A stretch of 64,000 nucleotides of DNA, from NCBI GenBank assembly GCA_937124965.1, contig CAKZLB010000017.1:62001-126000 (forward strand), read 5' to 3'. Shown here piece after piece: positions 1-64,000 of this stretch. Source of the stretch: an uncultured Bacteroidota bacterium. Lineage in GTDB: Bacteria; Bacteroidota; Bacteroidia; NS11-12g; UBA9320. Both the position numbers and the translations under genes were made by a program. A model generated the notes under the pieces. The model did no database searches. It was not told the origin of the DNA and saw nothing but the letters and a program-made list of their open reading frames with translations. Numbering within the stretch: position 1 is the first letter of the stretch; each line of letters begins with the position of its first letter.

Positions 1-225
1 GTGACAGGCTTAGAAGTTGGAGAATATGTTCACACGTTTGGCGATGCTCATATTTACACAAATCATTTTGAGCAGGTTGAGTTACAACTTAGCCGTGATG
101 CTAGACCATATCCAACAATGAAAATAAATCCTGATGTCAATAATTTATTTGATTTTGACTTTAGTGATTTTACGCTAGAAGGTTACGACCCTCACCCCGG
201 AATCAAAGGGAAGGTTGCGGTATAA
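1..225 (+). CDS. thyA: Thymidylate synthase, C-terminal part
   Basis: The gene enters from the left edge, so only the last 74 codons are present. They encode the end of thymidylate synthase, which makes dTMP from dUMP using methylene-tetrahydrofolate. The family-typical segments [14 protein letters not shown] and the terminal [11 protein letters not shown] are all readable and match the usual C-terminus, ending in a short hydrophobic tail (KVAV) whose last residue closes the active site in this family. The GTG at position 1 is only the window edge, not a start. It is convergent with the CotH gene, 48 bases apart. Confidence 0.95.
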
Positions 226-273
226 TTGAAAGTTTGTAGCCAATAAATCTCTATTATACACTCACAATAAGGG

Positions 274-1602
274 CTACTGTACATAACTTTTAGCAGCAGC
301 AACTCGTGTCACATTATGAGACTTCATTGTAGAAACGGCAGAGCTGAAACGACCATTTACATATGAAAATCCTGTGCGCTCCGTATTTGCAGACTCGCTT
401 AACAAAGACTCTTGGTTACTGTAGATGGTTGCCATTCTATTGGTTTCAAACGATGTTTCAATGAATGATTTAACATAAGACTTATATGTGCTTAAATAGC
501 CTTCATCTGCAATAATGAAATTAATTAATGGCCAGTCAGTTCCAACCTCAGACATTGAAAATGATAAAGATCCACCCATTTTTCCATCTTGAAAAGCTTC
601 GTTATTATCCCAAATAATCCATTTAATCAAACCATCAGCAGGATCGTGATATAAGTAATAATTGTGCGTCATTCGGCCGTAGGTGTCCCAGTTTTGAATT
701 GTGTTGTTAACCGCTAAATAGCGCAAGAAACCGTCTACATCAAAAACGGACTCTAAGTCTTTTTTCCATTGTGCACGATCTGACGTACGCGTTGAAGCGT
801 GAAGGTAGTCGTACATTTCTTGAATGTCACTTTTGTCAGTCGTTTCCTCATTTGTTTTCGCTTCAAAATCTTCCAAGTTAAAACCAGAAGTAGCAAATGA
901 AGCTCCGTCATTTTCAGGCTTGTAACAATTTCCGGTTTTGCTGCCAAATCCGTCTTTTAAATAGGTATCAGGAATTACTTCCAACATCGTATATACTCCA
1001 AAATACTCTGGGCCGTTTCCTGCATCTATGTATACTTCGTAAAATGCACTGCTTACCGCTGGAACACCAAAATCACGAAATAAATCACAGGCTGACTTTT
1101 CTCTCATGAGAGAAGCATCATTGTAATTGCTACTCATTGATAATTCTTTGAAACCATAAAAACGTTGATTAGTGATTTCAGGGAATTGGTCTTCAAATTC
1201 ATCGAAATCAAAGCGCAGTGGCAATTTACCACTCCTTGCTCTTAGAGAAGAGTTGCCTTTATACCGGACTCCAACATTTTTCCAAACCAAGTCGTTGCAA
1301 TAAATGTCAGCAGGGAAATACTCAGGGTTTTCACTTGAGAATGTTCCACCTGGACCGCCTCCTCCACTTGTTTTAGTAGCCAAATCAGCTTGCATGTCTG
1401 ACCATTCGTCAGCGGTAAAAACGATATCTATTCTATTAACCTTAGAGTTGTCGAAAACAATGTCGTAATTTGGATCAAACCCGTTGCTATGTGTAGCTGT
1501 TCCACTTAGAACGTCACTTGGGACAAACACCTCTTTTTTGCACGAAGAAATTACAAAGGTTATTGTCAGAACGAGTGATATTTTCAGAAATCTATTGTTC
1601 AT
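274..1602 (-). CDS. CotH-family protein kinase-like lipoprotein
   Basis: The 442-residue protein starts with a lipoprotein signal (hydrophobic stretch followed by ISSC, Cys about 21), so it should be membrane anchored outside the cytoplasm. The body matches the CotH family, known from spore coat protein kinases: RYKGNSSLR near residue 115, the YFGVYTMLE segment, and the IIWDNNEAF motif with the expected catalytic Asp. It is the last gene of a four-gene operon (VTC, DUF4956, DUF2490, CotH) and overlaps the end of the DUF2490 gene by 11 bases. Kinase activity on a secreted substrate is inferred from the family; the substrate is unknown. Confidence 0.85.
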   Translation of the reverse strand: MNNRFLKISLVLTITFVISSCKKEVFVPSDVLSGTATHSNGFDPNYDIVFDNSKVNRIDIVFTADEWSDMQADLATKTSGGGGPGGTFSSENPEYFPADIYCNDLVWKNVGVRYKGNSSLRARSGKLPLRFDFDEFEDQFPEITNQRFYGFKELSMSSNYNDASLMREKSACDLFRDFGVPAVSSAFYEVYIDAGNGPEYFGVYTMLEVIPDTYLKDGFGSKTGNCYKPENDGASFATSGFNLEDFEAKTNEETTDKSDIQEMYDYLHASTRTSDRAQWKKDLESVFDVDGFLRYLAVNNTIQNWDTYGRMTHNYYLYHDPADGLIKWIIWDNNEAFQDGKMGGSLSFSMSEVGTDWPLINFIIADEGYLSTYKSYVKSFIETSFETNRMATIYSNQESLLSESANTERTGFSYVNGRFSSAVSTMKSHNVTRVAAAKSYVQ

Positions 1603-2320
1603 TATTTTTTCTTTTAATAGTGTAACCGTATTTTAAACCAATGATGTTTGTTGTTTTAGGATACAAACCAATTAAGTCTTGCTCCATTCGATAAAAGGCA
1701 CCGAACTCACCGATATTTTTTGTGTTGTATGATGTGCCAATTGTAAATCGTAGTTTGTCGAACCCATCTGAAGGTTGCAGTCTATTAAATATTTCCGTAG
1801 AAAATTCAGGATCAAGTTTCCACTTTTTAATGTTGTAGTCGGCACCGAATTTAAAACGTACTGTATTATTTAGTAAATCTCCTTGATCTGACGAGATGCC
1901 AAGTTCATTTTTTGATTGATATCGAACACGATATTTAAACGAAAATTCATCCAATTTATGCTTGTAGCTTAGGTCGGTGTTCCAACGAAAATGATTTTCA
2001 TAACCTTGAATATTGCCTTTTGTGTCGTTATTACTCAACCATCGCCCGGCAAAGCCAAACGTGTAATGCTTGTTTAATTTGTATGAGAAACCAAGCTCGC
2101 TAAAGTATTGATCGACAATACTTGCATTATCTTTTAGTCGCAACTGTTCTTCAAAATACAAGCTCAATTTTTTGCTATATTTATATTTTAGCTCTAATGA
2201 AGACCATGATTCCAAGTCACGTACGGTGTAGTATGCTCCTCCAGATTGTGCGTTTGCTAAAGGAGCTAAACAACACACTGTTATTCCTATAAATATTATG
2301 TTTTTTATTGCGTTACTCAT
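1592..2320 (-). CDS. DUF2490 outer-membrane beta-barrel protein
   Basis: The product has 242 residues with a signal peptide (cleavage near ANAQ, residue 25) followed by alternating polar and hydrophobic strands. Stretches such as LKYKYSKKLSLYFEEQLRLKD and WNTDLSYKHKLDEFSFKYR fit DUF2490, a family of predicted outer-membrane barrels. Its start overlaps the stop of the DUF4956 gene by 8 bases, and its end overlaps the CotH start, so the four genes are probably translated together. Its role in the cluster is unknown; it may give the pathway an outer-membrane component. Confidence 0.75.
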   Translation of the reverse strand: MSNAIKNIIFIGITVCCLAPLANAQSGGAYYTVRDLESWSSLELKYKYSKKLSLYFEEQLRLKDNASIVDQYFSELGFSYKLNKHYTFGFAGRWLSNNDTKGNIQGYENHFRWNTDLSYKHKLDEFSFKYRVRYQSKNELGISSDQGDLLNNTVRFKFGADYNIKKWKLDPEFSTEIFNRLQPSDGFDKLRFTIGTSYNTKNIGEFGAFYRMEQDLIGLYPKTTNIIGLKYGYTIKRKNNEQ

Positions 2321-2912
2321 ATTTGTATGTTACAGTTAAAGTAGCTGAGTCCTTTAGGAAGTCAACGTCGCCTATTTCTACTTTTTCAATTTGAAAACCT
2401 AACCGTGCTTCTAGATCTTGTTTTAAAATGTTATAGTTTTCTGGCTTAATGTTCTCAATCTTCTCATAGTGAATCTTTTTGCTTGTTAGGCTACTAAGAA
2501 GCCATCGCTTCTCCATGATGTAAAGAGCAATAATGATTAACACATTTGCCGTTATAATTTCAGCAAAACTCATTTTTTGGTTTGCCAGCGAATTCATGAC
2601 AGAAACACCAATCACTACAAATAAGTAGGTCATTTCCTTAATCGCAATTGCATCCGTTCGGTATCTGATAATTCCAAAAATTGCGAATAAACCAAGAGCC
2701 ATTCCAATATCTAGCTCATACTTTTTAAGTGTGAAGCACAGAAAGAATACTATAATTCCGATCATGAAGTAGGTGAACAAATAGTCCTTTCTTCGAGCTC
2801 CAGAAAAGTATAGCCATCTGACAATTAATGTTAGAAAACTTATGTTTAGAAAAAAACGAAAAGTCATCTTATAAAAGTCGTCGTCAAATAATGGGATATT
2901 GAATATTTCCAT
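2313..2912 (-). CDS. DUF4956 membrane protein
   Basis: The protein has 199 residues. About four transmembrane segments lie in the first 130 residues, followed by a cytoplasmic alpha/beta tail of about 65 residues. The segment with IFGIIRYRTDAI and IKEMTYLF is the hallmark of DUF4956. This family is often seen next to VTC-domain polyphosphate polymerases; here it follows one by 3 bases. A role as membrane partner of the VTC protein is inferred from gene order, and no enzymatic motif is visible. Confidence 0.8.
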   Translation of the reverse strand: MEIFNIPLFDDDFYKMTFRFFLNISFLTLIVRWLYFSGARRKDYLFTYFMIGIIVFFLCFTLKKYELDIGMALGLFAIFGIIRYRTDAIAIKEMTYLFVVIGVSVMNSLANQKMSFAEIITANVLIIIALYIMEKRWLLSSLTSKKIHYEKIENIKPENYNILKQDLEARLGFQIEKVEIGDVDFLKDSATLTVTYKYE

Positions 2913-2915
2913 TTA

Positions 2916-3647
2916 CTAAGCTGTTAATTTGTTAATCTTGATAAATTTCGATTTAAAGTAATTCTGCTTTAAATTTTGGTGCAAGCTTGCCATCCCAATG
3001 CAGTATTTACTAATTGAATACGGATGATTGCCTATACTTTTAAGGTACTCAAAAACTTTTGACTCGCGGTTAAGCTTTTCTTGTTTGAGCTCAATGATTA
3101 CCATGTTTTCGTTAAAAGTAGTGTTGTTGTATGAAAGGTTGAAGTCGAAGGTTACACGTTCTTTGCTGACAACACTAACTAAAGTTATACGATTAAATCG
3201 GTTTGTTAATGTGTGCGACAACGCCAATTCGTCTTTGGTTTTATTCTCAATGAACATGCGGCCTTCTTCGCTAATATGGTTTGAGAACGAATCAACTTGA
3301 ATGCGACTTTTGATGGTATTGCCTTTGCTGTCTTTCTGCTTAATTTCTAAAAACGATAAATCAGATTCTACATAGTTTCGAATTCTAACTTTCGTGCGTT
3401 TTGCAAGTTTATTGTGATGGTCTAAGTAGAATTTAAAATTCTTTGTATCAAAATACGCTGAATCATATGTCATTAATCGATTGCCATCAATTTCCAAAAT
3501 CTTATAATAATTACGGATAGCTAAGAATAAGTCTTGGATGTTATTTACGTTAACTACAAACTTTGTATCGACCCTTTTCATTAACGATACTTCGTCCATT
3601 TCACTAAGTGAGATAGGGTTGAATAGTTGTAAGTTGCTGTTTTTCAA
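2916..3647 (-). CDS. VTC-domain polyphosphate polymerase-like protein
   Basis: At 243 residues this is a stand-alone VTC domain, the catalytic domain of the yeast vacuolar polyphosphate polymerase. The tunnel residues expected for this fold can be read in order: KRVDTKFVV near the N-terminus, the paired basic strand KRTKVRIRNY, FLEIKQKDSKG, the acidic strand VIIELKQEK, and SKYCIG near the end. It is the first gene of the operon with DUF4956, DUF2490 and CotH. Activity (ATP to polyphosphate) is inferred from the fold; some bacterial relatives have not been tested. No clear promoter was found in the 139 bases upstream. Confidence 0.8.
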   Translation of the reverse strand: MKNSNLQLFNPISLSEMDEVSLMKRVDTKFVVNVNNIQDLFLAIRNYYKILEIDGNRLMTYDSAYFDTKNFKFYLDHHNKLAKRTKVRIRNYVESDLSFLEIKQKDSKGNTIKSRIQVDSFSNHISEEGRMFIENKTKDELALSHTLTNRFNRITLVSVVSKERVTFDFNLSYNNTTFNENMVIIELKQEKLNRESKVFEYLKSIGNHPYSISKYCIGMASLHQNLKQNYFKSKFIKINKLTA

Positions 3648-3786
3648 TAGGGTTGTGTCGCGTATTTGTTGTAAAGAACTTGAATTTAAATTCTTTGCCT
3701 GGTGTTAGACATAACAATTACATAACATATTCCCTAAGAAGTAATATTGTTTTAATGTTGAGCTAATATTGGAGTTGTATCCAAAT

Positions 3787-4434
3787 TCATTTTGATCTCT
3801 TGTTTGAGGTGTTTAATTTTCGTATCCAAAAGGCAATGTAGAAACTACCTAGAACACTTGGTGCGAACCATCCAAATATACCAGGGATTACCTGGTTAAC
3901 CACAATAAAAGCAGTTACAGTCGAAATATATCCTCCAAGCATTTTTCCAAGGTGTTGTTTTAGCCACACTTTTTTAAGTGTTGATGTTTGCCGGTATAGA
4001 CTCAAATCTCTTAATGCAAAAACAGTCCCAATTGCACCAAAAGCAGCTAGTACAATATTTATTCGTCCATTGATTACTATTGGCAGTATTATCATTGAAA
4101 GACCTGTAAGCATCATGACTGTAGAAAGAAATTTATCGACTGATAAGTTTGTTTGAGAGCGCTTGAAACGAAGAGCTCGTGCACCAGCAATGATGAAGTA
4201 AAGCGTAAATATTCCTATGGCAAGGAGAAATGGACTTTTGTGATTGGGCTGAGTCGCTATCAGCAATGAGAGTATAGCCGATATTACCATGGAAATGAAA
4301 AAAGTCTTGCCTGAAACCTTGTGAACTTTAAGGCCTTTTTGTGCAACAATTGCAATAAAACCTGCGATTAATGCTAAGCCGCCTAAAGCTGCGTGACAAA
4401 AAATAAGGAATGAGATTACTTCTTCAGACATCAT
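3787..4434 (-). CDS. DUF2306-like integral membrane protein
   Basis: This 215-residue protein has about seven hydrophobic segments. Conserved histidines (CHAALGG near residue 14 and HKVSGKTFF near residue 38) resemble the DUF2306 family of uncharacterised membrane proteins. It stands alone, with 139 bases to the VTC gene downstream of it in transcription and 170 bases to the next upstream gene. No function can be assigned. Confidence 0.55.
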   Translation of the reverse strand: MMSEEVISFLIFCHAALGGLALIAGFIAIVAQKGLKVHKVSGKTFFISMVISAILSLLIATQPNHKSPFLLAIGIFTLYFIIAGARALRFKRSQTNLSVDKFLSTVMMLTGLSMIILPIVINGRINIVLAAFGAIGTVFALRDLSLYRQTSTLKKVWLKQHLGKMLGGYISTVTAFIVVNQVIPGIFGWFAPSVLGSFYIAFWIRKLNTSNKRSK

Positions 4435-4544
4435 AATTTGACACCAAGGTACTCGTTTTAACGATTATTCAAAGTGAAATTTAGCGAAGTTTAAGTAGAC
4501 ATGTGTGTGGCAACCAGTCAAGATTACAAAAAGGGTTAGACTAA

Positions 4545-4612
4545 TTAACCAACGTTATAATGCTGTATTACATTTCGTACAAAGCATATGTGTTTAGGTC
4601 AACGTTAGTTAA
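4545..4612. repeat. Inverted repeat in the 4435-4604 spacer
   Basis: TTAACCAACGTT (4545-4556) pairs with AACGTTAGTTAA (4601-4612), 11 of 12 bases complementary, across 44 bases. The right arm overlaps the stop region of the minus-strand gene at 4605. It could form a stem at the 3' end of that transcript, but no T-run follows, so a terminator is not claimed. Confidence 0.35.
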
Positions 4613-5039
4613 GCCAATTTTTTCGAATAGCATATGATGAAAACCATACCAAGAATACGCCAATTACAATGACTAAAATGGGCATAATTTCAGTTCCAGG
4701 ACCATAAACTTCACGTGCATTTGAAAAGAACAAGTTTTGGGTCATTTGAGGTATGATTGCAACCAATGAAATTACAAATGCAATTTTTGCCCAACTTTTC
4801 CTTAAGAGTAGCCCAATAGAACCTAATAAACCGCCAAACACAGCTATGGCAAAGACGATGTACGTCCATGTGGGATAACTCCTATATAAATCACTTTCTG
4901 CATGGGACATTTCATTAAGAGCTTCTTCAGTAATAAATGAGTGTTGAAGAAATGACATTACACCCATTAGGTTCCACAACAAAAAGAATATCGCTGCAAC
5001 CCAATACCACGTTGGGATTTTTTTACTTTTCGTCTCCAT
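4605..5039 (-). CDS. Small four-helix membrane protein
   Basis: The 144-residue protein has four clear transmembrane segments (about residues 11-30, 59-79, 86-105 and 119-138) and short polar ends. No catalytic motif is visible. Similar small proteins in Flavobacteriia are usually left as hypothetical. It is transcribed away from the PqiA-like gene with 69 bases between them, so it may have its own promoter. Confidence 0.6.
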   Translation of the reverse strand: METKSKKIPTWYWVAAIFFLLWNLMGVMSFLQHSFITEEALNEMSHAESDLYRSYPTWTYIVFAIAVFGGLLGSIGLLLRKSWAKIAFVISLVAIIPQMTQNLFFSNAREVYGPGTEIMPILVIVIGVFLVWFSSYAIRKNWLN

Positions 5040-5108
5040 TATTTTAGTTTTTAGATTGTACTAAATTAAACTTAAAAAATGAAACGTTCAGTGGGTTTTG
5101 GACGGCTG

Positions 5109-6359
5109 TTATTTTTTTTCAGAAATGGATTGAACTTTCTGAGAGGTAAACAAGCTCATCAGTACAAACAAGGTAAACGAAAAGAAACCAAAAAGTAGAT
5201 TGGACTTGTTGGTAGTTAAGAGGTCCAAACTAGTAGCGATATCTTCAATCTGTTTAAGTTGTTCTGAAATAATACCGTCGAACCCAATGTATGCCATGAA
5301 AATTGCGATAACCATCACATCTGCCATCGACCATTTCCCTGATTTGAAAACCATAAAAGAAATGAAAGGCCTTTTACGAGAATCCGGTTTGTGCAAGAAA
5401 AGTGCGGAGCAAATCAACTTGGTGATTGGAAATAAAACACTAAATGTCAAAACGAGCACTCCGACTGCCAAAAGATCCAATCTACTTTGCGAAATCATTA
5501 ATTGCACTACAGCAAGAATGCTTTTACTCTTATAGTAGAGTACTTGGTCTATAAACTGAATGTCTTCCCCTAGAAGGGTGAAAGTGATTGAGGAAATTCT
5601 TGCGTCAATCTCAATCATTGGCAGCATTACTCCAACCACAAGATATATAAAGCTAATGATTAAACCGATTGACAATTCTACTTGTGAGATGTTCTTTGCG
5701 AATAAAACGAGCAGAATTACTGCCAAAGCTAGAATCACCATAAAGGTCTTGTTTATTCGGTTTTTTGAAGAATTGTCCGAAATATATTTCGTTAACAGAA
5801 CCTTGGCGGATTGCAAATCCGCCACTTCATACTTCATCACGATTCCATTAACCAATGAGTAGTCCGTTTTTGAAAACGTGCTATCTGCATACTCATCCAG
5901 TTTATTTATAACAAAGCCGCGCATTGCTTTGCGATTATCCTCATCTTCCAAAAAGTCTAAAATCTGTTCAGTGAAAACAGGAATATCTTTTTTAATTTGG
6001 GTAAATGTTCCAGTAAGTTTCGCTACTCCAGTTTGCAGTTGGCCGAACAGCGTGTGATTGTGCTCTTCGTAATATCTAGATTCGAGGTCGCCAATGGTGG
6101 TGGTTAGGAAGCCTGATATTTTAACACGAAGTTTCTCACGATTTGCATCATTTAGGTCAAACTCTTCAACTTTTTTGGTGATTATTTCAGCCAGCATCAC
6201 CTTCCATTCGTCTACATTAAACAACCCATACTTAATGTCGGATAGTTCTATTAAGTCCGCTTTAAATGCGTTTTTCTGTCTTTCGTTTTTTAGTGTAACG
6301 ACCGCAAATACAATAGACAAAAATAGAATTCCTACAAGGATCCACAGACGAAGTTTCAT
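5109..6359 (-). CDS. Paraquat-inducible protein A-like membrane protein with unusual N-terminal domain
   Basis: The C-terminal half (about residues 205-405) has four transmembrane helices and the PqiA signature FKSGKWSMADVMVIAIFMAY, where LxxxGKWSMxDVF is typical. PqiA proteins act with MCE-type lipid carriers in envelope maintenance. The N-terminal 200 residues are not PqiA. They begin with a membrane anchor and then form a charged helical region predicted to lie outside the cytoplasm. The usual partners PqiB/PqiC are absent next to it. The family call rests on the C-terminal half only. Confidence 0.7.
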   Translation of the reverse strand: MKLRLWILVGILFLSIVFAVVTLKNERQKNAFKADLIELSDIKYGLFNVDEWKVMLAEIITKKVEEFDLNDANREKLRVKISGFLTTTIGDLESRYYEEHNHTLFGQLQTGVAKLTGTFTQIKKDIPVFTEQILDFLEDEDNRKAMRGFVINKLDEYADSTFSKTDYSLVNGIVMKYEVADLQSAKVLLTKYISDNSSKNRINKTFMVILALAVILLVLFAKNISQVELSIGLIISFIYLVVGVMLPMIEIDARISSITFTLLGEDIQFIDQVLYYKSKSILAVVQLMISQSRLDLLAVGVLVLTFSVLFPITKLICSALFLHKPDSRKRPFISFMVFKSGKWSMADVMVIAIFMAYIGFDGIISEQLKQIEDIATSLDLLTTNKSNLLFGFFSFTLFVLMSLFTSQKVQSISEKK

Positions 6360-6420
6360 GAACGCAAAATAGGATTATTGCAGGGAAATTGAGAATAACA
6401 TATTCTCTAGAGTGGAGAAA

Positions 6421-6918
6421 TTACAAGCTAGCTAGTGCTTTCTCGTAATTTGGCTCATCTGCGATTTCTGGTACTTGTTCCGTGTGTGTTATTTTACCTG
6501 ATTCGTCGACCACAATTACACATCGGGAACTAAGTCCATTGAATGGCCCGTCAACTATTTCAAGACCATAATCTTTACCAAATGTGCCAGTGTTAAAGTC
6601 AGAAAGCATTACCACATTCTCAATGCCTTCAGCTCCACAAAAACGTTTTTGAGCAAAGGGTAAATCTCTTGAAATACACAGAACGACTGTATTATTTAAA
6701 CTTGAAGCCGTTTGATTGAAGTTACGAACCGACATTGCGCAAGTACCTGTGTCAACACTAGGGAAAATGTTTAAAACCAATTTTTTACCTTGAAAATCCG
6801 CTAACGATTTAGTCGATAAATCCGTTCCAACAAGATTGAAATCTTTTAATTTGTCGCCAACTTGTGGTAATTCGCCATTTGTATTTGTAGGATTGCCTCC
6901 TAAAGTAATTTGAGCCAT
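6421..6918 (-). CDS. tpx: Thiol peroxidase (2-Cys peroxiredoxin)
   Basis: The product has 165 residues, the normal length for Tpx, which reduces hydrogen peroxide and alkyl peroxides with thioredoxin as donor in the cytoplasm or periplasm. The peroxidatic Cys60 sits in FPSVDTGTCAMSVRNFN and the resolving Cys94 in RFCGAEG, the spacing expected for this family. An additional Cys81 is present. The common TPVC is TGTC here, a variant common in Bacteroidota. It appears to be a single-gene unit. Confidence 0.93.
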   Translation of the reverse strand: MAQITLGGNPTNTNGELPQVGDKLKDFNLVGTDLSTKSLADFQGKKLVLNIFPSVDTGTCAMSVRNFNQTASSLNNTVVLCISRDLPFAQKRFCGAEGIENVVMLSDFNTGTFGKDYGLEIVDGPFNGLSSRCVIVVDESGKITHTEQVPEIADEPNYEKALASL

Positions 6919-6994
6919 TGTTTAGAAATTAAATGTTATAAGTAATAACGTGTAAACAGAAGTTAGATCGTTTTGGTTTTGCTTTTTAGCAAAT

Positions 6995-7921
6995 CTATTT
7001 CAACCATTCTTTCAGCGAGGAAATAAAGGTCGAGCGCTGATCAATAAACACATTATGTGCGCAGAGATTTAATTGCTTGACATTTTCCTCCCCAAAAAGA
7101 GTCCGTGCTTTTAGAATGTTCTCATAAGAAAACAATCCGTCATCTTTGCCATATAATGCATAAAATGGAATGTTTGAATTCTTTACAGATTGTATAGATT
7201 CTGTAAGGTCGATTGTTGTGTACTTTTCATTTTCCCAAAACCCCGTTGGTGCCTCGGAAGACATTTGAGAAGCGTATTTAGTCATTAGTGTATCTGTTGG
7301 AAAGGTTGAATAAATCAGCATGGCTTCTGGAGTCGAAACTGGTGGAGTATAAAACCCGTTTTGCATGGCATGCATAAAACAGTAGGAACTATACTCTGTA
7401 CTAGACGTATCCATCTTTTCGAGCATAGATATGTAGTTTAGGTTAACGTCATCGTTTTTCTCAATATATACTTGTTTTGATTTCAGAATAATGGTTCTTA
7501 AGGTTGATTGAAAAGATACGGGTGCTGCGACAAAGACCAGTGACGAAACCTTTTTGGGATACTTTTCTGCAAACTTAGTCGCGACAATTCCTCCGAAACT
7601 GTGGCCAATTAAGGAGGCATGGGTTAGCGTATATTTATTATAAATCGATTCTAAGTCGTCAAACGTCTGTTTAAACGTAAATTTGGCTTTTGGATCTAGA
7701 CTTCTTCCCTCGCCACGGCGATCGTACACGATTACATAAAAGCCACTATCAGCAAGAAGTTGAGCTGTGGTCGCTTCGAAATTGGCACAGTTGTAACCTG
7801 GACCACCGTGTAAAAAAATAATCGCAGGATTTTCCGATTTCCCAAAAGCTTTGGAGTATATCGTCTCGGCTTGTGAGATCACACTTATGAGCACAAATAA
7901 GAGGGTTGTTATAGATTTCAT
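6995..7921 (-). CDS. Secreted alpha/beta hydrolase, proline iminopeptidase-like
   Basis: The 308-residue protein starts with a signal peptide (cleavage near SQA, residue 18). Oxyanion motif HGGPGYNC (residues 38-45), nucleophile elbow GHSFGG with Ser108, an acid in YGKDDG and the late His in CAHNVFI make a complete catalytic triad. The HGGPG motif points to the proline iminopeptidase branch, but substrate cannot be told. It lies 10 bases after the DinB-like gene in the direction of transcription and probably shares its transcript. Confidence 0.75.
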   Translation of the reverse strand: MKSITTLLFVLISVISQAETIYSKAFGKSENPAIIFLHGGPGYNCANFEATTAQLLADSGFYVIVYDRRGEGRSLDPKAKFTFKQTFDDLESIYNKYTLTHASLIGHSFGGIVATKFAEKYPKKVSSLVFVAAPVSFQSTLRTIILKSKQVYIEKNDDVNLNYISMLEKMDTSSTEYSSYCFMHAMQNGFYTPPVSTPEAMLIYSTFPTDTLMTKYASQMSSEAPTGFWENEKYTTIDLTESIQSVKNSNIPFYALYGKDDGLFSYENILKARTLFGEENVKQLNLCAHNVFIDQRSTFISSLKEWLK

Positions 7922-7931
7922 AATACTATTT

Positions 7932-8402
7932 TTAGTTGGATTGCTCTATCATTTTTTTGATAAGTGACACTTGTCCAAGATGATAATACGCATGTTCAAT
8001 CATGGCATCAATGTTACGATAATATGTGCCATAATCAGCTTTTACGAAGTCGGCATTTAATTGTTCATCAGTCATAACTTCAACTTTTTGGGCAAAGCTC
8101 TCAGCATTCTTAAAAAAGTTTTGCTTTAGCACTTCCCAGTCGTCATGCGATAATGAAGGCATGTCAAAACTAAATTTATCTCTAATCAGTAAATCTCCAC
8201 CATCAAAAACAGATAAAATGCCATCGATATAATAATTAATATGGAAGGTGAGCAGTGCAATAGTGTTTAAACTACCGATTTTGCTGGTTGCTGTTTCGTA
8301 GCTGATACTGCTAATTTGAGCTTGCCAATTTGTGTTGGCAATCCAAGTGCCGTTTAGTGTAACTTCACGAAAACGTTTAGCAATTTCTTTTGATGTTGTC
8401 AT
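7932..8402 (-). CDS. DinB-like four-helix metalloprotein
   Basis: The protein has 156 residues and is all helical. The three histidines expected for DinB/YfiT metal binding are present: one in LLTFHINYY (about residue 53) and two in IEHAYYHLGQVSLIKK near the end. The family includes thiol transferases and damage-inducible proteins of unknown reaction. A second DinB-like gene lies next to it upstream (8482-8994); the two are divergent in sequence, so this is not a recent duplication. Confidence 0.7.
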   Translation of the reverse strand: MTTSKEIAKRFREVTLNGTWIANTNWQAQISSISYETATSKIGSLNTIALLTFHINYYIDGILSVFDGGDLLIRDKFSFDMPSLSHDDWEVLKQNFFKNAESFAQKVEVMTDEQLNADFVKADYGTYYRNIDAMIEHAYYHLGQVSLIKKMIEQSN

Positions 8403-8481
8403 ATCATCTCACTTTTAGGCCGAAGGTATTGGAATGCAAGACGAATTCAAAAATCAAATGATAAGTGACGAATAATGCGTG

Positions 8482-8994
8482 TTATTCGCTTCGTGTGCCG
8501 AAAAAAGCGTTAATACCAGTTGGCTGAGGATTTCCTGCGATTCGTCGCCATGAGGTTACTTGCCCAACATGGGTCAATGAATCTGCAATTGGGCCGTTGA
8601 GATAATACCAAAAAGGATGCTTGCCTTTTAAATCGCTCAAGCTGTTTAAATCGTTAAGTGAAGAGTCCTTTATGTCTTTAAACTGCTTGCTTAATGATTC
8701 GTAATTTGCTAACGTAGCGTATCGAAAGTCTTCCAGAGTGTCGGAAGTCGCATTGTGTACTGAAACTCCAAACGTGCGATTCAGATATTTAGACATCGAG
8801 TACAAGTGTTCCAATAAACTTGCCATATCCATACTGGTTGGATGCGGTCTAAAAGTGAATTCACTATTTGTTAAACCCTCTGTAGCCCAATAATATCTGA
8901 AGCCCAAACTGTCAACAAAACGAGCAACACTATTAGTGGCAGTAGCCAATTCTGGTGTTTGCGGGATTTCTTTAAAATAGGTTGAAACTTCCAT
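8482..8994 (-). CDS. DinB-like four-helix protein
   Basis: The product has 170 residues. LLEHLYSMSKYLN (about residue 60) and DSLTHVGQVTSWRR (about residue 140) hold the expected DinB histidines, although the last motif has one His where others have two. It starts 2 bases after the stop of the GNAT gene, so it is likely the third gene of an OsmC-GNAT-DinB operon. Confidence 0.65.
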   Translation of the reverse strand: MEVSTYFKEIPQTPELATATNSVARFVDSLGFRYYWATEGLTNSEFTFRPHPTSMDMASLLEHLYSMSKYLNRTFGVSVHNATSDTLEDFRYATLANYESLSKQFKDIKDSSLNDLNSLSDLKGKHPFWYYLNGPIADSLTHVGQVTSWRRIAGNPQPTGINAFFGTRSE

Positions 8995-8996
8995 GA

Positions 8997-9275
8997 TTAT
9001 AAAATGTCGTGATATTCTTTCGTTTTGTTAATTACACTTTTTGCAAACGGACAAAGTGGAAGGATTTTGATGTTTTCAGCTCGAGCAAAATCAACCGCTT
9101 TGGCGACCAATTGTTTGCCTGCGCCGGTGCCTCGTAATTCGTCGTGTACATCGGTATGGTCTATAATTATACGCCTGTCTCCAGCCCATACATAGGTCAT
9201 TTCCGCCAGTAGTTTCCCTTCTTTTTCAATGTAAAATTGTCCTTTTGTGACGTCTTCTTTGTGTAATACGTTCAT
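8997..9275 (-). CDS. GNAT-fold N-acetyltransferase of the short COG2388 type
   Basis: I place the start at 9275, giving 92 residues, because the ATG there overlaps the OsmC stop as TAATG, a normal coupling arrangement, and because this short family has about 90-100 residues. A longer ORF to 9332 adds a Lys/Asn-rich tail that lies wholly inside osmC. The acetyl-CoA loop HDELRGTGAGKQL (R/Q-x-x-G-x-G/A type) and the C-terminal CPFAKSVI match the family. Its substrate is unknown. Confidence 0.8.
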   Translation of the reverse strand: MNVLHKEDVTKGQFYIEKEGKLLAEMTYVWAGDRRIIIDHTDVHDELRGTGAGKQLVAKAVDFARAENIKILPLCPFAKSVINKTKEYHDIL

Positions 9276-9685
9276 TAGTTGATTGATGTTTTTACCGCGA
9301 TTGATTTTGTTAGGAGTTTTGATATTGGACATTTAGAGGCGATAAGTTCTAGTCTGCTTTTCTGTTCCTCTGAAATGTCATGACCAACATGGAAATCTCG
9401 AATTATCGTTGTGTTGAATCCGTTTTCAGTTTCTTGAAATAAATTCATTGAGACTTTAATATCTGTGATATTCCATTTTTTTCGAGCGATGTACATGCGC
9501 AATGTTGACAAGGTGCATGATGCTAAAGACGCCAATAAAAGTGTAAACGGGTCGGGAGCGGTGTCTTTTCCTCCAACATGAACTGGTTCATCTGCGTATA
9601 TTTTACCGTTCCGCCACTGTATTTCAACCCGATACGCCTCGGATAAGTTTGAAGCTGTGATTGGTTGTTCAAATTTGTACTGCAT
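9275..9685 (-). CDS. OsmC-family peroxiredoxin-like protein
   Basis: The 136-residue product carries the two redox cysteines of the OsmC/Ohr family, Cys57 in LASCTLSTLRMY and Cys119 in ASKCPISKLL, with the usual spacing of about 60 residues. These proteins reduce organic hydroperoxides in the cytoplasm. Sequence style is closer to the YhfA/OsmC branch than to Ohr. The stop codon overlaps the start of the GNAT gene by one base. Confidence 0.85.
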   Translation of the reverse strand: MQYKFEQPITASNLSEAYRVEIQWRNGKIYADEPVHVGGKDTAPDPFTLLLASLASCTLSTLRMYIARKKWNITDIKVSMNLFQETENGFNTTIIRDFHVGHDISEEQKSRLELIASKCPISKLLTKSIAVKTSIN

Positions 9686-9732
9686 ATGTGAAGTGTTTTT
9701 ACGAAAGGTTTAAAGTGAAAATATACGTACAA

Positions 9733-10788
9733 TTACTCAAACGAATCCCACCAAGGAGTACAAAGCGAATCAACTGTAAAAAGTTCACCAAGATTGGGAG
9801 TGCAAGAATTCAAGTTCAACTTGTTTGCTTCTGCTACGAAGCGATTTGCCGGTTCTTTCCATGAATGTTGTGCGAGAGCAAAACCACACCAATGAACGGG
9901 CATTGATGTTTTTACTCCAGCATCTAAAGCCGCCTGAACTGCTTCTTCAGGATACATGTGAATTTGATGCCAGTTTTCATTGTATTGCCCACACTCGATA
10001 AATCCAAAGTCGAAGGGTCCATATTTTTTACCAATGGTTTTAAAATGATCTCCATATCCGCCATCGCCACTCCAATATATGTTGGCGTTGTGGGATTTCA
10101 TTACCCAACCTCCCCATAGTGATTTTGCTCGATCTGTTAGTCCGCGACCAGAAAAGTGTCGTGAAGGGGTAAACGTGAAATCGATTCCTTCAAACGTATC
10201 TTCGTCGTACCAGTCAAATTCTCGCACAGCAGAATCATCAATTCCCCAAGCGGTTAAATGACGCTTTACACCTATAGCAACATACCATTTTTTCGTTTTA
10301 GACTTTAGATTTTCGATACTCTGTAAATCTAAATGGTCGTAATGATCGTGAGTCATTAATGCTAAATCAATGTCTGGAAATTCATCGATCAGTTGAAGCG
10401 TGTTTTCTGCAAATCGCTTTGTCGCAAAAGGAGCAATAGGAGAGGCGTTTGGACCAAGCATTGGATCCATTAGTATTGTTTTACCATTCCACCGCATTAA
10501 TAAAACCGAGTGGCCATACCAAATAAATTTAGGTTTGTCTGAGGGAGCTAGAAATGTTTTGCGATCAAATGACTTTATCGGCAATGGACTTATAGGTTCG
10601 CGACCTTCTTTCTCAAAAAACTGTTTGTAAAGAAGCTTTGGCATTGAATGGATTGAGAACTCCATTTTTGTTTCTTCCAGATTAACAAATTTGTCCTTTT
10701 TCCAATTGGGTGAAACTGAATATTCGATCTGAAGTTCAGGATTTACTTTTCCTCCAAACTGTTTTAAAAAAGCCTTCGTTTTTTTCAT
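9733..10788 (-). CDS. MBL-fold metallohydrolase, NAPE-PLD/UlaG-like
   Basis: This 351-residue protein has the metal site THDHYDHLD (residues 146-154, HxHxDH), followed by SRHFSGR, WSGDGGYG and PVHWCGF, which supply the remaining metal ligands of the metallo-beta-lactamase fold. The layout, with an extra N-terminal segment before WYGHS, is that of the NAPE-phospholipase D-like branch (COG2220). No signal peptide. Bacterial members are mostly uncharacterised, so a phospholipase role is only possible. Confidence 0.8.
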   Translation of the reverse strand: MKKTKAFLKQFGGKVNPELQIEYSVSPNWKKDKFVNLEETKMEFSIHSMPKLLYKQFFEKEGREPISPLPIKSFDRKTFLAPSDKPKFIWYGHSVLLMRWNGKTILMDPMLGPNASPIAPFATKRFAENTLQLIDEFPDIDLALMTHDHYDHLDLQSIENLKSKTKKWYVAIGVKRHLTAWGIDDSAVREFDWYDEDTFEGIDFTFTPSRHFSGRGLTDRAKSLWGGWVMKSHNANIYWSGDGGYGDHFKTIGKKYGPFDFGFIECGQYNENWHQIHMYPEEAVQAALDAGVKTSMPVHWCGFALAQHSWKEPANRFVAEANKLNLNSCTPNLGELFTVDSLCTPWWDSFE

Positions 10789-10862
10789 TTTATTTTTATC
10801 ACTAAGAAAAACAGGAAAAGAGTGTAAGATGTTCTGTGTGAATTAGATTGCTTGTTTTGGAA

Positions 10863-11309
10863 TCAATCAAAATTATCTAGATCGACATACTCTTTTGATA
10901 GCGCTAAATACCAAATGTAACCCCAGATGCCTCCGACGATACCGTAAATCGCTAACGTATTTAGGTACGTATCTGACCAGAAACAAGTAATGAGTCCTAT
11001 CGCTATAAATGTTACCATTGAAATAGGAGTTGCCAATTTAAACTTCGATGTAACTTCGGACTCAGTGATCGCCTTTTTTCTATTGAAGAGAAGCCGGGAG
11101 AAAAATTTAAACAAAAAGCCAATCTGAATAAACCGAATCGTTGCGAACAATGCAATTGCAGGAAGAATAAAATGAATTATTGAAGGGATTGCAGCATTAA
11201 TATCTGTGAGCTTGGAAAACAAAAGCATATTTATAAATCCACTGGATAGCCATATGCCGCCAAAGATTAGAAATTTTTCGAATTCACTCCGTTTTTTTTG
11301 AGTTGTCAT
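10863..11309 (-). CDS. Four-helix membrane protein of unknown function
   Basis: The product has 148 residues with four hydrophobic segments (about 13-30, 41-62, 95-110, 116-135) and a basic loop RLLFNRKKAITESEV between the second and third. No motif allows a family call. It starts 15 bases after the marC-like gene ends and probably belongs to the same transcript. Confidence 0.55.
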   Translation of the reverse strand: MTTQKKRSEFEKFLIFGGIWLSSGFINMLLFSKLTDINAAIPSIIHFILPAIALFATIRFIQIGFLFKFFSRLLFNRKKAITESEVTSKFKLATPISMVTFIAIGLITCFWSDTYLNTLAIYGIVGGIWGYIWYLALSKEYVDLDNFD

Positions 11310-11324
11310 CTTATTGTTTGCTTA

Positions 11325-11933
11325 TTAATGCGTGAAAAAGTCTTTTAATCCGCTCAGTATACTTTGGACCGCATAAGCAGCTAAAATTAAACCCATTACT
11401 TTACTAATTACGGCAATTCCATAATCACCTATTCTTTTTTGAACAATGTTTGCGCCAAGTAAAATAAGCATAGTGAGCATCGTGACTATAAAGACTAAGC
11501 CAGTCGTTATGGCTTGTTGTTGAATGGTGTAGATATGATTGTCCGTAAGCAGAACTACAGCCATAATCGCCCCAGGGGAAGCAATAGATGGAATTGCTAC
11601 AGGGAAAATAGTAACGTGTTTGTAGTCTGTGATTTTCTTTTTTTCACTTTCCGGTTTCCCCTCTCCGAAAATCATTGTTAGTGCAAACAAGAATAGAATT
11701 ACACCTCCAGAAATTTGGAACGCATCCAGTGAAACCTGCATTCCTTCCAGAATGATTTGTCCAACTAAAATGAAAAATAGAAGTATCAAAAATGCAATAA
11801 AGGAAGCTCGAATGGCTACTTTCTTTTTATGTCTTTTGTCTAATGATTTTGTTGCTTCTAAATAAACAGGAACAGATCCAAGTGGATCAAGAACCGCGAT
11901 CAGAAATAGTATAGTGGTTATGATTTCTTTCAC
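11325..11933 (-). CDS. MarC-family membrane protein
   Basis: The protein has 202 residues and six transmembrane helices, the normal size of MarC/UPF0056 proteins. The conserved segments FLIAVLDPLGSVPVYL near the start and FPVAIPSIASPGAIMAVVLL in the middle are both readable. The family was once linked to multiple antibiotic resistance, but that role was not upheld; transport function is unproven. Confidence 0.85.
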   Translation of the reverse strand: MKEIITTILFLIAVLDPLGSVPVYLEATKSLDKRHKKKVAIRASFIAFLILLFFILVGQIILEGMQVSLDAFQISGGVILFLFALTMIFGEGKPESEKKKITDYKHVTIFPVAIPSIASPGAIMAVVLLTDNHIYTIQQQAITTGLVFIVTMLTMLILLGANIVQKRIGDYGIAVISKVMGLILAAYAVQSILSGLKDFFTH

Positions 11934-11957
11934 TTTGACAATGTTAATGAATCTGTT

Positions 11958-12575
11958 CTACAACAAATCTATTTCATTTTGAATATTAATACGTGCTTGA
12001 TTTTCGTGCGTTTCTTGATATTCTTTTGTATGAAACAAAAATGGCAGTTCCAGCATTTTTGTTAGTACTTTTTTACGCCCACGATTGTACAAAATACGTG
12101 GGTAGATGTTGAATTCCTTTCGAACATTATCAGAGTATTTTTGGTACGTTTCAGTGTCTGACCCAAGGATGGACATGTCTATGTCTAAGAACAAGTTCGT
12201 GTCGTTAACTAACGATTTTTGATGATTTTTGGTAGCAATAATTTGATGGATACATTTATCAATCATAGTCTGATTTACGCCAATTTTCAACAAGTGTGTT
12301 TCAGCTAATTCTGCACTTTTTTCTTCATTGTTTCTTTTGCGCACATTGTAAATTGCATCATGGTAAAAAATCGAAAAACAGAAAGTATCATAGTCCTTGA
12401 TTTTCGTTTTCACTGTCTCCGCATGGTTTACTAAATCTTCAATGTGTGCGAACGTATGATAGTGCCGATGTGGTTCTGCATATAAAGTGCATAAGATGTT
12501 CCAGCAGTCAGTGACTGTGTTTGGGTCATTACAATAGTTGGTGCAAACACCGAAGTAGATTGATTTTAAATCCAC
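11958..12575 (-). CDS. HD-domain metal-dependent phosphohydrolase (COG4339 type)
   Basis: The start is GTG at 12575, which overlaps the stop of the serine hydrolase gene as TAGTG; this supports translational coupling. The 205-residue protein has the HD-type metal ligands in YHTFAHI (about residue 39) and FYHDAIYN (about residue 68), then a conserved EEKSA and DIDMSILG. This matches a group of predicted HD phosphohydrolases with unknown substrate. Confidence 0.8.
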   Translation of the reverse strand: MDLKSIYFGVCTNYCNDPNTVTDCWNILCTLYAEPHRHYHTFAHIEDLVNHAETVKTKIKDYDTFCFSIFYHDAIYNVRKRNNEEKSAELAETHLLKIGVNQTMIDKCIHQIIATKNHQKSLVNDTNLFLDIDMSILGSDTETYQKYSDNVRKEFNIYPRILYNRGRKKVLTKMLELPFLFHTKEYQETHENQARINIQNEIDLL

Positions 12576-14134
12576 TACTTTACTCGCTTCAACTCCAAGT
12601 CATGAAAGTCAAAACTAAAGTCAATATTTGGAGAAATTCCCTTCATTTCGATGCGTTGCGCTTTTCCGTTTTCATCCAATGAAAAAATTGCAAACGCGTC
12701 GCAATCCATATCTCGGTACGACCATTTAATAGCAAACGTATTAGCCTTATAATACGACATTTTACCCGTTAGTTTAGGACTTCGCTTTGCTGTAAACCAC
12801 AACTCACCATTTCTGTTTTCAATTAAAACATCACCAAACCAATCATCGTTGTAGGTTCCAACATAATCTTCAGTAACCAAGTGCTTTGACTTTGCTTTGG
12901 CAACCGTTTCCCAAACAGCATTTACCACAGAATCAGCATACCCATCGCTCGATTCCAAATAGTTTTTCATTGTCATCACCCAGTCTCTGCCATCAACTCC
13001 GATTAAAGCATCTTCAATTTCTCGAGTAACAGAAATAAAGCTATATCCACCAGGAGAGGCATTAGTTAAAACTATAACCGCTGAATTCAATTCAGGAATC
13101 ATGAGAACTTGAGAAAGCATACCTGGCATTCCACCTGTATGAGACACCGTTGTGTATCCGTTTTTGTCGGATAACTTCCACCCTAAGCCATACGCGGTGT
13201 AATGAGTTTTGTATGGGCCAGGAGGAGTAGCGTCGAAGGAAATATTTGTATGTGCTTTCCACATTTCATCGTGGTTCGTTGTTGAAATAAACTGCTTGCC
13301 ACCAGCGAATTTACCATCTTGTAAATGCATCAGAACCCATTTGCTTAAATCCGCTACACTAGAATAAACACCTCCTGCGGCACCAATCGCCCGATTTTCG
13401 TCATACGCCTCTATCTGAATAACTTCCCCATTTTCTACTTTATGAGCTTCCGCAATGTTCGACTTGTTTGTTAAGTTGTGGTAAATCGCTGCAGAGTTTT
13501 TCATATCCAACGGTTTCATGATATGATTTTGTATGTAGTCTGCCCATGATTCGCCACTTATTCTGTGAACGATTTCACCAGCAACCATGTATAATAAATT
13601 GTCGTAATCATATTTCGTTCTGAATGCAGAAGTAGGTGTTTGATATTGAAAACTTTTAACGATGTCATCAATGGTATAATCTCCGCCTGATGGAATAAAC
13701 ATCAAATCTCCGGCGCCCAAACCTAAGCCACTTCGGTGCGTTAGCAAATCTTGAATATTGAAATTTTCAGTCACATAAGGGTCGTACATTTTAAACTCGG
13801 GAATATAATCCACCACTTTATCGGTCCACTTGAGTTTACCTTGATCAATCAGCAGTCCAAGAGCCATAGACGTAAATGCCTTTGTGTTAGATGCGATGGA
13901 GAACAATGTGTTTTCATCTACATTTTTCTTTGTTTCGACAGACGCCAAACCGTAGCCTTTTGAATGGACGATTTTACCGTCCTGTATTACGGCAACAGCA
14001 ACACCAGCTTGAGGAATCATCTTCATTGATTTTTCAACAATAGAATCTATAAAAGAAGGAGATAGATTTTGTGAGAAGCTATTGCAAGCACAAAGAATTA
14101 GTAAGGAAACACCAAGGGTTTTTAAGGAAGTCAT
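12575..14134 (-). CDS. Secreted serine hydrolase, class C beta-lactamase fold
   Basis: This 519-residue protein has a signal peptide, possibly a lipoprotein signal at Cys16 or 18 (LILCACNSF). Catalytic SxxK is SNTK (82-85), the YxN motif is YDN (177-179) and the third motif is HTGGMPG. A C-terminal lipocalin-like domain of about 100 residues follows, as in DUF3471-bearing relatives. Such proteins range from esterases to D-amino peptidases; beta-lactamase activity should not be assumed. It is the first gene of a pair with the HD protein. Confidence 0.85.
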   Translation of the reverse strand: MTSLKTLGVSLLILCACNSFSQNLSPSFIDSIVEKSMKMIPQAGVAVAVIQDGKIVHSKGYGLASVETKKNVDENTLFSIASNTKAFTSMALGLLIDQGKLKWTDKVVDYIPEFKMYDPYVTENFNIQDLLTHRSGLGLGAGDLMFIPSGGDYTIDDIVKSFQYQTPTSAFRTKYDYDNLLYMVAGEIVHRISGESWADYIQNHIMKPLDMKNSAAIYHNLTNKSNIAEAHKVENGEVIQIEAYDENRAIGAAGGVYSSVADLSKWVLMHLQDGKFAGGKQFISTTNHDEMWKAHTNISFDATPPGPYKTHYTAYGLGWKLSDKNGYTTVSHTGGMPGMLSQVLMIPELNSAVIVLTNASPGGYSFISVTREIEDALIGVDGRDWVMTMKNYLESSDGYADSVVNAVWETVAKAKSKHLVTEDYVGTYNDDWFGDVLIENRNGELWFTAKRSPKLTGKMSYYKANTFAIKWSYRDMDCDAFAIFSLDENGKAQRIEMKGISPNIDFSFDFHDLELKRVK

Positions 14135-14231
14135 ATTTTAAACTGTTCGTTGAGCGAATTTAGTATTCTTTTAGTTTAGAGTTGGTTTGGTGATGGATGA
14201 ATAGTACTTTCAAATACATCCATGTTAAATG

Positions 14232-14261
14232 TTTGAGCAACTATACACGAATATTAGTTTG
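14232..14261 (+). promoter_or_regulatory. Candidate Bacteroidota promoter for the 14307 gene
   Basis: TTTG at 14232-14235 (-33 type) and TTAGTTTG at 14254-14261 (one mismatch to the TAnnTTTG -7 box) are 18 bases apart, within the range known for the Bacteroidota primary sigma factor. They lie 46 bases before the ATG. Confidence 0.4.
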
Positions 14262-14306
14262 ACAACGTTTTATCTTTACCATCATTAAATTAACCGAAAA
14301 GAAACT

Positions 14307-15014
14307 ATGAGATTTAGAAAGACTTTATTTTTAGGTATCGCAATCATTTCTATACTCACTTTTACATCGTTTGGTAAAACACTCATCCGTGACAATCATT
14401 CTTCTCAAAATGCCATGAAAGACGGCTTGATGACGATATACATGGATAGTGGAAACCAATTTAATGAGGTCTCTAACGAAAGTAACGGGGAATCGTTTTC
14501 TGTTGGATATATTAGTTCAACGATTGAGTCCATTAACCTAAATGATGTTGAGTTGAATACGTCTAATTCTTTTTATTTACAAACATCTAAACATGCTAAC
14601 AGTGTTTCGAAAGACATTTATGGTCAGGACGTTAAGATTAAAATTAATCAACAGTTACTGAAAACAACGTTTCACTGTCCGAATAGAATCAACGTGTCTT
14701 ATAATCAAAAAAAGTATCCACTAACGCTTGAAGAAGGAATGACGTTTTATTGGACTCCTGATAAGACATCGGATAATGTTATGGTAAGATTTGTTTTTAA
14801 TGACGTTGTCGGAAAAACTATTCAGAAACAATTGATTATAAAGGACAATGGTCATTTTACTGTACCTAAAAATTGGTTAGAGGAACTTCCGGAGAACTGT
14901 TATGTGCTGTTTACCATTCAGCGCACATACGAGAAAATAATCAAAACTGAACATGCGAGAAAAATTAAGGTTCGAAGCATGAGCACCGCAAGTAGCACAT
15001 TGAGAGTTCCTTAA
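14307..15014 (+). CDS. Exported protein of unknown function
   Basis: The protein has 235 residues with a clear Sec signal peptide (about 1-23, ending near TSFG) and no T9SS signal, so it is probably periplasmic or surface associated. The mature part is mostly beta strand, with basic residues and a Ser/Thr-rich end. I do not recognise a family. It is the only plus-strand gene between 0.2 and 22.3 kb and lies convergent with rarA, 27 bases apart. Confidence 0.6.
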   Translation: MRFRKTLFLGIAIISILTFTSFGKTLIRDNHSSQNAMKDGLMTIYMDSGNQFNEVSNESNGESFSVGYISSTIESINLNDVELNTSNSFYLQTSKHANSVSKDIYGQDVKIKINQQLLKTTFHCPNRINVSYNQKKYPLTLEEGMTFYWTPDKTSDNVMVRFVFNDVVGKTIQKQLIIKDNGHFTVPKNWLEELPENCYVLFTIQRTYEKIIKTEHARKIKVRSMSTASSTLRVP

Positions 15015-15041
15015 AACGGAGCATTAAATTGACTGAAACCA

Positions 15042-16325
15042 TCAATACCCATACTTCCCTTTCCAAAACGCTTGCATGCGCTTCCGTGTTTCATTTTCGC
15101 GAGGATTATTGGCAGGTTGATACAGAACTTTTCCTCGAATTTCTGCCGGCATAAATTCCATGTCTACAAAGCCACCATGATCATGAGCATATTTATAACC
15201 GACCCCATAATCTAGATCTTTCATCAACTTAGTTGGAGCGTTTCGTAATGCTAACGGCACTTCTAAGTTGCCTGTTTCACGAACCAGCTTCTGTGCTTTT
15301 CCTATTGCAGAGTAGGTAGCATTGCTCTTTGGCGAGGTTGCCAAGTATACCGCAACTTGCGATAAAATAATTCGACACTCTGGATAGCCTATGGCATGTA
15401 CCGCTTGATACCCATTTGTGGCCAAAACAAGCGCTGTAGGGTTTGCATTGCCAATATCTTCACTTGCTAAAATCACCATTCTTCGAGCAATAAACAATGG
15501 ATCTTCACCACCTTCAATCATTCGAGCGAGGTAATAAACTGCTGCATTCGGATCACTTCCGCGCATAGACTTAATGAAAGCAGATATGATGTCGTAATGC
15601 TGTTCTCCGGATTTGTCGTAAACCGGTCGTTTTTGCTGAACGGTCTTTTCAACGAGTTCGTTTGTTATGGTTATTTGTTTTGCTTCTGATTTACTTTGAA
15701 TAACTAATTCTAAGGTATTTAAAACACGTCGTGCATCTCCACCTGATAACACCATCAAGGCATCCAATTCCTTAAGAATAATCTTTTTCTGGTTCAGCTG
15801 GTTGTCTAGCGAAATTGCTCGTTCAATCACTTCACGTAGTTCAGGAACTTCTAAATTCTTTAAAACATAAACCTCACTTCTGCTCAGTAATGCAGCGTTG
15901 ACTTCAAACGATGGATTTTCTGTTGTGGCGCCAATAAGGGTAATTACACCTTGTTCTACAGCTCCCAACAAACTGTCTTGCTGTGATTTGTTGAATCGAT
16001 GAATTTCATCAATAAACAACACTGCATTTTGCGTACCCATAAATCGCGATTTATGGGCTTTTTCAATGACTTCGCGAACTTGCTTGACACCAGATTCTGT
16101 GGCACTTAAAACGAAAAAAGGTCTTTTTAACTCTTGAGAAATAATATGAGCCAGCGTCGTTTTTCCAACACCGGGTGGTCCCCAGAATATCATGGATGGA
16201 ATTGCTCCAGATTTTATCGCATTGTAAAGCGGCTTCCCTTTACCGATAATATGTTTTTGTCCGATATATTCGTCCAACGATTTGGGTCGGACACGTTCTG
16301 CCAATGGAGCACTAGATAACATCAC
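15042..16325 (-). CDS. rarA: Replication-associated recombination protein A (AAA+ ATPase)
   Basis: The product has 427 residues, typical for RarA/MgsA, which acts at stalled replication forks with SSB. Walker A is GPPGVGKTTLA (about 49-59), Walker B is AVLFIDEIHRF (about 101-111), sensor 1 lies in LIGATTENPSFE, and the C-terminal tetramerisation region contains MIEGGEDPLFIARRM and NANPTALVLA. The start may be either Met1 or Met2. No operon partner is evident. Confidence 0.95.
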   Translation of the reverse strand: MMLSSAPLAERVRPKSLDEYIGQKHIIGKGKPLYNAIKSGAIPSMIFWGPPGVGKTTLAHIISQELKRPFFVLSATESGVKQVREVIEKAHKSRFMGTQNAVLFIDEIHRFNKSQQDSLLGAVEQGVITLIGATTENPSFEVNAALLSRSEVYVLKNLEVPELREVIERAISLDNQLNQKKIILKELDALMVLSGGDARRVLNTLELVIQSKSEAKQITITNELVEKTVQQKRPVYDKSGEQHYDIISAFIKSMRGSDPNAAVYYLARMIEGGEDPLFIARRMVILASEDIGNANPTALVLATNGYQAVHAIGYPECRIILSQVAVYLATSPKSNATYSAIGKAQKLVRETGNLEVPLALRNAPTKLMKDLDYGVGYKYAHDHGGFVDMEFMPAEIRGKVLYQPANNPRENETRKRMQAFWKGKYGY

Positions 16326-16403
16326 CCAAAGATAAGAATGTTCGTATTACACTACTCCAAATTTCAAATGTTTCAGTAAATACCAGACATGTACCGCTAT
16401 AAA

Positions 16404-18092
16404 TTAGGCGGTTTTTGGAGTGAAGGTTTGTATAAGCTTCGAAACTACAAACACTAATACAGCTGCAATTAAGTTGTACCACAAGAAACCTACACTTATG
16501 TCGTAACCAATTGCTGAACTTATAACTTTGTCGAAAAAGTATAGAATTAAAACAACAATTTCAGCAACGATAGCTCCGATAAATACTGCACTACCACCAA
16601 TCTTTTTAGCATAAAAGGCAACTAAGAAAACTCCGAGCACAGTTCCGTAGAACAGAGATCCCAATATGTTTACTGCTTCAACCAAACTATCAAGAAACTG
16701 AGCCATCAAGGCAAACGCTATGGCAAACAATCCCCAACCCGCAGTCATCCATTTACTAATTCTTAAGGTGTTGCCCTGCGATTCTTTTGGGGTAAGGTTT
16801 TTATAGAAGTCGACTACAGTTGTTGTAGCTAACGAGTTTAATTCAGCAGCAGTAGAGGACATGGCAGCTGAGAAAATCACAGCCATTAACAATCCGACTA
16901 AACCAATCGGTAGAAAATCTAATACATACGTAATGAAAACAAAATCGCTTTCCTTTTCGACGGGAGCAGAGTAATCAGAGCGTTGAATAATCTCTTTGAT
17001 ATCGGTATCTATTTTTTCTTGTCGAGCGGCAAATTCCTTCTTTTGAGTATTGTAGGATTCAAAATCCGTCAGCATTAATGCTTTTTGCTCATCATGAAGA
17101 GTGGTTTTCTGATTACGCAAGCTTGAGAAATCGTCGGCATATTCAGACTCCATAACATGTTCCACAGCCAATTGATCAAAATGAACAGGCGGTTGATTAA
17201 CTTGATAAAAAACAAAAACCATGATGCCCAGAAACAAAATGAAAAACTGCATTGGAATTTTTAATATCGCATTGAAGTAAAGTCCAGTTCGGATTTGTTT
17301 AATAGATTTTCCAGAAATATATCGCTGTACTTGACTTTGATCGGTTCCAAAATAAGACAACATGAGAAATGTGCCCGCAATTAAGCCCGACCAAATATTA
17401 TACTTTTCATGCATATTGAAATTCCAGTCAATTGCTGTCAAGCGATTTCCAACATCGGCAACATCAAACATCTGTGACGTCGTTAGATGAGACGTAATTC
17501 CCTGATATAAAAAACCAAATGCAATGAAAAGGCCCAAAAAGATAACGGCCATTTGCTGCTTGTGTGTCTGAGTTACGGCATTGGTTCCACCGGATACTGT
17601 GTACAGAATGACAAGGATGCCAATCGTTAAAATGTTAATCTGCAATGGTAATCCCAACAGTTGACTCAATATAATGGAAGGTGCGTAAATGGTAATTCCA
17701 GCTGCCAAACCGCGTTGAATTAAAAACAACGAAGCGGTTAGAAGTCGTGTTTTTCCATCAAATCGTTTTTCTAAAAACTCATAGGCAGTATAAACTTTCA
17801 GTTTGTGGTACAAGGGCACAAAGCCAAAGGCAACAATCAGCATAGCTATTGGTAAGCCAAAGTAAAACTGTACGAATTCCAGACCTGAAGAATAGCCGAG
17901 TCCTGGCGTTGACAAAAAAGTGATAGCGCTTGCCTGAGTGGCCATTATCGACAAACCGATAGCCCACCACGGCGTATTTTTGTCCGAAGCTAAATACCCT
18001 TCTTCATTTTTAATTCCACGTGTTTTGTAAATACCATAAATGGTGATAAAAAGCAACGTACCAAACAGAACACACCAATCTATCCAATGCAT
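16404..18092 (-). CDS. Sodium:solute symporter (SSS family)
   Basis: The 562-residue protein has about 13-14 transmembrane helices and the SSS landmarks WWAIGLSIMATQASAITFLSTPG near the N-terminus and FGTDQSQVQRYISGKS in the middle. A long charged loop of about 75 residues (near 315-390, rich in Lys, Glu and Gln and predicted helical) interrupts the helices and is not part of the core fold. Substrate unknown. It starts 1 base after the DUF4340 gene stops, so the two are cotranscribed. Confidence 0.88.
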   Translation of the reverse strand: MHWIDWCVLFGTLLFITIYGIYKTRGIKNEEGYLASDKNTPWWAIGLSIMATQASAITFLSTPGLGYSSGLEFVQFYFGLPIAMLIVAFGFVPLYHKLKVYTAYEFLEKRFDGKTRLLTASLFLIQRGLAAGITIYAPSIILSQLLGLPLQINILTIGILVILYTVSGGTNAVTQTHKQQMAVIFLGLFIAFGFLYQGITSHLTTSQMFDVADVGNRLTAIDWNFNMHEKYNIWSGLIAGTFLMLSYFGTDQSQVQRYISGKSIKQIRTGLYFNAILKIPMQFFILFLGIMVFVFYQVNQPPVHFDQLAVEHVMESEYADDFSSLRNQKTTLHDEQKALMLTDFESYNTQKKEFAARQEKIDTDIKEIIQRSDYSAPVEKESDFVFITYVLDFLPIGLVGLLMAVIFSAAMSSTAAELNSLATTTVVDFYKNLTPKESQGNTLRISKWMTAGWGLFAIAFALMAQFLDSLVEAVNILGSLFYGTVLGVFLVAFYAKKIGGSAVFIGAIVAEIVVLILYFFDKVISSAIGYDISVGFLWYNLIAAVLVFVVSKLIQTFTPKTA

Positions 18093-18093
18093 A

Positions 18094-19122
18094 TTAATTG
18101 GTTCGATTTTTAAAGTCGTTCGCCTTTAAAAGCACGTTTTTAAATGTGTAATCTTGCACAATTAAAACGCGCTCTAACTTATTATAAATCGCATAATAAC
18201 GTGATGGGTCATTAACTAAAGCCATACCATCTTCATCATACAAGCCGTGCATTTTTTCATTGGCATTTTTTGGATAAAATTTCAGTTCGTCTATCCCTCG
18301 ATTTTTACTTTTTACACGGATTGTGGCAAAAGGTTGTTGTTCAGATAAAGCTGCTTTTAAAGAGTCGTTTATAACATATACAAACGTTTCGAAGTTTCTT
18401 TTTTCAAACAGATTACAATAGGATTTAATAGCTCCTGTGTTTTTGTTTTCATCCGTTATCGTTAAAGACGTCATCAAAAACTTATCATCTGGTGTATGTT
18501 CAATTTTAAAGCTTTCTTTTTCTTCGGGATACGTTACTTCGACTTCTTCAATTTGGTCTTTGGTACTGCCGAAAACGGTTCTGCTTATCCAATGATCTAA
18601 GTCGACAGAATATCGTGTGTTTACAAATCCATCAAATCCCGGAATCGTCATGATTGCCGGTGGATTGTCGCCAGGTAATTTGAAATATGTACCCAACTGT
18701 GTTGGAGTAGTGTTGCCGACGATGTAAACGTGGTCAGGTTCTTTCATGTTATCAGAATACACTTCGACCTTTATACCATGAATACTCATGTATTTTATGA
18801 CGTTTGGAATCGCAGCGGCGGGAGCGGGGCCTTGCACTTTGACCTTGGCCATAGTTTCGTCTAGTAAAAAATCAACTTCTTTCTGCCATGCAACAAATGA
18901 ATCGTTCACAGTCCATGTGCCATCCGATTGCTTTCGCAAGAATATTTGATTGTCGCCAGATTGATCGGTCATAAAAATTAGTGAAACATCCTCAGGATTT
19001 TCAACCGTAAAATCTGTTAACGAAGGAGGTGTTGTAGTTTTAGGTTTGGATTTAAGAAAGTACAAACCGGCAAGAACAGCCAACAAACTGACAAAAATGA
19101 GTACGTAACGTTTTGAATTCAT
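18094..19122 (-). CDS. DUF4340 domain protein
   Basis: The protein has 342 residues with one N-terminal membrane segment (about 6-22) and a large extracytoplasmic part. The DUF4340 pattern is visible (FTVENPEDVSLIFM, WTVNDSFVAW, MKVEVYSD-like strand, VNTRYSVDLDHWISRTVF). In many bacteria DUF4340 proteins sit beside GldG/ABC-type envelope transporters; here the partner is a sodium symporter. Function unknown. Confidence 0.75.
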   Translation of the reverse strand: MNSKRYVLIFVSLLAVLAGLYFLKSKPKTTTPPSLTDFTVENPEDVSLIFMTDQSGDNQIFLRKQSDGTWTVNDSFVAWQKEVDFLLDETMAKVKVQGPAPAAAIPNVIKYMSIHGIKVEVYSDNMKEPDHVYIVGNTTPTQLGTYFKLPGDNPPAIMTIPGFDGFVNTRYSVDLDHWISRTVFGSTKDQIEEVEVTYPEEKESFKIEHTPDDKFLMTSLTITDENKNTGAIKSYCNLFEKRNFETFVYVINDSLKAALSEQQPFATIRVKSKNRGIDELKFYPKNANEKMHGLYDEDGMALVNDPSRYYAIYNKLERVLIVQDYTFKNVLLKANDFKNRTN

Positions 19123-19269
19123 AACTACTTCTTCGTCGGCAAATGTAATGGCTTCTTATCAATCTTGTAGGCACATTTGACCAACGGTGTTCTATGTTTC
19201 GAAAGTTTAGTTTTTAAACCTGTTTAATGCAAATATGTTCAGGGTGTACTTGAAGTTTTATATCGCAAC

Positions 19270-19959
19270 TTACATCAAGCCATCATCTGCAAAACTCAAA
19301 TAGGATTCAGATGTCACAATTAGGTGGTCGAGCACTTGGATGTCTAGAAGCTTTCCAGCAGCTTTGATTTTATCGGTTAAGGACAAGTCTGCCTGACTTG
19401 GTTTTAAGTTACCGCTTGGGTGGTTATGACAAAGAATTAGTGCCGATGCTTTACGCTCAAGTGCAGATTTGTAAATGACCTTTGGGTCAACAACCGTTTG
19501 GCTGAAACCTCCTTTGCTTACACACGATTCTCCGATGATTTGGTTGGACCTACTCAAGTAAACCACCCAAAACTCTTCATGCGATTGATCGGCGAGTTTA
19601 TGCCCGATATATCTATAAGCGTCAGTACTTGAAGTAATCTTTTTTCGTTTTTGAACAGTTTGCGACTCTCTGCGACCACCAAATTCTATGGCTGAAATAA
19701 TGGTAATGGCTTTTGCTGGACCAATTCCTTCAACTTTACAGAAATCATTTACGGTAAATCGTGCAAGTTGGTTGAGGTCGTTTTCTGCTAATGCGAGTAA
19801 GTCTCGAGCAACATCAATAGCAGATTTGTTTTTAACACCTGTGGCAATCAGAATTCCTAGTAGTTCGGTATTACTTAGACTTTGTTTTCCGTGATGGATG
19901 AGTTTTTCACGCGGACGTTCATCCATTGCCCGGTTTTTTAAGGCAATATAGTTTGGCAT
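19270..19959 (-). CDS. radC: RadC/JAMM-family protein
   Basis: I choose ATG at 19959 (229 residues). The longer reading starts at TTG 19986, inside the rpsT terminator hairpin, and is unlikely. The N-terminal helix-hairpin-helix part contains RPREKLIHHG and KVEGIGPAKAI. The C-terminal JAMM metal site reads HNHPSG followed by S-x-x-D (SQADLSLTD). Family members were linked to DNA repair by an early mistaken mapping; the real function is open. Confidence 0.92.
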   Translation of the reverse strand: MPNYIALKNRAMDERPREKLIHHGKQSLSNTELLGILIATGVKNKSAIDVARDLLALAENDLNQLARFTVNDFCKVEGIGPAKAITIISAIEFGGRRESQTVQKRKKITSSTDAYRYIGHKLADQSHEEFWVVYLSRSNQIIGESCVSKGGFSQTVVDPKVIYKSALERKASALILCHNHPSGNLKPSQADLSLTDKIKAAGKLLDIQVLDHLIVTSESYLSFADDGLM

Positions 19960-19965
19960 TTCACA

Positions 19966-20002
19966 AAAGAAAAAGGCTTTTGACAAAATGCCAAAAGCCT
20001 TT
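19966..20002 (-). terminator. Rho-independent terminator of rpsT
   Basis: The arms AAAGGCTTTTG (19972-19982) and CAAAAGCCTTT (19992-20002) are perfectly complementary over 11 bp with a 9-base loop. Read on the minus strand the stem is followed by TTTTCTTTTG. It lies 24 bases after the rpsT stop and just before the radC start. Confidence 0.88.
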
Positions 20003-20026
20003 CAAATTATTTTGAGCAACGTAAGC

Positions 20027-20278
20027 TTACAGTCCGTTTACGTGCTTTGTTAAGCTGCTTTTTAAGTTTGCAACTTTGTTTTTATGAATAATATTCTTCT
20101 TAGCTAACTTGTCCATCATAGAAAAAGTTTCTTTCAATAAACCTTCAGCTTCTTTTTTATCGGTTGAATTTCTCAATCGCTTAATCCACGTTCTAGTGGT
20201 TTTATGCTGGTACTTATTGCGAATATTTTTCGCTTCGTTACTTCTGATTCTTTTTAATGCACTCTTATGGTTTGCCAT
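20027..20278 (-). CDS. rpsT: 30S ribosomal protein S20
   Basis: The start is ATG at 20278 (83 residues, usual length), giving MANHKSALKRIRSNEAKN, the standard S20 N-terminus; the open frame extends upstream but without homology. The protein is a basic helical bundle that binds 16S rRNA early in 30S assembly. The gene has its own candidate -7 box 21 bases upstream and a strong terminator downstream, so it is a single-gene unit. Confidence 0.96.
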   Translation of the reverse strand: MANHKSALKRIRSNEAKNIRNKYQHKTTRTWIKRLRNSTDKKEAEGLLKETFSMMDKLAKKNIIHKNKVANLKSSLTKHVNGL

Positions 20279-20298
20279 TGCAATTTTTTTAAGGATTG

Positions 20299-20306
20299 CA
20301 AAGGTA
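20299..20306 (-). promoter_or_regulatory. -7 box of the rpsT promoter
   Basis: On the minus strand the sequence reads TACCTTTG, an exact match to TAnnTTTG. It ends 21 bases before the rpsT ATG. The -33 region is only T-rich (TTTTTCG), without a clean TTTG. Confidence 0.55.
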
Positions 20307-20353
20307 TTATAAATCATTAAAATCGAAAAAGTTTTTTGATTAGTTTTTAAGAA

Positions 20354-20926
20354 TTAATTCTTCGCCACTTTTTTAATCACTTCTACTGAATTTTTAGGCT
20401 GTTTTACAATGCTATTGTCTGGGATATTACCATTGATATAACATCCTGCCCCAATCGTTACATTGTTGCCGATTGTACTTCCTGCTACAACACTACAATT
20501 TGCTCCAATCCACACGTTATTTCCAATAATAACACCTTGTTTCTTCGATGTCTGGGTGTGGTCGGTTACCGAATGGTTTGTTGTTGCAATAACCGTATTT
20601 GGACCAATGATAACGTCACTGCCAACCGTTAACCCTCCTGTGGCATTAATATAACATCCGATGCTTCCACCTGGATAAGAAGAGGCATCTTTCGAGATTT
20701 GTTTCCAATTAATCACTTGCGATCTGAAATCAACAGGCCATGGAACTCCTCCATTTATTCGAAGGATCTTTTGAAAAAAGAAGTATCGCTTAAATAGCTG
20801 GAAGTAATATACCTGACCATCATATAGATTTTGAAACTGAGGATACGCCCAACCCATGATTCGCTTGAACACGATGTTGTCAATTCTCTTAAAGATATTT
20901 TTTATCAATTGCTTCAAAATAACCAA
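20354..20926 (-). CDS. Left-handed beta-helix acyltransferase (polysaccharide O-acetyltransferase type)
   Basis: About 190 residues. Hexapeptide repeats run from about residue 90 to 180 (VIIGPNTVI, VIIGNNVWIGANCSVVAGSTIGNNVTIGAGC), with the catalytic-type His in NHSV. The WPVDFRSQV segment resembles acetyltransferases of exopolysaccharide loci. No ATG exists near the expected start: TTG at 20926 or TTG at 20917, which overlaps the flippase stop as TTGA, are the candidates. It likely works with the flippase on a surface glycan. Confidence 0.8.
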   Translation of the reverse strand: MVILKQLIKNIFKRIDNIVFKRIMGWAYPQFQNLYDGQVYYFQLFKRYFFFQKILRINGGVPWPVDFRSQVINWKQISKDASSYPGGSIGCYINATGGLTVGSDVIIGPNTVIATTNHSVTDHTQTSKKQGVIIGNNVWIGANCSVVAGSTIGNNVTIGAGCYINGNIPDNSIVKQPKNSVEVIKKVAKN

Positions 20927-22254
20927 TACCTGATACCTGCACCAGCAGCCAGACTCACTGCAATAATAAACACACCAATTAAGATTTTGAACATTGGGTT
21001 TTGGCCAATCAGTCTAAAACATGAAATCAGCATGGCAAGTCGAACGATAATTCCAATTAAAGCAAAAACGACTAACCCGATATATATATCATGTGTTATT
21101 TTGAGTGCAACGAACAAACCAATGCCAGTAAGCAATGTGAAAAGTGCAGTATATGAGAACTGAAGTCTCAGGCGATTATAAACTTCGAAAGCCACTGAGA
21201 AAGGGCTGCTGATGTACATCGCAAAACAATAGAGTATCATTATCTGGGTCATTATTCCTGCCGTTTCCCAATTGTCGCCAAGTATAAATGGTGTAATGAT
21301 ATCGCCCCAGATTAACATAGCTAGAACCGGTACTAATGCTAAAAAGAATAAAAAATACAGGATGTTATAGCTCAGTTTTATGGCTTCATCAGTATTATTT
21401 TTTATTCTAGCCAAACGTTCGAACAAAACTTGACTTATTGCATGACTCACAGCAACAAGCGGCAGATAGGTCAACTTCATTGCGTTCCCATACTGACCGT
21501 TTGTTTCTCGGTCAAAAAAAAAGACGATTAGAAAAACAGGAATATGCGAACCAAAGGTATTTATCAATCCAGAGGGCATTGCCCAAGTTGGGAATGACTT
21601 GTATTGTTTGAACAAAGACTTAGCTTCAGAACCATTAAACGTCAAATTCGTAAAAACACTTCTAGGCAGAAAAAACAATACACTGAAGAACTGGCCAAGA
21701 GCATGCCCTAAAACAAGACCGTTTATTTTACTGTACTTAAACCAACCATGAATTAATTTATATCCTGCGCTAACTCCAAACGTTAGAATTCTGTTGCTTG
21801 ACAAGTTTTTATAGTGTTTTTCTCGATTCCACCAAACCATCAAAACTTCAACCATTCCTGTTAGAAAAATCGTTGGCGGTATCAAATAAATCCAAAAGGG
21901 CGGTTGCTGGAAGTCAAGTAACTGAGCAATTGGTTGTCTGAAAAGCACCAGCAGACAACTGCTCAAGATTAGAAACCCTAGATTGATAAGCGTAGCAAGT
22001 TTTAAAATAGTCTTGGCCTTTTCTCGGTCGTGTTCAACCATTATTGCCTGATCGTATTTTAACGTAACTATGGATGCGCCAACCGCCAAAATAGACATGA
22101 ATGTAGTGATGTCGCCATGTTGTTCTGGAGAGTACCACCGACTTAACAATGGAATAACAACCACAAGAGTAATAAGCTGAGTAATGGTGGAACTGCCAAA
22201 GAGCATTCCAGCATTTTTTAAAAAATCACTTTTGAGAAACGTTTTTACCGACAC
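20914..22254 (-). CDS. Polysaccharide flippase-like membrane protein (MOP superfamily)
   Basis: The 446-residue protein has about 12 transmembrane helices. The N-terminal pattern LFGSSTITQLITLVVVIPLLSRWYSPEQHG matches Wzx/RfbX-type exporters that flip lipid-linked oligosaccharides across the inner membrane. Only the acyltransferase gene accompanies it; no glycosyltransferases or polymerase are nearby, so this is a two-gene fragment of a glycan pathway. It is divergent from the response regulator at 22290. Confidence 0.82.
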   Translation of the reverse strand: MSVKTFLKSDFLKNAGMLFGSSTITQLITLVVVIPLLSRWYSPEQHGDITTFMSILAVGASIVTLKYDQAIMVEHDREKAKTILKLATLINLGFLILSSCLLVLFRQPIAQLLDFQQPPFWIYLIPPTIFLTGMVEVLMVWWNREKHYKNLSSNRILTFGVSAGYKLIHGWFKYSKINGLVLGHALGQFFSVLFFLPRSVFTNLTFNGSEAKSLFKQYKSFPTWAMPSGLINTFGSHIPVFLIVFFFDRETNGQYGNAMKLTYLPLVAVSHAISQVLFERLARIKNNTDEAIKLSYNILYFLFFLALVPVLAMLIWGDIITPFILGDNWETAGIMTQIMILYCFAMYISSPFSVAFEVYNRLRLQFSYTALFTLLTGIGLFVALKITHDIYIGLVVFALIGIIVRLAMLISCFRLIGQNPMFKILIGVFIIAVSLAAGAGIRYWLF

Positions 22255-22289
22255 CTAAGCGAAGTACGTATTTCTTTTAGATTAAAAAA

Positions 22290-22979
22290 ATGAGGAAAGA
22301 TGTTAGAATGATTATTTTTGGGCTAATGTCTGATACACAACCCATTCGTGTTATTCTCCTTGACGATCACCAGGTGGTTTTGGACGGGTTGCAATCTATT
22401 CTTTCTCAAACTGAGGAGGTAGAAGTTCTTGGAGAGTTTTTAAGCCCAGAAAAGGCAATGTCTTTCTTAGATGCCAATGAAGTTGATGTGATATTAACAG
22501 ATCTTGATATGCCAATTATGTCGGGGGAAGATGTTTTACTTTTTGTTAAATCAAAATTTCCGAGAACGAAGGTGTTGGTGCTAAGCATGCACAATGAAAA
22601 AACGTTAATAAAACACCTAATAGACTTAGGTGCAGATGGTTACGTGTCTAAAAGTGCTAGTAAAGATGAGATATTAATGGCAGTAACCTCCGTTTGCGGC
22701 GATGTAAAGTTTTTTAGTAATGATGTCTTAAAATCATTAATGGCAGAAACTAGGGAGGTTAAGAATACTATCCATCCAGCGTTAAAAGAGTTAACAACCA
22801 GAGAGGTTGATGTGATTAAATTAATTGCAGAAGGCTTAAGCAGCAAGGAAATCGGGGAGAGGCTTTGCATTAGTCCGCGTACTGCGGAAACACACCGAAG
22901 TAATGTCATGAAAAAAATTAACTGTACTGGCGTAGCAGGCATAGTTCGATTTGCCTTCGAGACTAAACTGATCTCCTAA
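22290..22979 (+). CDS. NarL/LuxR-type response regulator (RR1)
   Basis: The receiver domain contains the acidic pair in VILLDDHQVV, the phospho-acceptor Asp71 in ILTDLDMP and the conserved Lys in GYVSKSA. The C-terminal LuxR HTH (about 163-225) reads LTTREVDVIKLIAEGLSSKEIGERL and SPRTAETHRSNVMKK. A second start at 22326 (MSDTQPIRV) would be closer to the domain boundary. No kinase is adjacent; the orphan kinase at 28985-30883 is the nearest candidate partner. Sites suited to this type of regulator lie in the next two promoters. Confidence 0.9.
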   Translation: MRKDVRMIIFGLMSDTQPIRVILLDDHQVVLDGLQSILSQTEEVEVLGEFLSPEKAMSFLDANEVDVILTDLDMPIMSGEDVLLFVKSKFPRTKVLVLSMHNEKTLIKHLIDLGADGYVSKSASKDEILMAVTSVCGDVKFFSNDVLKSLMAETREVKNTIHPALKELTTREVDVIKLIAEGLSSKEIGERLCISPRTAETHRSNVMKKINCTGVAGIVRFAFETKLIS

Positions 22980-23002
22980 CAATCCATTGTACACATCGTT
23001 TC

Positions 23003-23040
23003 TAAGTATTTCTACGTACGGAAAACCGTAGTTCTACGTA
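23003..23040 (+). promoter_or_regulatory. Twin 7-2-7 operator before the first BNR gene
   Basis: Two 16-bp sites, TAAGTATTTCTACGTA (23003-23018) and ACCGTAGTTCTACGTA (23025-23040), start 22 bp apart. Each matches TACGTAG-TT-CTACGTA in 14 of 16 positions. The second ends 53 bases before the ATG at 23094. A TTTG with -7 character follows (ATGCTTTG, 23047-23054). The 7-2-7 shape suits NarL-type dimers; binding by RR1 is inferred. Confidence 0.65.
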
Positions 23041-23093
23041 TTTCTTATGCTTTGTTTAAGCTCCAGTTTTGTAAAGTATCAACACTAAAAATT

Positions 23094-25253
23094 ATGAAAC
23101 GAGTTACAACACTATTTGCATTCCTTATTATTAGTTTTTCTAGCTTTTCCCAGACATGGACCAAACTAGCGTTACCAGAAACAGGTAAAAGCATGGTTGA
23201 CATTGTTGTCGGAGCAGACGATAACTTGTATGTCTTAACCAAACAGGGACTTTATAAAAGTACAGACGATGGAGTTTCTTGGACTCTTTATTCACTTGAA
23301 GCCTATGGGTCAGAGTTGATGGGTGTAACAACAAAGGGACGCGCCTATATGGACCATGGTTATATAATGAGTTACACGGATGGTGGAGAAGCGAAACATA
23401 GCACCAGAGTGTTCGACAGTAAAAACGTACTCAGTGCTTCCATGGTTTCATTAAGTGATGGAAAAATAATCATACTGGATGGTCCACTAGTAACTGGCAA
23501 AAGAAATTACACGGTATCGACGGATGATGGAGCAACATTTCAAACGAAGAATATTACTGCTTTCAAGGCAAGTCAAGGGAATCATAGAACACTGTTTAGT
23601 ATGGAAAATGATGATGTTTATTTCTATGGAACAGACAAGGCAATTCATCGGTCAACAGATAAAGGTGAAAGTTTTACATCTGCTGGAACCGCAATAAATG
23701 TGAATGGAACGGGTTTTCCGTTAGCTTTCGACGCAAAAAACGGAAACATCTATTTGTGGACTAAAGTTGGTTTAAATGCGATGATTAATAAATCAACCGA
23801 TCATGGTGTTACATGGACAACGGTAAGAGATCATCCAACTTTTGTTCACTCAATTGCGGCATATGATGATCAAGTCGTGGCGTATAGTAATTCTTTAATG
23901 TACTACTCAACCGATGGTGGAAATACATGGAGTGAAAAAACGGCACTTTTTGATGCAGGTAGTTTCCCAAGTCAAATAATCATTAGCAAAACAGGCAAAG
24001 TTTTAGGAATAAATGCTGGAATTAATGGAGTTGTAGAAATTGATTTTACAAATGATAAAGTTGTACGACGAACTAAAGGAATAGATTATACATGGGCGAC
24101 TGGTTTAAGTTATAATGGAACTAGGTTGGCGGCAAATCTGTCGGAATATGCCCATTACACAGATGATAATGGCTCAACATGGACGGCTCTAAAAGGAGAA
24201 GGAGCTATTTCCAATGAGGTATTTGTCACTAAAAAAGGAGTTGTATACACAGCACAAACAAAAACCGGCACGTGGGCTGGAGTCTATAAACAAGACGCTA
24301 ACGACTCAATGATTAAGGTCATGGCCGACAAAGATGAAGTGTGGAACCTTAACTCCATGTTCGAAGATGATAAGGGCGGGTTGTATTGCATGAGCAATTT
24401 GCATGGTTTATATAAATCGACGGATGGTTTAAATTTTATAAAATTAGAGAATGCCCCTTTTGATAATTTATATGAGCAAGTAGTTTGGTTTAGTGAGGCC
24501 AATTCAAGAATGTATAGCATTCAAACCAAACAAGAAATAATACATTACTCCGATGATTATGGCGTGACATGGACAGAAGGAGAAAAAGTTCCTGATTTAA
24601 GTTTTGGTAACTACATACACTTTAAAGGAAAAGATAGAATGTGGGTTAGAGCATGGTCCACGAAACCAGAACAAGTAGGATTTTATTATTCATACGATTT
24701 GAAAAATTGGACGGGGCCATTTAAATCAGCACAAAACTTCGACGACCGATGGAGTCAATTTGTAAAAGGGGATAAAGAGCAAAATTTGTTTGTGGCAAAT
24801 GACGAAAACATCATTCTACATTCTACCGATACCGGAAAAACGTGGAATCCGTTTATCGAAGGGCTAGATTCAGTGAAGGTTTTTGATGTTTTTGGTTCGT
24901 ATAAAAGTCAGATACCGTATATCAATTTTATAGGAGAAGGTGACAAGTTGGTACTATCAACCAAGGGGTCAATCTATATGGCGAGTCAAGAAACTGGCCC
25001 AAGCACCGTTAAGAATCTTAATTCAACGCCAAGAATAATTTTATACCCAAACCCAGTAAACAACCTACTGAAGTTTAAAGGGACTTCGGGAGTTGATGAA
25101 ATAGTGGTTTATGCATTGGATGGAAGAGAACTATTAAGGAATTCGAACCCATCTGATAGCATAAATGTAACATCGCTCGTTGACGGTACTTATTTCGTTA
25201 TGATTAAAAGCGGAGAGGTTCGAACTACACAGAAAGTGGTTGTGAGACATTAA
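23094..25253 (+). CDS. Secreted BNR-repeat (sialidase-like propeller) protein with T9SS signal
   Basis: Start at ATG 23094 (719 residues) gives a standard signal peptide MKRVTTLFAFLIISF..SFSQ; the upstream extension lies in the promoter. At least eight BNR/Asp-box repeats are visible (STDDGVSW, STDDGATF, STDKGESF, STDHGVTW, STDGGNTW, TDDNGSTW, SDDYGVTW, STDTGKTW), which form beta-propellers. The last 75 residues are a type A T9SS sorting domain (IILYPNPVNN ... DGTYFVMIKSG). No sialidase Arg triad was recognised, so enzymatic activity is not claimed. It follows RR1 and has a paralogue at 33527. Confidence 0.88.
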   Translation: MKRVTTLFAFLIISFSSFSQTWTKLALPETGKSMVDIVVGADDNLYVLTKQGLYKSTDDGVSWTLYSLEAYGSELMGVTTKGRAYMDHGYIMSYTDGGEAKHSTRVFDSKNVLSASMVSLSDGKIIILDGPLVTGKRNYTVSTDDGATFQTKNITAFKASQGNHRTLFSMENDDVYFYGTDKAIHRSTDKGESFTSAGTAINVNGTGFPLAFDAKNGNIYLWTKVGLNAMINKSTDHGVTWTTVRDHPTFVHSIAAYDDQVVAYSNSLMYYSTDGGNTWSEKTALFDAGSFPSQIIISKTGKVLGINAGINGVVEIDFTNDKVVRRTKGIDYTWATGLSYNGTRLAANLSEYAHYTDDNGSTWTALKGEGAISNEVFVTKKGVVYTAQTKTGTWAGVYKQDANDSMIKVMADKDEVWNLNSMFEDDKGGLYCMSNLHGLYKSTDGLNFIKLENAPFDNLYEQVVWFSEANSRMYSIQTKQEIIHYSDDYGVTWTEGEKVPDLSFGNYIHFKGKDRMWVRAWSTKPEQVGFYYSYDLKNWTGPFKSAQNFDDRWSQFVKGDKEQNLFVANDENIILHSTDTGKTWNPFIEGLDSVKVFDVFGSYKSQIPYINFIGEGDKLVLSTKGSIYMASQETGPSTVKNLNSTPRIILYPNPVNNLLKFKGTSGVDEIVVYALDGRELLRNSNPSDSINVTSLVDGTYFVMIKSGEVRTTQKVVVRH

Positions 25254-25620
25254 AATTTTCCAATGGCGTCCTAAAGTTTTTTAGTAATGCTTATTACACC
25301 ACTTGACCCATGGCAGATGTTTTTTTGAATGACCTTGGGGCTTAATGTACATAATACATTTGATTTGGAGGTCGATGGCATTTTTTGGAGGTGGAGTGTC
25401 CGAAAAGTTTTTTTGGTCAAATCCAAGGGAAGTCGAGAACTTGTTCGAGAATCACCCGCAGGATTCCAATAAAAACAAGGAAACGAACAACGCCAAAAGA
25501 GCCTTGAACTTTTTGTTTACTTTTTGGTTCAAGCCAAAAAGTAAAATCGGTTTGGCTGATAAACCAAGTAGAACAATTAAAAATATTTAAGACAAGATTA
25601 AAAATTTCCATGATTCAGTA
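25254..25620. other. Non-coding spacer with hairpin repeat
   Basis: No convincing gene was found; an 81-codon reading frame here has no start context or family and crosses a hairpin repeat. TTTACTTTTTGG (25516-25527) and CCAAAAAGTAAA (25534-25545) form a perfect 12-bp stem with loop TTCAAG. The stem and the following AAATCGGTTTGGCTGATAA recur in decayed form at 57000-57051 and 59586-59636. Confidence 0.6.
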
Positions 25621-25654
25621 AAAGAGGCGTAAATAATTTTATGCCTCTTTTTTT
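25621..25654 (+). terminator. Rho-independent terminator upstream of the 25747 promoter
   Basis: AAAGAGGCGTAAA (25621-25633) pairs with TTTATGCCTCTTT (25638-25650) over 13 bp including one G-T wobble, with loop TAAT, and a T-run continues to 25654. It separates transcripts from the first BNR gene from the promoter that starts 2 bases later. Confidence 0.85.
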
Positions 25655-25655
25655 G

Positions 25656-25693
25656 TACGTAGAACTACGTAGACATTTCCGTATTTCCACGTA
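25656..25693 (+). promoter_or_regulatory. Twin 7-2-7 operator before the 25747 gene
   Basis: TACGTAGAACTACGTA (25656-25671) is a perfect 7-2-7 inverted repeat. A second, weaker site TCCGTATTTCCACGTA (25678-25693) matches 13 of 16 positions. Site starts are 22 bp apart and the second ends 53 bases before the ATG, the same geometry as at 23003-23040. Confidence 0.68.
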
Positions 25694-25746
25694 TTTATAT
25701 TGATTATATCTATTACCAGCTTTGTGTTGTAACAACAAAATACAAC

Positions 25747-27501
25747 ATGAATATTCTAAAATTTTCTTTACTTCTAAGTGTAATGACACTTGCAATTACA
25801 GCAAGTAGTCAAAGTTTCAAAGACAAGTTAAAATCAAAAATTCCTGAAAAGGATAATTCAGAAATATATGAATGTGGGTACGTTCATCAGCTGACTTTGA
25901 AAGAAAAGGCAAATCCAATGAAGGCGCTGCAAAAGGGTATTGCCGGTGGAGTTACAAATGGAAGTAACCCAGACTTAGGTAACGCCGCGATTTCAGTTTT
26001 TTATCAGGCGCATTTGCATCCTCAAAATATTATGCGATATCCAACGGCAATTCCAGGCTGGGAAACCTGTGGAGATGCCGTTTTTGCAGGTTTTACAAAT
26101 CGAACTGGAATGGGTTTAAGTTCGACAGATGGAGAGTTTCTAATGGACGGTGTTTCAATTGCTTATTCTGGTGCTGGAACCTACTTTCAAGGGTTTAAGC
26201 CAGACAAACGTGGAGCAAAAAATATCACGATAACAAGTAGTGATGGGGACAAAGTAGATCTAACTCTTGATCCAGGAACACCATTGGAAATCAAAACGAT
26301 TGATGGAAAAACGAAAGAGGAAGAAGTCGTAATTGACGGAACAAAAGATATTGTTATTGAATTGGTTGATGGAGATGCTGACCCACAATCGCGCTTGCAC
26401 GTTCAGTTAATTTGCAAGTTAGTGGGAACGCCAATACTGTATGATGTCATTGTTACTAAACCCAAAAATACAATCGTAATACCTAAGGAAGCTTTCAAAA
26501 ATTTTGAAGGATCTCCATCGCCATTCATTAAGAAAAACACACTAATCGTAAACCGTGTAACGGAAAAAATCTTGGATAAAACGGATGCTGGAGCTATCCG
26601 CACAATGTCTGCCTATATGGACTGGCGACCTGTAAGTGTCGAAGGAGACTTGTCGAAAGGAAACATGATTACAATGGGATTTGATTCAACAAAAAATACC
26701 CAAATATCCATTAATCTCTCAACCACTGGGGAGTATAAGTTTAAGGCATCAAAATCAGGACCTTATACATCGCCTCCAATAAAACTAATGAAAAATGTTG
26801 CTGTTGGATCGTTTGTGGTTCGAGGCAATATGACTGCAACAAAAACGACCACAGAAGGTGACTGGTTAGTTACTCGAAAAAAATGGTTTCCAGAATATAG
26901 CGAGGCCACTTGGAAAAACTTGACTGAAAAGCTTTACGAGGATTTTAAAGCCAAGCTGGAGACGGAGTTTGGGATGAATATTCTGCCTCTAGACAAGGTC
27001 GTAAATTCTGAAGCGTATGCATATGCAAAATCAGTTAAAGATGGAGCTTCTCAGAATTTCGTTGAAATAGGTGCTGGTGGAACCAAGCGTATTCTAACTA
27101 CCACAACAGGAGATGTTTATAAAGATTTGAGTATAACGTTCCCGGGTGACTTCGTTGCTGAAAGATTGGTTAAGGAATTGGGTGTTGATGCGGTATTAGC
27201 TGTAACTATAGACTTGAACTTTAATTATCAAACAGAGGGATTAGATCCTAAAATAACCATAGTGGCATATGCTCCAAATGTCAGTTATAAGACGGCAGCG
27301 AAGTACTTTACGATTACCGCGAGTACAAGTGCAAAGTCACTATCTGCAAGCAAAAGTTTGTCTGGCACAACGGAAGAAATAGTTTTTAATATGATAAAAG
27401 GAAATGCGTTTAACACAGGTTTCGTTGATGCATTAAAACAGTTATCTGCGAAGGAAGATGAGTACCCAGTATACGAAAGTCTTTGGAAGGCAAAACTTTA
27501 A
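25747..27501 (+). CDS. Exported protein of unknown function
   Basis: The 584-residue protein has a signal peptide (about 1-22, ending TASSQ) and no T9SS domain, so it is probably periplasmic or carried to the outer membrane. The sequence mixes beta-rich regions with two helical, charged stretches (about 60-75 and 395-420), and a late segment VAERLVKELGVDAVLAVTIDL that resembles alpha/beta folds of lipoprotein assembly factors. No family was recognised. The strong twin operator in front suggests control by RR1. It is followed after 26 bases by the predicted barrel gene. Confidence 0.65.
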   Translation: MNILKFSLLLSVMTLAITASSQSFKDKLKSKIPEKDNSEIYECGYVHQLTLKEKANPMKALQKGIAGGVTNGSNPDLGNAAISVFYQAHLHPQNIMRYPTAIPGWETCGDAVFAGFTNRTGMGLSSTDGEFLMDGVSIAYSGAGTYFQGFKPDKRGAKNITITSSDGDKVDLTLDPGTPLEIKTIDGKTKEEEVVIDGTKDIVIELVDGDADPQSRLHVQLICKLVGTPILYDVIVTKPKNTIVIPKEAFKNFEGSPSPFIKKNTLIVNRVTEKILDKTDAGAIRTMSAYMDWRPVSVEGDLSKGNMITMGFDSTKNTQISINLSTTGEYKFKASKSGPYTSPPIKLMKNVAVGSFVVRGNMTATKTTTEGDWLVTRKKWFPEYSEATWKNLTEKLYEDFKAKLETEFGMNILPLDKVVNSEAYAYAKSVKDGASQNFVEIGAGGTKRILTTTTGDVYKDLSITFPGDFVAERLVKELGVDAVLAVTIDLNFNYQTEGLDPKITIVAYAPNVSYKTAAKYFTITASTSAKSLSASKSLSGTTEEIVFNMIKGNAFNTGFVDALKQLSAKEDEYPVYESLWKAKL

Positions 27502-27527
27502 ATAACTAAGTATTTAAATACGATAGC

Positions 27528-28988
27528 ATGTCAAACCTAAAAATTATCATTTCGAAAGAATGTTGTTACAATCGGGTCTCTGAGAAATCTGAGGCTCGGT
27601 TTAAACACTTAGTTATTTTGATAGGCGCTTTTATTGTCTTAGGCTCTTATGAATCATTTGGTCAAGATAAAGACTCGTTAAAAGCAATAACATATGATGA
27701 TTATAAAACTCAATCAAAAGAGCGACACAAATCAGAATCATTATGGTATCGAATGTTTCATCAATATGACTTAGCCCCTGGTTTTTCTAAAGCATCGATT
27801 GGACCTTCGTTTATTAACTCAACCAAAAGTGGGAATGTTCAAAAACGCTTCAGTTTGCGGTATAAGAGTATGCACAAGGAGATTTCGTTTTCTCAGTGGA
27901 AGGCTGACGCAAACTATGATGAAACGGATACAATCGAAAACCACAATCGTATAACGTTTGGATATTTTGCACCGCTTCATTTTATGAGTATTGGAAAGCG
28001 AGAACTGGATATAAAGGGATTCTTACTGCAACCTGCGTTTGGTGCAGGATACTCAAGAAGTCATAAGTCTCATGGAATATACATCGCACCTGCAATGCAT
28101 TTTCAGTTTCCCTATGGGTTAATTGAGGCTCGTGTAAACGTAGATTATTTGTTTGGAAAAGGTCTTGATGTGTTGCCAGAAGTTAGTCTTCAGCTAGATG
28201 CTTTGCGTGGTTTGTTGGATCCGAATCGTGTCAAAACGGGAGTGATGACGCATAGTTCAACGTATGCTGAACCGTTAGGTGGTGGTTGGTATAAGGTGAC
28301 AAGTACATACAGTGAAAATGATTTTACGATACAAGATGTTCGGCCATTTTTTGGTATCACACCAAGAGTTGGGATCGCCAATTCAGCTTGGGCGAATAAA
28401 AACTATAAAACGCTTGGAGTTGGGTTGTCAGGTCGATTGAGCTTTTTTGGTTTGGATGTTCACGTTGATAAAGGAAAGTCACAAATTGGTGTAGTTGGAA
28501 ATGTAAATGCTCTGAATGGTGTCGTTAAGAATCAGTTTGACAATGATTTTGTGCAGGGATTTGTGAATACAAAAGAGTTTACGGCAGAGGCAAATTTTAA
28601 TCTTGTAGGGTTGTTTTTAACAATCTTTAAGAAACGAGCGATTAACCAAATGAAAATGACGACAACACCACTAAACAGATGGAATTTCCACTTAGGGTAT
28701 ACATACTTTGTTCCTGGTTCTGTTGATATGGTAGATGCGCGAGGTGCAAGAGAGTACACCGATAAATTCTTTGCGGATCGTCCAGACATAGAAAGGAATG
28801 CGATAAACGATCCGTTGATGCATGAAGCTGGATGGGGTGTAACATACGGTATGTCGTATGAAATGGGAGCCGTTGGCTTTAGAATAAACAACAAGATTTC
28901 AAAAACAATGGGTTCGAGTAGCACATTAGATGTGTATTACATAATTCCAATTCGGCGCGTGGTTAAGGCGTACGCTGGGATGGATTAA
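27528..28988 (+). CDS. Predicted outer-membrane barrel protein
   Basis: The product has 486 residues with an atypical start: about 25 polar residues come before the hydrophobic signal (HLVILIGAFIVLGSYESFGQ). The rest is rich in alternating strands with aromatic ends (RFSLRYKSM, RITFGYFAPLHFM, WNFHLGYTYFVP), and the final ITVYYIIPIRRVVKAYAG-like strand fits a barrel terminus. Twenty-six bases separate it from the 25747 gene, so they are likely cotranscribed. Its stop overlaps the stop of the kinase gene on the other strand within TTAA. Confidence 0.6.
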   Translation: MSNLKIIISKECCYNRVSEKSEARFKHLVILIGAFIVLGSYESFGQDKDSLKAITYDDYKTQSKERHKSESLWYRMFHQYDLAPGFSKASIGPSFINSTKSGNVQKRFSLRYKSMHKEISFSQWKADANYDETDTIENHNRITFGYFAPLHFMSIGKRELDIKGFLLQPAFGAGYSRSHKSHGIYIAPAMHFQFPYGLIEARVNVDYLFGKGLDVLPEVSLQLDALRGLLDPNRVKTGVMTHSSTYAEPLGGGWYKVTSTYSENDFTIQDVRPFFGITPRVGIANSAWANKNYKTLGVGLSGRLSFFGLDVHVDKGKSQIGVVGNVNALNGVVKNQFDNDFVQGFVNTKEFTAEANFNLVGLFLTIFKKRAINQMKMTTTPLNRWNFHLGYTYFVPGSVDMVDARGAREYTDKFFADRPDIERNAINDPLMHEAGWGVTYGMSYEMGAVGFRINNKISKTMGSSSTLDVYYIIPIRRVVKAYAGMD

Positions 28989-30883
28989 ACTGTCAATCTG
29001 CAAATCGTGCCAGAGTTCGAAGATTCAATAGTGAAATTACCGCCAATTGCTTTGGCCCGAGTCTCAATGTTTTGCAAACCATGGCCATTGCTGCTGTCTG
29101 GATTTACGCCGATACCGTTGTCCTCAATGGTAAAAGTTATTTTATCGCCAGAACCAGTAATCATAAGGTCAACGTTTGTAGCTTGAGAGTGTTTAATAGC
29201 ATTGTTTAAACATTCTTGTACAATTCGATAAATGTTAATCGATACGTTTTCCGGTAATGTTGGTAACTTGAAAAATCCATGAAATTTAATGGTAAGTTCG
29301 GATGTCTTAGGTATCCGAGAAACCAATTCTTCTAATGCTTTTTCCAAGCCAAGAGTCGTTAACGATTTAGGCATCATTTGATGGGAAATATTTCGAACAT
29401 CTTCTGCCGCAGATTGAATGAGTGTTGTAAGTTTATCATCTTTGCTTTGGTTGTTCTGACTTTCCCATGCAAAGTTTATGGCTGTTAATTGTTGACCAAT
29501 ACCATCGTGTAATTCTTGTGAAATCCGCTTGCGTTCGTTTTCTCGACTAGTGATCTCGGCCATGGTTACCGCTACTTGTTTTTCCAATTCTTTCTCAACC
29601 AAAAGCGACTTTTGTCGAATGCGACGTTGATTAATAATCAAAATTGCTAGCCCTATGACAAGAATAAAAACGACAATTAAACCAGTAATGGTGTTCGATT
29701 TCTTCTGGATTTTTAACGTGTCTGCCTCTTTTTGAGCCAGTAGTAATTTATTTGAAGCCTCTTTTTTGTCAGACTCATACTTGGTCCTCAAGTCTTCTAC
29801 GGCAGTAAACTTGTCAAGCGTTAACAAGCTGTCTGCCAGCTCTTTGTATTTTTTATAGTGGGTCAAGGAATTTTTGTAATCACCTATTTTTTCGTAGTTG
29901 TACCAGTACATTCCTTCTGTTTCTCGTAAGTTTCGAATGTCTTGTGACGCAGAAAGTAGTGGGTAAGCGGTATCTAAGTACTGAATAGACTTTGTGTATT
30001 TTCCCAGATCACTGAGGTTAATGCCAATATTTAACAAATTGACAGCTTCAACTTCAGTTGCGCCTAACTTCCTGCTGAGTGCCAACGCATTTTGATTACA
30101 ATTAAGTGCTTCTTCATTTTTGTTAATGTTTCTGTATGCAACGCATTGGTTGGTCATGGTATATAATTCTCCAACTAAATCGTTGGTTTTTCTGCGTAAA
30201 AGAATCGAATTATGATAATGGGAAATCGCGCTATCGTACGCCTGCATTTCATCAAAAATGTAGCCAATAGTGTTCTCGATTTTGCCCAACATTCGTGGAT
30301 TTTCCTTTAAGATTAAAAGTTCTTTCGCTTGTTGTTGGTATGACAACGCTGATTCAAGATCATCTAAATAGATGTAAATTTTTCCAATGCTCGACAATGT
30401 ACTAGCAAGCGTTAAAGTGTCTTTCAGTTTCTCTTGAATTGTAAGGGCTTTTAAACCGAATTGAATCGCAGAGTCTAGAATTTGAACATCACTATAATGC
30501 TTTGAAAGGTTGTTATAGACGGATGCTTTAAGTTTTGGATTCTGAACCTCAGGTAACAGATGTTGGGCTTTTTTTAGATAAAAGATAGAGCTGTCGAACG
30601 TCATATCAATCCAATAACACAAGCCGATGTAATTATAGATTCTAGTTTCAAGTTCTACGCTATCAGTGTTGCGAACAAGCGAAGTGATATCTTTACAAAG
30701 GTCAATACACGTTGCAGGATTTTTATAATAGTTCGTTTTGCAATAGTCTAATGTTTTATGAATTTTTGATATGCCTGAACTAGTCGAAATTGTTAGTAAA
30801 GATGAATCGGTTGCTTGATCGATTCCTGAAGCTAAAACAAGGTTAGGAAGAATAAACAGAAGAATTAAACTCAAACTTTTCAC
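28985..30883 (-). CDS. TPR-domain sensor histidine kinase (HK1)
   Basis: This 632-residue protein has a signal peptide, about seven TPR units in a predicted periplasmic domain (residues 80-360), a coiled coil, a transmembrane helix (about 399-418), and a HisKA_3 dimerisation domain with phospho-acceptor His459 in RISQELHDGIGQQL. The ATP-binding domain has the N box IVQECLNNAIKH and the G boxes DNGIGV and GHGLQNI. The type pairs with NarL/LuxR regulators. No regulator gene adjoins it; RR1 (22290) is the nearest unpaired one. It is divergent from HK2, with 71 bases between starts. Confidence 0.9.
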   Translation of the reverse strand: MKSLSLILLFILPNLVLASGIDQATDSSLLTISTSSGISKIHKTLDYCKTNYYKNPATCIDLCKDITSLVRNTDSVELETRIYNYIGLCYWIDMTFDSSIFYLKKAQHLLPEVQNPKLKASVYNNLSKHYSDVQILDSAIQFGLKALTIQEKLKDTLTLASTLSSIGKIYIYLDDLESALSYQQQAKELLILKENPRMLGKIENTIGYIFDEMQAYDSAISHYHNSILLRRKTNDLVGELYTMTNQCVAYRNINKNEEALNCNQNALALSRKLGATEVEAVNLLNIGINLSDLGKYTKSIQYLDTAYPLLSASQDIRNLRETEGMYWYNYEKIGDYKNSLTHYKKYKELADSLLTLDKFTAVEDLRTKYESDKKEASNKLLLAQKEADTLKIQKKSNTITGLIVVFILVIGLAILIINQRRIRQKSLLVEKELEKQVAVTMAEITSRENERKRISQELHDGIGQQLTAINFAWESQNNQSKDDKLTTLIQSAAEDVRNISHQMMPKSLTTLGLEKALEELVSRIPKTSELTIKFHGFFKLPTLPENVSINIYRIVQECLNNAIKHSQATNVDLMITGSGDKITFTIEDNGIGVNPDSSNGHGLQNIETRAKAIGGNFTIESSNSGTICRLTV

Positions 30884-30954
30884 GTAACAAAAGTGCTAAT
30901 AATTTTTTTGATTGACATTTCTCTAGTAATTTGCTAACCACTTCTAGTGTTACT

Positions 30955-32775
30955 ATGAAAGTTTTTGTCGTGTGTTGGTTAAGTATAATGTTCTGCTTTT
31001 TTCATAGTAGTGTATTTGCAGAAAACAAGGATTCAACTCAAATTGAGGCATTAGGTCGATCCTCCTTAAATATTGTCTATTCTAAACCAGATAGTGCTCG
31101 ATCGTTAATTAATGAAGCGTTGCTTTTATGCGATCAACCTCACACCATCAGGCTGTTTGGACTTACCTACAATTATTTGGGCATTTACTATGACGTGATC
31201 GGTGATAACGATTCTGCATTTTGGGCATATAATATAGCTGCGGAATATGCGATTAAACAAAAAAATCAGAAAACATTAGCTGCAACGTATAACAATATTG
31301 GGCTACTCCATTGGAATCAAAAAAACCTGACTGAAGCTTTGGAGTCTTTTTTTAAGGCATCGGAGATTTATGAGGAATTAAATGATGAAAAGGGTTTAGG
31401 TAATACCTACAGTAATTTATCATTGATTTTTGAAGAACAACGTCGGGCAAGTGATGCGTTGAACTATGAGCGCAAAGCACTCGCTATTCGGGTAAAAGCT
31501 AATGATTCCATTAATATTGGGAGGTCACTATCAAACATTGGAATTTATTTAGCAGAAATAGGCCATATGGATTCTGGAATTTATCAGAATAAACTAGCGA
31601 TACCCTATTTTCAAAAGTTAAACAATCGAACAGGTTTAGCAAACTGTTATCAAAACATCGGCACCGATTTTCATATTTTAAATCAGCTTGATAGCGCAGA
31701 GTTTTATGCTAAGAAAGCGCTCTTGTTGCGAGAAGAAATTGGAAACAAAAAGTACTTAGCCGCCACGTATTCGTTGTTGGGTAATATTCATCAAACCCAA
31801 AATCGATTAGATGATGGTATAGCGATGTATCTAAAGTCTGAGGCGATCTACAAACAATACAATGTATTAGAAGAATTGTGGCGCGTACACGAAGAATTGT
31901 CGGAGCTATATGAGGCTCAAGGAGATTATGAATTGGCCTACAATCAACTTTTAGCACGAAAAGAAATTACCGATTCAATTCATACCAGTGCAAAACTTCA
32001 GAAGCTCTATGAGGTGGAAGAAAAGTATGAGACTGAAAAAACAAATCGTGAATTAGCAGAAGCAAATTTTGCTATTATTAAGGGAGAGCAACAGAGTCAG
32101 AAGCTCCTGTTTGCCTTGATTACAGGATCTTTACTGACAATTGGAATCATCTTGTTTTTTGTAAACCAAATTCGTAAAAATAAAGAAGCTAAGAAAAAAG
32201 ATTTACTTGTTCAGAAACTTGAAATATCTAGAGAGTTGCACGACAATATTGGTTCGCAGCTAACCTATTTGAACTTGAAGTTAGAGAAACTTGAGTTAGA
32301 CAAATCTGAAAAAAACCAAAACCGTTTGCATGAAATAAAGGAATTTGCTCATGCTACAATATCCGATTTGAGAGGAGCAATCTGGGGTCTGAGTAAAGAT
32401 ATTAGCTACCGAGATTTTGAGATGAAAGTGGCAAATGAGGTGCAGAAAATTCAACGAGAAGGTTTGGCTGTATCCATTGATTGGTCGTGTGAATTGAAAG
32501 GGATAATGAACTCAATGTTGGCGGTAAACACGTTTCGTATTATTCAAGAGTCGATTCAAAACGCCGTAAAACATGCAGATGCTTCAAAAATATCTGTTGA
32601 CATTTGCTTTCAGCCAAGCAGAATGAAGGTAGTTGTAAAAGACAATGGCAAAGGTTTCGACGCAACAAAAGAAGGGTTTGGTTTAACGTCGATGAAGCAG
32701 CGTGCAGAAAAGATAACCGCGAAAATTAGTGTTCTTTCAGATCAACAAGGCTCGCAAATAATTCTCACAAAATAG
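30955..32775 (+). CDS. TPR-domain sensor histidine kinase (HK2)
   Basis: Start at ATG 30955 gives 606 residues and a clean signal peptide (MKVFVVCWLSIMFCFFHSSVFA); an ATG 24 bases upstream is less likely. Six or so TPR units occupy residues 70-340, followed by a coiled coil and a membrane helix (about 384-403). The HisKA_3 His429 is in ISRELHDNIGSQL; N box IIQESIQNAVKH; G boxes DNGKGFD and GFGLTSM. The protein is a paralogue of HK1. RR2 follows after 48 bases, so HK2-RR2 is probably a cognate pair. Confidence 0.92.
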   Translation: MKVFVVCWLSIMFCFFHSSVFAENKDSTQIEALGRSSLNIVYSKPDSARSLINEALLLCDQPHTIRLFGLTYNYLGIYYDVIGDNDSAFWAYNIAAEYAIKQKNQKTLAATYNNIGLLHWNQKNLTEALESFFKASEIYEELNDEKGLGNTYSNLSLIFEEQRRASDALNYERKALAIRVKANDSINIGRSLSNIGIYLAEIGHMDSGIYQNKLAIPYFQKLNNRTGLANCYQNIGTDFHILNQLDSAEFYAKKALLLREEIGNKKYLAATYSLLGNIHQTQNRLDDGIAMYLKSEAIYKQYNVLEELWRVHEELSELYEAQGDYELAYNQLLARKEITDSIHTSAKLQKLYEVEEKYETEKTNRELAEANFAIIKGEQQSQKLLFALITGSLLTIGIILFFVNQIRKNKEAKKKDLLVQKLEISRELHDNIGSQLTYLNLKLEKLELDKSEKNQNRLHEIKEFAHATISDLRGAIWGLSKDISYRDFEMKVANEVQKIQREGLAVSIDWSCELKGIMNSMLAVNTFRIIQESIQNAVKHADASKISVDICFQPSRMKVVVKDNGKGFDATKEGFGLTSMKQRAEKITAKISVLSDQQGSQIILTK

Positions 32776-32788
32776 GGCAAATGACCTA
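32773..32788 (+). promoter_or_regulatory. 7-2-7 operator before RR2
   Basis: TAGGGCAAATGACCTA is an imperfect inverted repeat (arms TAGGGCA and TGACCTA, spacer AA; one mismatched pair per arm). It overlaps the HK2 stop codon and lies 35 bases before the RR2 ATG. A near-identical site in opposite orientation precedes the second BNR gene. Autoregulation by RR2 is inferred. Confidence 0.55.
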
Positions 32789-32823
32789 TGGTAAAGATGC
32801 ATGAATAATAAGATTTTCGCTAT

Positions 32824-33465
32824 ATGATTCGAGTGGCACTGGCAGAGGACAATGTATTTTTAGCAAAATCCGTTCAAGATATTTTAAATGATGATGAGCG
32901 TATTGAGCTTAAATTTTGGGCAACAAATGGACTAGACTTGCTCGAAAAACTACAGCAGAATTCAATGATTGATGTAATCATCATGGACATTGAAATGCCT
33001 CAAATGAACGGGATAGACGCAACAAAGGAAATTTGTTCAAAATACCCCCAAATAAAAGTGTTGATGTCTACGGTTTTTGACGACGATGACAACCTTTTTA
33101 ATGCAATTCAGGCAGGAGCAAGTGGGTATTTATTGAAAGATGAGTCAGGAGTAACCTTGGTTAAAAGTATTCAGGATGTGTTGGAAGGTGGAGCTCCAAT
33201 GAGTCCTTCTGTAGCCTCAAAAACACTAAAATTACTTCGTGCTCAACCAATATCAATTGAACCAGCAAAAAATTACAATCTTACAAATAGAGAGACTGAA
33301 ATTCTTGAACAACTATGTCAGGGATTAAGCTATAATAGGATAGCGGAGAACCTTATCATTAGCCCGAAAACAGTGCGTAAACATATCGAGAATGTATATT
33401 TTAAGCTGAATGTACACAGTAAAATGGAGGCGTTAAAAGTCGCCCAAAAAAATAGGCTAATATAA
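32824..33465 (+). CDS. NarL/LuxR-type response regulator (RR2)
   Basis: The 213-residue protein has the receiver acidic pair in VALAEDN, phospho-acceptor Asp55 in IIMDIEMP, and the conserved Lys in GYLLKDE. The HTH (about 150-210) reads LTNRETEILEQLCQGLSYNRIAENL and SPKTVRKHIENVYFKL. It sits between HK2 and the second BNR gene. Overall it is a paralogue of RR1, but its recognition helix (SPKTVRKHIENV) differs from that of RR1 (SPRTAETHRSNV), which agrees with the different operator motifs around it. Confidence 0.93.
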   Translation: MIRVALAEDNVFLAKSVQDILNDDERIELKFWATNGLDLLEKLQQNSMIDVIIMDIEMPQMNGIDATKEICSKYPQIKVLMSTVFDDDDNLFNAIQAGASGYLLKDESGVTLVKSIQDVLEGGAPMSPSVASKTLKLLRAQPISIEPAKNYNLTNRETEILEQLCQGLSYNRIAENLIISPKTVRKHIENVYFKLNVHSKMEALKVAQKNRLI

Positions 33466-33466
33466 A

Positions 33467-33509
33467 TAGGTCATTTGCCTTATTTCCAAACTCTAGGTCA
33501 ATGCAGAAC
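33467..33509 (+). promoter_or_regulatory. Operator region of the second BNR gene
   Basis: TAGGTCATTTGCCTTA (33467-33482) begins one base after the RR2 stop and matches, in reverse orientation, the site before RR2 (15 of 16 positions). A second TAGGTCA half-site lies at 33494-33500, 27 bases downstream, with a weak partner arm. GAACTTTG (33506-33513) may be the -7 box. Confidence 0.55.
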
Positions 33510-33526
33510 TTTGAATAAAAAGTTCT
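33505..33526 (+). repeat. Perfect inverted repeat touching the ATG of the second BNR gene
   Basis: AGAACTTT (33505-33512) and AAAGTTCT (33519-33526) pair perfectly around GAATAA, and the right arm ends directly at the ATG. It could be an operator at the transcription start or an RNA stem that hinders initiation; the sequence does not decide. Confidence 0.5.
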
Positions 33527-35629
33527 ATGAAATCAATACTCACATTAATCGTTACTTTAATATCACTTACCACACAGGCACAATTTGTATCAACAAATGG
33601 ACCCTCAGTTTTGAGCAATGTTGGATTCGTATGGGGGAGGAGTGACACAGGCTACGTTACAAAGGATGAAAATTTATGGCGAAGTTTTGATGGTGGGAAA
33701 ACTTGGAAAGTTTTATCAGGCGACTTACCCAATCAGGTAGATCCACGAGCAATTGTTGAAGCCAACGGTGTTTTATACATTGGAACAAATAATAAATCTA
33801 GAGTATATTCTTCAGCAGACTGGGGAGATAATTGGAAGGCTGAGACTGACGGAGCTTCTGCAATTTGGGTTCCAACTCACGCTACAAGCAACGGCAAAGA
33901 AGTGCTAATGGGAGGAACTACGTTTGCTCCACATTATTTTGATCAAACACAGAAAAGATGGGTGTCAACTGGACTTTCTGGCGTAACGCACGCGTTACGA
34001 TATGTTGATGATAAAACGATAATTGCAAATGTTGGTTCGGTGTCTAAAGGTTCCACATATATCTCCACAGATCATGGTAGAACATGGACCAAGTTTGACA
34101 GCGAACCATGGGCATCTGTATTGACGTTGACAGCGAAAGTATATGATTATGCTAAAATTGGCGATCGAATAATTGCAGTACCTAGTTTAGATGGGTACAA
34201 CCCACAATATACCGATGATATGGGTAAAACGTGGGAGAAAGGTACCGGAGCGAAATTATCTGCGGTATTTTATTATGGTAGAAAATTACTAGTTAAAAGT
34301 GATGGGAAAGTACTGTTAAATATTTCTGGTGGAGTGCGTGAATCAATTGATTCAGGTAAGACCTGGAGTAACACGGAGCTTTACTTTGGAGGCGATTATG
34401 CACTATGGAAGAATGAAGATGTTTTATGCGGAGCAGGTAGTGTTGAAAGTGGAAATACGACGCAGTTTGGATTCGTTTCATCAACACTAAACTTAGCGGA
34501 TTACAAATCGAAACTATTTACAACAACTAGTATTTATGGAGCAGAGTTTAACGCAGGTGTATGGAAAGTAGATTCGTTCAAAAGCACTCATCCAATATTT
34601 GATAGAATCGCTGACGTTAACAAAATTGAGGTAATTGGTGACTCAATTTTTCTTTGTACTCGAAACGGAATTGTTGGTTCTGCCGACGGTTTTTCTTTTT
34701 CTTCTGTTTTAAAGCAGACTGGAATGGGAAATATGGGAACCATAGCGAAAATTGGCAATACTTATGTTGCCGGCACCATCTCTAATGCGGGTAATAGAGA
34801 ACCAGAAATGTATTATTCTACAGACGATAAAAAAACGTTTACTAAGGCAACCTTTACCAATAAAATCAGCTTTGGAGCTGGAGGAACCGCAAACGGCTTT
34901 TATAACATCTTCGAGTCGAATGGTAAAGTGTTTGCCGACATGTTTGGTGGTTATTCTCGTTCGGATGATGGCGGAAAAACATGGACCTGGTTGGGCGGAA
35001 CCAACGGTGGAAACCTTGTGACTGATCAAAAGGTGTTGGTGCGTGTTGCTGACAACTATTTTGGCACAAAATCGCTTCAGATTTCAGAAAATGATGGCGA
35101 TGATTGGACTAAACTATATGATGGTTTACCAGGATATTCTGGCCAATCTACATTTGCATTGTATGGTAATGTCTATTCGGTCGACAACAAGATTTATGTC
35201 GAAGTTAATGATGCAACAAGTCGTCGTTTGATGCTTTTGGATGTTGCAAATAAAAAATGGATCGAAACTTCTGAGTCTACAGTAATTCCTAGCAATGCTG
35301 GAATTGTTAGTCTGGTTTCGGTAAATGGTGTTATGTATGTTTCGTTGGTCAACGAAGGCGTATACACGCTTGATGATGAAGTTGGCTTTGTCGCTTTAGA
35401 AAAAGAATCGGTAACCCTATATCCAAATCCAGCAACAGAAGAGCTTAGATGGAAGACAGATTTTCAACCACAAACCATAACAATTTACAATGGTCAAGGT
35501 CAAATCATACGAACAGTTACCCCAACTGGTATTCAGTCTATTTCAGTGGTGGACTTGATTCAAGGTGTTTATTTTATAGAATTTAAATCTAACCAATCTG
35601 TGGTGACTTCTTCGTTTGTGAAGCAATAG
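33527..35629 (+). CDS. Secreted BNR-repeat protein with T9SS signal, paralogue of 23094
   Basis: The 700-residue protein has a signal peptide (MKSILTLIVTLISLTTQAQ) and Asp-box-like repeats (SFDGGKTWK, SSADWGDNWK, STDHGRTWT, YTDDMGKTWE, SIDSGKTWS, SDDGGKTWTW), then a type A T9SS domain (VTLYPNPATEELRW ... QGVYFIEFKSN). Architecture and length match the protein at 23094. Its position after HK2-RR2 with an RR2-type operator suggests it is the output of that circuit. No catalytic residues of sialidases were recognised. It converges with the MOSC gene with no gap. Confidence 0.88.
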   Translation: MKSILTLIVTLISLTTQAQFVSTNGPSVLSNVGFVWGRSDTGYVTKDENLWRSFDGGKTWKVLSGDLPNQVDPRAIVEANGVLYIGTNNKSRVYSSADWGDNWKAETDGASAIWVPTHATSNGKEVLMGGTTFAPHYFDQTQKRWVSTGLSGVTHALRYVDDKTIIANVGSVSKGSTYISTDHGRTWTKFDSEPWASVLTLTAKVYDYAKIGDRIIAVPSLDGYNPQYTDDMGKTWEKGTGAKLSAVFYYGRKLLVKSDGKVLLNISGGVRESIDSGKTWSNTELYFGGDYALWKNEDVLCGAGSVESGNTTQFGFVSSTLNLADYKSKLFTTTSIYGAEFNAGVWKVDSFKSTHPIFDRIADVNKIEVIGDSIFLCTRNGIVGSADGFSFSSVLKQTGMGNMGTIAKIGNTYVAGTISNAGNREPEMYYSTDDKKTFTKATFTNKISFGAGGTANGFYNIFESNGKVFADMFGGYSRSDDGGKTWTWLGGTNGGNLVTDQKVLVRVADNYFGTKSLQISENDGDDWTKLYDGLPGYSGQSTFALYGNVYSVDNKIYVEVNDATSRRLMLLDVANKKWIETSESTVIPSNAGIVSLVSVNGVMYVSLVNEGVYTLDDEVGFVALEKESVTLYPNPATEELRWKTDFQPQTITIYNGQGQIIRTVTPTGIQSISVVDLIQGVYFIEFKSNQSVVTSSFVKQ

Positions 35630-36181
35630 TTACACACAAACAAGAGGATGATGAGGTTCGGGTGGATATTCCACTCGAATTTCGTCGTTTTTATGAACGA
35701 CACCGGAAGCAATTACAACAGACATTACACCGCTTTTTCTTATGATTGAACCGTCTTCCTTTTTGGAAATCATTGCTTCTAGCAGACCCGGTTGGATTCC
35801 ATTTAATTGTTTGCATGGTTCTCGAAGACCGGTGATTTTGATTTTAGCTTCTGTACCTAAATGAAGAATTGTATTCGTTGGGAGGTTTAATAGGTCGACA
35901 CCTTCCGTGGTAATATTCTCACCGATCAAACCAGGTGTAAGGTCAAACCCTTGTCGTCGCAGCTCGTCAAACAATTCAGCATGAAGTAAGTGAACTTGTC
36001 GCAAGTTTGGTGCGTCTTTTTTCTTAAATAGTAAATAACGATGTTTAACAGTTTTACCTGCATGTGCATCACCTTCAACTCCATAGTTTTTAATTAAGGA
36101 GATTGAATCAGCATTGTATTTACTCATGGTGTGCTCGCTGCTTTTTGAAACGGCAAGTACTTTTGGCGACGAATTCATCAT
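35630..36181 (-). CDS. MOSC-domain protein
   Basis: I start at ATG 36181 (183 residues); the longer frame begins at a TTG. The MOSC domain is recognised by YGVEGDAHAG, the QVHLLHAELFDEL segment, PGLIGENITTEGVDLL and the conserved Cys in GLREPCKQLNG. MOSC proteins bind a molybdenum cofactor sulfur or act in N-hydroxylated base reduction; no molybdenum cofactor genes are nearby. Confidence 0.85.
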   Translation of the reverse strand: MMNSSPKVLAVSKSSEHTMSKYNADSISLIKNYGVEGDAHAGKTVKHRYLLFKKKDAPNLRQVHLLHAELFDELRRQGFDLTPGLIGENITTEGVDLLNLPTNTILHLGTEAKIKITGLREPCKQLNGIQPGLLEAMISKKEDGSIIRKSGVMSVVIASGVVHKNDEIRVEYPPEPHHPLVCV

Positions 36182-36277
36182 ACAAAGAAAGCCAAGCAAT
36201 TTAAATTGAAAGTAAAATCTATTCCATATCTGTCAAGATAGTACATGATGTACGACCAAGCGATATAACTTGCAACA

Positions 36278-37099
36278 GTGAATATGAAAAATATACTTTT
36301 AATCGGTTTTGTCTTTGGATTTTTAGCAATCGGTTGTAGCGAAAACGAGCCCGCACTTGTAACACCAGAACCAACAGTTGTTGAGGATACAATCTATCCA
36401 GAAGTAGACAAGCAATACCGACCGTTTTTACATCTTTTTACAAGCATTCATTGTGGTGGTTGCGGACGATTTGGAATTCCAGTTTCCAACAAAGTAGCTG
36501 AGGAAATGGGTGATAGTATCTTTATGCTTCCAACCCACTTTAAATACAACGATGTTTTTATAAACAACTCATCCTTAGCCATTGAAAAAGGTTTAGTGGT
36601 AACGTATCACTCTCCTCAATTATGGGTAAACACGACCGAACATACGTACGACATAATTAATTTTAGTCATGAACAAGCGGCGGATTTCTTGAAAAAAGAA
36701 TTGAGAGATGAACTTTCGAATGATGCGGGAGCCTATGTTGGTTTGGAGTATTCACTGAATAAAAACAACCGATATGATATAAAATTATCAGTGGAAAATG
36801 CTGGAGATGCAGAAGCTGAATATCACTACGAGGTTTATGGAATGGAAGATGGATTGAATGAAGTTCAAGCCGGAAACACACCATATAGAAAAGACCACAA
36901 TCGTGTTAACCGCGGTGGTTATTTTGGTGGAATGGGAAAGCTGCACAAATTTGGGGCAAAAGAAAAGGTTAACGAAAGCTTCGAATATGTTCCATGTCTT
37001 GGTTGCACTCCAGAAAATCTATATTTCAGTGTTGTGGTTTGGAAATCAGTCGGAAATGGTCGGTATGAGTACGTGAACGGGAAATACTTTGGGAAGTAA
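36278..37099 (+). CDS. Omp28-like lipoprotein with thioredoxin-type CGGC motif
   Basis: The product has 273 residues with a lipoprotein signal (FLAIGC, Cys20). A thioredoxin-like domain contains CGGC (59-62) in FTSIHCGGCGRF, as in Omp28-related surface proteins of Bacteroidota. Two further cysteines occur late in VPCLGCTPE. A redox or metal role is possible, but unproven. The start could also be Met3. It stands alone before the repeat tract. Confidence 0.7.
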   Translation: MNMKNILLIGFVFGFLAIGCSENEPALVTPEPTVVEDTIYPEVDKQYRPFLHLFTSIHCGGCGRFGIPVSNKVAEEMGDSIFMLPTHFKYNDVFINNSSLAIEKGLVVTYHSPQLWVNTTEHTYDIINFSHEQAADFLKKELRDELSNDAGAYVGLEYSLNKNNRYDIKLSVENAGDAEAEYHYEVYGMEDGLNEVQAGNTPYRKDHNRVNRGGYFGGMGKLHKFGAKEKVNESFEYVPCLGCTPENLYFSVVVWKSVGNGRYEYVNGKYFGK

Positions 37100-37150
37100 G
37101 ACGGGGGAAGTGGGAAGTGAGAAGTCAGAGGTCAGAGGAAAGAAGTCAAA

Positions 37151-37829
37151 AGTCAGAAGGCTGATGTTAGATTTTAGGAATGCACCCAAAGCACATTTTA
37201 AATTTATTCTTATATGAGTTTAAGTGTAAGCTCGCAATCAGGTCAAGGTAGTTTAGTTACACTCCCAGTAGCCATGATTTAGCTCTCTTCGACGATAAGT
37301 TCTTTCATGACGTCACTCAGAGCGATCGACGCTAGGAGGAGTATGAAGTCTGAAGTCTGAAGTTTGAAGTTTGAAGTTTGAAGTCTGCAGTTTGAAGTCT
37401 GAAGTCAGAAGGCTGAAGTTAGATTTTAGGAGTGCACCCAAAGCACATTTTAAATTTATTCTTATATGAGTTTAGGTGTTAGCTCGCAATCAGGTCAAGG
37501 TATTTAAGTTGCAGTCTCTGTAGCCATGATTTAGCTCTCTTTGACGATAAGTACTTTCACGACGTCACTCAGAGCGATCGACGTTAGGAGGAGTATGAAG
37601 TTTGAAGTTTGAAGTCTGCAGTTTGAAGTCTGAAGTCAGATTGAAGATTTTCGGAAAGCAATGGGCTCTTTATTTAAACATTTTAATTTGAGTTTACGTG
37701 TAAACTCGCCAAGACGAATCTGGTCTAGGGAATTTCGATAGACGCTCCGTTGCCATGGTTTCAGCTCTTTTCGACGATAATTCCTTTCACGACGTCACTC
37801 AGAGCGATCGACGCAAGGAGGAGCGAAGA
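37151..37829. repeat. Three copies of a 190-200 bp non-coding repeat separated by heptamer arrays
   Basis: Units at about 37151-37342, 37403-37598 and 37634-37829 share order and wording; the first two are close to identical, the third has drifted. All keep the same 23-bp core made of GACGTCACTCAG followed by AGCGATCGACG (starts 37309, 37561, 37791). Between units lie arrays of the 7-mer GAAGTYT (about 37344-37410 and 37597-37640). The units contain no open frame. The heptamer type is common in flavobacterial intergenic DNA. Confidence 0.85.
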
Positions 37830-38115
37830 GTCTGATGATTTTCTTCGGTATTCGTTGTTCCTCTTTTGCTGTTTTTTCAAAAATCAGCAATGAAATTTGG
37901 TTAACTAGGTTAACGCTGCCCGGACACACGACCTCCCAAATTGCCGATGACCTAAAACTCAACGTCATTTAATAATTCATCTCGCCTTTGTTAAAGAGTG
38001 GTACAAGCATTACTAAAAATCGTTTAGGACGCTATTGAACCATTATCATATCAAGAACGGACTGGCTGCAATAAAAGTCATTCTCAATAGTAATAAAGAA
38101 TCTGATACATCTTTC
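37830..38115. other. Non-coding spacer
   Basis: No gene is seen. A near-perfect stem lies at 37866-37890 (TTGCTG and CAGCAA with T and A runs inside) and two GTTAAC palindromes occur three bases apart (37900-37914). Neither is linked to a gene. Confidence 0.5.
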
Positions 38116-38561
38116 GTATTAACCTGAGTTCGATTCTTCTTTATAGGTTTAGAGTTTCATAAAAGTCAATAGACAAGGCGGTTTTGTGAAGATTTAGCGG
38201 GTTGAACCCAAATTATGCATTGGTAAATCTATTACGAGAGAAAATCCCTGCAAAATCAAACGTTGCTCTGGCTTTTTCTCATTCACCATAGTGGTAACTA
38301 TGCTAAAATCGACAAAAGCCTTGATTTTATTGGGCTTTTAACTCTCACTACGAAGTACTAATACACAATTCGGGTTTAATCAATCAAATCCAACGAAGTA
38401 TATTGGGTTTTATGAAACAACATATTTATTTCACTAGGAAAAAGCGCTTCTCTTCCTAAAAATTATTTAAAATAGCCCGCTATTACTGCTTAAATTTTAG
38501 TCGACAATCACTATTTCCTAGCGTTCTAAATCATAAATAATGATCGAACTCAGGTTATTAC
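38116..38561. mobile_element. MITE-like non-coding element with nested inverted repeats
   Basis: The ends 38116-38152 and 38526-38561 are inverted repeats of about 36 bases that share the exact 14-mer AACCTGAGTTCGAT. Inside them is a second inverted pair, 38205-38240 and 38342-38377 (AACCCAAATTATGCATT and its degenerate partner). A 51-bp piece (38205-38255) reappears on the other strand at 57403-57453 with about 41 identical bases. No transposase frame or clear target duplication was found. Confidence 0.55.
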
Positions 38562-38571
38562 ATAAAAATGC

Positions 38572-38606
38572 AAAAAAAAGCCCTTGCTGAAAAATCAACA
38601 AGGGCT
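38572..38606 (-). terminator. Rho-independent terminator of the 1238-aa T9SS gene
   Basis: On the minus strand the stem AGCCCTTG / CAAGGGCT (38599-38606 and 38579-38586) is followed by a run of eight T (38572-38579). It starts 18 bases after the stop of the 38624 gene. Confidence 0.85.
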
Positions 38607-38623
38607 GTAAATGTTGTACTAGA

Positions 38624-41600
38624 TTATTTTTTGATAACCTTAAACGTTTGGGAATCATCTAGAGTGACAAAATAAATACCAGAAGTAAGTTCACTCAAAC
38701 TTATTTCTTGTGTTTCTCCTGAAAACTCAATTGTTTTTATTGTCCGACCTAGTTGGTCAATGACTTTAATTGTGTGAACATCAAGTTCATCGTTAAACAA
38801 GTTGATTTTTATATTTCCATCCGTAGGGTTTGGGTTTAGCGTAGCAAGTTTGATTTTATTTAACTCATCAAACGTTACTTTTTTAATGATTGAATAGTCA
38901 AAAGTTCCATCGAAATCGACTTGCTTTAATCGATAAAATGCCGTGTTCTCATTTTTGTCGATGGTTTTGTCATTGAAGTCATATGCGATCAACTGCTGAG
39001 TTGTTCCATTTCCTTGAACGGTAGCAATAGGTGTAAATTCTTGACCAGAATAACTACGCTCTATTATGAAGTGTGAGTTATTCAATTCTGAAGCAGTTTC
39101 CCATTTAAGGATCGCTGAATGATTAATATCTTTTTTTACATTAAATGATATTAATTCTACAGGTAGTGGTTCAGCACCACCACCGCCACCACCCCCACCA
39201 CCGGAGAATGACGTAACTAAATATTCTGCTGAATGATCTTGAACACCGTGTGTGCCACTGACCCATGTTGTTGTTGAAGCAGTTGTACTGTTAGACAGTA
39301 TTATACCAGTAACTCCATTGTCATGTGGATTAGGAAAAGTTGCCGAAGAGCCACCTGTTACCTTATAGAACTGTAATTGACTAGGAGAGAGAACAGTTGT
39401 TGGGCTAGTAAGTCCAGCCATTGCTGTTACAATGTCTTCGTAATTACTTTTTGTATAATAATATCGAACACGCACAGTACCTGTTGGTTGCGTAGTTGGA
39501 TCAACGTCCCAACGTCTTTCCAAAATTACACCACCGGCAGTGTTTGTAATCATTCCACCAGCAGAGTTATAACTCAGTGTTGAAGGATCTCCAATATAAA
39601 GTTTTACTTGGTTAGGGGTAATTACGGCACCAGAACCGTTTGTGTCTAGCGCAAGTAATAGTTCATTGTCACTATTGCAATAGCACGTAAATCCATTATC
39701 TGTAGCTGTCTTTGTAGCTACGTGTGTTTTTACTGCAGTTGCAAGTTTTACATTGAGTCCACAGCTTACATACTCATATGAACCAAGATCCACACTTCCA
39801 GCTCTTTGGTTGTCTAGTATGTCAGATGATGTGGCTCCAGTAGCGGTTCCGCTATTGATTTGTGCCGAAGAACTTTTTAACCTAAGTCCATCGTCCCCAG
39901 ATCTCCACACGTCATCAGCTCCAGCAAGATCAGTAGTACTCTCAAATTGAGGTGCTTGTTTGTATAGGTTATTACTTCCCCAGTTTAAGCTATTTGCAGT
40001 TGCAGTGGTATATGTATTGCTATCACGCTGCATTGAACTATAAGAGACATAGGGATATGCTTGGTAACTATAAAGTTCACTGAATTTGTGGTCAACATCT
40101 CCGTTAGCAGCATTATTATACAAAATACTATTTGTGACTTTAGGTGAACAACCTCCTGATGCACCAAAATTGTACATTACACCTCCTTGTGCTTTTGCCT
40201 CATTCCCATAAAAAGTACAGTTTGTAATGGTAGGATTCGATGCCCCTCCATATCCATTATTATAAATAGCACCACCGTGTAAATTTGTTCGATTACCGCT
40301 GAATACACAATTGTCAATTACAGGGCTAGACTTTCCAGAATATCCATAGTTGTAAATCGCAGAACCAGAAGTTGAACCAAAATTATTTACGAATGCACAA
40401 TTTGTGATTCTAGGGCTAACATCACCACTTTCTCCGTTGTTGAAAATAGCACCATAAAATGAGCGATTTCCTTTAAAGGTATTATTCGTGATTAATGCAT
40501 TACTCTTTCCGTTTTTGACTTCAATGAAAATCGTCCCATAATCACCATAGTTATTTTCAAAATGACAATTGGAAATAGTCGGACTGATTTCTCTACCTGC
40601 ACCTTTACCATATATTAGGATGCCTCCACCTTCACTTTGGTATAATTTTTCACCTTCATAACTGAAGGTGCTAGAGCCATTTGCGTTTCCGTCTTTTATT
40701 GTAAATCCGTCAATTACAAAGTCAGAGCCAAGAACTTCTTCGCCTGAACTGTATGTCCGTTTATCTAAAATAATCAGAACATGATATACGTTGTCTGAAC
40801 TATCTCCTTTAGTTCCAATATCACCACAAAGAATCGTTTTATTGGCAGTTGCGTTTCGCTGGTTAATATGCGTTTCTGCTCCTGAAAAGCCACCTAGAAT
40901 TCTGGTATTAATATTTGTTAACATAAATGTCGAATTTCTTCCATTTCCAGTAGGGTAATAAGTTCCCTCTTTTACGAGAATTAAAGTAGGTTCGTTATGT
41001 GTATTCGCGGAGTCTATTGCTTCTTGTAGAGTTGAAAATGCTTGTCCCCATGCCGAACCGTTTCCACTTGACGACATACCTCCGTCAACATAGATTCTTT
41101 CTGCAGTAGTTAAGTGAATCGTAATAATTGAATCACATCCTCCACTAGATAATACAGTGTCTTGGTAGGTACCTGTGGATGTAAATACTTTACCACTTGG
41201 GCTGACATAGTCGTCATAGGTAGTTACATTAACTGTATCTTTTAGTGGTGATCCGGCAACAGTTACGGTAAATGTACAATAGGACGTGTCTGTACCAGAG
41301 CAAATAGTCATTATCTTATTTGTTGTTACACCTGGTCCAAACTCCGAGCCGCTTGGAAGTCCTTCGATAAGCTTGTTTACAATTGAACTTGAGGTTGTAT
41401 TGAATTTGATAACAACTTGCCCGTTACCAGAGTTTATACCAGCAATAGTATTTGAGGATGATAAACTACCTAAGTAACTTGATCCACCAGCACCACTCTG
41501 TCCAGTCCAATTAACACTATACGATCCAGACCCCCCAGTTGCTCCGCCACCAGTACCACCTGCCAGTGCGGTTCCGCTTCCACTTTGACTAGAAGAAATT

Positions 41601-42340
41601 TCAGCACCACCATTTCCTCCGATACCTAAAACTCCATTTGTTCCATTGTTATTAGGGGTATTTGTCCAATCTGATGTTCCACCTGCACCACCAGCAGATT
41701 GAGTGCCACCAGTAGGCAGGTTGCTACTTGTATGTGGCCAAGCAGCACCGCCACCACCACCGTAGTAGCCGCCACCACCACCGCCGCCAGATCCACGACC
41801 ACAACCGGTAATTCGATTTCCACCAGCACCGCCACCACCACCGGCAACGATAACTCTGTTAGTTAAGCTTTGTCCTCCAATTCTTACATCTGATGCACCA
41901 CCGCCAATACCGGCTACGGCCGATGAACATGGTTGGTTCCCAGCAGCTCCACCACCGTTATATCCATTTGTGCCACCTACGTATATGTATAGTGTGTCAC
42001 CAGGAGTAACTGAGACGTCGCCTTGGGCATAACCACCTAACCCACCTTTTACTCCAGAAGCATTTGAACCTCCTTGCGAACCATATGCTTTTATAGTCAA
42101 TGAACTTGTGTTGCTTGGGACAACAAATTTCTGTACTGTTCCAGTATAGCTAAAGAGTAAAGTATCGATCGGTCCAGGATCTTGATATGTTATAACTGCG
42201 CCACATTTACCAGAATCTGCGGAAACATTAAAGTTTCCAGGGCACGACAATGTTGGGCACTGAGCTTGTGAAACATTCGTGTTTGCACTTATCGCAATTG
42301 CGAGCGAAACAACTGTTTTAAATAGGGAAAATCTTTTCAT
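38624..42340 (-). CDS. Large mosaic T9SS-secreted surface protein (HYR, Gly-rich, beta-helix, T9SS)
   Basis: The 1238-residue protein begins with a signal peptide (cleavage near SQA, 26). HYR domain strands at about 33-55 (LSCPGNFNVSADSGKCGAVI) and 325-365 (GLPSGSEFGPGVTT ... CTFTVTV) are split by a 250-residue glycine-rich domain. Next come a short repeat ending in GGCDSIITIHLTT, a right-handed beta-helix of the Pmp/choice-of-anchor Q type (about 420-860) with repeated SPxIxNCxF and GGAIYNNG units, a Gly run before ELISFNVKK (a FN3-like domain), and a type A T9SS sorting signal (NPNPTDGN ... SGIYFVTL). Probably cell-surface adhesion; no enzyme motif. Confidence 0.85.
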   Translation of the reverse strand: MKRFSLFKTVVSLAIAISANTNVSQAQCPTLSCPGNFNVSADSGKCGAVITYQDPGPIDTLLFSYTGTVQKFVVPSNTSSLTIKAYGSQGGSNASGVKGGLGGYAQGDVSVTPGDTLYIYVGGTNGYNGGGAAGNQPCSSAVAGIGGGASDVRIGGQSLTNRVIVAGGGGGAGGNRITGCGRGSGGGGGGGYYGGGGGAAWPHTSSNLPTGGTQSAGGAGGTSDWTNTPNNNGTNGVLGIGGNGGAEISSSQSGSGTALAGGTGGGATGGSGSYSVNWTGQSGAGGSSYLGSLSSSNTIAGINSGNGQVVIKFNTTSSSIVNKLIEGLPSGSEFGPGVTTNKIMTICSGTDTSYCTFTVTVAGSPLKDTVNVTTYDDYVSPSGKVFTSTGTYQDTVLSSGGCDSIITIHLTTAERIYVDGGMSSSGNGSAWGQAFSTLQEAIDSANTHNEPTLILVKEGTYYPTGNGRNSTFMLTNINTRILGGFSGAETHINQRNATANKTILCGDIGTKGDSSDNVYHVLIILDKRTYSSGEEVLGSDFVIDGFTIKDGNANGSSTFSYEGEKLYQSEGGGILIYGKGAGREISPTISNCHFENNYGDYGTIFIEVKNGKSNALITNNTFKGNRSFYGAIFNNGESGDVSPRITNCAFVNNFGSTSGSAIYNYGYSGKSSPVIDNCVFSGNRTNLHGGAIYNNGYGGASNPTITNCTFYGNEAKAQGGVMYNFGASGGCSPKVTNSILYNNAANGDVDHKFSELYSYQAYPYVSYSSMQRDSNTYTTATANSLNWGSNNLYKQAPQFESTTDLAGADDVWRSGDDGLRLKSSSAQINSGTATGATSSDILDNQRAGSVDLGSYEYVSCGLNVKLATAVKTHVATKTATDNGFTCYCNSDNELLLALDTNGSGAVITPNQVKLYIGDPSTLSYNSAGGMITNTAGGVILERRWDVDPTTQPTGTVRVRYYYTKSNYEDIVTAMAGLTSPTTVLSPSQLQFYKVTGGSSATFPNPHDNGVTGIILSNSTTASTTTWVSGTHGVQDHSAEYLVTSFSGGGGGGGGGAEPLPVELISFNVKKDINHSAILKWETASELNNSHFIIERSYSGQEFTPIATVQGNGTTQQLIAYDFNDKTIDKNENTAFYRLKQVDFDGTFDYSIIKKVTFDELNKIKLATLNPNPTDGNIKINLFNDELDVHTIKVIDQLGRTIKTIEFSGETQEISLSELTSGIYFVTLDDSQTFKVIKK

Positions 42341-42665
42341 GAATAAGAATTATTAATTTCACAAGTATATAAATTCACTTGCTAAATGGACAGTCAGATG
42401 ACAAAAAGTTGTTCGTGTAAAATGTTACTAAATTGTGAACGGTTTAGAATTGTATCATCAGGATTCAAATATACTTTGAGGTGATCGATTTTTTAGTAGT
42501 GTGGAAAACGTCAAATTAAAGAGACATAATCTCAGATCAATGTCTCAACTTTTCGCTTCACTATAAAACACTAATCAGGCATAGACAATTGGCAATTCTG
42601 ACTTCTCCGTTCTGACTTCAAACTTCAAACTTTTCTCTTAGCTTTGCGCCACTAATTAATACAGC
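42341..42665. other. Intergenic region with heptamer array and glyS promoter
   Basis: The tract between two divergent genes contains an inverted version of the GAAGTYT heptamer array (about 42596-42632) and, right after it, TAGCTTTG (42639-42646), an exact TAnnTTTG box 19 bases before the glyS ATG. On the minus strand TATACTTG near 42367 could serve the 42340 gene. Nothing else is seen. Confidence 0.5.
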
Positions 42666-44201
42666 ATGTCTGAAGAGCTTTTTAAAAACGTTATTTCCCA
42701 CGCAAAAGAATATGGTTTCGTATTTCAATCAAGTGAAATATATGACGGTTTATCTGCCGTTTACGACTACGGTCAAAACGGGGTAGAGCTTAAGAAAAAT
42801 ATCCGGGAATACTGGTGGAAAAGCATGGTGCAACTCAATGAGAACATCGTTGGACTAGACGCCGCTATTTTTATGCATCCAGGCGTTTGGAAAGCAAGTG
42901 GTCATGTTGATGGTTTTAGCGATCCAATGATCGATAACAAAGACTCAAAAAAGCGCTATCGTGCGGATGTCTTAATCGAAGACTATCAAGAAAAATATCG
43001 GGTCAAAAATCAAAAAGAGATTACCAAAGCGAAGAAACGTTTTGGGGATGACTTTGATGAGGCACAATTTGTTGCTACAAACCCAAATATTGCCAGAAAT
43101 AATGCTAAAATTTCAGAGATAGATGATCGTCTTAGAGAAGGGTTAGAGTCTGGCCAGCTACATAAAGTTAAAGAACTTATTGAAGAGTTAGGCATTGCTT
43201 GTCCGGTATCTGGCAGCAAAAACTGGACAGATGTACGACAATTTAACTTGATGTATAGCACGCAAATGAGTGCGACGGATGGTGAGAGTCAAATTTACCT
43301 TCGTCCAGAAACGGCTCAAGGGATTTTTGCCAACTATCTCAATATTCAAAAAACAGGCAGAATGAAGCTGCCGTTTGGAATTGCGCAAACGGGTAAGGCA
43401 TTTCGAAATGAAATCGTTGCGCGTCAGTTCATCATGCGAATGAAGGAATTCGAGCAAATGGAAATGCAATTTTTTGTAAAGCCAGGAACAGAAATGGAAT
43501 GGTATACGCATTGGAAAGAGGCACGATTGAAATGGCACAAGAATTTAGGCATCGATGAAGCGAAGTATCGGTACCACGATCATGTAAAACTTGCGCATTA
43601 TGCGAACGCAGCCGTTGATATAGAATATGACTTTCCATTTGGTTTTAAAGAAGTAGAAGGGATTCATTCCCGAACAGATTTCGATTTAAAACAACACGAA
43701 GAAGCTACAGGTAAAAAGCTTCGATATTTCGACAATGAGACCAACGAAAGCTACGTCCCATACGTGGTAGAAACGTCCATCGGTTTGGATCGAATGTTCT
43801 TAGTTTTAATGACAAATTCATTGGTAGAGGAAGATTTAGGCGAAGGTAAAACACGAACGGTATTGCGATTACCAGCGGCTCTTGCGCCCTATCAATGTGC
43901 GATTTTGCCAGTTGTCAAAAAGGACGGACTACCAGAACTTTCTCAGAAAATATTCGATCAGCTAAAACTGGATTTTAATTGCTATTACGAAGAGAAAGAT
44001 AGTATTGGAAAGCGTTACCGTCGACAAGATGCTATTGGGACACCAATTTGTATTACGGTAGACCACGAGAGCTTGGAAGACAACCATGTTACGATTCGCT
44101 TCCGTGATTCAATGGAACAAAAACGTGTTGCAATTTCTGAGCTAGAGTCCATTATTTCGAAGGAAGTAAGCATGAAGGAATTGCTGAAAGGGTTGTTATA
44201 A
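42666..44201 (+). CDS. glyS: Glycyl-tRNA synthetase, alpha2 type
   Basis: The 511-residue protein is a class II synthetase of the eukaryote/archaea-like homodimer type. N-terminal FVFQSSEIYDGLSAVYDYGQNG and WKASGHVDGFSDP are standard; motif 2 is in GKAFRNEIVARQFIMRMKEFEQMEMQFF (positions about 240-270); motif 3 is SIGLDRMFLVLM; an anticodon-binding domain ends the protein (QCAILPVVKKDGL, YRRQDAIGTPICITVD). It charges tRNA-Gly in the cytoplasm. Confidence 0.96.
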   Translation: MSEELFKNVISHAKEYGFVFQSSEIYDGLSAVYDYGQNGVELKKNIREYWWKSMVQLNENIVGLDAAIFMHPGVWKASGHVDGFSDPMIDNKDSKKRYRADVLIEDYQEKYRVKNQKEITKAKKRFGDDFDEAQFVATNPNIARNNAKISEIDDRLREGLESGQLHKVKELIEELGIACPVSGSKNWTDVRQFNLMYSTQMSATDGESQIYLRPETAQGIFANYLNIQKTGRMKLPFGIAQTGKAFRNEIVARQFIMRMKEFEQMEMQFFVKPGTEMEWYTHWKEARLKWHKNLGIDEAKYRYHDHVKLAHYANAAVDIEYDFPFGFKEVEGIHSRTDFDLKQHEEATGKKLRYFDNETNESYVPYVVETSIGLDRMFLVLMTNSLVEEDLGEGKTRTVLRLPAALAPYQCAILPVVKKDGLPELSQKIFDQLKLDFNCYYEEKDSIGKRYRRQDAIGTPICITVDHESLEDNHVTIRFRDSMEQKRVAISELESIISKEVSMKELLKGLL

Positions 44202-44204
44202 TCG

Positions 44205-44588
44205 TTACTTCGCCAACAAACCATCCCGCTGATATAAAGCAACACCAGTCGATATTAATATTTTCAGGTTGTCTGAGATATGGTCGTTTAAATATCGTAC
44301 ATGAAAACACGTTTTCCCTTTTAAAAACTTCCGTAATTCATCGGTAATTATTGGGTCTGTGCCTTCAGCATGGGTGTATATTGGAAAAAAATATAACCGA
44401 ACATCTTTGGATTTAGGAACAACAGTTGCAAAATACATCCCGTCCATTTTGTGTTTTCCCTGCTTTGTCGGAATGGTACCTATTACCTCAAACTTTTCAC
44501 TTGTGTCAGAAATGACCTTAAAGCATGAAATATTTTCACGCAACATGTCGGTAATTGATGCATAAATTCTCGGAATATCTCTAGTCAT
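44205..44588 (-). CDS. DUF1801-like small protein
   Basis: A 127-residue cytoplasmic alpha/beta protein. The strand pattern MYFATVVPKSKDVRLYFFPIYTH followed by LRKFLKGKTCFHVRYLND resembles DUF1801/YdhG-type domains (iron-chaperone-like fold). It converges on glyS with only 3 bases between stops. Function unknown. Confidence 0.6.
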   Translation of the reverse strand: MTRDIPRIYASITDMLRENISCFKVISDTSEKFEVIGTIPTKQGKHKMDGMYFATVVPKSKDVRLYFFPIYTHAEGTDPIITDELRKFLKGKTCFHVRYLNDHISDNLKILISTGVALYQRDGLLAK

Positions 44589-44649
44589 TGGTAAGACACG
44601 TTAGTCTACAACAATACTAAAAATCCAAGAAAAGTATTTTTGATGGAGT

Positions 44650-45114
44650 CTATTTTACTGGAAATCGCTTTTCCACAGCAACGGTGCGATACGCAAATAT
44701 TTCGTTCAAATTGGATTTTATAAATAGGCTGTTTGCAATATCACCTAAAAGCCCCATAGGCGGCTGATACGTAATAATGTCGTACATCATCGTTTGATCT
44801 CCCTGTGCTTCCAATCGATGTTGATGGTGCCACATTTTGTATGGACCAATTCGTTGTTCATCAATAAAAAACTCTTGGTCAACCACATTCTTAATCTCAG
44901 TTACCCAAGTCATTTTTATCCCAAGAACCGGACTCACTTTGTAGCTGATAATCATTCCAGGATACATCTTTTCAGGCAAACCTTCAGACGTAATGTCAAA
45001 ACCCATGTGGTCTGGAGTGATTTCTTTTAAGTTGGCTGGAGAAGATATAAAATCCCACACTTCAGGCACTGAGGCGTTTACTAGCTGCTCCTGTTTGAAT
45101 TGATAAAATCCCAT
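44650..45114 (-). CDS. SRPBCC-family ligand-binding protein
   Basis: The 154-residue protein starts like a START/polyketide-cyclase fold (FKQEQLVNASVPEVWDFISSPANLKEITP) and ends with the long helix of this fold (YRTVAVEKRF). The helix-grip fold binds hydrophobic ligands. It follows the Lacal_2735-type microgene by 3 bases and the SDR gene, forming a three-gene operon; in related genomes such SRPBCC proteins often accompany photolyase-like loci, but none is here. Confidence 0.8.
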   Translation of the reverse strand: MGFYQFKQEQLVNASVPEVWDFISSPANLKEITPDHMGFDITSEGLPEKMYPGMIISYKVSPVLGIKMTWVTEIKNVVDQEFFIDEQRIGPYKMWHHQHRLEAQGDQTMMYDIITYQPPMGLLGDIANSLFIKSNLNEIFAYRTVAVEKRFPVK

Positions 45115-45117
45115 GAT

Positions 45118-45288
45118 TTATTTTTTTAACAAAGCGTCGATTTTTTTTGAAATTTCATCTGCCTCCGCATATTTCTGATCACTGTCTGAGCGATTAACGG
45201 TCGACAAACGATGTGCTTCCTTCATCAACTTATCGTATTGGTTTTGTAATTTATCTACTTCTGATTTCTTCTTAAATAATCCAAACAT
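45118..45288 (-). CDS. Lacal_2735-family microprotein
   Basis: I translated this 56-residue gene directly. It begins MFGLFKKKSEVDKLQ, continues with LMKEAHRLSTVNRS and AEADEISKKIDALL, and ends with two lysines. This is the pattern of a small helical, charged family known from Flavobacteriia under the name Lacal_2735, function unknown. It lies between the SDR (7 bases) and SRPBCC (3 bases) genes, which makes a real gene likely. Confidence 0.85.
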   Translation of the reverse strand: MFGLFKKKSEVDKLQNQYDKLMKEAHRLSTVNRSDSDQKYAEADEISKKIDALLKK

Positions 45289-45295
45289 TGTGTAT

Positions 45296-45988
45296 TTATT
45301 TTATAGTTGATATTCCGCCGTCAACGGTTATAATTTGTCCTGTAATCCAACTCGCTTCGTCCGACAATAAAAAGGAGGCCAAGCCTGCAATTTGTTCTGG
45401 TGTTCCTATTTTTTTTAGTGGATGCCTTTCTGCATTTGCCTCAATTTTTTGTTCGTTACTCAATAGTTTTGAGGCCAACGGCGTATTGGTAATGGATGGT
45501 GCAATGGCGTTTACGCGTATGGTTGGCGCAAATTCTGCAGACAGTGATTTTGTTAAACCTTCGATGGCTCCTTTCGACACAGATACTAGGCTGTGGAAGT
45601 TGAATCCGTTTTGTGCTGCGACAGACGAAAACAAGACAATACTTGGGTTAACACCTTTTTTTAATCGGTCTAGAACGTGTTGGATAACAGAAATTGCTCC
45701 GAAGACTTGCACATCTAAATCTTCAAGAAATGCTTCTTTTTTTAATCTGTGAAACGGTTTTAAGGTAATGGCCCCTGGACAATAAATCAAACCATCAATG
45801 CTGTCAGGTAATAATGATACATCTAGTTCGTCTGCAGTTACATCAAGTGGAAAATAAGTTATGTTTCCGATATCTGATTTCTTGTTCTCGTTGTACGATG
45901 CAAGCACATTGTGTCCATCGTTCGATAATTTGTTTGCTAGTGCTTCTCCAATACCAGACGAACCACCAATGACTAAATACTTTTTCAA
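45296..45988 (-). CDS. Short-chain dehydrogenase/reductase-fold protein lacking the catalytic Tyr
   Basis: The 230-residue product has the Rossmann motif GGSSGIG (residues 8-14), the NxAG-equivalent CPGA, the Ser strand VLFSSVAA, and the C-terminal ITGQIITVDGGIS. Where YxxxK is expected the sequence is VSVSK, so the general-base Tyr is Val. The Lys and Ser remain. It may use a different mechanism or be a non-catalytic member. It leads the operon with the microprotein and SRPBCC genes. Confidence 0.82.
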   Translation of the reverse strand: MKKYLVIGGSSGIGEALANKLSNDGHNVLASYNENKKSDIGNITYFPLDVTADELDVSLLPDSIDGLIYCPGAITLKPFHRLKKEAFLEDLDVQVFGAISVIQHVLDRLKKGVNPSIVLFSSVAAQNGFNFHSLVSVSKGAIEGLTKSLSAEFAPTIRVNAIAPSITNTPLASKLLSNEQKIEANAERHPLKKIGTPEQIAGLASFLLSDEASWITGQIITVDGGISTIK

Positions 45989-46139
45989 TGCGTAAACTTT
46001 GCTATTACAAACTAATAAGGTGGATAATAGTTCACTTTTACATGAGTTCTTTACGCACCATTGAAATTTTAGACTGATAACAATGTGATAACATAACTTT
46101 TTTTAATGTTAGCTTCTATCTTCTCATCTTTGACGTACT

Positions 46140-48404
46140 ATGCCTGACATATATTTAGTCATCATACTTTTACTTTTCGTATTTGCAATTGCGGACTTAA
46201 TTGTAGGAGTGAGTAACGATGCTGTTAACTTTCTTAATTCGTCAATTGGATCAAAAGTAGCCAGTAGAAAAGTGATAATGATTATCGCCAGTCTGGGTAT
46301 TTTAGTTGGTGCGACCTTCTCGAGTGGGATGATGGACATCGCAAGAAGTGGAGTCTTTAACCCACAATTTTTTAATTTTCACGATGTGATGATTCTGTTC
46401 TTAGCAGTAATGATCACGGACGTCATATTGCTCGATTTGTTCAATACGTTCGGGATGCCGACTTCAACCACTGTGTCGATTGTCTTTGAATTATTGGGTG
46501 CAGCTGTTATGGTTGCGTTAATAAAACTAATCACAAATAATATTTCACTTTCTGAGATTGGTTCGTACATCAACACAACAAAAGCAGTAGCTATAGTTAG
46601 CGGAATTTTTCTGTCAATCTTGTTTGCTTTTAGCGCAGGAATGATTGTACAGTTTTTTTCGCGGCTTATTTTTTCATTCAACTACAAAAAGAACTTAAAC
46701 ATAATTGGGGCTTTATGGGCAGGTATTGCATTAACAGCTTTAACCTATTTCTTGGTTTTTAAAGGACTAAAAGGTGCATCATTTGTTACAGATCAATTTA
46801 TGACATGGGTAAAAAGCAACACGTTATGGTTGTTTTTTGCTAGCTTAGTATTTTGGGTTTCATTGCTTTATACGTTGGTTCGTTTCAAAGTAAATATTTT
46901 CAAAATCGTAGTTTTATTTGGTACATTTTCATTGGCAATGGCGTTTGCTGGAAATGATTTAGTGAACTTTATCGGCGTTCCGATTGCAGGTTTAGAATCT
47001 TTTCTATCATATGGTGATGGAAGCATACTTCCAAAAGAACTAAATATGGGATTTTTAAAGAAACCTGTAAAGACTAACAGTTTATTACTTGTTGGCGCTG
47101 GAACCATAATGATTTTAACCCTTTGGTTTAGTAAAAAAGCACAGTCGGTAACCGAAACCGAAGTAAATCTTGGTCGACAAGACGAAGGGGCAGAGCGGTT
47201 TAAGTCAAATTGGTTTGCTCGTTGGATTGTGCGAAACACAACATTTGCTGCGAAAGCGTTACAAAAAGTTGTTCCTGCTTCATGGCTTCAAAGAGCGAAC
47301 AAAAGTTTTGAGAAAGTTGAAGACGAAACCGGAGCATCTTTTGACTTAATCCGAGCTGCTGTAAATTTAACTGTGGCAAGTGTCTTGGTTGCTTTGGCGA
47401 CTTCTTTCAAACTGCCATTGTCAACTACCTACGTAAGTTTTATGGTAGCCATGGGGTCGTCGTTATCAGACAATGCATGGGGGCGTGATAGTGCGGTTTA
47501 TAGGGTGTCAGGTGTTATTAGCGTAGTTGGCGGTTGGCTTGCTACTGCAGTAATAGCCTTTACAGTTTCGGCATTATTTGCCTTAGTAATTTTTGCTTTT
47601 GAGTTGCCTGCAATAGCGTTTTTGGTTTTAATAGCAGGTGCACTTATTTATCGGACATTCCGGATGCACAAGAAAAAGGAAACGGATAAAAACGACAAGG
47701 AAGCAAAAAATGAAGCGCAACGAACGCGTATTGAAGCTGTTTATGAAGAAACTTCTGAACGGGTGGCTTTTTTGCTAAAGTCAGTAAATTCTATTATCCA
47801 TGCCAGTTTAGATGGATTAACACATGAAAGTCGATCGGAACTAAAAGAAGCCCAACACGAGTTGAACTTGTTGCATAAAAAAAATGAAGATCTTAAGTCG
47901 GATTTGTTCCATTCCATTCAACGTATTGAAGAAGATAGTTATGTTGGTAGTCGGACGTATTTGCGTGTGTTTGATTTCGAGCAAGATGTTCTACAATCGT
48001 TAGAATTTATTGTGACTTCTTGTATCACCCATGTTGAAAATACTCACAGTCCAATTAAAGCAAAACAGTCTGCAGGTTTAATGAGTTTAGCATTAGGGTT
48101 TTCTGCGTTTAATGAGCATATTCAGAGCCTTCTGGAAGGAAAAACTCACATTGAAGAACAAGAATTAGTAAATCAAAAACGAGTATTGTTATTAAAGGTT
48201 GAAACAGAAATCGCCGAGCAAACAACAGGAATTCGTCAAGGATTGTATAATGCTAAAAACAGCATGCTGATTTTTAGTCTATTGTTGGAAATCAAAGATG
48301 TAATCGCTATTACTGCTCGTTTTGGGAAATTGTTCAATAAAGGTGGCTCAAGTCAATACGTTCATGTTGACGATAATCAACAAAATAGTGTTTATTTAAA
48401 TTAA
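46140..48404 (+). CDS. Inorganic phosphate transporter, PiT family, with C-terminal PhoU-like region
   Basis: The 754-residue protein has two copies of the PiT signature: GVSNDAVNFLNSSIGS (about 23-38) and FAGNDLVNFIGVPIAG (about 260-275), with a total of about 11 helices. After residue 510 comes a 240-residue soluble helical region (EETSERVAFLLKSVNSII ... ISRQG-type helices) resembling PhoU. PiT systems use protons or sodium to import phosphate. The fused PhoU-like tail is common in Bacteroidota. Confidence 0.88.
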   Translation: MPDIYLVIILLLFVFAIADLIVGVSNDAVNFLNSSIGSKVASRKVIMIIASLGILVGATFSSGMMDIARSGVFNPQFFNFHDVMILFLAVMITDVILLDLFNTFGMPTSTTVSIVFELLGAAVMVALIKLITNNISLSEIGSYINTTKAVAIVSGIFLSILFAFSAGMIVQFFSRLIFSFNYKKNLNIIGALWAGIALTALTYFLVFKGLKGASFVTDQFMTWVKSNTLWLFFASLVFWVSLLYTLVRFKVNIFKIVVLFGTFSLAMAFAGNDLVNFIGVPIAGLESFLSYGDGSILPKELNMGFLKKPVKTNSLLLVGAGTIMILTLWFSKKAQSVTETEVNLGRQDEGAERFKSNWFARWIVRNTTFAAKALQKVVPASWLQRANKSFEKVEDETGASFDLIRAAVNLTVASVLVALATSFKLPLSTTYVSFMVAMGSSLSDNAWGRDSAVYRVSGVISVVGGWLATAVIAFTVSALFALVIFAFELPAIAFLVLIAGALIYRTFRMHKKKETDKNDKEAKNEAQRTRIEAVYEETSERVAFLLKSVNSIIHASLDGLTHESRSELKEAQHELNLLHKKNEDLKSDLFHSIQRIEEDSYVGSRTYLRVFDFEQDVLQSLEFIVTSCITHVENTHSPIKAKQSAGLMSLALGFSAFNEHIQSLLEGKTHIEEQELVNQKRVLLLKVETEIAEQTTGIRQGLYNAKNSMLIFSLLLEIKDVIAITARFGKLFNKGGSSQYVHVDDNQQNSVYLN

Positions 48405-48505
48405 GCCAATTAAGGTTTTTAGATTTCGAATTTAAGTTCAGTGCTTAGTGCATAACCATTTGAGATACTAAATCAGATTTTGGTTTAACTTTCCGTTGAA
48501 TCATT

Positions 48506-49078
48506 TTAAGGTTTAATTATAATGTTCAAATGTTCCACCAATCCAGTAAGCCCTTCTCTAGAAAACAATGCCTGATCAACCTGGTTATTATCAGGGTTTA
48601 GTTGATACCCACGTGCATTGCTAAAATCAGTTTTAGAGAGATTGGTTTGGCCAAACGCAGCCGACTGTAAATCACAGTCATCCAGAGAAAGACCGGATAG
48701 GTTTGCTTCAATAAATTCAGTCTCCCTCATATCGCAGGCATTGAAAGACGATTTCGTTAAGTCCAAACCGTAATAAGACGAGTATCGCAAAAGACATTTG
48801 TCGAAATGTAGTTCGAGTAGAAAGGTATTTGAAAGATCAAACCGCATTCCTTGTAGTTTGCAATCACAAAAAGTCACGGAACGCCAAGCACACATGCATA
48901 TGGAGGCATTAACAAATTCGCATTCGACAAACTCACAATCCAGAAACACAGTTTTTGAAAAATTCACATTTGTGAAAATACATCGTTTAAATACACATGC
49001 CTCAAGTTCGCAGCCTGCTAAATCATTATCATGAAACTCTTTTGAGAATTCTTCATTGTAAAACGAGTCTTGTTGCAT
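48506..49078 (-). CDS. Pentapeptide-repeat protein
   Basis: The 190-residue protein consists largely of A(D/N)LxX-type repeats (for example FNACDMRETEFIEANLSGLSL, DLQSAAFGQTNLSKTDFSNA), which fold into a right-handed quadrilateral helix. Its layout recalls McbG/Qnr-like proteins that mimic DNA and protect gyrase, but that role cannot be claimed from sequence. The start ATG overlaps the stop of the lipoprotein gene as TAATG. Confidence 0.82.
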   Translation of the reverse strand: MQQDSFYNEEFSKEFHDNDLAGCELEACVFKRCIFTNVNFSKTVFLDCEFVECEFVNASICMCAWRSVTFCDCKLQGMRFDLSNTFLLELHFDKCLLRYSSYYGLDLTKSSFNACDMRETEFIEANLSGLSLDDCDLQSAAFGQTNLSKTDFSNARGYQLNPDNNQVDQALFSREGLTGLVEHLNIIIKP

Positions 49079-49575
49079 TACGGTTTACTTATTTCAAAAT
49101 AACGTGTTTCGAGAGTGTTGTTCAAAAAAGATTTATATCCAGAACTAGTATCTAGCTTGGTTTTAAACCCGTTCACAACGGTGCTGACTTCTTCGGCCGT
49201 TGTCGCTGGCGTAAATTGAGCAGTTTTAAAGTATAAGTTAAGTTGGTCTTGATCTTCACAAAATTTTTGCTCAAATGAATACCGCAATTCCATTACACCA
49301 AGTGATGCAGTGTCAAGTAAAATTTCATAGGTCATTGTGTCGCCATTCATATCAACTGGGGCAAAAATTCCAGAATCACCGGCAGCATATAATGTGTCTC
49401 CAATCCCACGAACATTAAGAAAATAGATTCCAAATGTGTCGTTAGAATTTAGTTTAAAATGAATTGTAGGTTCTTCTGAAAAGCCTTCACACAATACCAT
49501 TGGATTGTCGCTGGTACATCGACCGAACAAAACAAGCAATAGAAAAACAGGAAGTAGTAACATAGGTTTTTTCAT
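49078..49575 (-). CDS. Exported, probably lipid-anchored protein of unknown function
   Basis: I start at ATG 49575, which overlaps the upstream TGA as TGATG (a GTG three bases earlier is possible). The product has 165 residues. The signal is LLLVLFGRC with Cys at about 20; Arg just before Cys is unusual for a lipobox, so lipidation is uncertain. Mature part is beta-rich with two more Cys (VLCEG, KFCED). No family recognised. Confidence 0.6.
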   Translation of the reverse strand: MKKPMLLLPVFLLLVLFGRCTSDNPMVLCEGFSEEPTIHFKLNSNDTFGIYFLNVRGIGDTLYAAGDSGIFAPVDMNGDTMTYEILLDTASLGVMELRYSFEQKFCEDQDQLNLYFKTAQFTPATTAEEVSTVVNGFKTKLDTSSGYKSFLNNTLETRYFEISKP

Positions 49576-50258
49576 CACTTTTTACTTTTCAATTGGTTAA
49601 TGGCAATATGAATTCCAAAGCCAGGATTAAATGGACCGTTTTTAGTTATTCCAATGGCTGGTATATACTGATGATTCAAGAATGCTTCTTCTTTGAGCGT
49701 ATGACGCGTAAGCTGGAATGGATAAATATCGAAACGAACAACGCGATCAAACAGAATTTCATACCCTATTCTAAGTTCGGAATACGAGTAACGAACGTTT
49801 TGTTCAGTAACTTGAGCCTCTAAGTTTTGATAAAATAGACCTTCATAAACTTCCTGTCCAGCAAAATTCAAGGTTCCTTGTCCGCTGGAATAGCTAACAA
49901 TAAGTCCATGTTTCAATCGATAGCTTTTGACAGGCTTGAAATAGTTGTGCGAAACAAAGGAAATACCAAATCCTAAATACCTTCCTGTTGTTTTAGTAGT
50001 TGAAAATCCCATCAGATTGTAATGGGTATGATCGGCTGTTCCACCTTGTATTTTGAATTCTGTATGTGGTATTGCGCGCAAATTATACTCCAGCATATAG
50101 GAGTATCGAGTACGAACATGCACTCCAAAATTGTGCATGATGTATGGCTTGTAATTAAGAAAAGTATCAGACGAAACGGTATCCGATTTAATCGTTACCT
50201 GCGCTGTGCTTGCGAAGGACAAACAAAACAGAAAGAAGATGCCAACCAACGTTTTCAC
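49575..50258 (-). CDS. Exported barrel-like protein of unknown function
   Basis: The open frame extends to 50318, but GTG at 50258 gives a standard signal peptide (MKTLVGIFFLFCLSFASTAQ), so I place the start there (227 residues). The mature part alternates aromatic and polar residues (YMLEYNLRAIPHTEF, RLKHGLIVSYSSGQG, SYSELRIGYEILF), which fits a small outer-membrane barrel. It is first in a three-gene operon with the lipoprotein and pentapeptide genes and divergent from the PKD protein. Confidence 0.6.
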   Translation of the reverse strand: MKTLVGIFFLFCLSFASTAQVTIKSDTVSSDTFLNYKPYIMHNFGVHVRTRYSYMLEYNLRAIPHTEFKIQGGTADHTHYNLMGFSTTKTTGRYLGFGISFVSHNYFKPVKSYRLKHGLIVSYSSGQGTLNFAGQEVYEGLFYQNLEAQVTEQNVRYSYSELRIGYEILFDRVVRFDIYPFQLTRHTLKEEAFLNHQYIPAIGITKNGPFNPGFGIHIAINQLKSKK

Positions 50259-50386
50259 GAAACGAAGGTACAAAAGTTCCAATAGTTGTAAATTGTAACT
50301 GCCTGATTTATAAGACACAAGAAAAAAGATTAACTTTCCACCAACGATTTACATTTTCAATCCGTATTGAAAGTAAAAGAATGATT

Positions 50387-52522
50387 ATGAAAAAAATAAT
50401 ACTTATAGCATTGACAATGATTGGTTGTCTTTCGCTTGCTAGTGAGACTCAGGCTCAGTGTAGAGCGGACTTCTCGTATTCCTCATCTGGTTCAGGGGTG
50501 TTTGTTTTTGCAGATTCAACTGGCTCTAGATACACCACAGATAAATGGGACCTTGGTGATGGTAACACCTACTCAAAAACGACAACACAATTCACACACA
50601 CGTATAAACCAGGAACATATAAAGTATGCAGAATGGTTTGGGACTCACTAAAGTCTTGCAGAGACACTTTTTGCGCAACGGTAACGTATTCAGCAAAAAC
50701 ATGTAAAGCACTTTTTTCGTATAAAGTTTCAAGCGATTCAGTACTTTTTACAAATACAAGTACCAATGGCGTTTATTTAAGTTGGGATTTTGGAGATGGA
50801 GCGAGCAGTGGCGCCACCAATCCTTTGCACATTTACAAAAAAAGTAACACAACTTACACGGTTTGTTTAACAATTTACGATAGCCTACGAACGTGCACCG
50901 ACAAATATTGTGCGTATGTGAGAACAGCAGGTTCAACCACTTCTAAGTGTGATGCTAGTTTTTCAAGTCAAACTTCAGGTACTTCCACGGTTTTTGTTGC
51001 AAATTCACGAACAGCAACTAAGTATACATGGCTTTTTGGCGATGGAAATACAAGTAATTCGACCGTATCAACACATACCTACAAATCAACCGCTTCCGGA
51101 AATGATACAACGTATCAAGCATGTTTAATTGTTGAAGATTCCGTTAACAAGTGTAGTGATACTGTGTGTAAATCAATTGTTGTAAAAAGCTCATCAGGCT
51201 CTGGCTGTAATGCTTCTTTTACCACAACTCAAGGAAATACATATGTAGTGTTTCGTGCAAATACTACCGGGAGTTCAAAAGGTATTTCCTACACATGGGA
51301 TTACGGTGATAGCTCAACCGGAACAAGTGCAACAACAACACATTTGTATACAGTTCCTAAAGGATTTAAAGTGTATACGTATCAAGCTTGTTTAACTGTT
51401 TATGATTCGTCAACAAGATGTTCAGAAACAAACTGTAAGGCGATTGTTGTGTATAAAGACACCTGTGCAGCGTCCTTTACTGCTACGAAAAGAGGTCTTA
51501 TTGCTAGTTTTAATAATACAAGCAGCTATTCTAAAACCACAAAATATCTTTGGGATTTTGGAGATGGAGACACCATGAGTGCTTCGCATCCTACCCATAA
51601 TTATACAAAACCCGGAACCTATTATGTATGTCTATCGGTTACAGATACGGCAAATAGTTGTAATACAAAGTTTTGTGATAGCATTGTTGTAGATACTTCT
51701 TCAACTACTCCAAGTTGTAAAGCAGACTTCGACATCAAAGTGACCAACGATACCTTAATAGAATTGACAAATAAGTCTACTGGTGGAACGAGTTACGCAT
51801 GGTCATATTTAGGAAGCGGAAGAGCAACATCTAAAAACTTAAATTTTGTTGTAAAGAAGGCGGGGCAATATGATGTATGTTTAAGCATCTACGACTCAAT
51901 TACTGGATGTTTTGACTCTACCTGTAAAGTTGTGATAATCCAATCTGCTAAAAAGTGTCGAGCTGCGTTCCGAGTTGCAATCGATACATCACAAGCATTT
52001 AAGCTTTTCTTACTTAATGGTTCGTCAAATTACTCGTCGCATCAATACAAATGGTCGTTTGGCGATGGCGGAACATCAACGAAACGCAACCCTTCCCATA
52101 AATACACGTCAAATGGTTTATTTAATGTGTGCCTAACCATTACCGATTCAACCTTAAACTGCACTTCCGTTTATTGTGATAGTATTGGTTTAGATTCGAA
52201 TGGAAAACTACTAAAACTAGAAGGGTTTGAATTGGAAGTAATTGAGGATTTCTCTAACGTTAAAAATGCAACCAAGATTGAATCCAAGTTATATCCAAAT
52301 CCATTTAATACTGAATTTACCGTTGAGTTAGAGTCAAGCTTTAACGAATCTGCACGTGTCAGAGTATTAAATCTGCAGGGGAAACTTGTCGCTGAAAAAA
52401 CACCAACCTTGGAAGGTAGAGTTACCTTTGATATGAAAAATGAAACTGACGGAATGTACATCATTCAAATATTTGATGGCAAATCCACTAGTCAAACCAA
52501 ATTGCTTAAAATGAGTAAGTAA
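50387..52522 (+). CDS. PKD-repeat T9SS-secreted protein
   Basis: I start at ATG 50387 (711 residues; ATG 50381 is also possible). A long upstream frame lies in the divergent gene and is not real. After a signal peptide (ending ASETQAQ) there are seven PKD-type repeats of about 85 residues, most with WDFGDG or WxFGDG and a closing YxVCLTxxDS, each with paired Cys. The C-terminal 80 residues form a type A T9SS signal (SKLYPNPFNTEF ... DGMYIIQIFDG). Likely a surface or extracellular structural protein. Confidence 0.88.
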   Translation: MKKIILIALTMIGCLSLASETQAQCRADFSYSSSGSGVFVFADSTGSRYTTDKWDLGDGNTYSKTTTQFTHTYKPGTYKVCRMVWDSLKSCRDTFCATVTYSAKTCKALFSYKVSSDSVLFTNTSTNGVYLSWDFGDGASSGATNPLHIYKKSNTTYTVCLTIYDSLRTCTDKYCAYVRTAGSTTSKCDASFSSQTSGTSTVFVANSRTATKYTWLFGDGNTSNSTVSTHTYKSTASGNDTTYQACLIVEDSVNKCSDTVCKSIVVKSSSGSGCNASFTTTQGNTYVVFRANTTGSSKGISYTWDYGDSSTGTSATTTHLYTVPKGFKVYTYQACLTVYDSSTRCSETNCKAIVVYKDTCAASFTATKRGLIASFNNTSSYSKTTKYLWDFGDGDTMSASHPTHNYTKPGTYYVCLSVTDTANSCNTKFCDSIVVDTSSTTPSCKADFDIKVTNDTLIELTNKSTGGTSYAWSYLGSGRATSKNLNFVVKKAGQYDVCLSIYDSITGCFDSTCKVVIIQSAKKCRAAFRVAIDTSQAFKLFLLNGSSNYSSHQYKWSFGDGGTSTKRNPSHKYTSNGLFNVCLTITDSTLNCTSVYCDSIGLDSNGKLLKLEGFELEVIEDFSNVKNATKIESKLYPNPFNTEFTVELESSFNESARVRVLNLQGKLVAEKTPTLEGRVTFDMKNETDGMYIIQIFDGKSTSQTKLLKMSK

Positions 52523-52541
52523 TGTAAATTAATCTAAATTG

Positions 52542-52570
52542 AAGCGGAGGTCAATTGGCTTCCGCTTTCT
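52542..52570 (+). terminator. Probable terminator of the PKD gene
   Basis: AAGCGGA (52542-52548) pairs with TCCGCTT (52561-52567); the loop holds the palindrome CAATTG and TTCTATATTT follows. The T-run is broken, so it is only probable. It lies 19 bases after the PKD stop and just before the sigma factor gene. Confidence 0.55.
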
Positions 52571-52576
52571 ATATTT

Positions 52577-53137
52577 ATGCCAATAGACAGCAAGCTGATA
52601 AAAAGGTGTTTAAAGAATGATCGCCGTTCTCAAAACGAGCTCTATAAAGAGTTGTTCAGCTTTTTAATGAATATATGTATCCGGTATAAAAATAACTATG
52701 ATGATGCAGGAGCCTCACTTAATACAATTTACCTGAAGGTTTTAAAAGGGTTAAAGGATTATGATGAATCTGTATCAATTTTACCTTGGGTGAAAACAAT
52801 AGCGGTTCGACATTTAATAGATGAATATAGGTCTGAAAAAAGACATGAGTCATTAAGCTTAGATGAAATACCTTCTGAAGCTACAAGCAGCCATGTTATG
52901 AATGCAGAAAGCTTACAGACCGAAGATATTTTGAAACTGCTGAATTGTTTACCAGAGGTTACGCGAAATGTGTTTAACCTTTTTGTTGTCGATGGATACA
53001 AACACCGAGAAATTGGCGATTTGTTGAATATGAGCGAGGGTAATTCAAAGTGGCATTTAAACCAAGCTAGAACGTGTTTACAAGCGTTTATTAATACTGA
53101 AAAGAAGAGATTGGAGTCAATAAAATTAGAGCTATGA
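52577..53137 (+). CDS. ECF-type RNA polymerase sigma factor
   Basis: The 186-residue protein has region 2 (about 15-85, with DESVSILPWVKTIAVRHLIDEYRSEKR) and region 4 (about 125-175, LPEVTRNVFNLFVVDGYKHREIGDLLNMSEGNSKWHLNQAR), separated by a short linker. This is the layout of extracytoplasmic-function sigma factors. Its stop overlaps the start of the next gene as ATGA. The partner gene encodes a candidate anti-sigma factor. It sits between two T9SS-secreted protein genes, which may be its targets. Confidence 0.88.
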   Translation: MPIDSKLIKRCLKNDRRSQNELYKELFSFLMNICIRYKNNYDDAGASLNTIYLKVLKGLKDYDESVSILPWVKTIAVRHLIDEYRSEKRHESLSLDEIPSEATSSHVMNAESLQTEDILKLLNCLPEVTRNVFNLFVVDGYKHREIGDLLNMSEGNSKWHLNQARTCLQAFINTEKKRLESIKLEL

Positions 53138-54516
53138 GCGATTTAAAAAACATAGACGACCTAATAAAAAAAGGAATAGAAAAGGAGTATCCTGTTGATG
53201 GGCAGTTGTGGTCTGCTGCACAAAATCAGCTGGATGCCGTATTCCCAGTAAAAGCCAAAAAGCTTGGTTGGGTATATGCGGGTGCGACCACATTAATAGT
53301 GGCAATCGCATGTTTATATTTCCTTAATTCTCATAAATCGAGCCAACAAACAGCTGTGATAAATGACTCCGAAAACGTAAAAGACCAAATAGCAACAGAC
53401 CAGTCGAGCACTAAAACACATCCAAATAAATCAAACTATAATTCAAACAAATCGACCACTCATAATAGCAATAACTCAAATACTGCAGAAAGAAAATCTA
53501 AAGCATTACCAAAAGAAATTACAAAACATAAAAGTAGTCCAATTAAGCAACATGTAGGTAGTAATCCTGTACATTTTAATACAGGTTCAACGAGTGCAGA
53601 TAAGACCAAGTTTAAGAATAATCCAGACAACCCAACGTCTCCAATCGGAAATCAAACCAATTCCAGGTTTGAACTGAAGCAAGATGCTTATGTAAAGCCA
53701 AATGTAAGTGAAGATGAGAAAATCGGATTTGTTTTGCCCAAACCTCTATCTGAAATGCTAAAATCTGAGCAATCAAAAAACACAAAAGGCGAAGTAGAAG
53801 TGCAGTATAAAAATCCAGTTAAAGCTGATTGGTTTATCGGTGTGTCCACGGGAATTACTTTCAATAGTAGCGATCAGTTTATGGTAGAAGGAACAGAAGG
53901 TTCTTCGATAAATCACAAAAGAACCACGCAATTTGACGTTTTTGGTGGAATCGTGAAAAGGCGCTTGAGTGTATCTATTGGATTTGGACAAGTCGTTCTC
54001 AACAATCAAGTCAATTTAGCACTTACACCAACAACAATAACTGATACGATTTCGATGTCATATCGTATGGTAGAGGAAAATGTGGTAATAAATGGAAGAA
54101 ATGTAAGCTTAATTGAACGACAATTTAACACAGTAGACAAGCTCGATAGTTCAAACAGATTTGAAGAGGTGGAACAAAATGTTCGATATTTTAGAGTACC
54201 TCTAAGAGTGACATATAGATTGCCGTTAAATCGTTTTGAGGTATTAGTGGGGCTTGGCTCTGATCTGTGGTTTACTCCAAACGTTAGGTGGGGTAACTAT
54301 AGCGATCAGCGCTATTCAGTGAAACAAACAGATTTTGCACCTAAGCAATTTGTATTTCGGCCAAACGCTGATATTGGACTTGGCTACCGAGTCAATAGTC
54401 GATTTACAGCCTCAGCGATTTTGACTAAATCACTTACGACAAGTGCAATCATGACGGACGGAGGGAATCGACTAAATTTAAATGGATTGAATCTTAGTTT
54501 AAATTACCGATTATAA
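53134..54516 (+). CDS. Trans-envelope protein: cytoplasmic N-terminus, one membrane helix, C-terminal barrel-like domain
   Basis: The 460-residue protein has a 44-residue cytoplasmic start (ending before a helix at about 45-64), no signal peptide, a Ser/Asn/Lys/Thr-rich linker of about 165 residues, then 230 residues of alternating strands (WFIGVSTGITFN, FDVFGGIVKRRLSVSIGFG, FRVPLRVTYRLPLNRFEV, LNGLNLSLNYRL) ending as outer-membrane barrels do. The N-terminal WSAAQNQLD resembles short anti-sigma segments. The overlap with the sigma gene supports an anti-sigma function reaching from RNA polymerase control to the outer membrane. Confidence 0.65.
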   Translation: MSDLKNIDDLIKKGIEKEYPVDGQLWSAAQNQLDAVFPVKAKKLGWVYAGATTLIVAIACLYFLNSHKSSQQTAVINDSENVKDQIATDQSSTKTHPNKSNYNSNKSTTHNSNNSNTAERKSKALPKEITKHKSSPIKQHVGSNPVHFNTGSTSADKTKFKNNPDNPTSPIGNQTNSRFELKQDAYVKPNVSEDEKIGFVLPKPLSEMLKSEQSKNTKGEVEVQYKNPVKADWFIGVSTGITFNSSDQFMVEGTEGSSINHKRTTQFDVFGGIVKRRLSVSIGFGQVVLNNQVNLALTPTTITDTISMSYRMVEENVVINGRNVSLIERQFNTVDKLDSSNRFEEVEQNVRYFRVPLRVTYRLPLNRFEVLVGLGSDLWFTPNVRWGNYSDQRYSVKQTDFAPKQFVFRPNADIGLGYRVNSRFTASAILTKSLTTSAIMTDGGNRLNLNGLNLSLNYRL

Positions 54517-54674
54517 TTTGGTTGCGTGGCGCTTTTGTATCCTTCTGTCGCAGTTGTTAGTTGATTCTAATAATGATTGCAACCTTTTTTAGTTTTAATC
54601 CCTAAAAATTACAGAGTCATAATTTAAATTAACTTACCACAAAACGAAACTTTGTTTATTTTGCTAGTATTAAA

Positions 54675-56768
54675 GTGAAGAAACTCAGACATATCATCCT
54701 GTTCGTGTTTGTTTTGTCATGTTCGACGAGCTTGCTTAGCCAATGCCCAGAAACTAATCCAAATTGTAATCAAGTCGTAAACTGGATATTTGGAGATAGT
54801 GTTTGGCTTTACTTCAATGACACTGGAATTGTTCAAAGAAAATCGCCAATAAGCACTAGAGAAGCAAGCTCAGTTATTGTTAAGAAAAGAAGTGACTCTG
54901 TTTTGTTGTACGGCACGCCAGAGATTATATACAATAGCGATGGTTCAATCTTAAATGACTCATTGAAAGGAAACAACTCTTCAGTTCAAGGTTCTTTATT
55001 TTTGAGGCGTGATAACGATTCTATCATTCATTATTTTACAGGAGAAAATTTTTCTTCTTTTTATAGAATTGGACTCTACCATCACACCGCTATTGGAACA
55101 AATATTGTTACAAACAGAACAATTTTACATCCTGCTACAGAGCAACTTACAAGCATAAATCAGCAAAACAATAAAGATTTTTGGCTAATAACGCATAAGG
55201 GAAAGTCCGATTCTTTTTATATATTTCCAGTTACACAAAAAGGTGTTCTGTGTCCCAATATACTGAAAGAGGGTGGTGATTATTTGAAGGGGCAAGGAAC
55301 ACCATATACAAATGGAGTTCAAATAAAAATAAACCCACAAGGAAATAAAGTTTTTGCTCTTCGCTCTGAAAATGATTTCTCAGGAAAATTCAGGGTAGAT
55401 TTGTTTAAATTTAATAAAGAATCAGGCCTATTGTATGACAACATTGATTTGGCTTTTTTTGTACCATTTCATGCTAATTTCTCCCCTAATGGTGACAAGC
55501 TATACATTACAAATTCTAAAATATTCCAATATTCCCTCATGGATTTTAGCCTTAACTCAATTTTAAATTCAGAAACACAAATTACAACAAAAGGCAACAA
55601 TTCGAAGGGAGATCTGAATATTGCTCCTAACGGGAAAATATATATTGCTTATTCTGATTCAACTCATCTTGGTGTCATAAATTTTCCAGATAATGATGGA
55701 ACGGCATGTGATTTTGAAGAAAATGGTCTAGAACTACTTTATGGGAAATCTAGATACGGGCTTCCAAATTTCAATCAAAGCTACTTTTACACACCAAGTA
55801 TAGATTTTGCATATACTGAAAATTGTTGGAGTCATAGGTATCAGTTTGAAGGACGAGATACGTTTAAGGCGACTCAATTTAAGTGGTTGTTTCAAAAAGA
55901 TTCGACACGCGATTCCATTTTAACCAAACATTGTAGTTACCAATTTAGTGATACAGGTAAATGGAAGGTGTGTCATATCGCAAGCAATGGAACGAGAACA
56001 GATACCATCACTAAAACATTAACTATATACCCGCAATGGCAAAAAGATATGTTAGGTACTGATACATTTAATTGCCAAGGAAGTGATTTTAATTTGGTTC
56101 TCAATGCTCCAGAAAATATGCATTGTGTCCATTGGATGGGAGAAGAACCTAACTTGGATGAAACCGAAGGAGAACTTTTAGATTACAACCATTTTCATGT
56201 GGATACGTTTACGGTCGATACCGCAGGAGTTTATGTAATAAAAGCAACTAACAAAACCTTTTGTCAAGTATGGGACACGATCACAGTTGTAGAAAAACCA
56301 AGACCACAGAATCCAATTATTAGTGTGAAAACAGAAGAACTTGCCAGCACGATTAAATCATACCGATATCGTTGGTTTTTGAATGACACGTTTTTATTAG
56401 AAACCGAAAATCGCTCCATTACTCCAAACCGAAATCAATATTATCAAGTACAACTCATTTCTGAGTTTGGTTGTGAGAGTGAACGGTCGGATAGTTTTTT
56501 AGTTGATTTTGTAAGTGTAAAGGACATATTAGATATTAATCAATTCAAAATTTATCCAAACCCAAGCGAAGGTGATTTTACAATACACTTCGACAAACCA
56601 GATGACTATACAGTTGAAGTTTTTGAAATGACAGGAAGTTTAATTATGGTAAATCACCTTGGTAACTCAGTTCTTCATCATTTGTCAATAAAAGGTTCTG
56701 GAAACTACATGGTCAAGATTAGCAGTAAGAATGGCTATATAGGACAACGTATAGTGCAGGTGAAATAA
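54675..56768 (+). CDS. T9SS-secreted protein with propeller-like N-terminus and PKD-like repeats
   Basis: The start is GTG at 54675; translation gives MKKLRHIILFVFVLSCSTSLLSQ, a good signal peptide. The 697-residue product has a first half of 35-50-residue strand units (HANFSPNGDKLYIT, LNIAPNGKIYIAYS) like WD40/propeller proteins of the gliding-motility type, a PKD-like part (FKWLFQKDS ... WKVCHIAS), Ig-like repeats with cysteines, and a type A T9SS domain (FKIYPNPSEGDF ... GNYMVKISS). It is the last gene of a T9SS/sigma cluster. Role unknown. Confidence 0.82.
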   Translation: MKKLRHIILFVFVLSCSTSLLSQCPETNPNCNQVVNWIFGDSVWLYFNDTGIVQRKSPISTREASSVIVKKRSDSVLLYGTPEIIYNSDGSILNDSLKGNNSSVQGSLFLRRDNDSIIHYFTGENFSSFYRIGLYHHTAIGTNIVTNRTILHPATEQLTSINQQNNKDFWLITHKGKSDSFYIFPVTQKGVLCPNILKEGGDYLKGQGTPYTNGVQIKINPQGNKVFALRSENDFSGKFRVDLFKFNKESGLLYDNIDLAFFVPFHANFSPNGDKLYITNSKIFQYSLMDFSLNSILNSETQITTKGNNSKGDLNIAPNGKIYIAYSDSTHLGVINFPDNDGTACDFEENGLELLYGKSRYGLPNFNQSYFYTPSIDFAYTENCWSHRYQFEGRDTFKATQFKWLFQKDSTRDSILTKHCSYQFSDTGKWKVCHIASNGTRTDTITKTLTIYPQWQKDMLGTDTFNCQGSDFNLVLNAPENMHCVHWMGEEPNLDETEGELLDYNHFHVDTFTVDTAGVYVIKATNKTFCQVWDTITVVEKPRPQNPIISVKTEELASTIKSYRYRWFLNDTFLLETENRSITPNRNQYYQVQLISEFGCESERSDSFLVDFVSVKDILDINQFKIYPNPSEGDFTIHFDKPDDYTVEVFEMTGSLIMVNHLGNSVLHHLSIKGSGNYMVKISSKNGYIGQRIVQVK

Positions 56769-56842
56769 TTGAATAAATACAATCTTACCAATAGCTATGT
56801 AAAAGTATAGCTTTGGTATCAATTATCGATAATAATTGACAT

Positions 56843-57051
56843 TGCGAAGCGAGCGCAGGAAAGACAGAAATGCGGGTCGGCGGTCGGGTGAATGTTGAAT
56901 GCTTTAGAAAATCCATAAAAGAGTTTACGTACTTTTATGTGATTTTGTTAGCATTCAGCAGAGAGCCTGGATAGCATTATTTCTGTCAAGACGTTTTTCT
57001 TTAGTTTTTGCGTTTCAAAAAGTAAAATCGGTTATAGGCTGATAAGCCTAA
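56843..57051 (+). repeat. Dispersed repeat, copy A
   Basis: It starts with GCGAAGCGAGCGCAGG, contains TTTTGTTAGCATTCAGCAG in the middle, and ends with AAATCGGTTATAGGCTGATAAGCC. The same order of blocks recurs at 59431-59636 with many substitutions. The end carries the hairpin TAGGCT-GATA-AGCCTA. Confidence 0.75.
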
Positions 57052-57402
57052 GCGACCAATTGGGGAAACCTGAAGATTTCTGATTGAAAGTTAACAAAAT
57101 AAACTCTCAATTTTTGAACTTTAGGCTAGACTCGATTGCAAAATGTACTAGTACGTTAGTGCATAAGCAGCGTAATATTAATCGGCGGACTAACCGCCAG
57201 ATGTTTATGATGTATTTTTCAACCTTTTATTAAGATATTTACCATGCTACGGTCTTACTCATTAATCCGAAATAAGATTCAAACTTTGCCATTACAGGTG
57301 ATGACCGACTGCAAACGGTCGGTCACGTTCCTTATAAAGGGTTTTGTCCAGTTTCGTTGAGCATCGCTTTTGTGAAAGCGAAAAAGCTAATAGGTGGACT
57401 GC

Positions 57403-57453
57403 TTTTGCAGAGATTTCCGCTCGGAATAGATTTGCTAATGAAGATTTCGGGTT
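57403..57453 (-). repeat. MITE-related block, second copy
   Basis: Read on the minus strand it begins AACCCGAAATCTTCATTAGC and aligns over 51 bases with 38205-38255, about 41 identical by eye. It lies 25 bases before the ALDH gene. No second terminal repeat was found nearby, so this copy appears to be a fragment. Confidence 0.55.
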
Positions 57454-57477
57454 AATTTTGAGCAACGGAATACAAAT

Positions 57478-58920
57478 ATGTTTAAGCTCAAGAATTACAT
57501 CAACGGAGAACTAGTTGAACCAACAAATGGTCAATATATTGACAATTATGAACCGGCTACAGGCAAGGTTTATTCATTAATTCCAAGATCGGATGCAACG
57601 GATGTAGCAAATGCTGTGGAAGCAGCAAAGCTTGCTTATCCGGGCTGGAAGTCAATGCGGACAGAAAAAAGAAGTGCAATCATTACACGCCTGTCTAACT
57701 TAATCAACGATAATTTAGATAGATTGGCTGAAGCTGAAAGCCGCGATAATGGAAAACCAGAATGGTTAGCAAAAGCAGTTGATATTCCGAGAGCACGTGA
57801 CAATTTTGGATTTTTTGCAACGGCTATTACCCATTTTGCAAGTGAAAGCCATAGAACAGGAGATGGCCTAATCAACTTTACTACACGTACACCAATTGGT
57901 GTAGCGGGATGTGTTTCTCCATGGAATTTGCCGTTATATCTTTTTAGTTGGAAAGTAGCTCCTGCATTGGCAGCTGGAAACACCGTTGTGGCGAAACCAA
58001 GTGAAGTGACACCGATGACGGCGTATTTATTATCTGAATTATGCATTGAAGCTGGCTTCCCCAAAGGCGTGTTTAATATTGTTCATGGACTTGGAGGAGA
58101 GGCTGGAAATGCCATTGTTGAGCACCCAGACGTGCCAATTATTTCGTTTACGGGAGGAACATCAACTGGAGCGCATATTGCAAGAACGGCAGCTCCAATG
58201 TTTAAAAAGTTGAGCTTAGAACTAGGAGGGAAAAATCCAAATATCATTTTTGACGATTGTGATTTCGACAAAGCGTTGGCTACGACGTTAAATTCATCGT
58301 TTGCCAATCAAGGGCAAATATGTTTATGTGGTTCTCGTATTTATATTCAGCGCGGTATTTACGATCGCTTTAGAGATGCATTTGTGCAAAAAGTTTCGGA
58401 GATGAAGGTTGGTAATCCAAAAGACGATCAAAACAAAATGGGAGCGATAGTTTCCGAACCACACTACAACAAAATATTAGAGTACATTCAAATTGCGAAA
58501 GAAGAGGGCGGCACCGTTTTAACAGGAGGAGAAGCTGTTAAATTGGATGGTGATCTTGCCGATGGATGGTACATTAGACCTACAATTATTGAAGGACTTG
58601 ACGAACAATGTAGAACCAATCAAGAAGAGATTTTTGGACCAGTAGTGACGATTCAACCATTTGACACTGAGGAAGAAGCATTGGAGCTTGCGAATTCAAC
58701 GGGGTATGGTTTAGCATCAACTATTTGGACTCAAGACGTTTCAAAAGCACATCGTGTAGCAGACACCATTAAGGCAGGTATTGTATGGGTAAACTGCTGG
58801 TTGGTAAGAGACTTACGAACACCATTTGGAGGGATGAAAAACTCTGGAGTTGGCCGAGAAGGCGGATGGGAAGCACTCAAATTCTTCACAGAAGCGAAGA
58901 ATATTTGCATAAAGTATTAA
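57478..58920 (+). CDS. Aldehyde dehydrogenase, ALDH8/2-aminomuconic semialdehyde dehydrogenase-like
   Basis: The 480-residue enzyme has the NAD-binding Rossmann motifs (VSPWNLP, KPSEVTP, FTGGTSTG), the general base in LELGGKNP and the nucleophile Cys in NQGQICLCGSR. The C-terminal VNCWLVRDLRTPFGGMKNSGVGREGG is the form seen in aminomuconic semialdehyde dehydrogenases (ALDH8 group). No other kynurenine-pathway gene is in the window. It is isolated between repeat tracts. Confidence 0.88.
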   Translation: MFKLKNYINGELVEPTNGQYIDNYEPATGKVYSLIPRSDATDVANAVEAAKLAYPGWKSMRTEKRSAIITRLSNLINDNLDRLAEAESRDNGKPEWLAKAVDIPRARDNFGFFATAITHFASESHRTGDGLINFTTRTPIGVAGCVSPWNLPLYLFSWKVAPALAAGNTVVAKPSEVTPMTAYLLSELCIEAGFPKGVFNIVHGLGGEAGNAIVEHPDVPIISFTGGTSTGAHIARTAAPMFKKLSLELGGKNPNIIFDDCDFDKALATTLNSSFANQGQICLCGSRIYIQRGIYDRFRDAFVQKVSEMKVGNPKDDQNKMGAIVSEPHYNKILEYIQIAKEEGGTVLTGGEAVKLDGDLADGWYIRPTIIEGLDEQCRTNQEEIFGPVVTIQPFDTEEEALELANSTGYGLASTIWTQDVSKAHRVADTIKAGIVWVNCWLVRDLRTPFGGMKNSGVGREGGWEALKFFTEAKNICIKY

Positions 58921-59886
58921 TGGAGAGTTAATTAATGGAGAGTTAAAAGTTATCAGTTAAAAGTTGAGAGTTGAAAATTGAGTTGGTGTTTTCAGTTTTT
59001 CAGAAATCGACGGATTTTTTACTATTCCTTGATGCCTGAAACGTCTGTTGAATCAAAGGTTAATTATGTCTCCTTACATCGACAATGCAAAGCGAGCGCA
59101 GGGAAGGCAGAAATGCGTCGCACCGTGCGTCCGACAGGCTGGTGCATAATGGGCAAAAGGTTTCGTAAGAAGATATCAGTCATCGCTTAGGATTTTATCT
59201 TATAACCAGACATTCTTTTTTCCATAGACGAAAAAAGGATGCAAAAAAGTCAAGCCAAAATGATACTACAGCCGCACATATCAACGCTCATTCCGCCTTT
59301 TTGTCAAGCAAGCGCTCGCTTCGCATTGACGCTAAAGTATCTAATTGAATTAACAGATTCTTCGGCTCTTCCTGACGTCAGAACCTCTGAAAGACGGTCA
59401 TGGCAAAATCTGTTTTAAATAAAGGACGATGCGAAGCGAGCGCAGGGAAGGCAGAAATGCGGGCTGGCGGTTGGGTGAATGATGAATGGTTTAGAAAATC
59501 GATAAAAGTGCTTGCACTTCTTTTATGAGATTTTGTTAGCATTCAGCAGAGAGCGTGGATAGCATATTTCTGTCAAATGTTTTTGTTTACTTTTTGCATT
59601 CAAAAAGTAAAATCGGTTATAGGCTGATAAGCCTAAGGGACGCAAATCATGTCGAGTAATTGGATTTAAACACATTGTATCGTAATCAGTCGCCAACTAT
59701 AGTACGAATAAAGAAACAGAATAATTGGAGAGCGCATCTTAAACCAATATCTAGGCTTGACGAAAAGGTGATGTAGATTCATAATCATAGTCTACAAGAC
59801 AGCGTGCCGTCAATTGTTTATATCCTTTCATAACTGTTCACACCGTACTACCTTATAATACGTTTCATTCTATGTAAATTCGCAAG
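58921..59886. other. Non-coding spacer with arrays and dispersed repeats
   Basis: Directly after the ALDH stop is an array of GGAGAGTTAA/AGTTGAGAGTTAAAAG-type units (58921-58981). Two further copies of the dispersed repeat follow, short at 59081-59119 and long at 59431-59636. A perfect 15-bp inverted pair GCGCTCGCTTCGCAT (59312-59326) and its complement (59429-59443) frames part of it. A 70-codon frame at 58978 is inside repeats and rejected. Confidence 0.65.
59431..59636 (+). repeat. Dispersed repeat, copy C
   Basis: This copy shares its start (GCGAAGCGAGCGCAGG), middle (TTTTGTTAGCATTCAGCAG) and end (AAATCGGTTATAGGCTGATAAGCC) with 56843-57051. It retains the intact stem TTTACTTTTTG / CAAAAAGTAAA (59586-59596 and 59601-59611), also present at 25516-25545. 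Confidence 0.75.
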
Positions 59887-60555
59887 ATGGAACACAACAT
59901 GGCGTACAATACGCAATCTGAATCTATGGCGATCTCTGAATACGGTCGCTCGGTTCAAGAAATGGTAAAACATATTTGCACTATTCCTGATAGAATACGA
60001 AGAAACGAACTTGCTGAAACGATGATACAGATTATGATTAATCTAAATCCAGCGGTTAAAGAGTTAGAAGATTACGAACATAAATTATGGGATCACCTAT
60101 TCATCATATCTGATTTTGAATTAGACGTGGATGGTCCGTTTGAAAAACCAAGCCGAGAGTCTGTAGAGAAGAAACCAGAACGCATCCCGTATAAAGATGA
60201 GCTAATCAAATTTCGATTTTACGGCAGAAACCTCCAAACAATGGTCGAGCAAGCTGCAGAAATGGAAGATCCTGAAATTAAGGCTGCGTTTATCAACTAC
60301 ATTGCTTCATTTATGGTCAATTCATCGAGAAACTGGAATGATGAAAACTTAGACAAAGCAACAGTTATTCAACACCTTCAAACACTTTCAAAAGGAACGT
60401 TGAACCTTACCGAAGACGATTTGCAAATTCATATTGAAGCAAATAGAACTCGAAGTAAAAATTTCAAAAACAATAGTAAGAGACCTGGTAACAAGAAATA
60501 CGGGAATCAAAATAGAAACCAAAACAGAAATAGAAACCAAAAACGAAAGTATTAA
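59887..60555 (+). CDS. DUF4290 protein
   Basis: The 222-residue protein has the DUF4290 pattern (MAISEYGRSVQEMVKHIC, NLNPAVKELEDYEHKLWDHL, LIKFRFYGRNLQTM) and a Lys/Asn/Arg-rich C-terminal tail (about residue 190 on) that may bind nucleic acid or be disordered. In Bacteroidota it typically precedes murA, as here, where its stop overlaps the murA start as TAATG. Function unknown. Confidence 0.88.
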   Translation: MEHNMAYNTQSESMAISEYGRSVQEMVKHICTIPDRIRRNELAETMIQIMINLNPAVKELEDYEHKLWDHLFIISDFELDVDGPFEKPSRESVEKKPERIPYKDELIKFRFYGRNLQTMVEQAAEMEDPEIKAAFINYIASFMVNSSRNWNDENLDKATVIQHLQTLSKGTLNLTEDDLQIHIEANRTRSKNFKNNSKRPGNKKYGNQNRNQNRNRNQKRKY

Positions 60556-61862
60556 TGGGTACGTTTAAAATTACAGGTGGTAAGAAATTAAAAGGGGAAT
60601 TGATTCCTCAAGGAGCTAAAAATGAGGCACTTCAAGTGCTTTCTGCGGTGTTGTTAACCCCAGAACTCGTTACAATCCAGAACATTCCTGCAATTCGAGA
60701 CGTAAATAAACTTATTGATTTACTTAAGGGTTTAGGTGTAAAGGTGAACCAAATTGCCGACGAGGATTACACGTTTCAAGCAGATGAGATAGATCTTGAT
60801 TATCTCGACTCAAGTGATTTTCGGGCAAAGGCCAAAAGTATACGTGGTTCGGTCATGATTATCGGGCCGTTATTGGCACGATTTGGTAAAGGATATATCC
60901 CAAGTCCTGGAGGCGACAAAATTGGGCGACGGAGATTGGATACACACTTTATCGGTTTTGAAAAATTAGGTGCAAACTTTGAGTTTTTGCGTGAAGATAA
61001 CTTCTATAAAATCCATACAGATCAATTGATTGGAGCGGATATGTTGCTTCATGAAGCATCTGTAACCGGTACCGCAAACATTGTCATGGGGGCAACCATG
61101 GCAAAAGGAACCACTACCATATACAATGCTGCTTGTGAACCATATGTCCAACAACTTTGTCGAATGCTCAATTCGATGGGAGCAAAAATCTCAGGCGTTG
61201 GTTCAAATCTATTAACGATTGAAGGTGTAAATTCTCTCGGTGGTTGTAAGCACCGATTGCTACCTGATATGATTGAAATTGGAAGTTTTATTGCCTTAGC
61301 AGCTATAACCGATTCTGATATTACCATAAAAAATGTTCGAATAAAAGAGTTGGGAATTATTCCAGAAACGTTCCGTCAGTTAGGGGTGAATTTTGATGTA
61401 ATTGATGACGACATTCGGGTATATAACAATACAACATATACCATCGAAAGCTTTATTGATGGATCGATGATGAATATTGCTGATGCACCATGGCCAGGCT
61501 TGACGCCAGATTTGTTGAGTGTCATATTGGTAATGTGTACTCAAGCCAACGGTAACGTACTGATTCATCAAAAAATGTTTGAGAGTAGATTGTTTTTTGT
61601 TGACAGTTTGATTGATATGGGAGCTCAAATTATTTTATGTGACCCACATCGTGCCACCGTTATGGGGTTGAATAGACGCATTAATTTGAAGGGGATTCAG
61701 ATGACTTCGCCAGATATTCGAGCTGGTGTTTCTCTGTTAATTGCGGCAATGAGCGCAGATGGAGAAAGTACAATTCACAATATCGAACAAATTGATCGTG
61801 GGTATCAGAATATTGAAGGCCGACTGAATGCCATTGGTGCAGATATAAAACGAATTGCTTAA
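60555..61862 (+). CDS. murA: UDP-N-acetylglucosamine 1-carboxyvinyltransferase
   Basis: The 435-residue enzyme makes the first committed step of peptidoglycan synthesis, adding enolpyruvate from PEP to UDP-GlcNAc in the cytoplasm. Landmarks are GAKNEALQVLSA (about 20-31) and RGSVMIIGPLLARFGKGYIPSPGGDKIG. In the catalytic loop, where Escherichia coli has Cys115 (GGCTIG), this protein has Asp121 (GGDKIG). Asp at this place is known to prevent fosfomycin from forming a covalent adduct, so intrinsic fosfomycin resistance is expected. It is cotranscribed with DUF4290 and the thioredoxin-like gene. Confidence 0.95.
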   Translation: MGTFKITGGKKLKGELIPQGAKNEALQVLSAVLLTPELVTIQNIPAIRDVNKLIDLLKGLGVKVNQIADEDYTFQADEIDLDYLDSSDFRAKAKSIRGSVMIIGPLLARFGKGYIPSPGGDKIGRRRLDTHFIGFEKLGANFEFLREDNFYKIHTDQLIGADMLLHEASVTGTANIVMGATMAKGTTTIYNAACEPYVQQLCRMLNSMGAKISGVGSNLLTIEGVNSLGGCKHRLLPDMIEIGSFIALAAITDSDITIKNVRIKELGIIPETFRQLGVNFDVIDDDIRVYNNTTYTIESFIDGSMMNIADAPWPGLTPDLLSVILVMCTQANGNVLIHQKMFESRLFFVDSLIDMGAQIILCDPHRATVMGLNRRINLKGIQMTSPDIRAGVSLLIAAMSADGESTIHNIEQIDRGYQNIEGRLNAIGADIKRIA

Positions 61863-61865
61863 CGC

Positions 61866-62357
61866 ATGTTTCGCTTTGTTCTTCTGACTTGTATTGCCGT
61901 ATTATTCACAAGTATTCAGACTAAAGAACAAAACGAGTTTTCCTATAAAGACTTTTGCCAATATTATGGAGTCAAAGATTCTACAGATGACTCCAAAGCT
62001 ATTTTAATCGAATTTTGGGCAAGCTGGTGTCAACCTTGTCGAAAGATTAATGGCGAAATTTCGGAATTACATAATGAGTATAGAAATCAGTCAATGACCA
62101 TTGGTAATGGAATGAAAGTGATTTTTGTAGGGCTAGATACTGACTCGATTCGATGGTCAAAAGCAATTAGAAATGATCGAATCCAATGGGCTGAACATTT
62201 TAGAGATACTGCCAAATTTAATAGCTCTTTTCTAATGAAAAATAGAATCTCATACCTGCCAATGAACGTCTTGTTAGACTCGTCAGGGCAAGTGGTTTCA
62301 CAAGGACTTTATGGTAAGGCACTTCGCGACAAATTGGACGGATTTAAAACAAAATAA
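61866..62357 (+). CDS. Exported thioredoxin-like protein
   Basis: The 163-residue product has a signal-like start (MFRFVLLTCIAVLFTSIQT) and a thioredoxin-type domain with EFWASWCQPCRK (WCxxC active site, about 56-60) and the cis-Pro-bearing segment ISYLPMNVLLDSSG. TlpA/ResA-type thiol-disulfide reductases act in the periplasm on cytochrome maturation and related tasks. It starts 3 bases after murA and is likely in the same transcript. Confidence 0.78.
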   Translation: MFRFVLLTCIAVLFTSIQTKEQNEFSYKDFCQYYGVKDSTDDSKAILIEFWASWCQPCRKINGEISELHNEYRNQSMTIGNGMKVIFVGLDTDSIRWSKAIRNDRIQWAEHFRDTAKFNSSFLMKNRISYLPMNVLLDSSGQVVSQGLYGKALRDKLDGFKTK

Positions 62358-62503
62358 ATCATTTTATTAATTGAACAGTTCAGTAGGAATTTTTCGATAA
62401 TACTCTTTACAGCAAACCAGTTAAATGCTGAACAGTCCGTGTTTTGATTGATTAATTTGTCGAATGTAGATTTATTCCAACAATAGAGGATATGGTTTGC
62501 ATT

Positions 62504-62554
62504 AGGTCATGAAAGAGACCTCAAGTACACGTGAAACACGTGTCATTTTGACAC
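62504..62554 (+). promoter_or_regulatory. Cluster of inverted repeats upstream of grpE
   Basis: Three inverted repeats are stacked: AGGTC/GACCT (62504-62521), ACACGTG-AAA-CACGTGT (62527-62543), and GTGTCA-TTT-TGACAC (62540-62554), the last two overlapping. CIRCE (TTAGCACTC) was not found. They lie 42-92 bases before the candidate -24/-12 promoter, a typical place for an enhancer-binding activator. Confidence 0.5.
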
Positions 62555-62595
62555 AAAAATAATCAATCACTATGCGTTTGTCAGTTAACAGGCTT

Positions 62596-62610
62596 TGGCA
62601 GACTTCTTGC
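62596..62610 (+). promoter_or_regulatory. Candidate sigma-54 (-24/-12) promoter of grpE-dnaJ
   Basis: TGGCAG (62596-62601) and TTGC (62607-62610) are separated by 5 bases, matching the -24/-12 consensus TGGCAC-N5-TTGC with GG and GC 10 bases apart. Transcription would start near 62622, some 17 bases before the grpE ATG. RpoN use is inferred; the rpoN gene is not in the window. Confidence 0.55.
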
Positions 62611-62638
62611 GCTGACACGCTTGATTAATCATTTTCTG

Positions 62639-63193
62639 ATGAGTAAGAAGAAAGAACAAAAAAAAGTAAAGAATGAGGAAGTTGTAGATCAAACAAATGA
62701 ATCAACAAATTCTCAAGAGAATGAAGAAACCGGAGGTAGTCAAAACAAGGAGATTAGCTGGGAAGAAAAAGCAGCTGAATTAAACGACAAATATTTGCGG
62801 TTGTATTCTGAATTTGATAATTACAGACGAAGAACAACAAAAGAACGTGCCGAATTAATCAAGTCAGCTGGAAAGGATATCATAAGTGACTTGCTGGCAG
62901 TTGTTGACGATTTCGACCGAACTCTTGATGCCATGGAAAAGACTGACGATGTAAAGGGATTTACAGAAGGAGTGAAGTTAGTTCAACATAAATTCATGAG
63001 CATTTTAGGTAAGCAAGGACTCGAACATTTTGAAACAAAAGGTCAAGAGTTCGATCCAGAAGTGCATGAGGCAATTACTAAAATTCCTGCGCCTTCAGAA
63101 GATTTAAAAGGAAAGGTCGTAGACGTAATAGAAAAAGGGTATACACTAAATGACAAAGTGCTGAGGTACGCAAAAGTTGTTGTTGGAGAATAA
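62639..63193 (+). CDS. grpE: Nucleotide exchange factor GrpE
   Basis: I start at ATG 62639 (184 residues); the longer reading starts at TTG 62621, in the promoter leader. A charged N-terminus (about 1-45) is followed by the long coiled coil (KAAELNDKYLRLYSEFDNYRRRTTKER) and the beta domain near the C-terminus (EFDPEVHEAITKIPAP, VVDVIEKGYTLNDKVLRYAKVVV). GrpE exchanges ADP for ATP on DnaK. dnaJ follows after 6 bases. Confidence 0.94.
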   Translation: MSKKKEQKKVKNEEVVDQTNESTNSQENEETGGSQNKEISWEEKAAELNDKYLRLYSEFDNYRRRTTKERAELIKSAGKDIISDLLAVVDDFDRTLDAMEKTDDVKGFTEGVKLVQHKFMSILGKQGLEHFETKGQEFDPEVHEAITKIPAPSEDLKGKVVDVIEKGYTLNDKVLRYAKVVVGE

Positions 63194-63199
63194 TTAAGC

Positions 63200-64000
63200 A
63201 TGGCAAAAAGAGATTTTTACGAAATATTAGGGGTATCTAAATCAGCTACAGACGCTGAACTTAAAAAGGCGTATCGCAAGTTAGCGATTAAATATCACCC
63301 TGATAAGAATCCTGACAACAAGGAAGCTGAAGAGAAGTTTAAGGAAGCAGCCGAAGCTTATGAGGTACTAACAAACCCTGACAAGCGTGCTAGATACGAC
63401 CGTTTTGGGCATCAAGGAGTTGGTGGTGCAGGCGGCGGCCAAGGTGGTTTTGGAGGAGGAATGTCTATGGACGATATCTTCAGCCAATTCGGTGACATCT
63501 TCGGTGGCGGCGGAGGTGGCGGAAGCCCTTTTGAAAGTTTCTTTGGTGGAGGGAGAAGTAGAAGTCGACAAGCTATCGGGTCAAACATCCGAATCAAGCT
63601 GAAATTAACGCTGGAAGAAATCACAAATGGTGTAGAGAAGAAAATCAAATACACTAAAAAAGTGGTAGCTCCTGGAGTTAAGTTCAACAACTGTGGGACG
63701 TGCAATGGCCGTGGACAAGTAACTCAAGTTACGAATACTTTTTTAGGTCAAATGCAAAGCACTACAACATGTCCAGCATGTGGTGGTAGTGGGAAAACAA
63801 TTGGCTCAAAACCAGCTGGTGCAGACAATCAAGGACTAATATCTGAAGAGGTTACAACTACCTTGAACATCCCTGCAGGTGTTGAAGATGGAATGCAACT
63901 TTCAGTTAACGGAAAAGGAAACGAGATACCAGGCGGTATTCCTGGTGACTTAATAGTTTTAATTGAAGAAAAGACTCACGACGACTTAAAACGTGAGGGT
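63200..64000 (+). CDS. dnaJ: Chaperone DnaJ, N-terminal part (runs off the window)
   Basis: Reading from ATG 63200 gives 267 residues with no stop before the edge. The J domain (1-70) has the HPD motif in KYHPDKN. A Gly/Phe-rich region (70-120) follows. The zinc region has only two of the usual four CxxCxGxG motifs: CGTCNGRG and CPACGGSG, divided by a 22-residue loop with NTFLGQMQ. Then comes the substrate-binding domain ([13 protein letters not shown]). Cotranscribed with grpE. Confidence 0.95.

Follow-up and report, generated by a model that had tools for sequence, protein, structure and literature searches.

The locus analysed here raises the question of how the state of the outer membrane could be read by an ECF sigma factor through a single polypeptide, and which gene such a regulator would serve. 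The window, i.e. the whole stretch of 64,000 nucleotides that was analysed, comes from the genome of an uncultured Bacteroidota bacterium and contains an ECF sigma gene that overlaps a gene for a 460-aa protein, with genes for cargo of the type IX secretion system (T9SS) on both sides. We consider it likely that this protein is a Dma-type anti-sigma factor whose gene closes an autoregulated operon, behind a T9SS cargo gene and the sigma gene. The gene order, the homology, the cargo linkage, the promoter motif with its position and the hairpin are supported by direct sequence evidence, and the autoregulated wiring is what we infer from them. The features of the locus are as follows.

50341–50366 (+): putative ECF-type promoter CCAACG-N16-CGTA, a bipartite motif with a spacer of exactly 16
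50381–52522 (+): T9SS cargo gene, proposed first gene of the operon (PKD_4, 8e-58; Por_Secre_tail, 2e-12)
52541–52568 (+): terminator-like hairpin with a 12-bp stem and a U-rich tail (−18.4 kcal/mol, z −5.4)
52577–53137 (+): ECF sigma factor, 186 aa (Sigma70_r2 and Sigma70_r4_2; TIGR02937, 3.5e-18)
53134–54516 (+): Dma-type protein read as an anti-sigma factor, 460 aa, with an ATGA overlap with the sigma ORF
53134–53250 (+): its cytoplasmic head, residues 1–39, proposed to bind sigma (two model helices; conserved D8 and W26)
53251–53337 (+): its inner-membrane helix, residues 40–68 (hydropathy and model; lysines towards the head)
53338–53823 (+): its disordered periplasmic tether, residues 69–230 (pLDDT mostly below 50; rich in K, S, N, T and P)
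53824–54513 (+): its eight-stranded OmpA-like beta-barrel, residues 231–460 (AlphaFold2 model and structural match)

Architecture of the Dma-type protein

The ORF at 53134–54516 (+) encodes 460 aa and starts within the sigma ORF (52577–53137), the junction CTATGAGC being an ATGA overlap. Its product gave no significant Pfam match and no NCBIfam match. In the AlphaFold2 model, for which the alignment comprised 47 sequences, two head helices (residues 5–16 and 23–36) are followed by a membrane helix at 40–68, where the only hydropathy peak is found (46–64), then by residues 72–227, nearly all with pLDDT below 50, and by eight strands between residues 233 and 459, most of whose cores exceed a pLDDT of 90. 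This agrees with the preliminary description of the locus, which had proposed a short head, one inner-membrane helix and a long linker; the linker takes up about 160–166 residues, and its low-complexity stretch, put at 165 residues, was measured at 166.

The barrel-like character ascribed to the C-terminal part was also borne out by structure prediction, and a non-barrel fold did not occur. The modelled barrel matches NspA (Z 16.8, rmsd 2.8, 155 of 155 residues aligned) and OmpA (Z 15.2–15.7) and also aligns with OmpX, and Pfam OMP_b-brl_2 is present in 23 of the 47 family members. The model supports an eight-stranded barrel of the NspA/OmpA/OmpX type, which would be inserted in the outer membrane. 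Across the 47 family sequences the tether is variable in sequence and measures 121–266 residues (median 162), and W26 of the head is near-invariant. A tether of 121 residues, taken at 0.36 nm each, has a contour length of about 43 nm, more than is required to cross a periplasm.

Sigma partner and homology to Bacteroidales Dma loci

The sigma ORF is assigned to the ECF type by Pfam (Sigma70_r4_2, 1e-11; Sigma70_r2, 7e-7), as had been proposed together with the overlap, and NCBIfam places it above cut-off in the general ECF superfamily only. A Dma homologue follows the related sigma gene in 133 of the 155 sigma loci examined, and in most of these the two genes overlap or almost do so. At some loci sigma and Dma share the same frame; for one of them, the related locus L105 of the cassette group, sigma and head were folded as one covalent chain, with the stop codon read as a residue. 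The resulting model has a mean pLDDT of 88.8 and a pTM of 0.81, with both head helices at about 87–98, and its poorly defined parts are the inter-domain linker of sigma and a short dip around the junction. The sigma of this chain aligns over both domains with RsiW-bound SigW (155 residues, rmsd 4.7), with CnrY-bound CnrH (150 residues, rmsd 5.5) and also with NepR-bound RpoE; the polymerase-bound sigmas that align over both domains are at 20–27 Å. In the model, the sigma of this covalent fusion from a related locus is in a compact, anti-sigma-bound (inhibited) shape, and a similar sigma–head complex would be expected for the window pair.

Homology to known Dma systems was analysed with the Bacteroidales genomes of a class sample, in which NigD genes were also sought. 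In two of these genomes (L281 and L282) the pair is divergent from a NigD-type gene, which is the arrangement expected for a Dma1-like locus. The broad family profile, compared with five Bacteroidales proteins beside sigma genes, gave a probability of 98.8 (E 4e-17) for the barrel. Head against head, the comparison with Bacteroidales Dma reached 90.8 (E 1e-6) and a control, a FecR-like anti-sigma head from the window's own genome, stayed below 1, in a control set that was picked loosely and of which only some members are anti-sigma factors. The profile of the window genus alone reached 19, and the broader profile was required. Homology of head and barrel to the Bacteroidales Dma loci is supported by these sequence profiles, the Dma of Bacteroides thetaiotaomicron being compared by description. 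The suggestion that the 460-aa protein is an anti-sigma factor, made earlier from the overlap with the sigma gene, is supported by structure prediction, homology and co-occurrence with sigma genes.

The family profile matches 129 of the 149 genomes of the class, an upper limit as some matches are barrel-only, and the genome of the window has about ten sigma–Dma pairs. A cassette is also present in the cultivable species Phaeodactylibacter luteus (L092). At another locus (L142) the gene downstream of sigma overlaps it by 4 bases and encodes a 1732-aa protein with a Dma-like start and a membrane helix at 48, which represents a giant variant or a fusion. A genome labelled as a Chitinophaga pinensis MAG (L093, identical with G025) groups in the window's own family, and its species label looks wrong.

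Linkage to T9SS cargo

The preliminary description had placed T9SS cargo on both sides of the pair. Both flanking genes (50381–52522 and 54675–56768) do carry a T9SS type-A sorting domain, but they are not equivalent, and only the upstream one is in the unit. Its product combines PKD repeats with a C-terminal type-A sorting domain; an orthologue occupies the same position in three genus relatives, and cargo precedes sigma also in two further pairs of the same genome. These cassettes are located at L016 9475–13121 (G000 C10) and L056 2699–6884 (G000 C13), and about seven sigma–Dma pairs of this genome have no cargo. The downstream gene was rejected as a member of the unit: it is missing in relatives, and the gene after Dma is cargo in only 10 of 125 cases.

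Linkage was counted in a scan of the genome collection with the sigma alignment (80 loci) and in 60 stretches of the class sample, genes being predicted by a simple caller and cargo recognised by a sorting-domain model derived from the cargo found here; Pfam confirms this domain in each of the 37 cargos that were checked. The same-strand upstream gene is T9SS cargo in 32 of 78 sigma–Dma pairs, where neighbouring gene pairs give a background of 33 in 893; these counts refer to loci rather than independent events and miss some cassettes in which the caller inserted a false gene. The frequency of cargo before sigma is about 11 times the local background (Fisher 6e-21). The linkage is significant in each of the two samples (3e-9 and 7e-10), with 14 of 36 against 17 of 416 in the collection scan and 12 of 32 against 5 of 280 in the class sample. 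Among upstream genes on the opposite strand, cargo was found once in 48.

On a tree of 138 sigmas the cargo label requires 18 changes, at least 12 of these on supported branches, so the cargo arrangement arose or was lost many times. The cargo domains vary as well (PKD in 18 of 37, others SdrD_B or CarboxypepD-type), and a cargo neighbour is present in under half of the sigma–Dma pairs. We conclude that the upstream T9SS cargo gene belongs to one regulatory unit with sigma and Dma. At one locus (L068) a tandem pair of T9SS cargo genes stands ahead of sigma, and the first of them is preceded by the ECF motif.

Promoter motif and hairpin

A bipartite ECF-type motif, SCAACN-N16-CGT, precedes the first gene of sigma–Dma operons across Bacteroidota. 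It was searched as [CG]CAAC[CGT]-N15-17-(CGT or GTC), a pattern set after part of the sequences, mainly the cassettes and the loci of the window's genome, had been viewed, and it was found before cargo in 23 of 36 cassettes and, where cargo is missing, before sigma in 65 of 101 pairs, compared with 29 of 873 (3.3%) for other genes (Fisher 2e-22 and 6e-52). Dinucleotide-resampled sequences gave 1.5 matches in 137 on average. Upstream regions of non-cargo sigmas from two outside samples, unviewed when the pattern was set, match in 61 of 93 cases; the regions ahead of cargo in the class sample do so in only 4 of 11. The spacer is 16 in 78 cases, and any other length occurs at most 5 times. No motif was found in the 38 gaps between cargo and sigma, which are shorter (mean 117 versus about 257 bases), nor directly upstream of five Bacteroidales sigma genes. 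The copy in the window (50341–50366) was missed by the automatic count, the start codon chosen by the caller lying upstream of it.

Published support of an independent kind comes from Flavobacterium psychrophilum, where the mapping of transcription starts revealed an ECF motif whose −10 box is CGT; it lies ahead of T9SS genes and of a sigma/anti-sigma operon (PMC9723704) and fits the motif of the window. The sigma of the window would use the SCAACN-N16-CGT promoter.

A strict search of the window's genome gave 26 matches against 42 for a reversed control, so a large motif regulon cannot be claimed there. At normal gene distance the motif stands only before the cargo of the window, the cargo of C10 and the sigma of another Dma pair (spacer 17). 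A solitary gene with a C-terminus resembling a T9SS sorting domain (L287 from about 1586; G000 C13:153585) has an exact CCAACC-N16-CGTA about 210 bases before its likely start and is a possible further target.

Another candidate for the operon promoter, the block TGTAACYGCCTGATTTWTA (50294–50312), lies between the divergent genes, where four relatives have it conserved, and occurs once in the genome. It was rejected for this role: read on the other strand it resembles the housekeeping form TTG-N19-TAnnTTT, so that it more probably serves the divergent 247-aa gene as its housekeeping promoter. This gene and that of a 166-aa putative lipoprotein (49078–50318, −) are kept beside the cassette in the genus, and neither product has a Pfam or NCBIfam match. 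In the genus relative G004 (L015 7325–9228) only about the final 64 residues of the barrel are left at the orthologous locus, next to the aldehyde-dehydrogenase-like gene. A serine-recombinase-like gene lies immediately upstream, and the cassette has apparently been lost at this locus.

The terminator-like hairpin could separate two transcription units. In the window 8 bases separate the end of its stem from the start codon of sigma, so any promoter of sigma must read through the hairpin, and the cargo would be produced in larger amounts than sigma and Dma. Hairpins with changed stem sequences stand at the same place in three orthologous loci; the window has no Rfam match. Structures of this type occur in 18 of 35 cassettes versus 79 of 355 other gene pairs, so that attenuation cannot be a feature of all cassettes.

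Proposed mechanism and alternative readings

We suggest that the head clamps sigma at the inner membrane, with the disordered tether crossing the periplasm to an OmpA-like barrel inserted in the outer membrane. Sigma may then be released when the barrel perceives a ligand or a disturbance, and once free it would initiate transcription from the SCAACN-N16-CGT promoter that precedes the cargo gene. The surface protein would thereby be produced in quantity, and the hairpin after the cargo gene may limit read-through into sigma and Dma. A cargo-first autoregulated operon with its promoter is not described in the literature searched (open-licence papers only), and the cargo-first operon with an ECF promoter, present here and at dozens of related loci, looks new.

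It could be argued that the protein is a Dma-type anti-sigma factor beside which a separately regulated cargo gene happens to lie in the window. A terminator-like hairpin does stand between cargo and sigma, and such neighbours are not rare in a genome with at least 150 T9SS cargo genes. However, an accident of position has to contend with a linkage about 11-fold above the local background in two independent samples, with its restriction to the same strand (1 of 48 on the opposite one) and with an ECF promoter that is found before cargo and never between cargo and sigma; moreover, the window has no space for a promoter between the hairpin and the sigma start. We therefore regard this reading as improbable. 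Still less credit can be given to the idea that the 460-aa protein is no anti-sigma factor at all, but an outer-membrane barrel whose signal anchor stays uncleaved and whose gene only happens to be in one operon with sigma. The binding of the head to sigma is a prediction, and the window protein lacks a Pfam or NCBIfam match of its own, which would suit this idea, but the conserved cytoplasmic head with its near-invariant W26, the recurring overlap with sigma genes, the sigma–head fusion model of L105 and the homology to Bacteroidales Dma loci all speak against it.

A sharper form of the cargo–sigma–Dma operon model, compatible with it, is that the barrel senses the cargo of its own operon or the T9SS output. 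The recurring operon partnership with differing cargo types is in its favour, as is the case of Porphyromonas gingivalis, in which PorA, itself T9SS cargo, is reported to act through PorXY on an ECF sigma (PMC7712824). Against it, over half of the Dma pairs have no cargo neighbour, and the cargo domains vary (PKD, SdrD_B, CarboxypepD-type); we treat it as a tentative, rather doubtful possibility. Perhaps, then, the cassette is a widespread and repeatedly assembled device in which a polypeptide reaching both membranes measures the display of its own cargo, or T9SS output, and sets transcription, although we would not expect this on present evidence; if true, it would be a self-monitoring surface-protein circuit.

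Comparison with known systems

Dma regulators have so far been studied in gut Bacteroides. The present findings place them in many other Bacteroidota as well and connect them with cargo of type IX secretion. Their probable promoter, SCAACN-N16-CGT, offers a way to predict Dma targets, and the question of what Dma proteins sense and control becomes testable because the likely target gene lies in the same operon.

The FecI/FecR system with its TonB-dependent transducer also connects the outer membrane with an ECF sigma, but through three proteins instead of one. In line with the suggestion that the locus could do without FecR and TonB partners, no FecR domain was matched by Pfam in the anti-sigma protein at E up to 1, and there is no TonB-dependent receptor or transducer among the genes at the locus, which are the two T9SS cargo genes, sigma, the divergent 247-aa and 166-aa proteins and, further on, the aldehyde-dehydrogenase-like gene. 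Sequence similarity between the window family and Bacteroidales Dma is seen at the profile level only, and Bacteroides is not known to use T9SS.

Two systems share the tie to type IX secretion. The SM6 ECF promoters of F. psychrophilum resemble that of the window in having CGT as their −10 box and in lying upstream of T9SS genes and of a sigma/anti-sigma operon, but these are described as genes of the T9SS machinery, not as a single cargo gene within the operon, and the architecture of the anti-sigma factor is not given (PMC9723704, available text). PorA–PorXY–SigP of P. gingivalis likewise ties a T9SS-exported protein to an ECF sigma, but the available description is of a two-component system, without a membrane-spanning anti-sigma factor (PMC7712824).

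The membrane-spanning anti-sigma architecture itself is already known and has been described in Bacteroidales since 2022, when it was presented for M0N98_03760/03761 of Phocaeicola vulgatus (PMC9308784). As in the window, the anti-sigma factor is predicted there to cross the periplasm, its C-terminal part forming a barrel in the outer membrane. Envelope stress induces its regulon, which differs in that it concerns LPS and NigD proteins, and the available text of that paper reports no T9SS cargo in the operon. The name Dma was given in B. thetaiotaomicron (Pardue et al. 2024 PNAS, as cited in PMC13088901). According to the available text of the citing paper, Dma1/Das1 and Dma2/Das2 share with the window protein the N-terminal anti-sigma domain, one membrane helix, the long disordered tether, the C-terminal barrel and the adjacent ECF sigma gene. 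Their published partners are nigD1 and PUL genes (PMC13088901), whereas here a T9SS cargo gene heads the operon and the ECF promoter motif stands before it.
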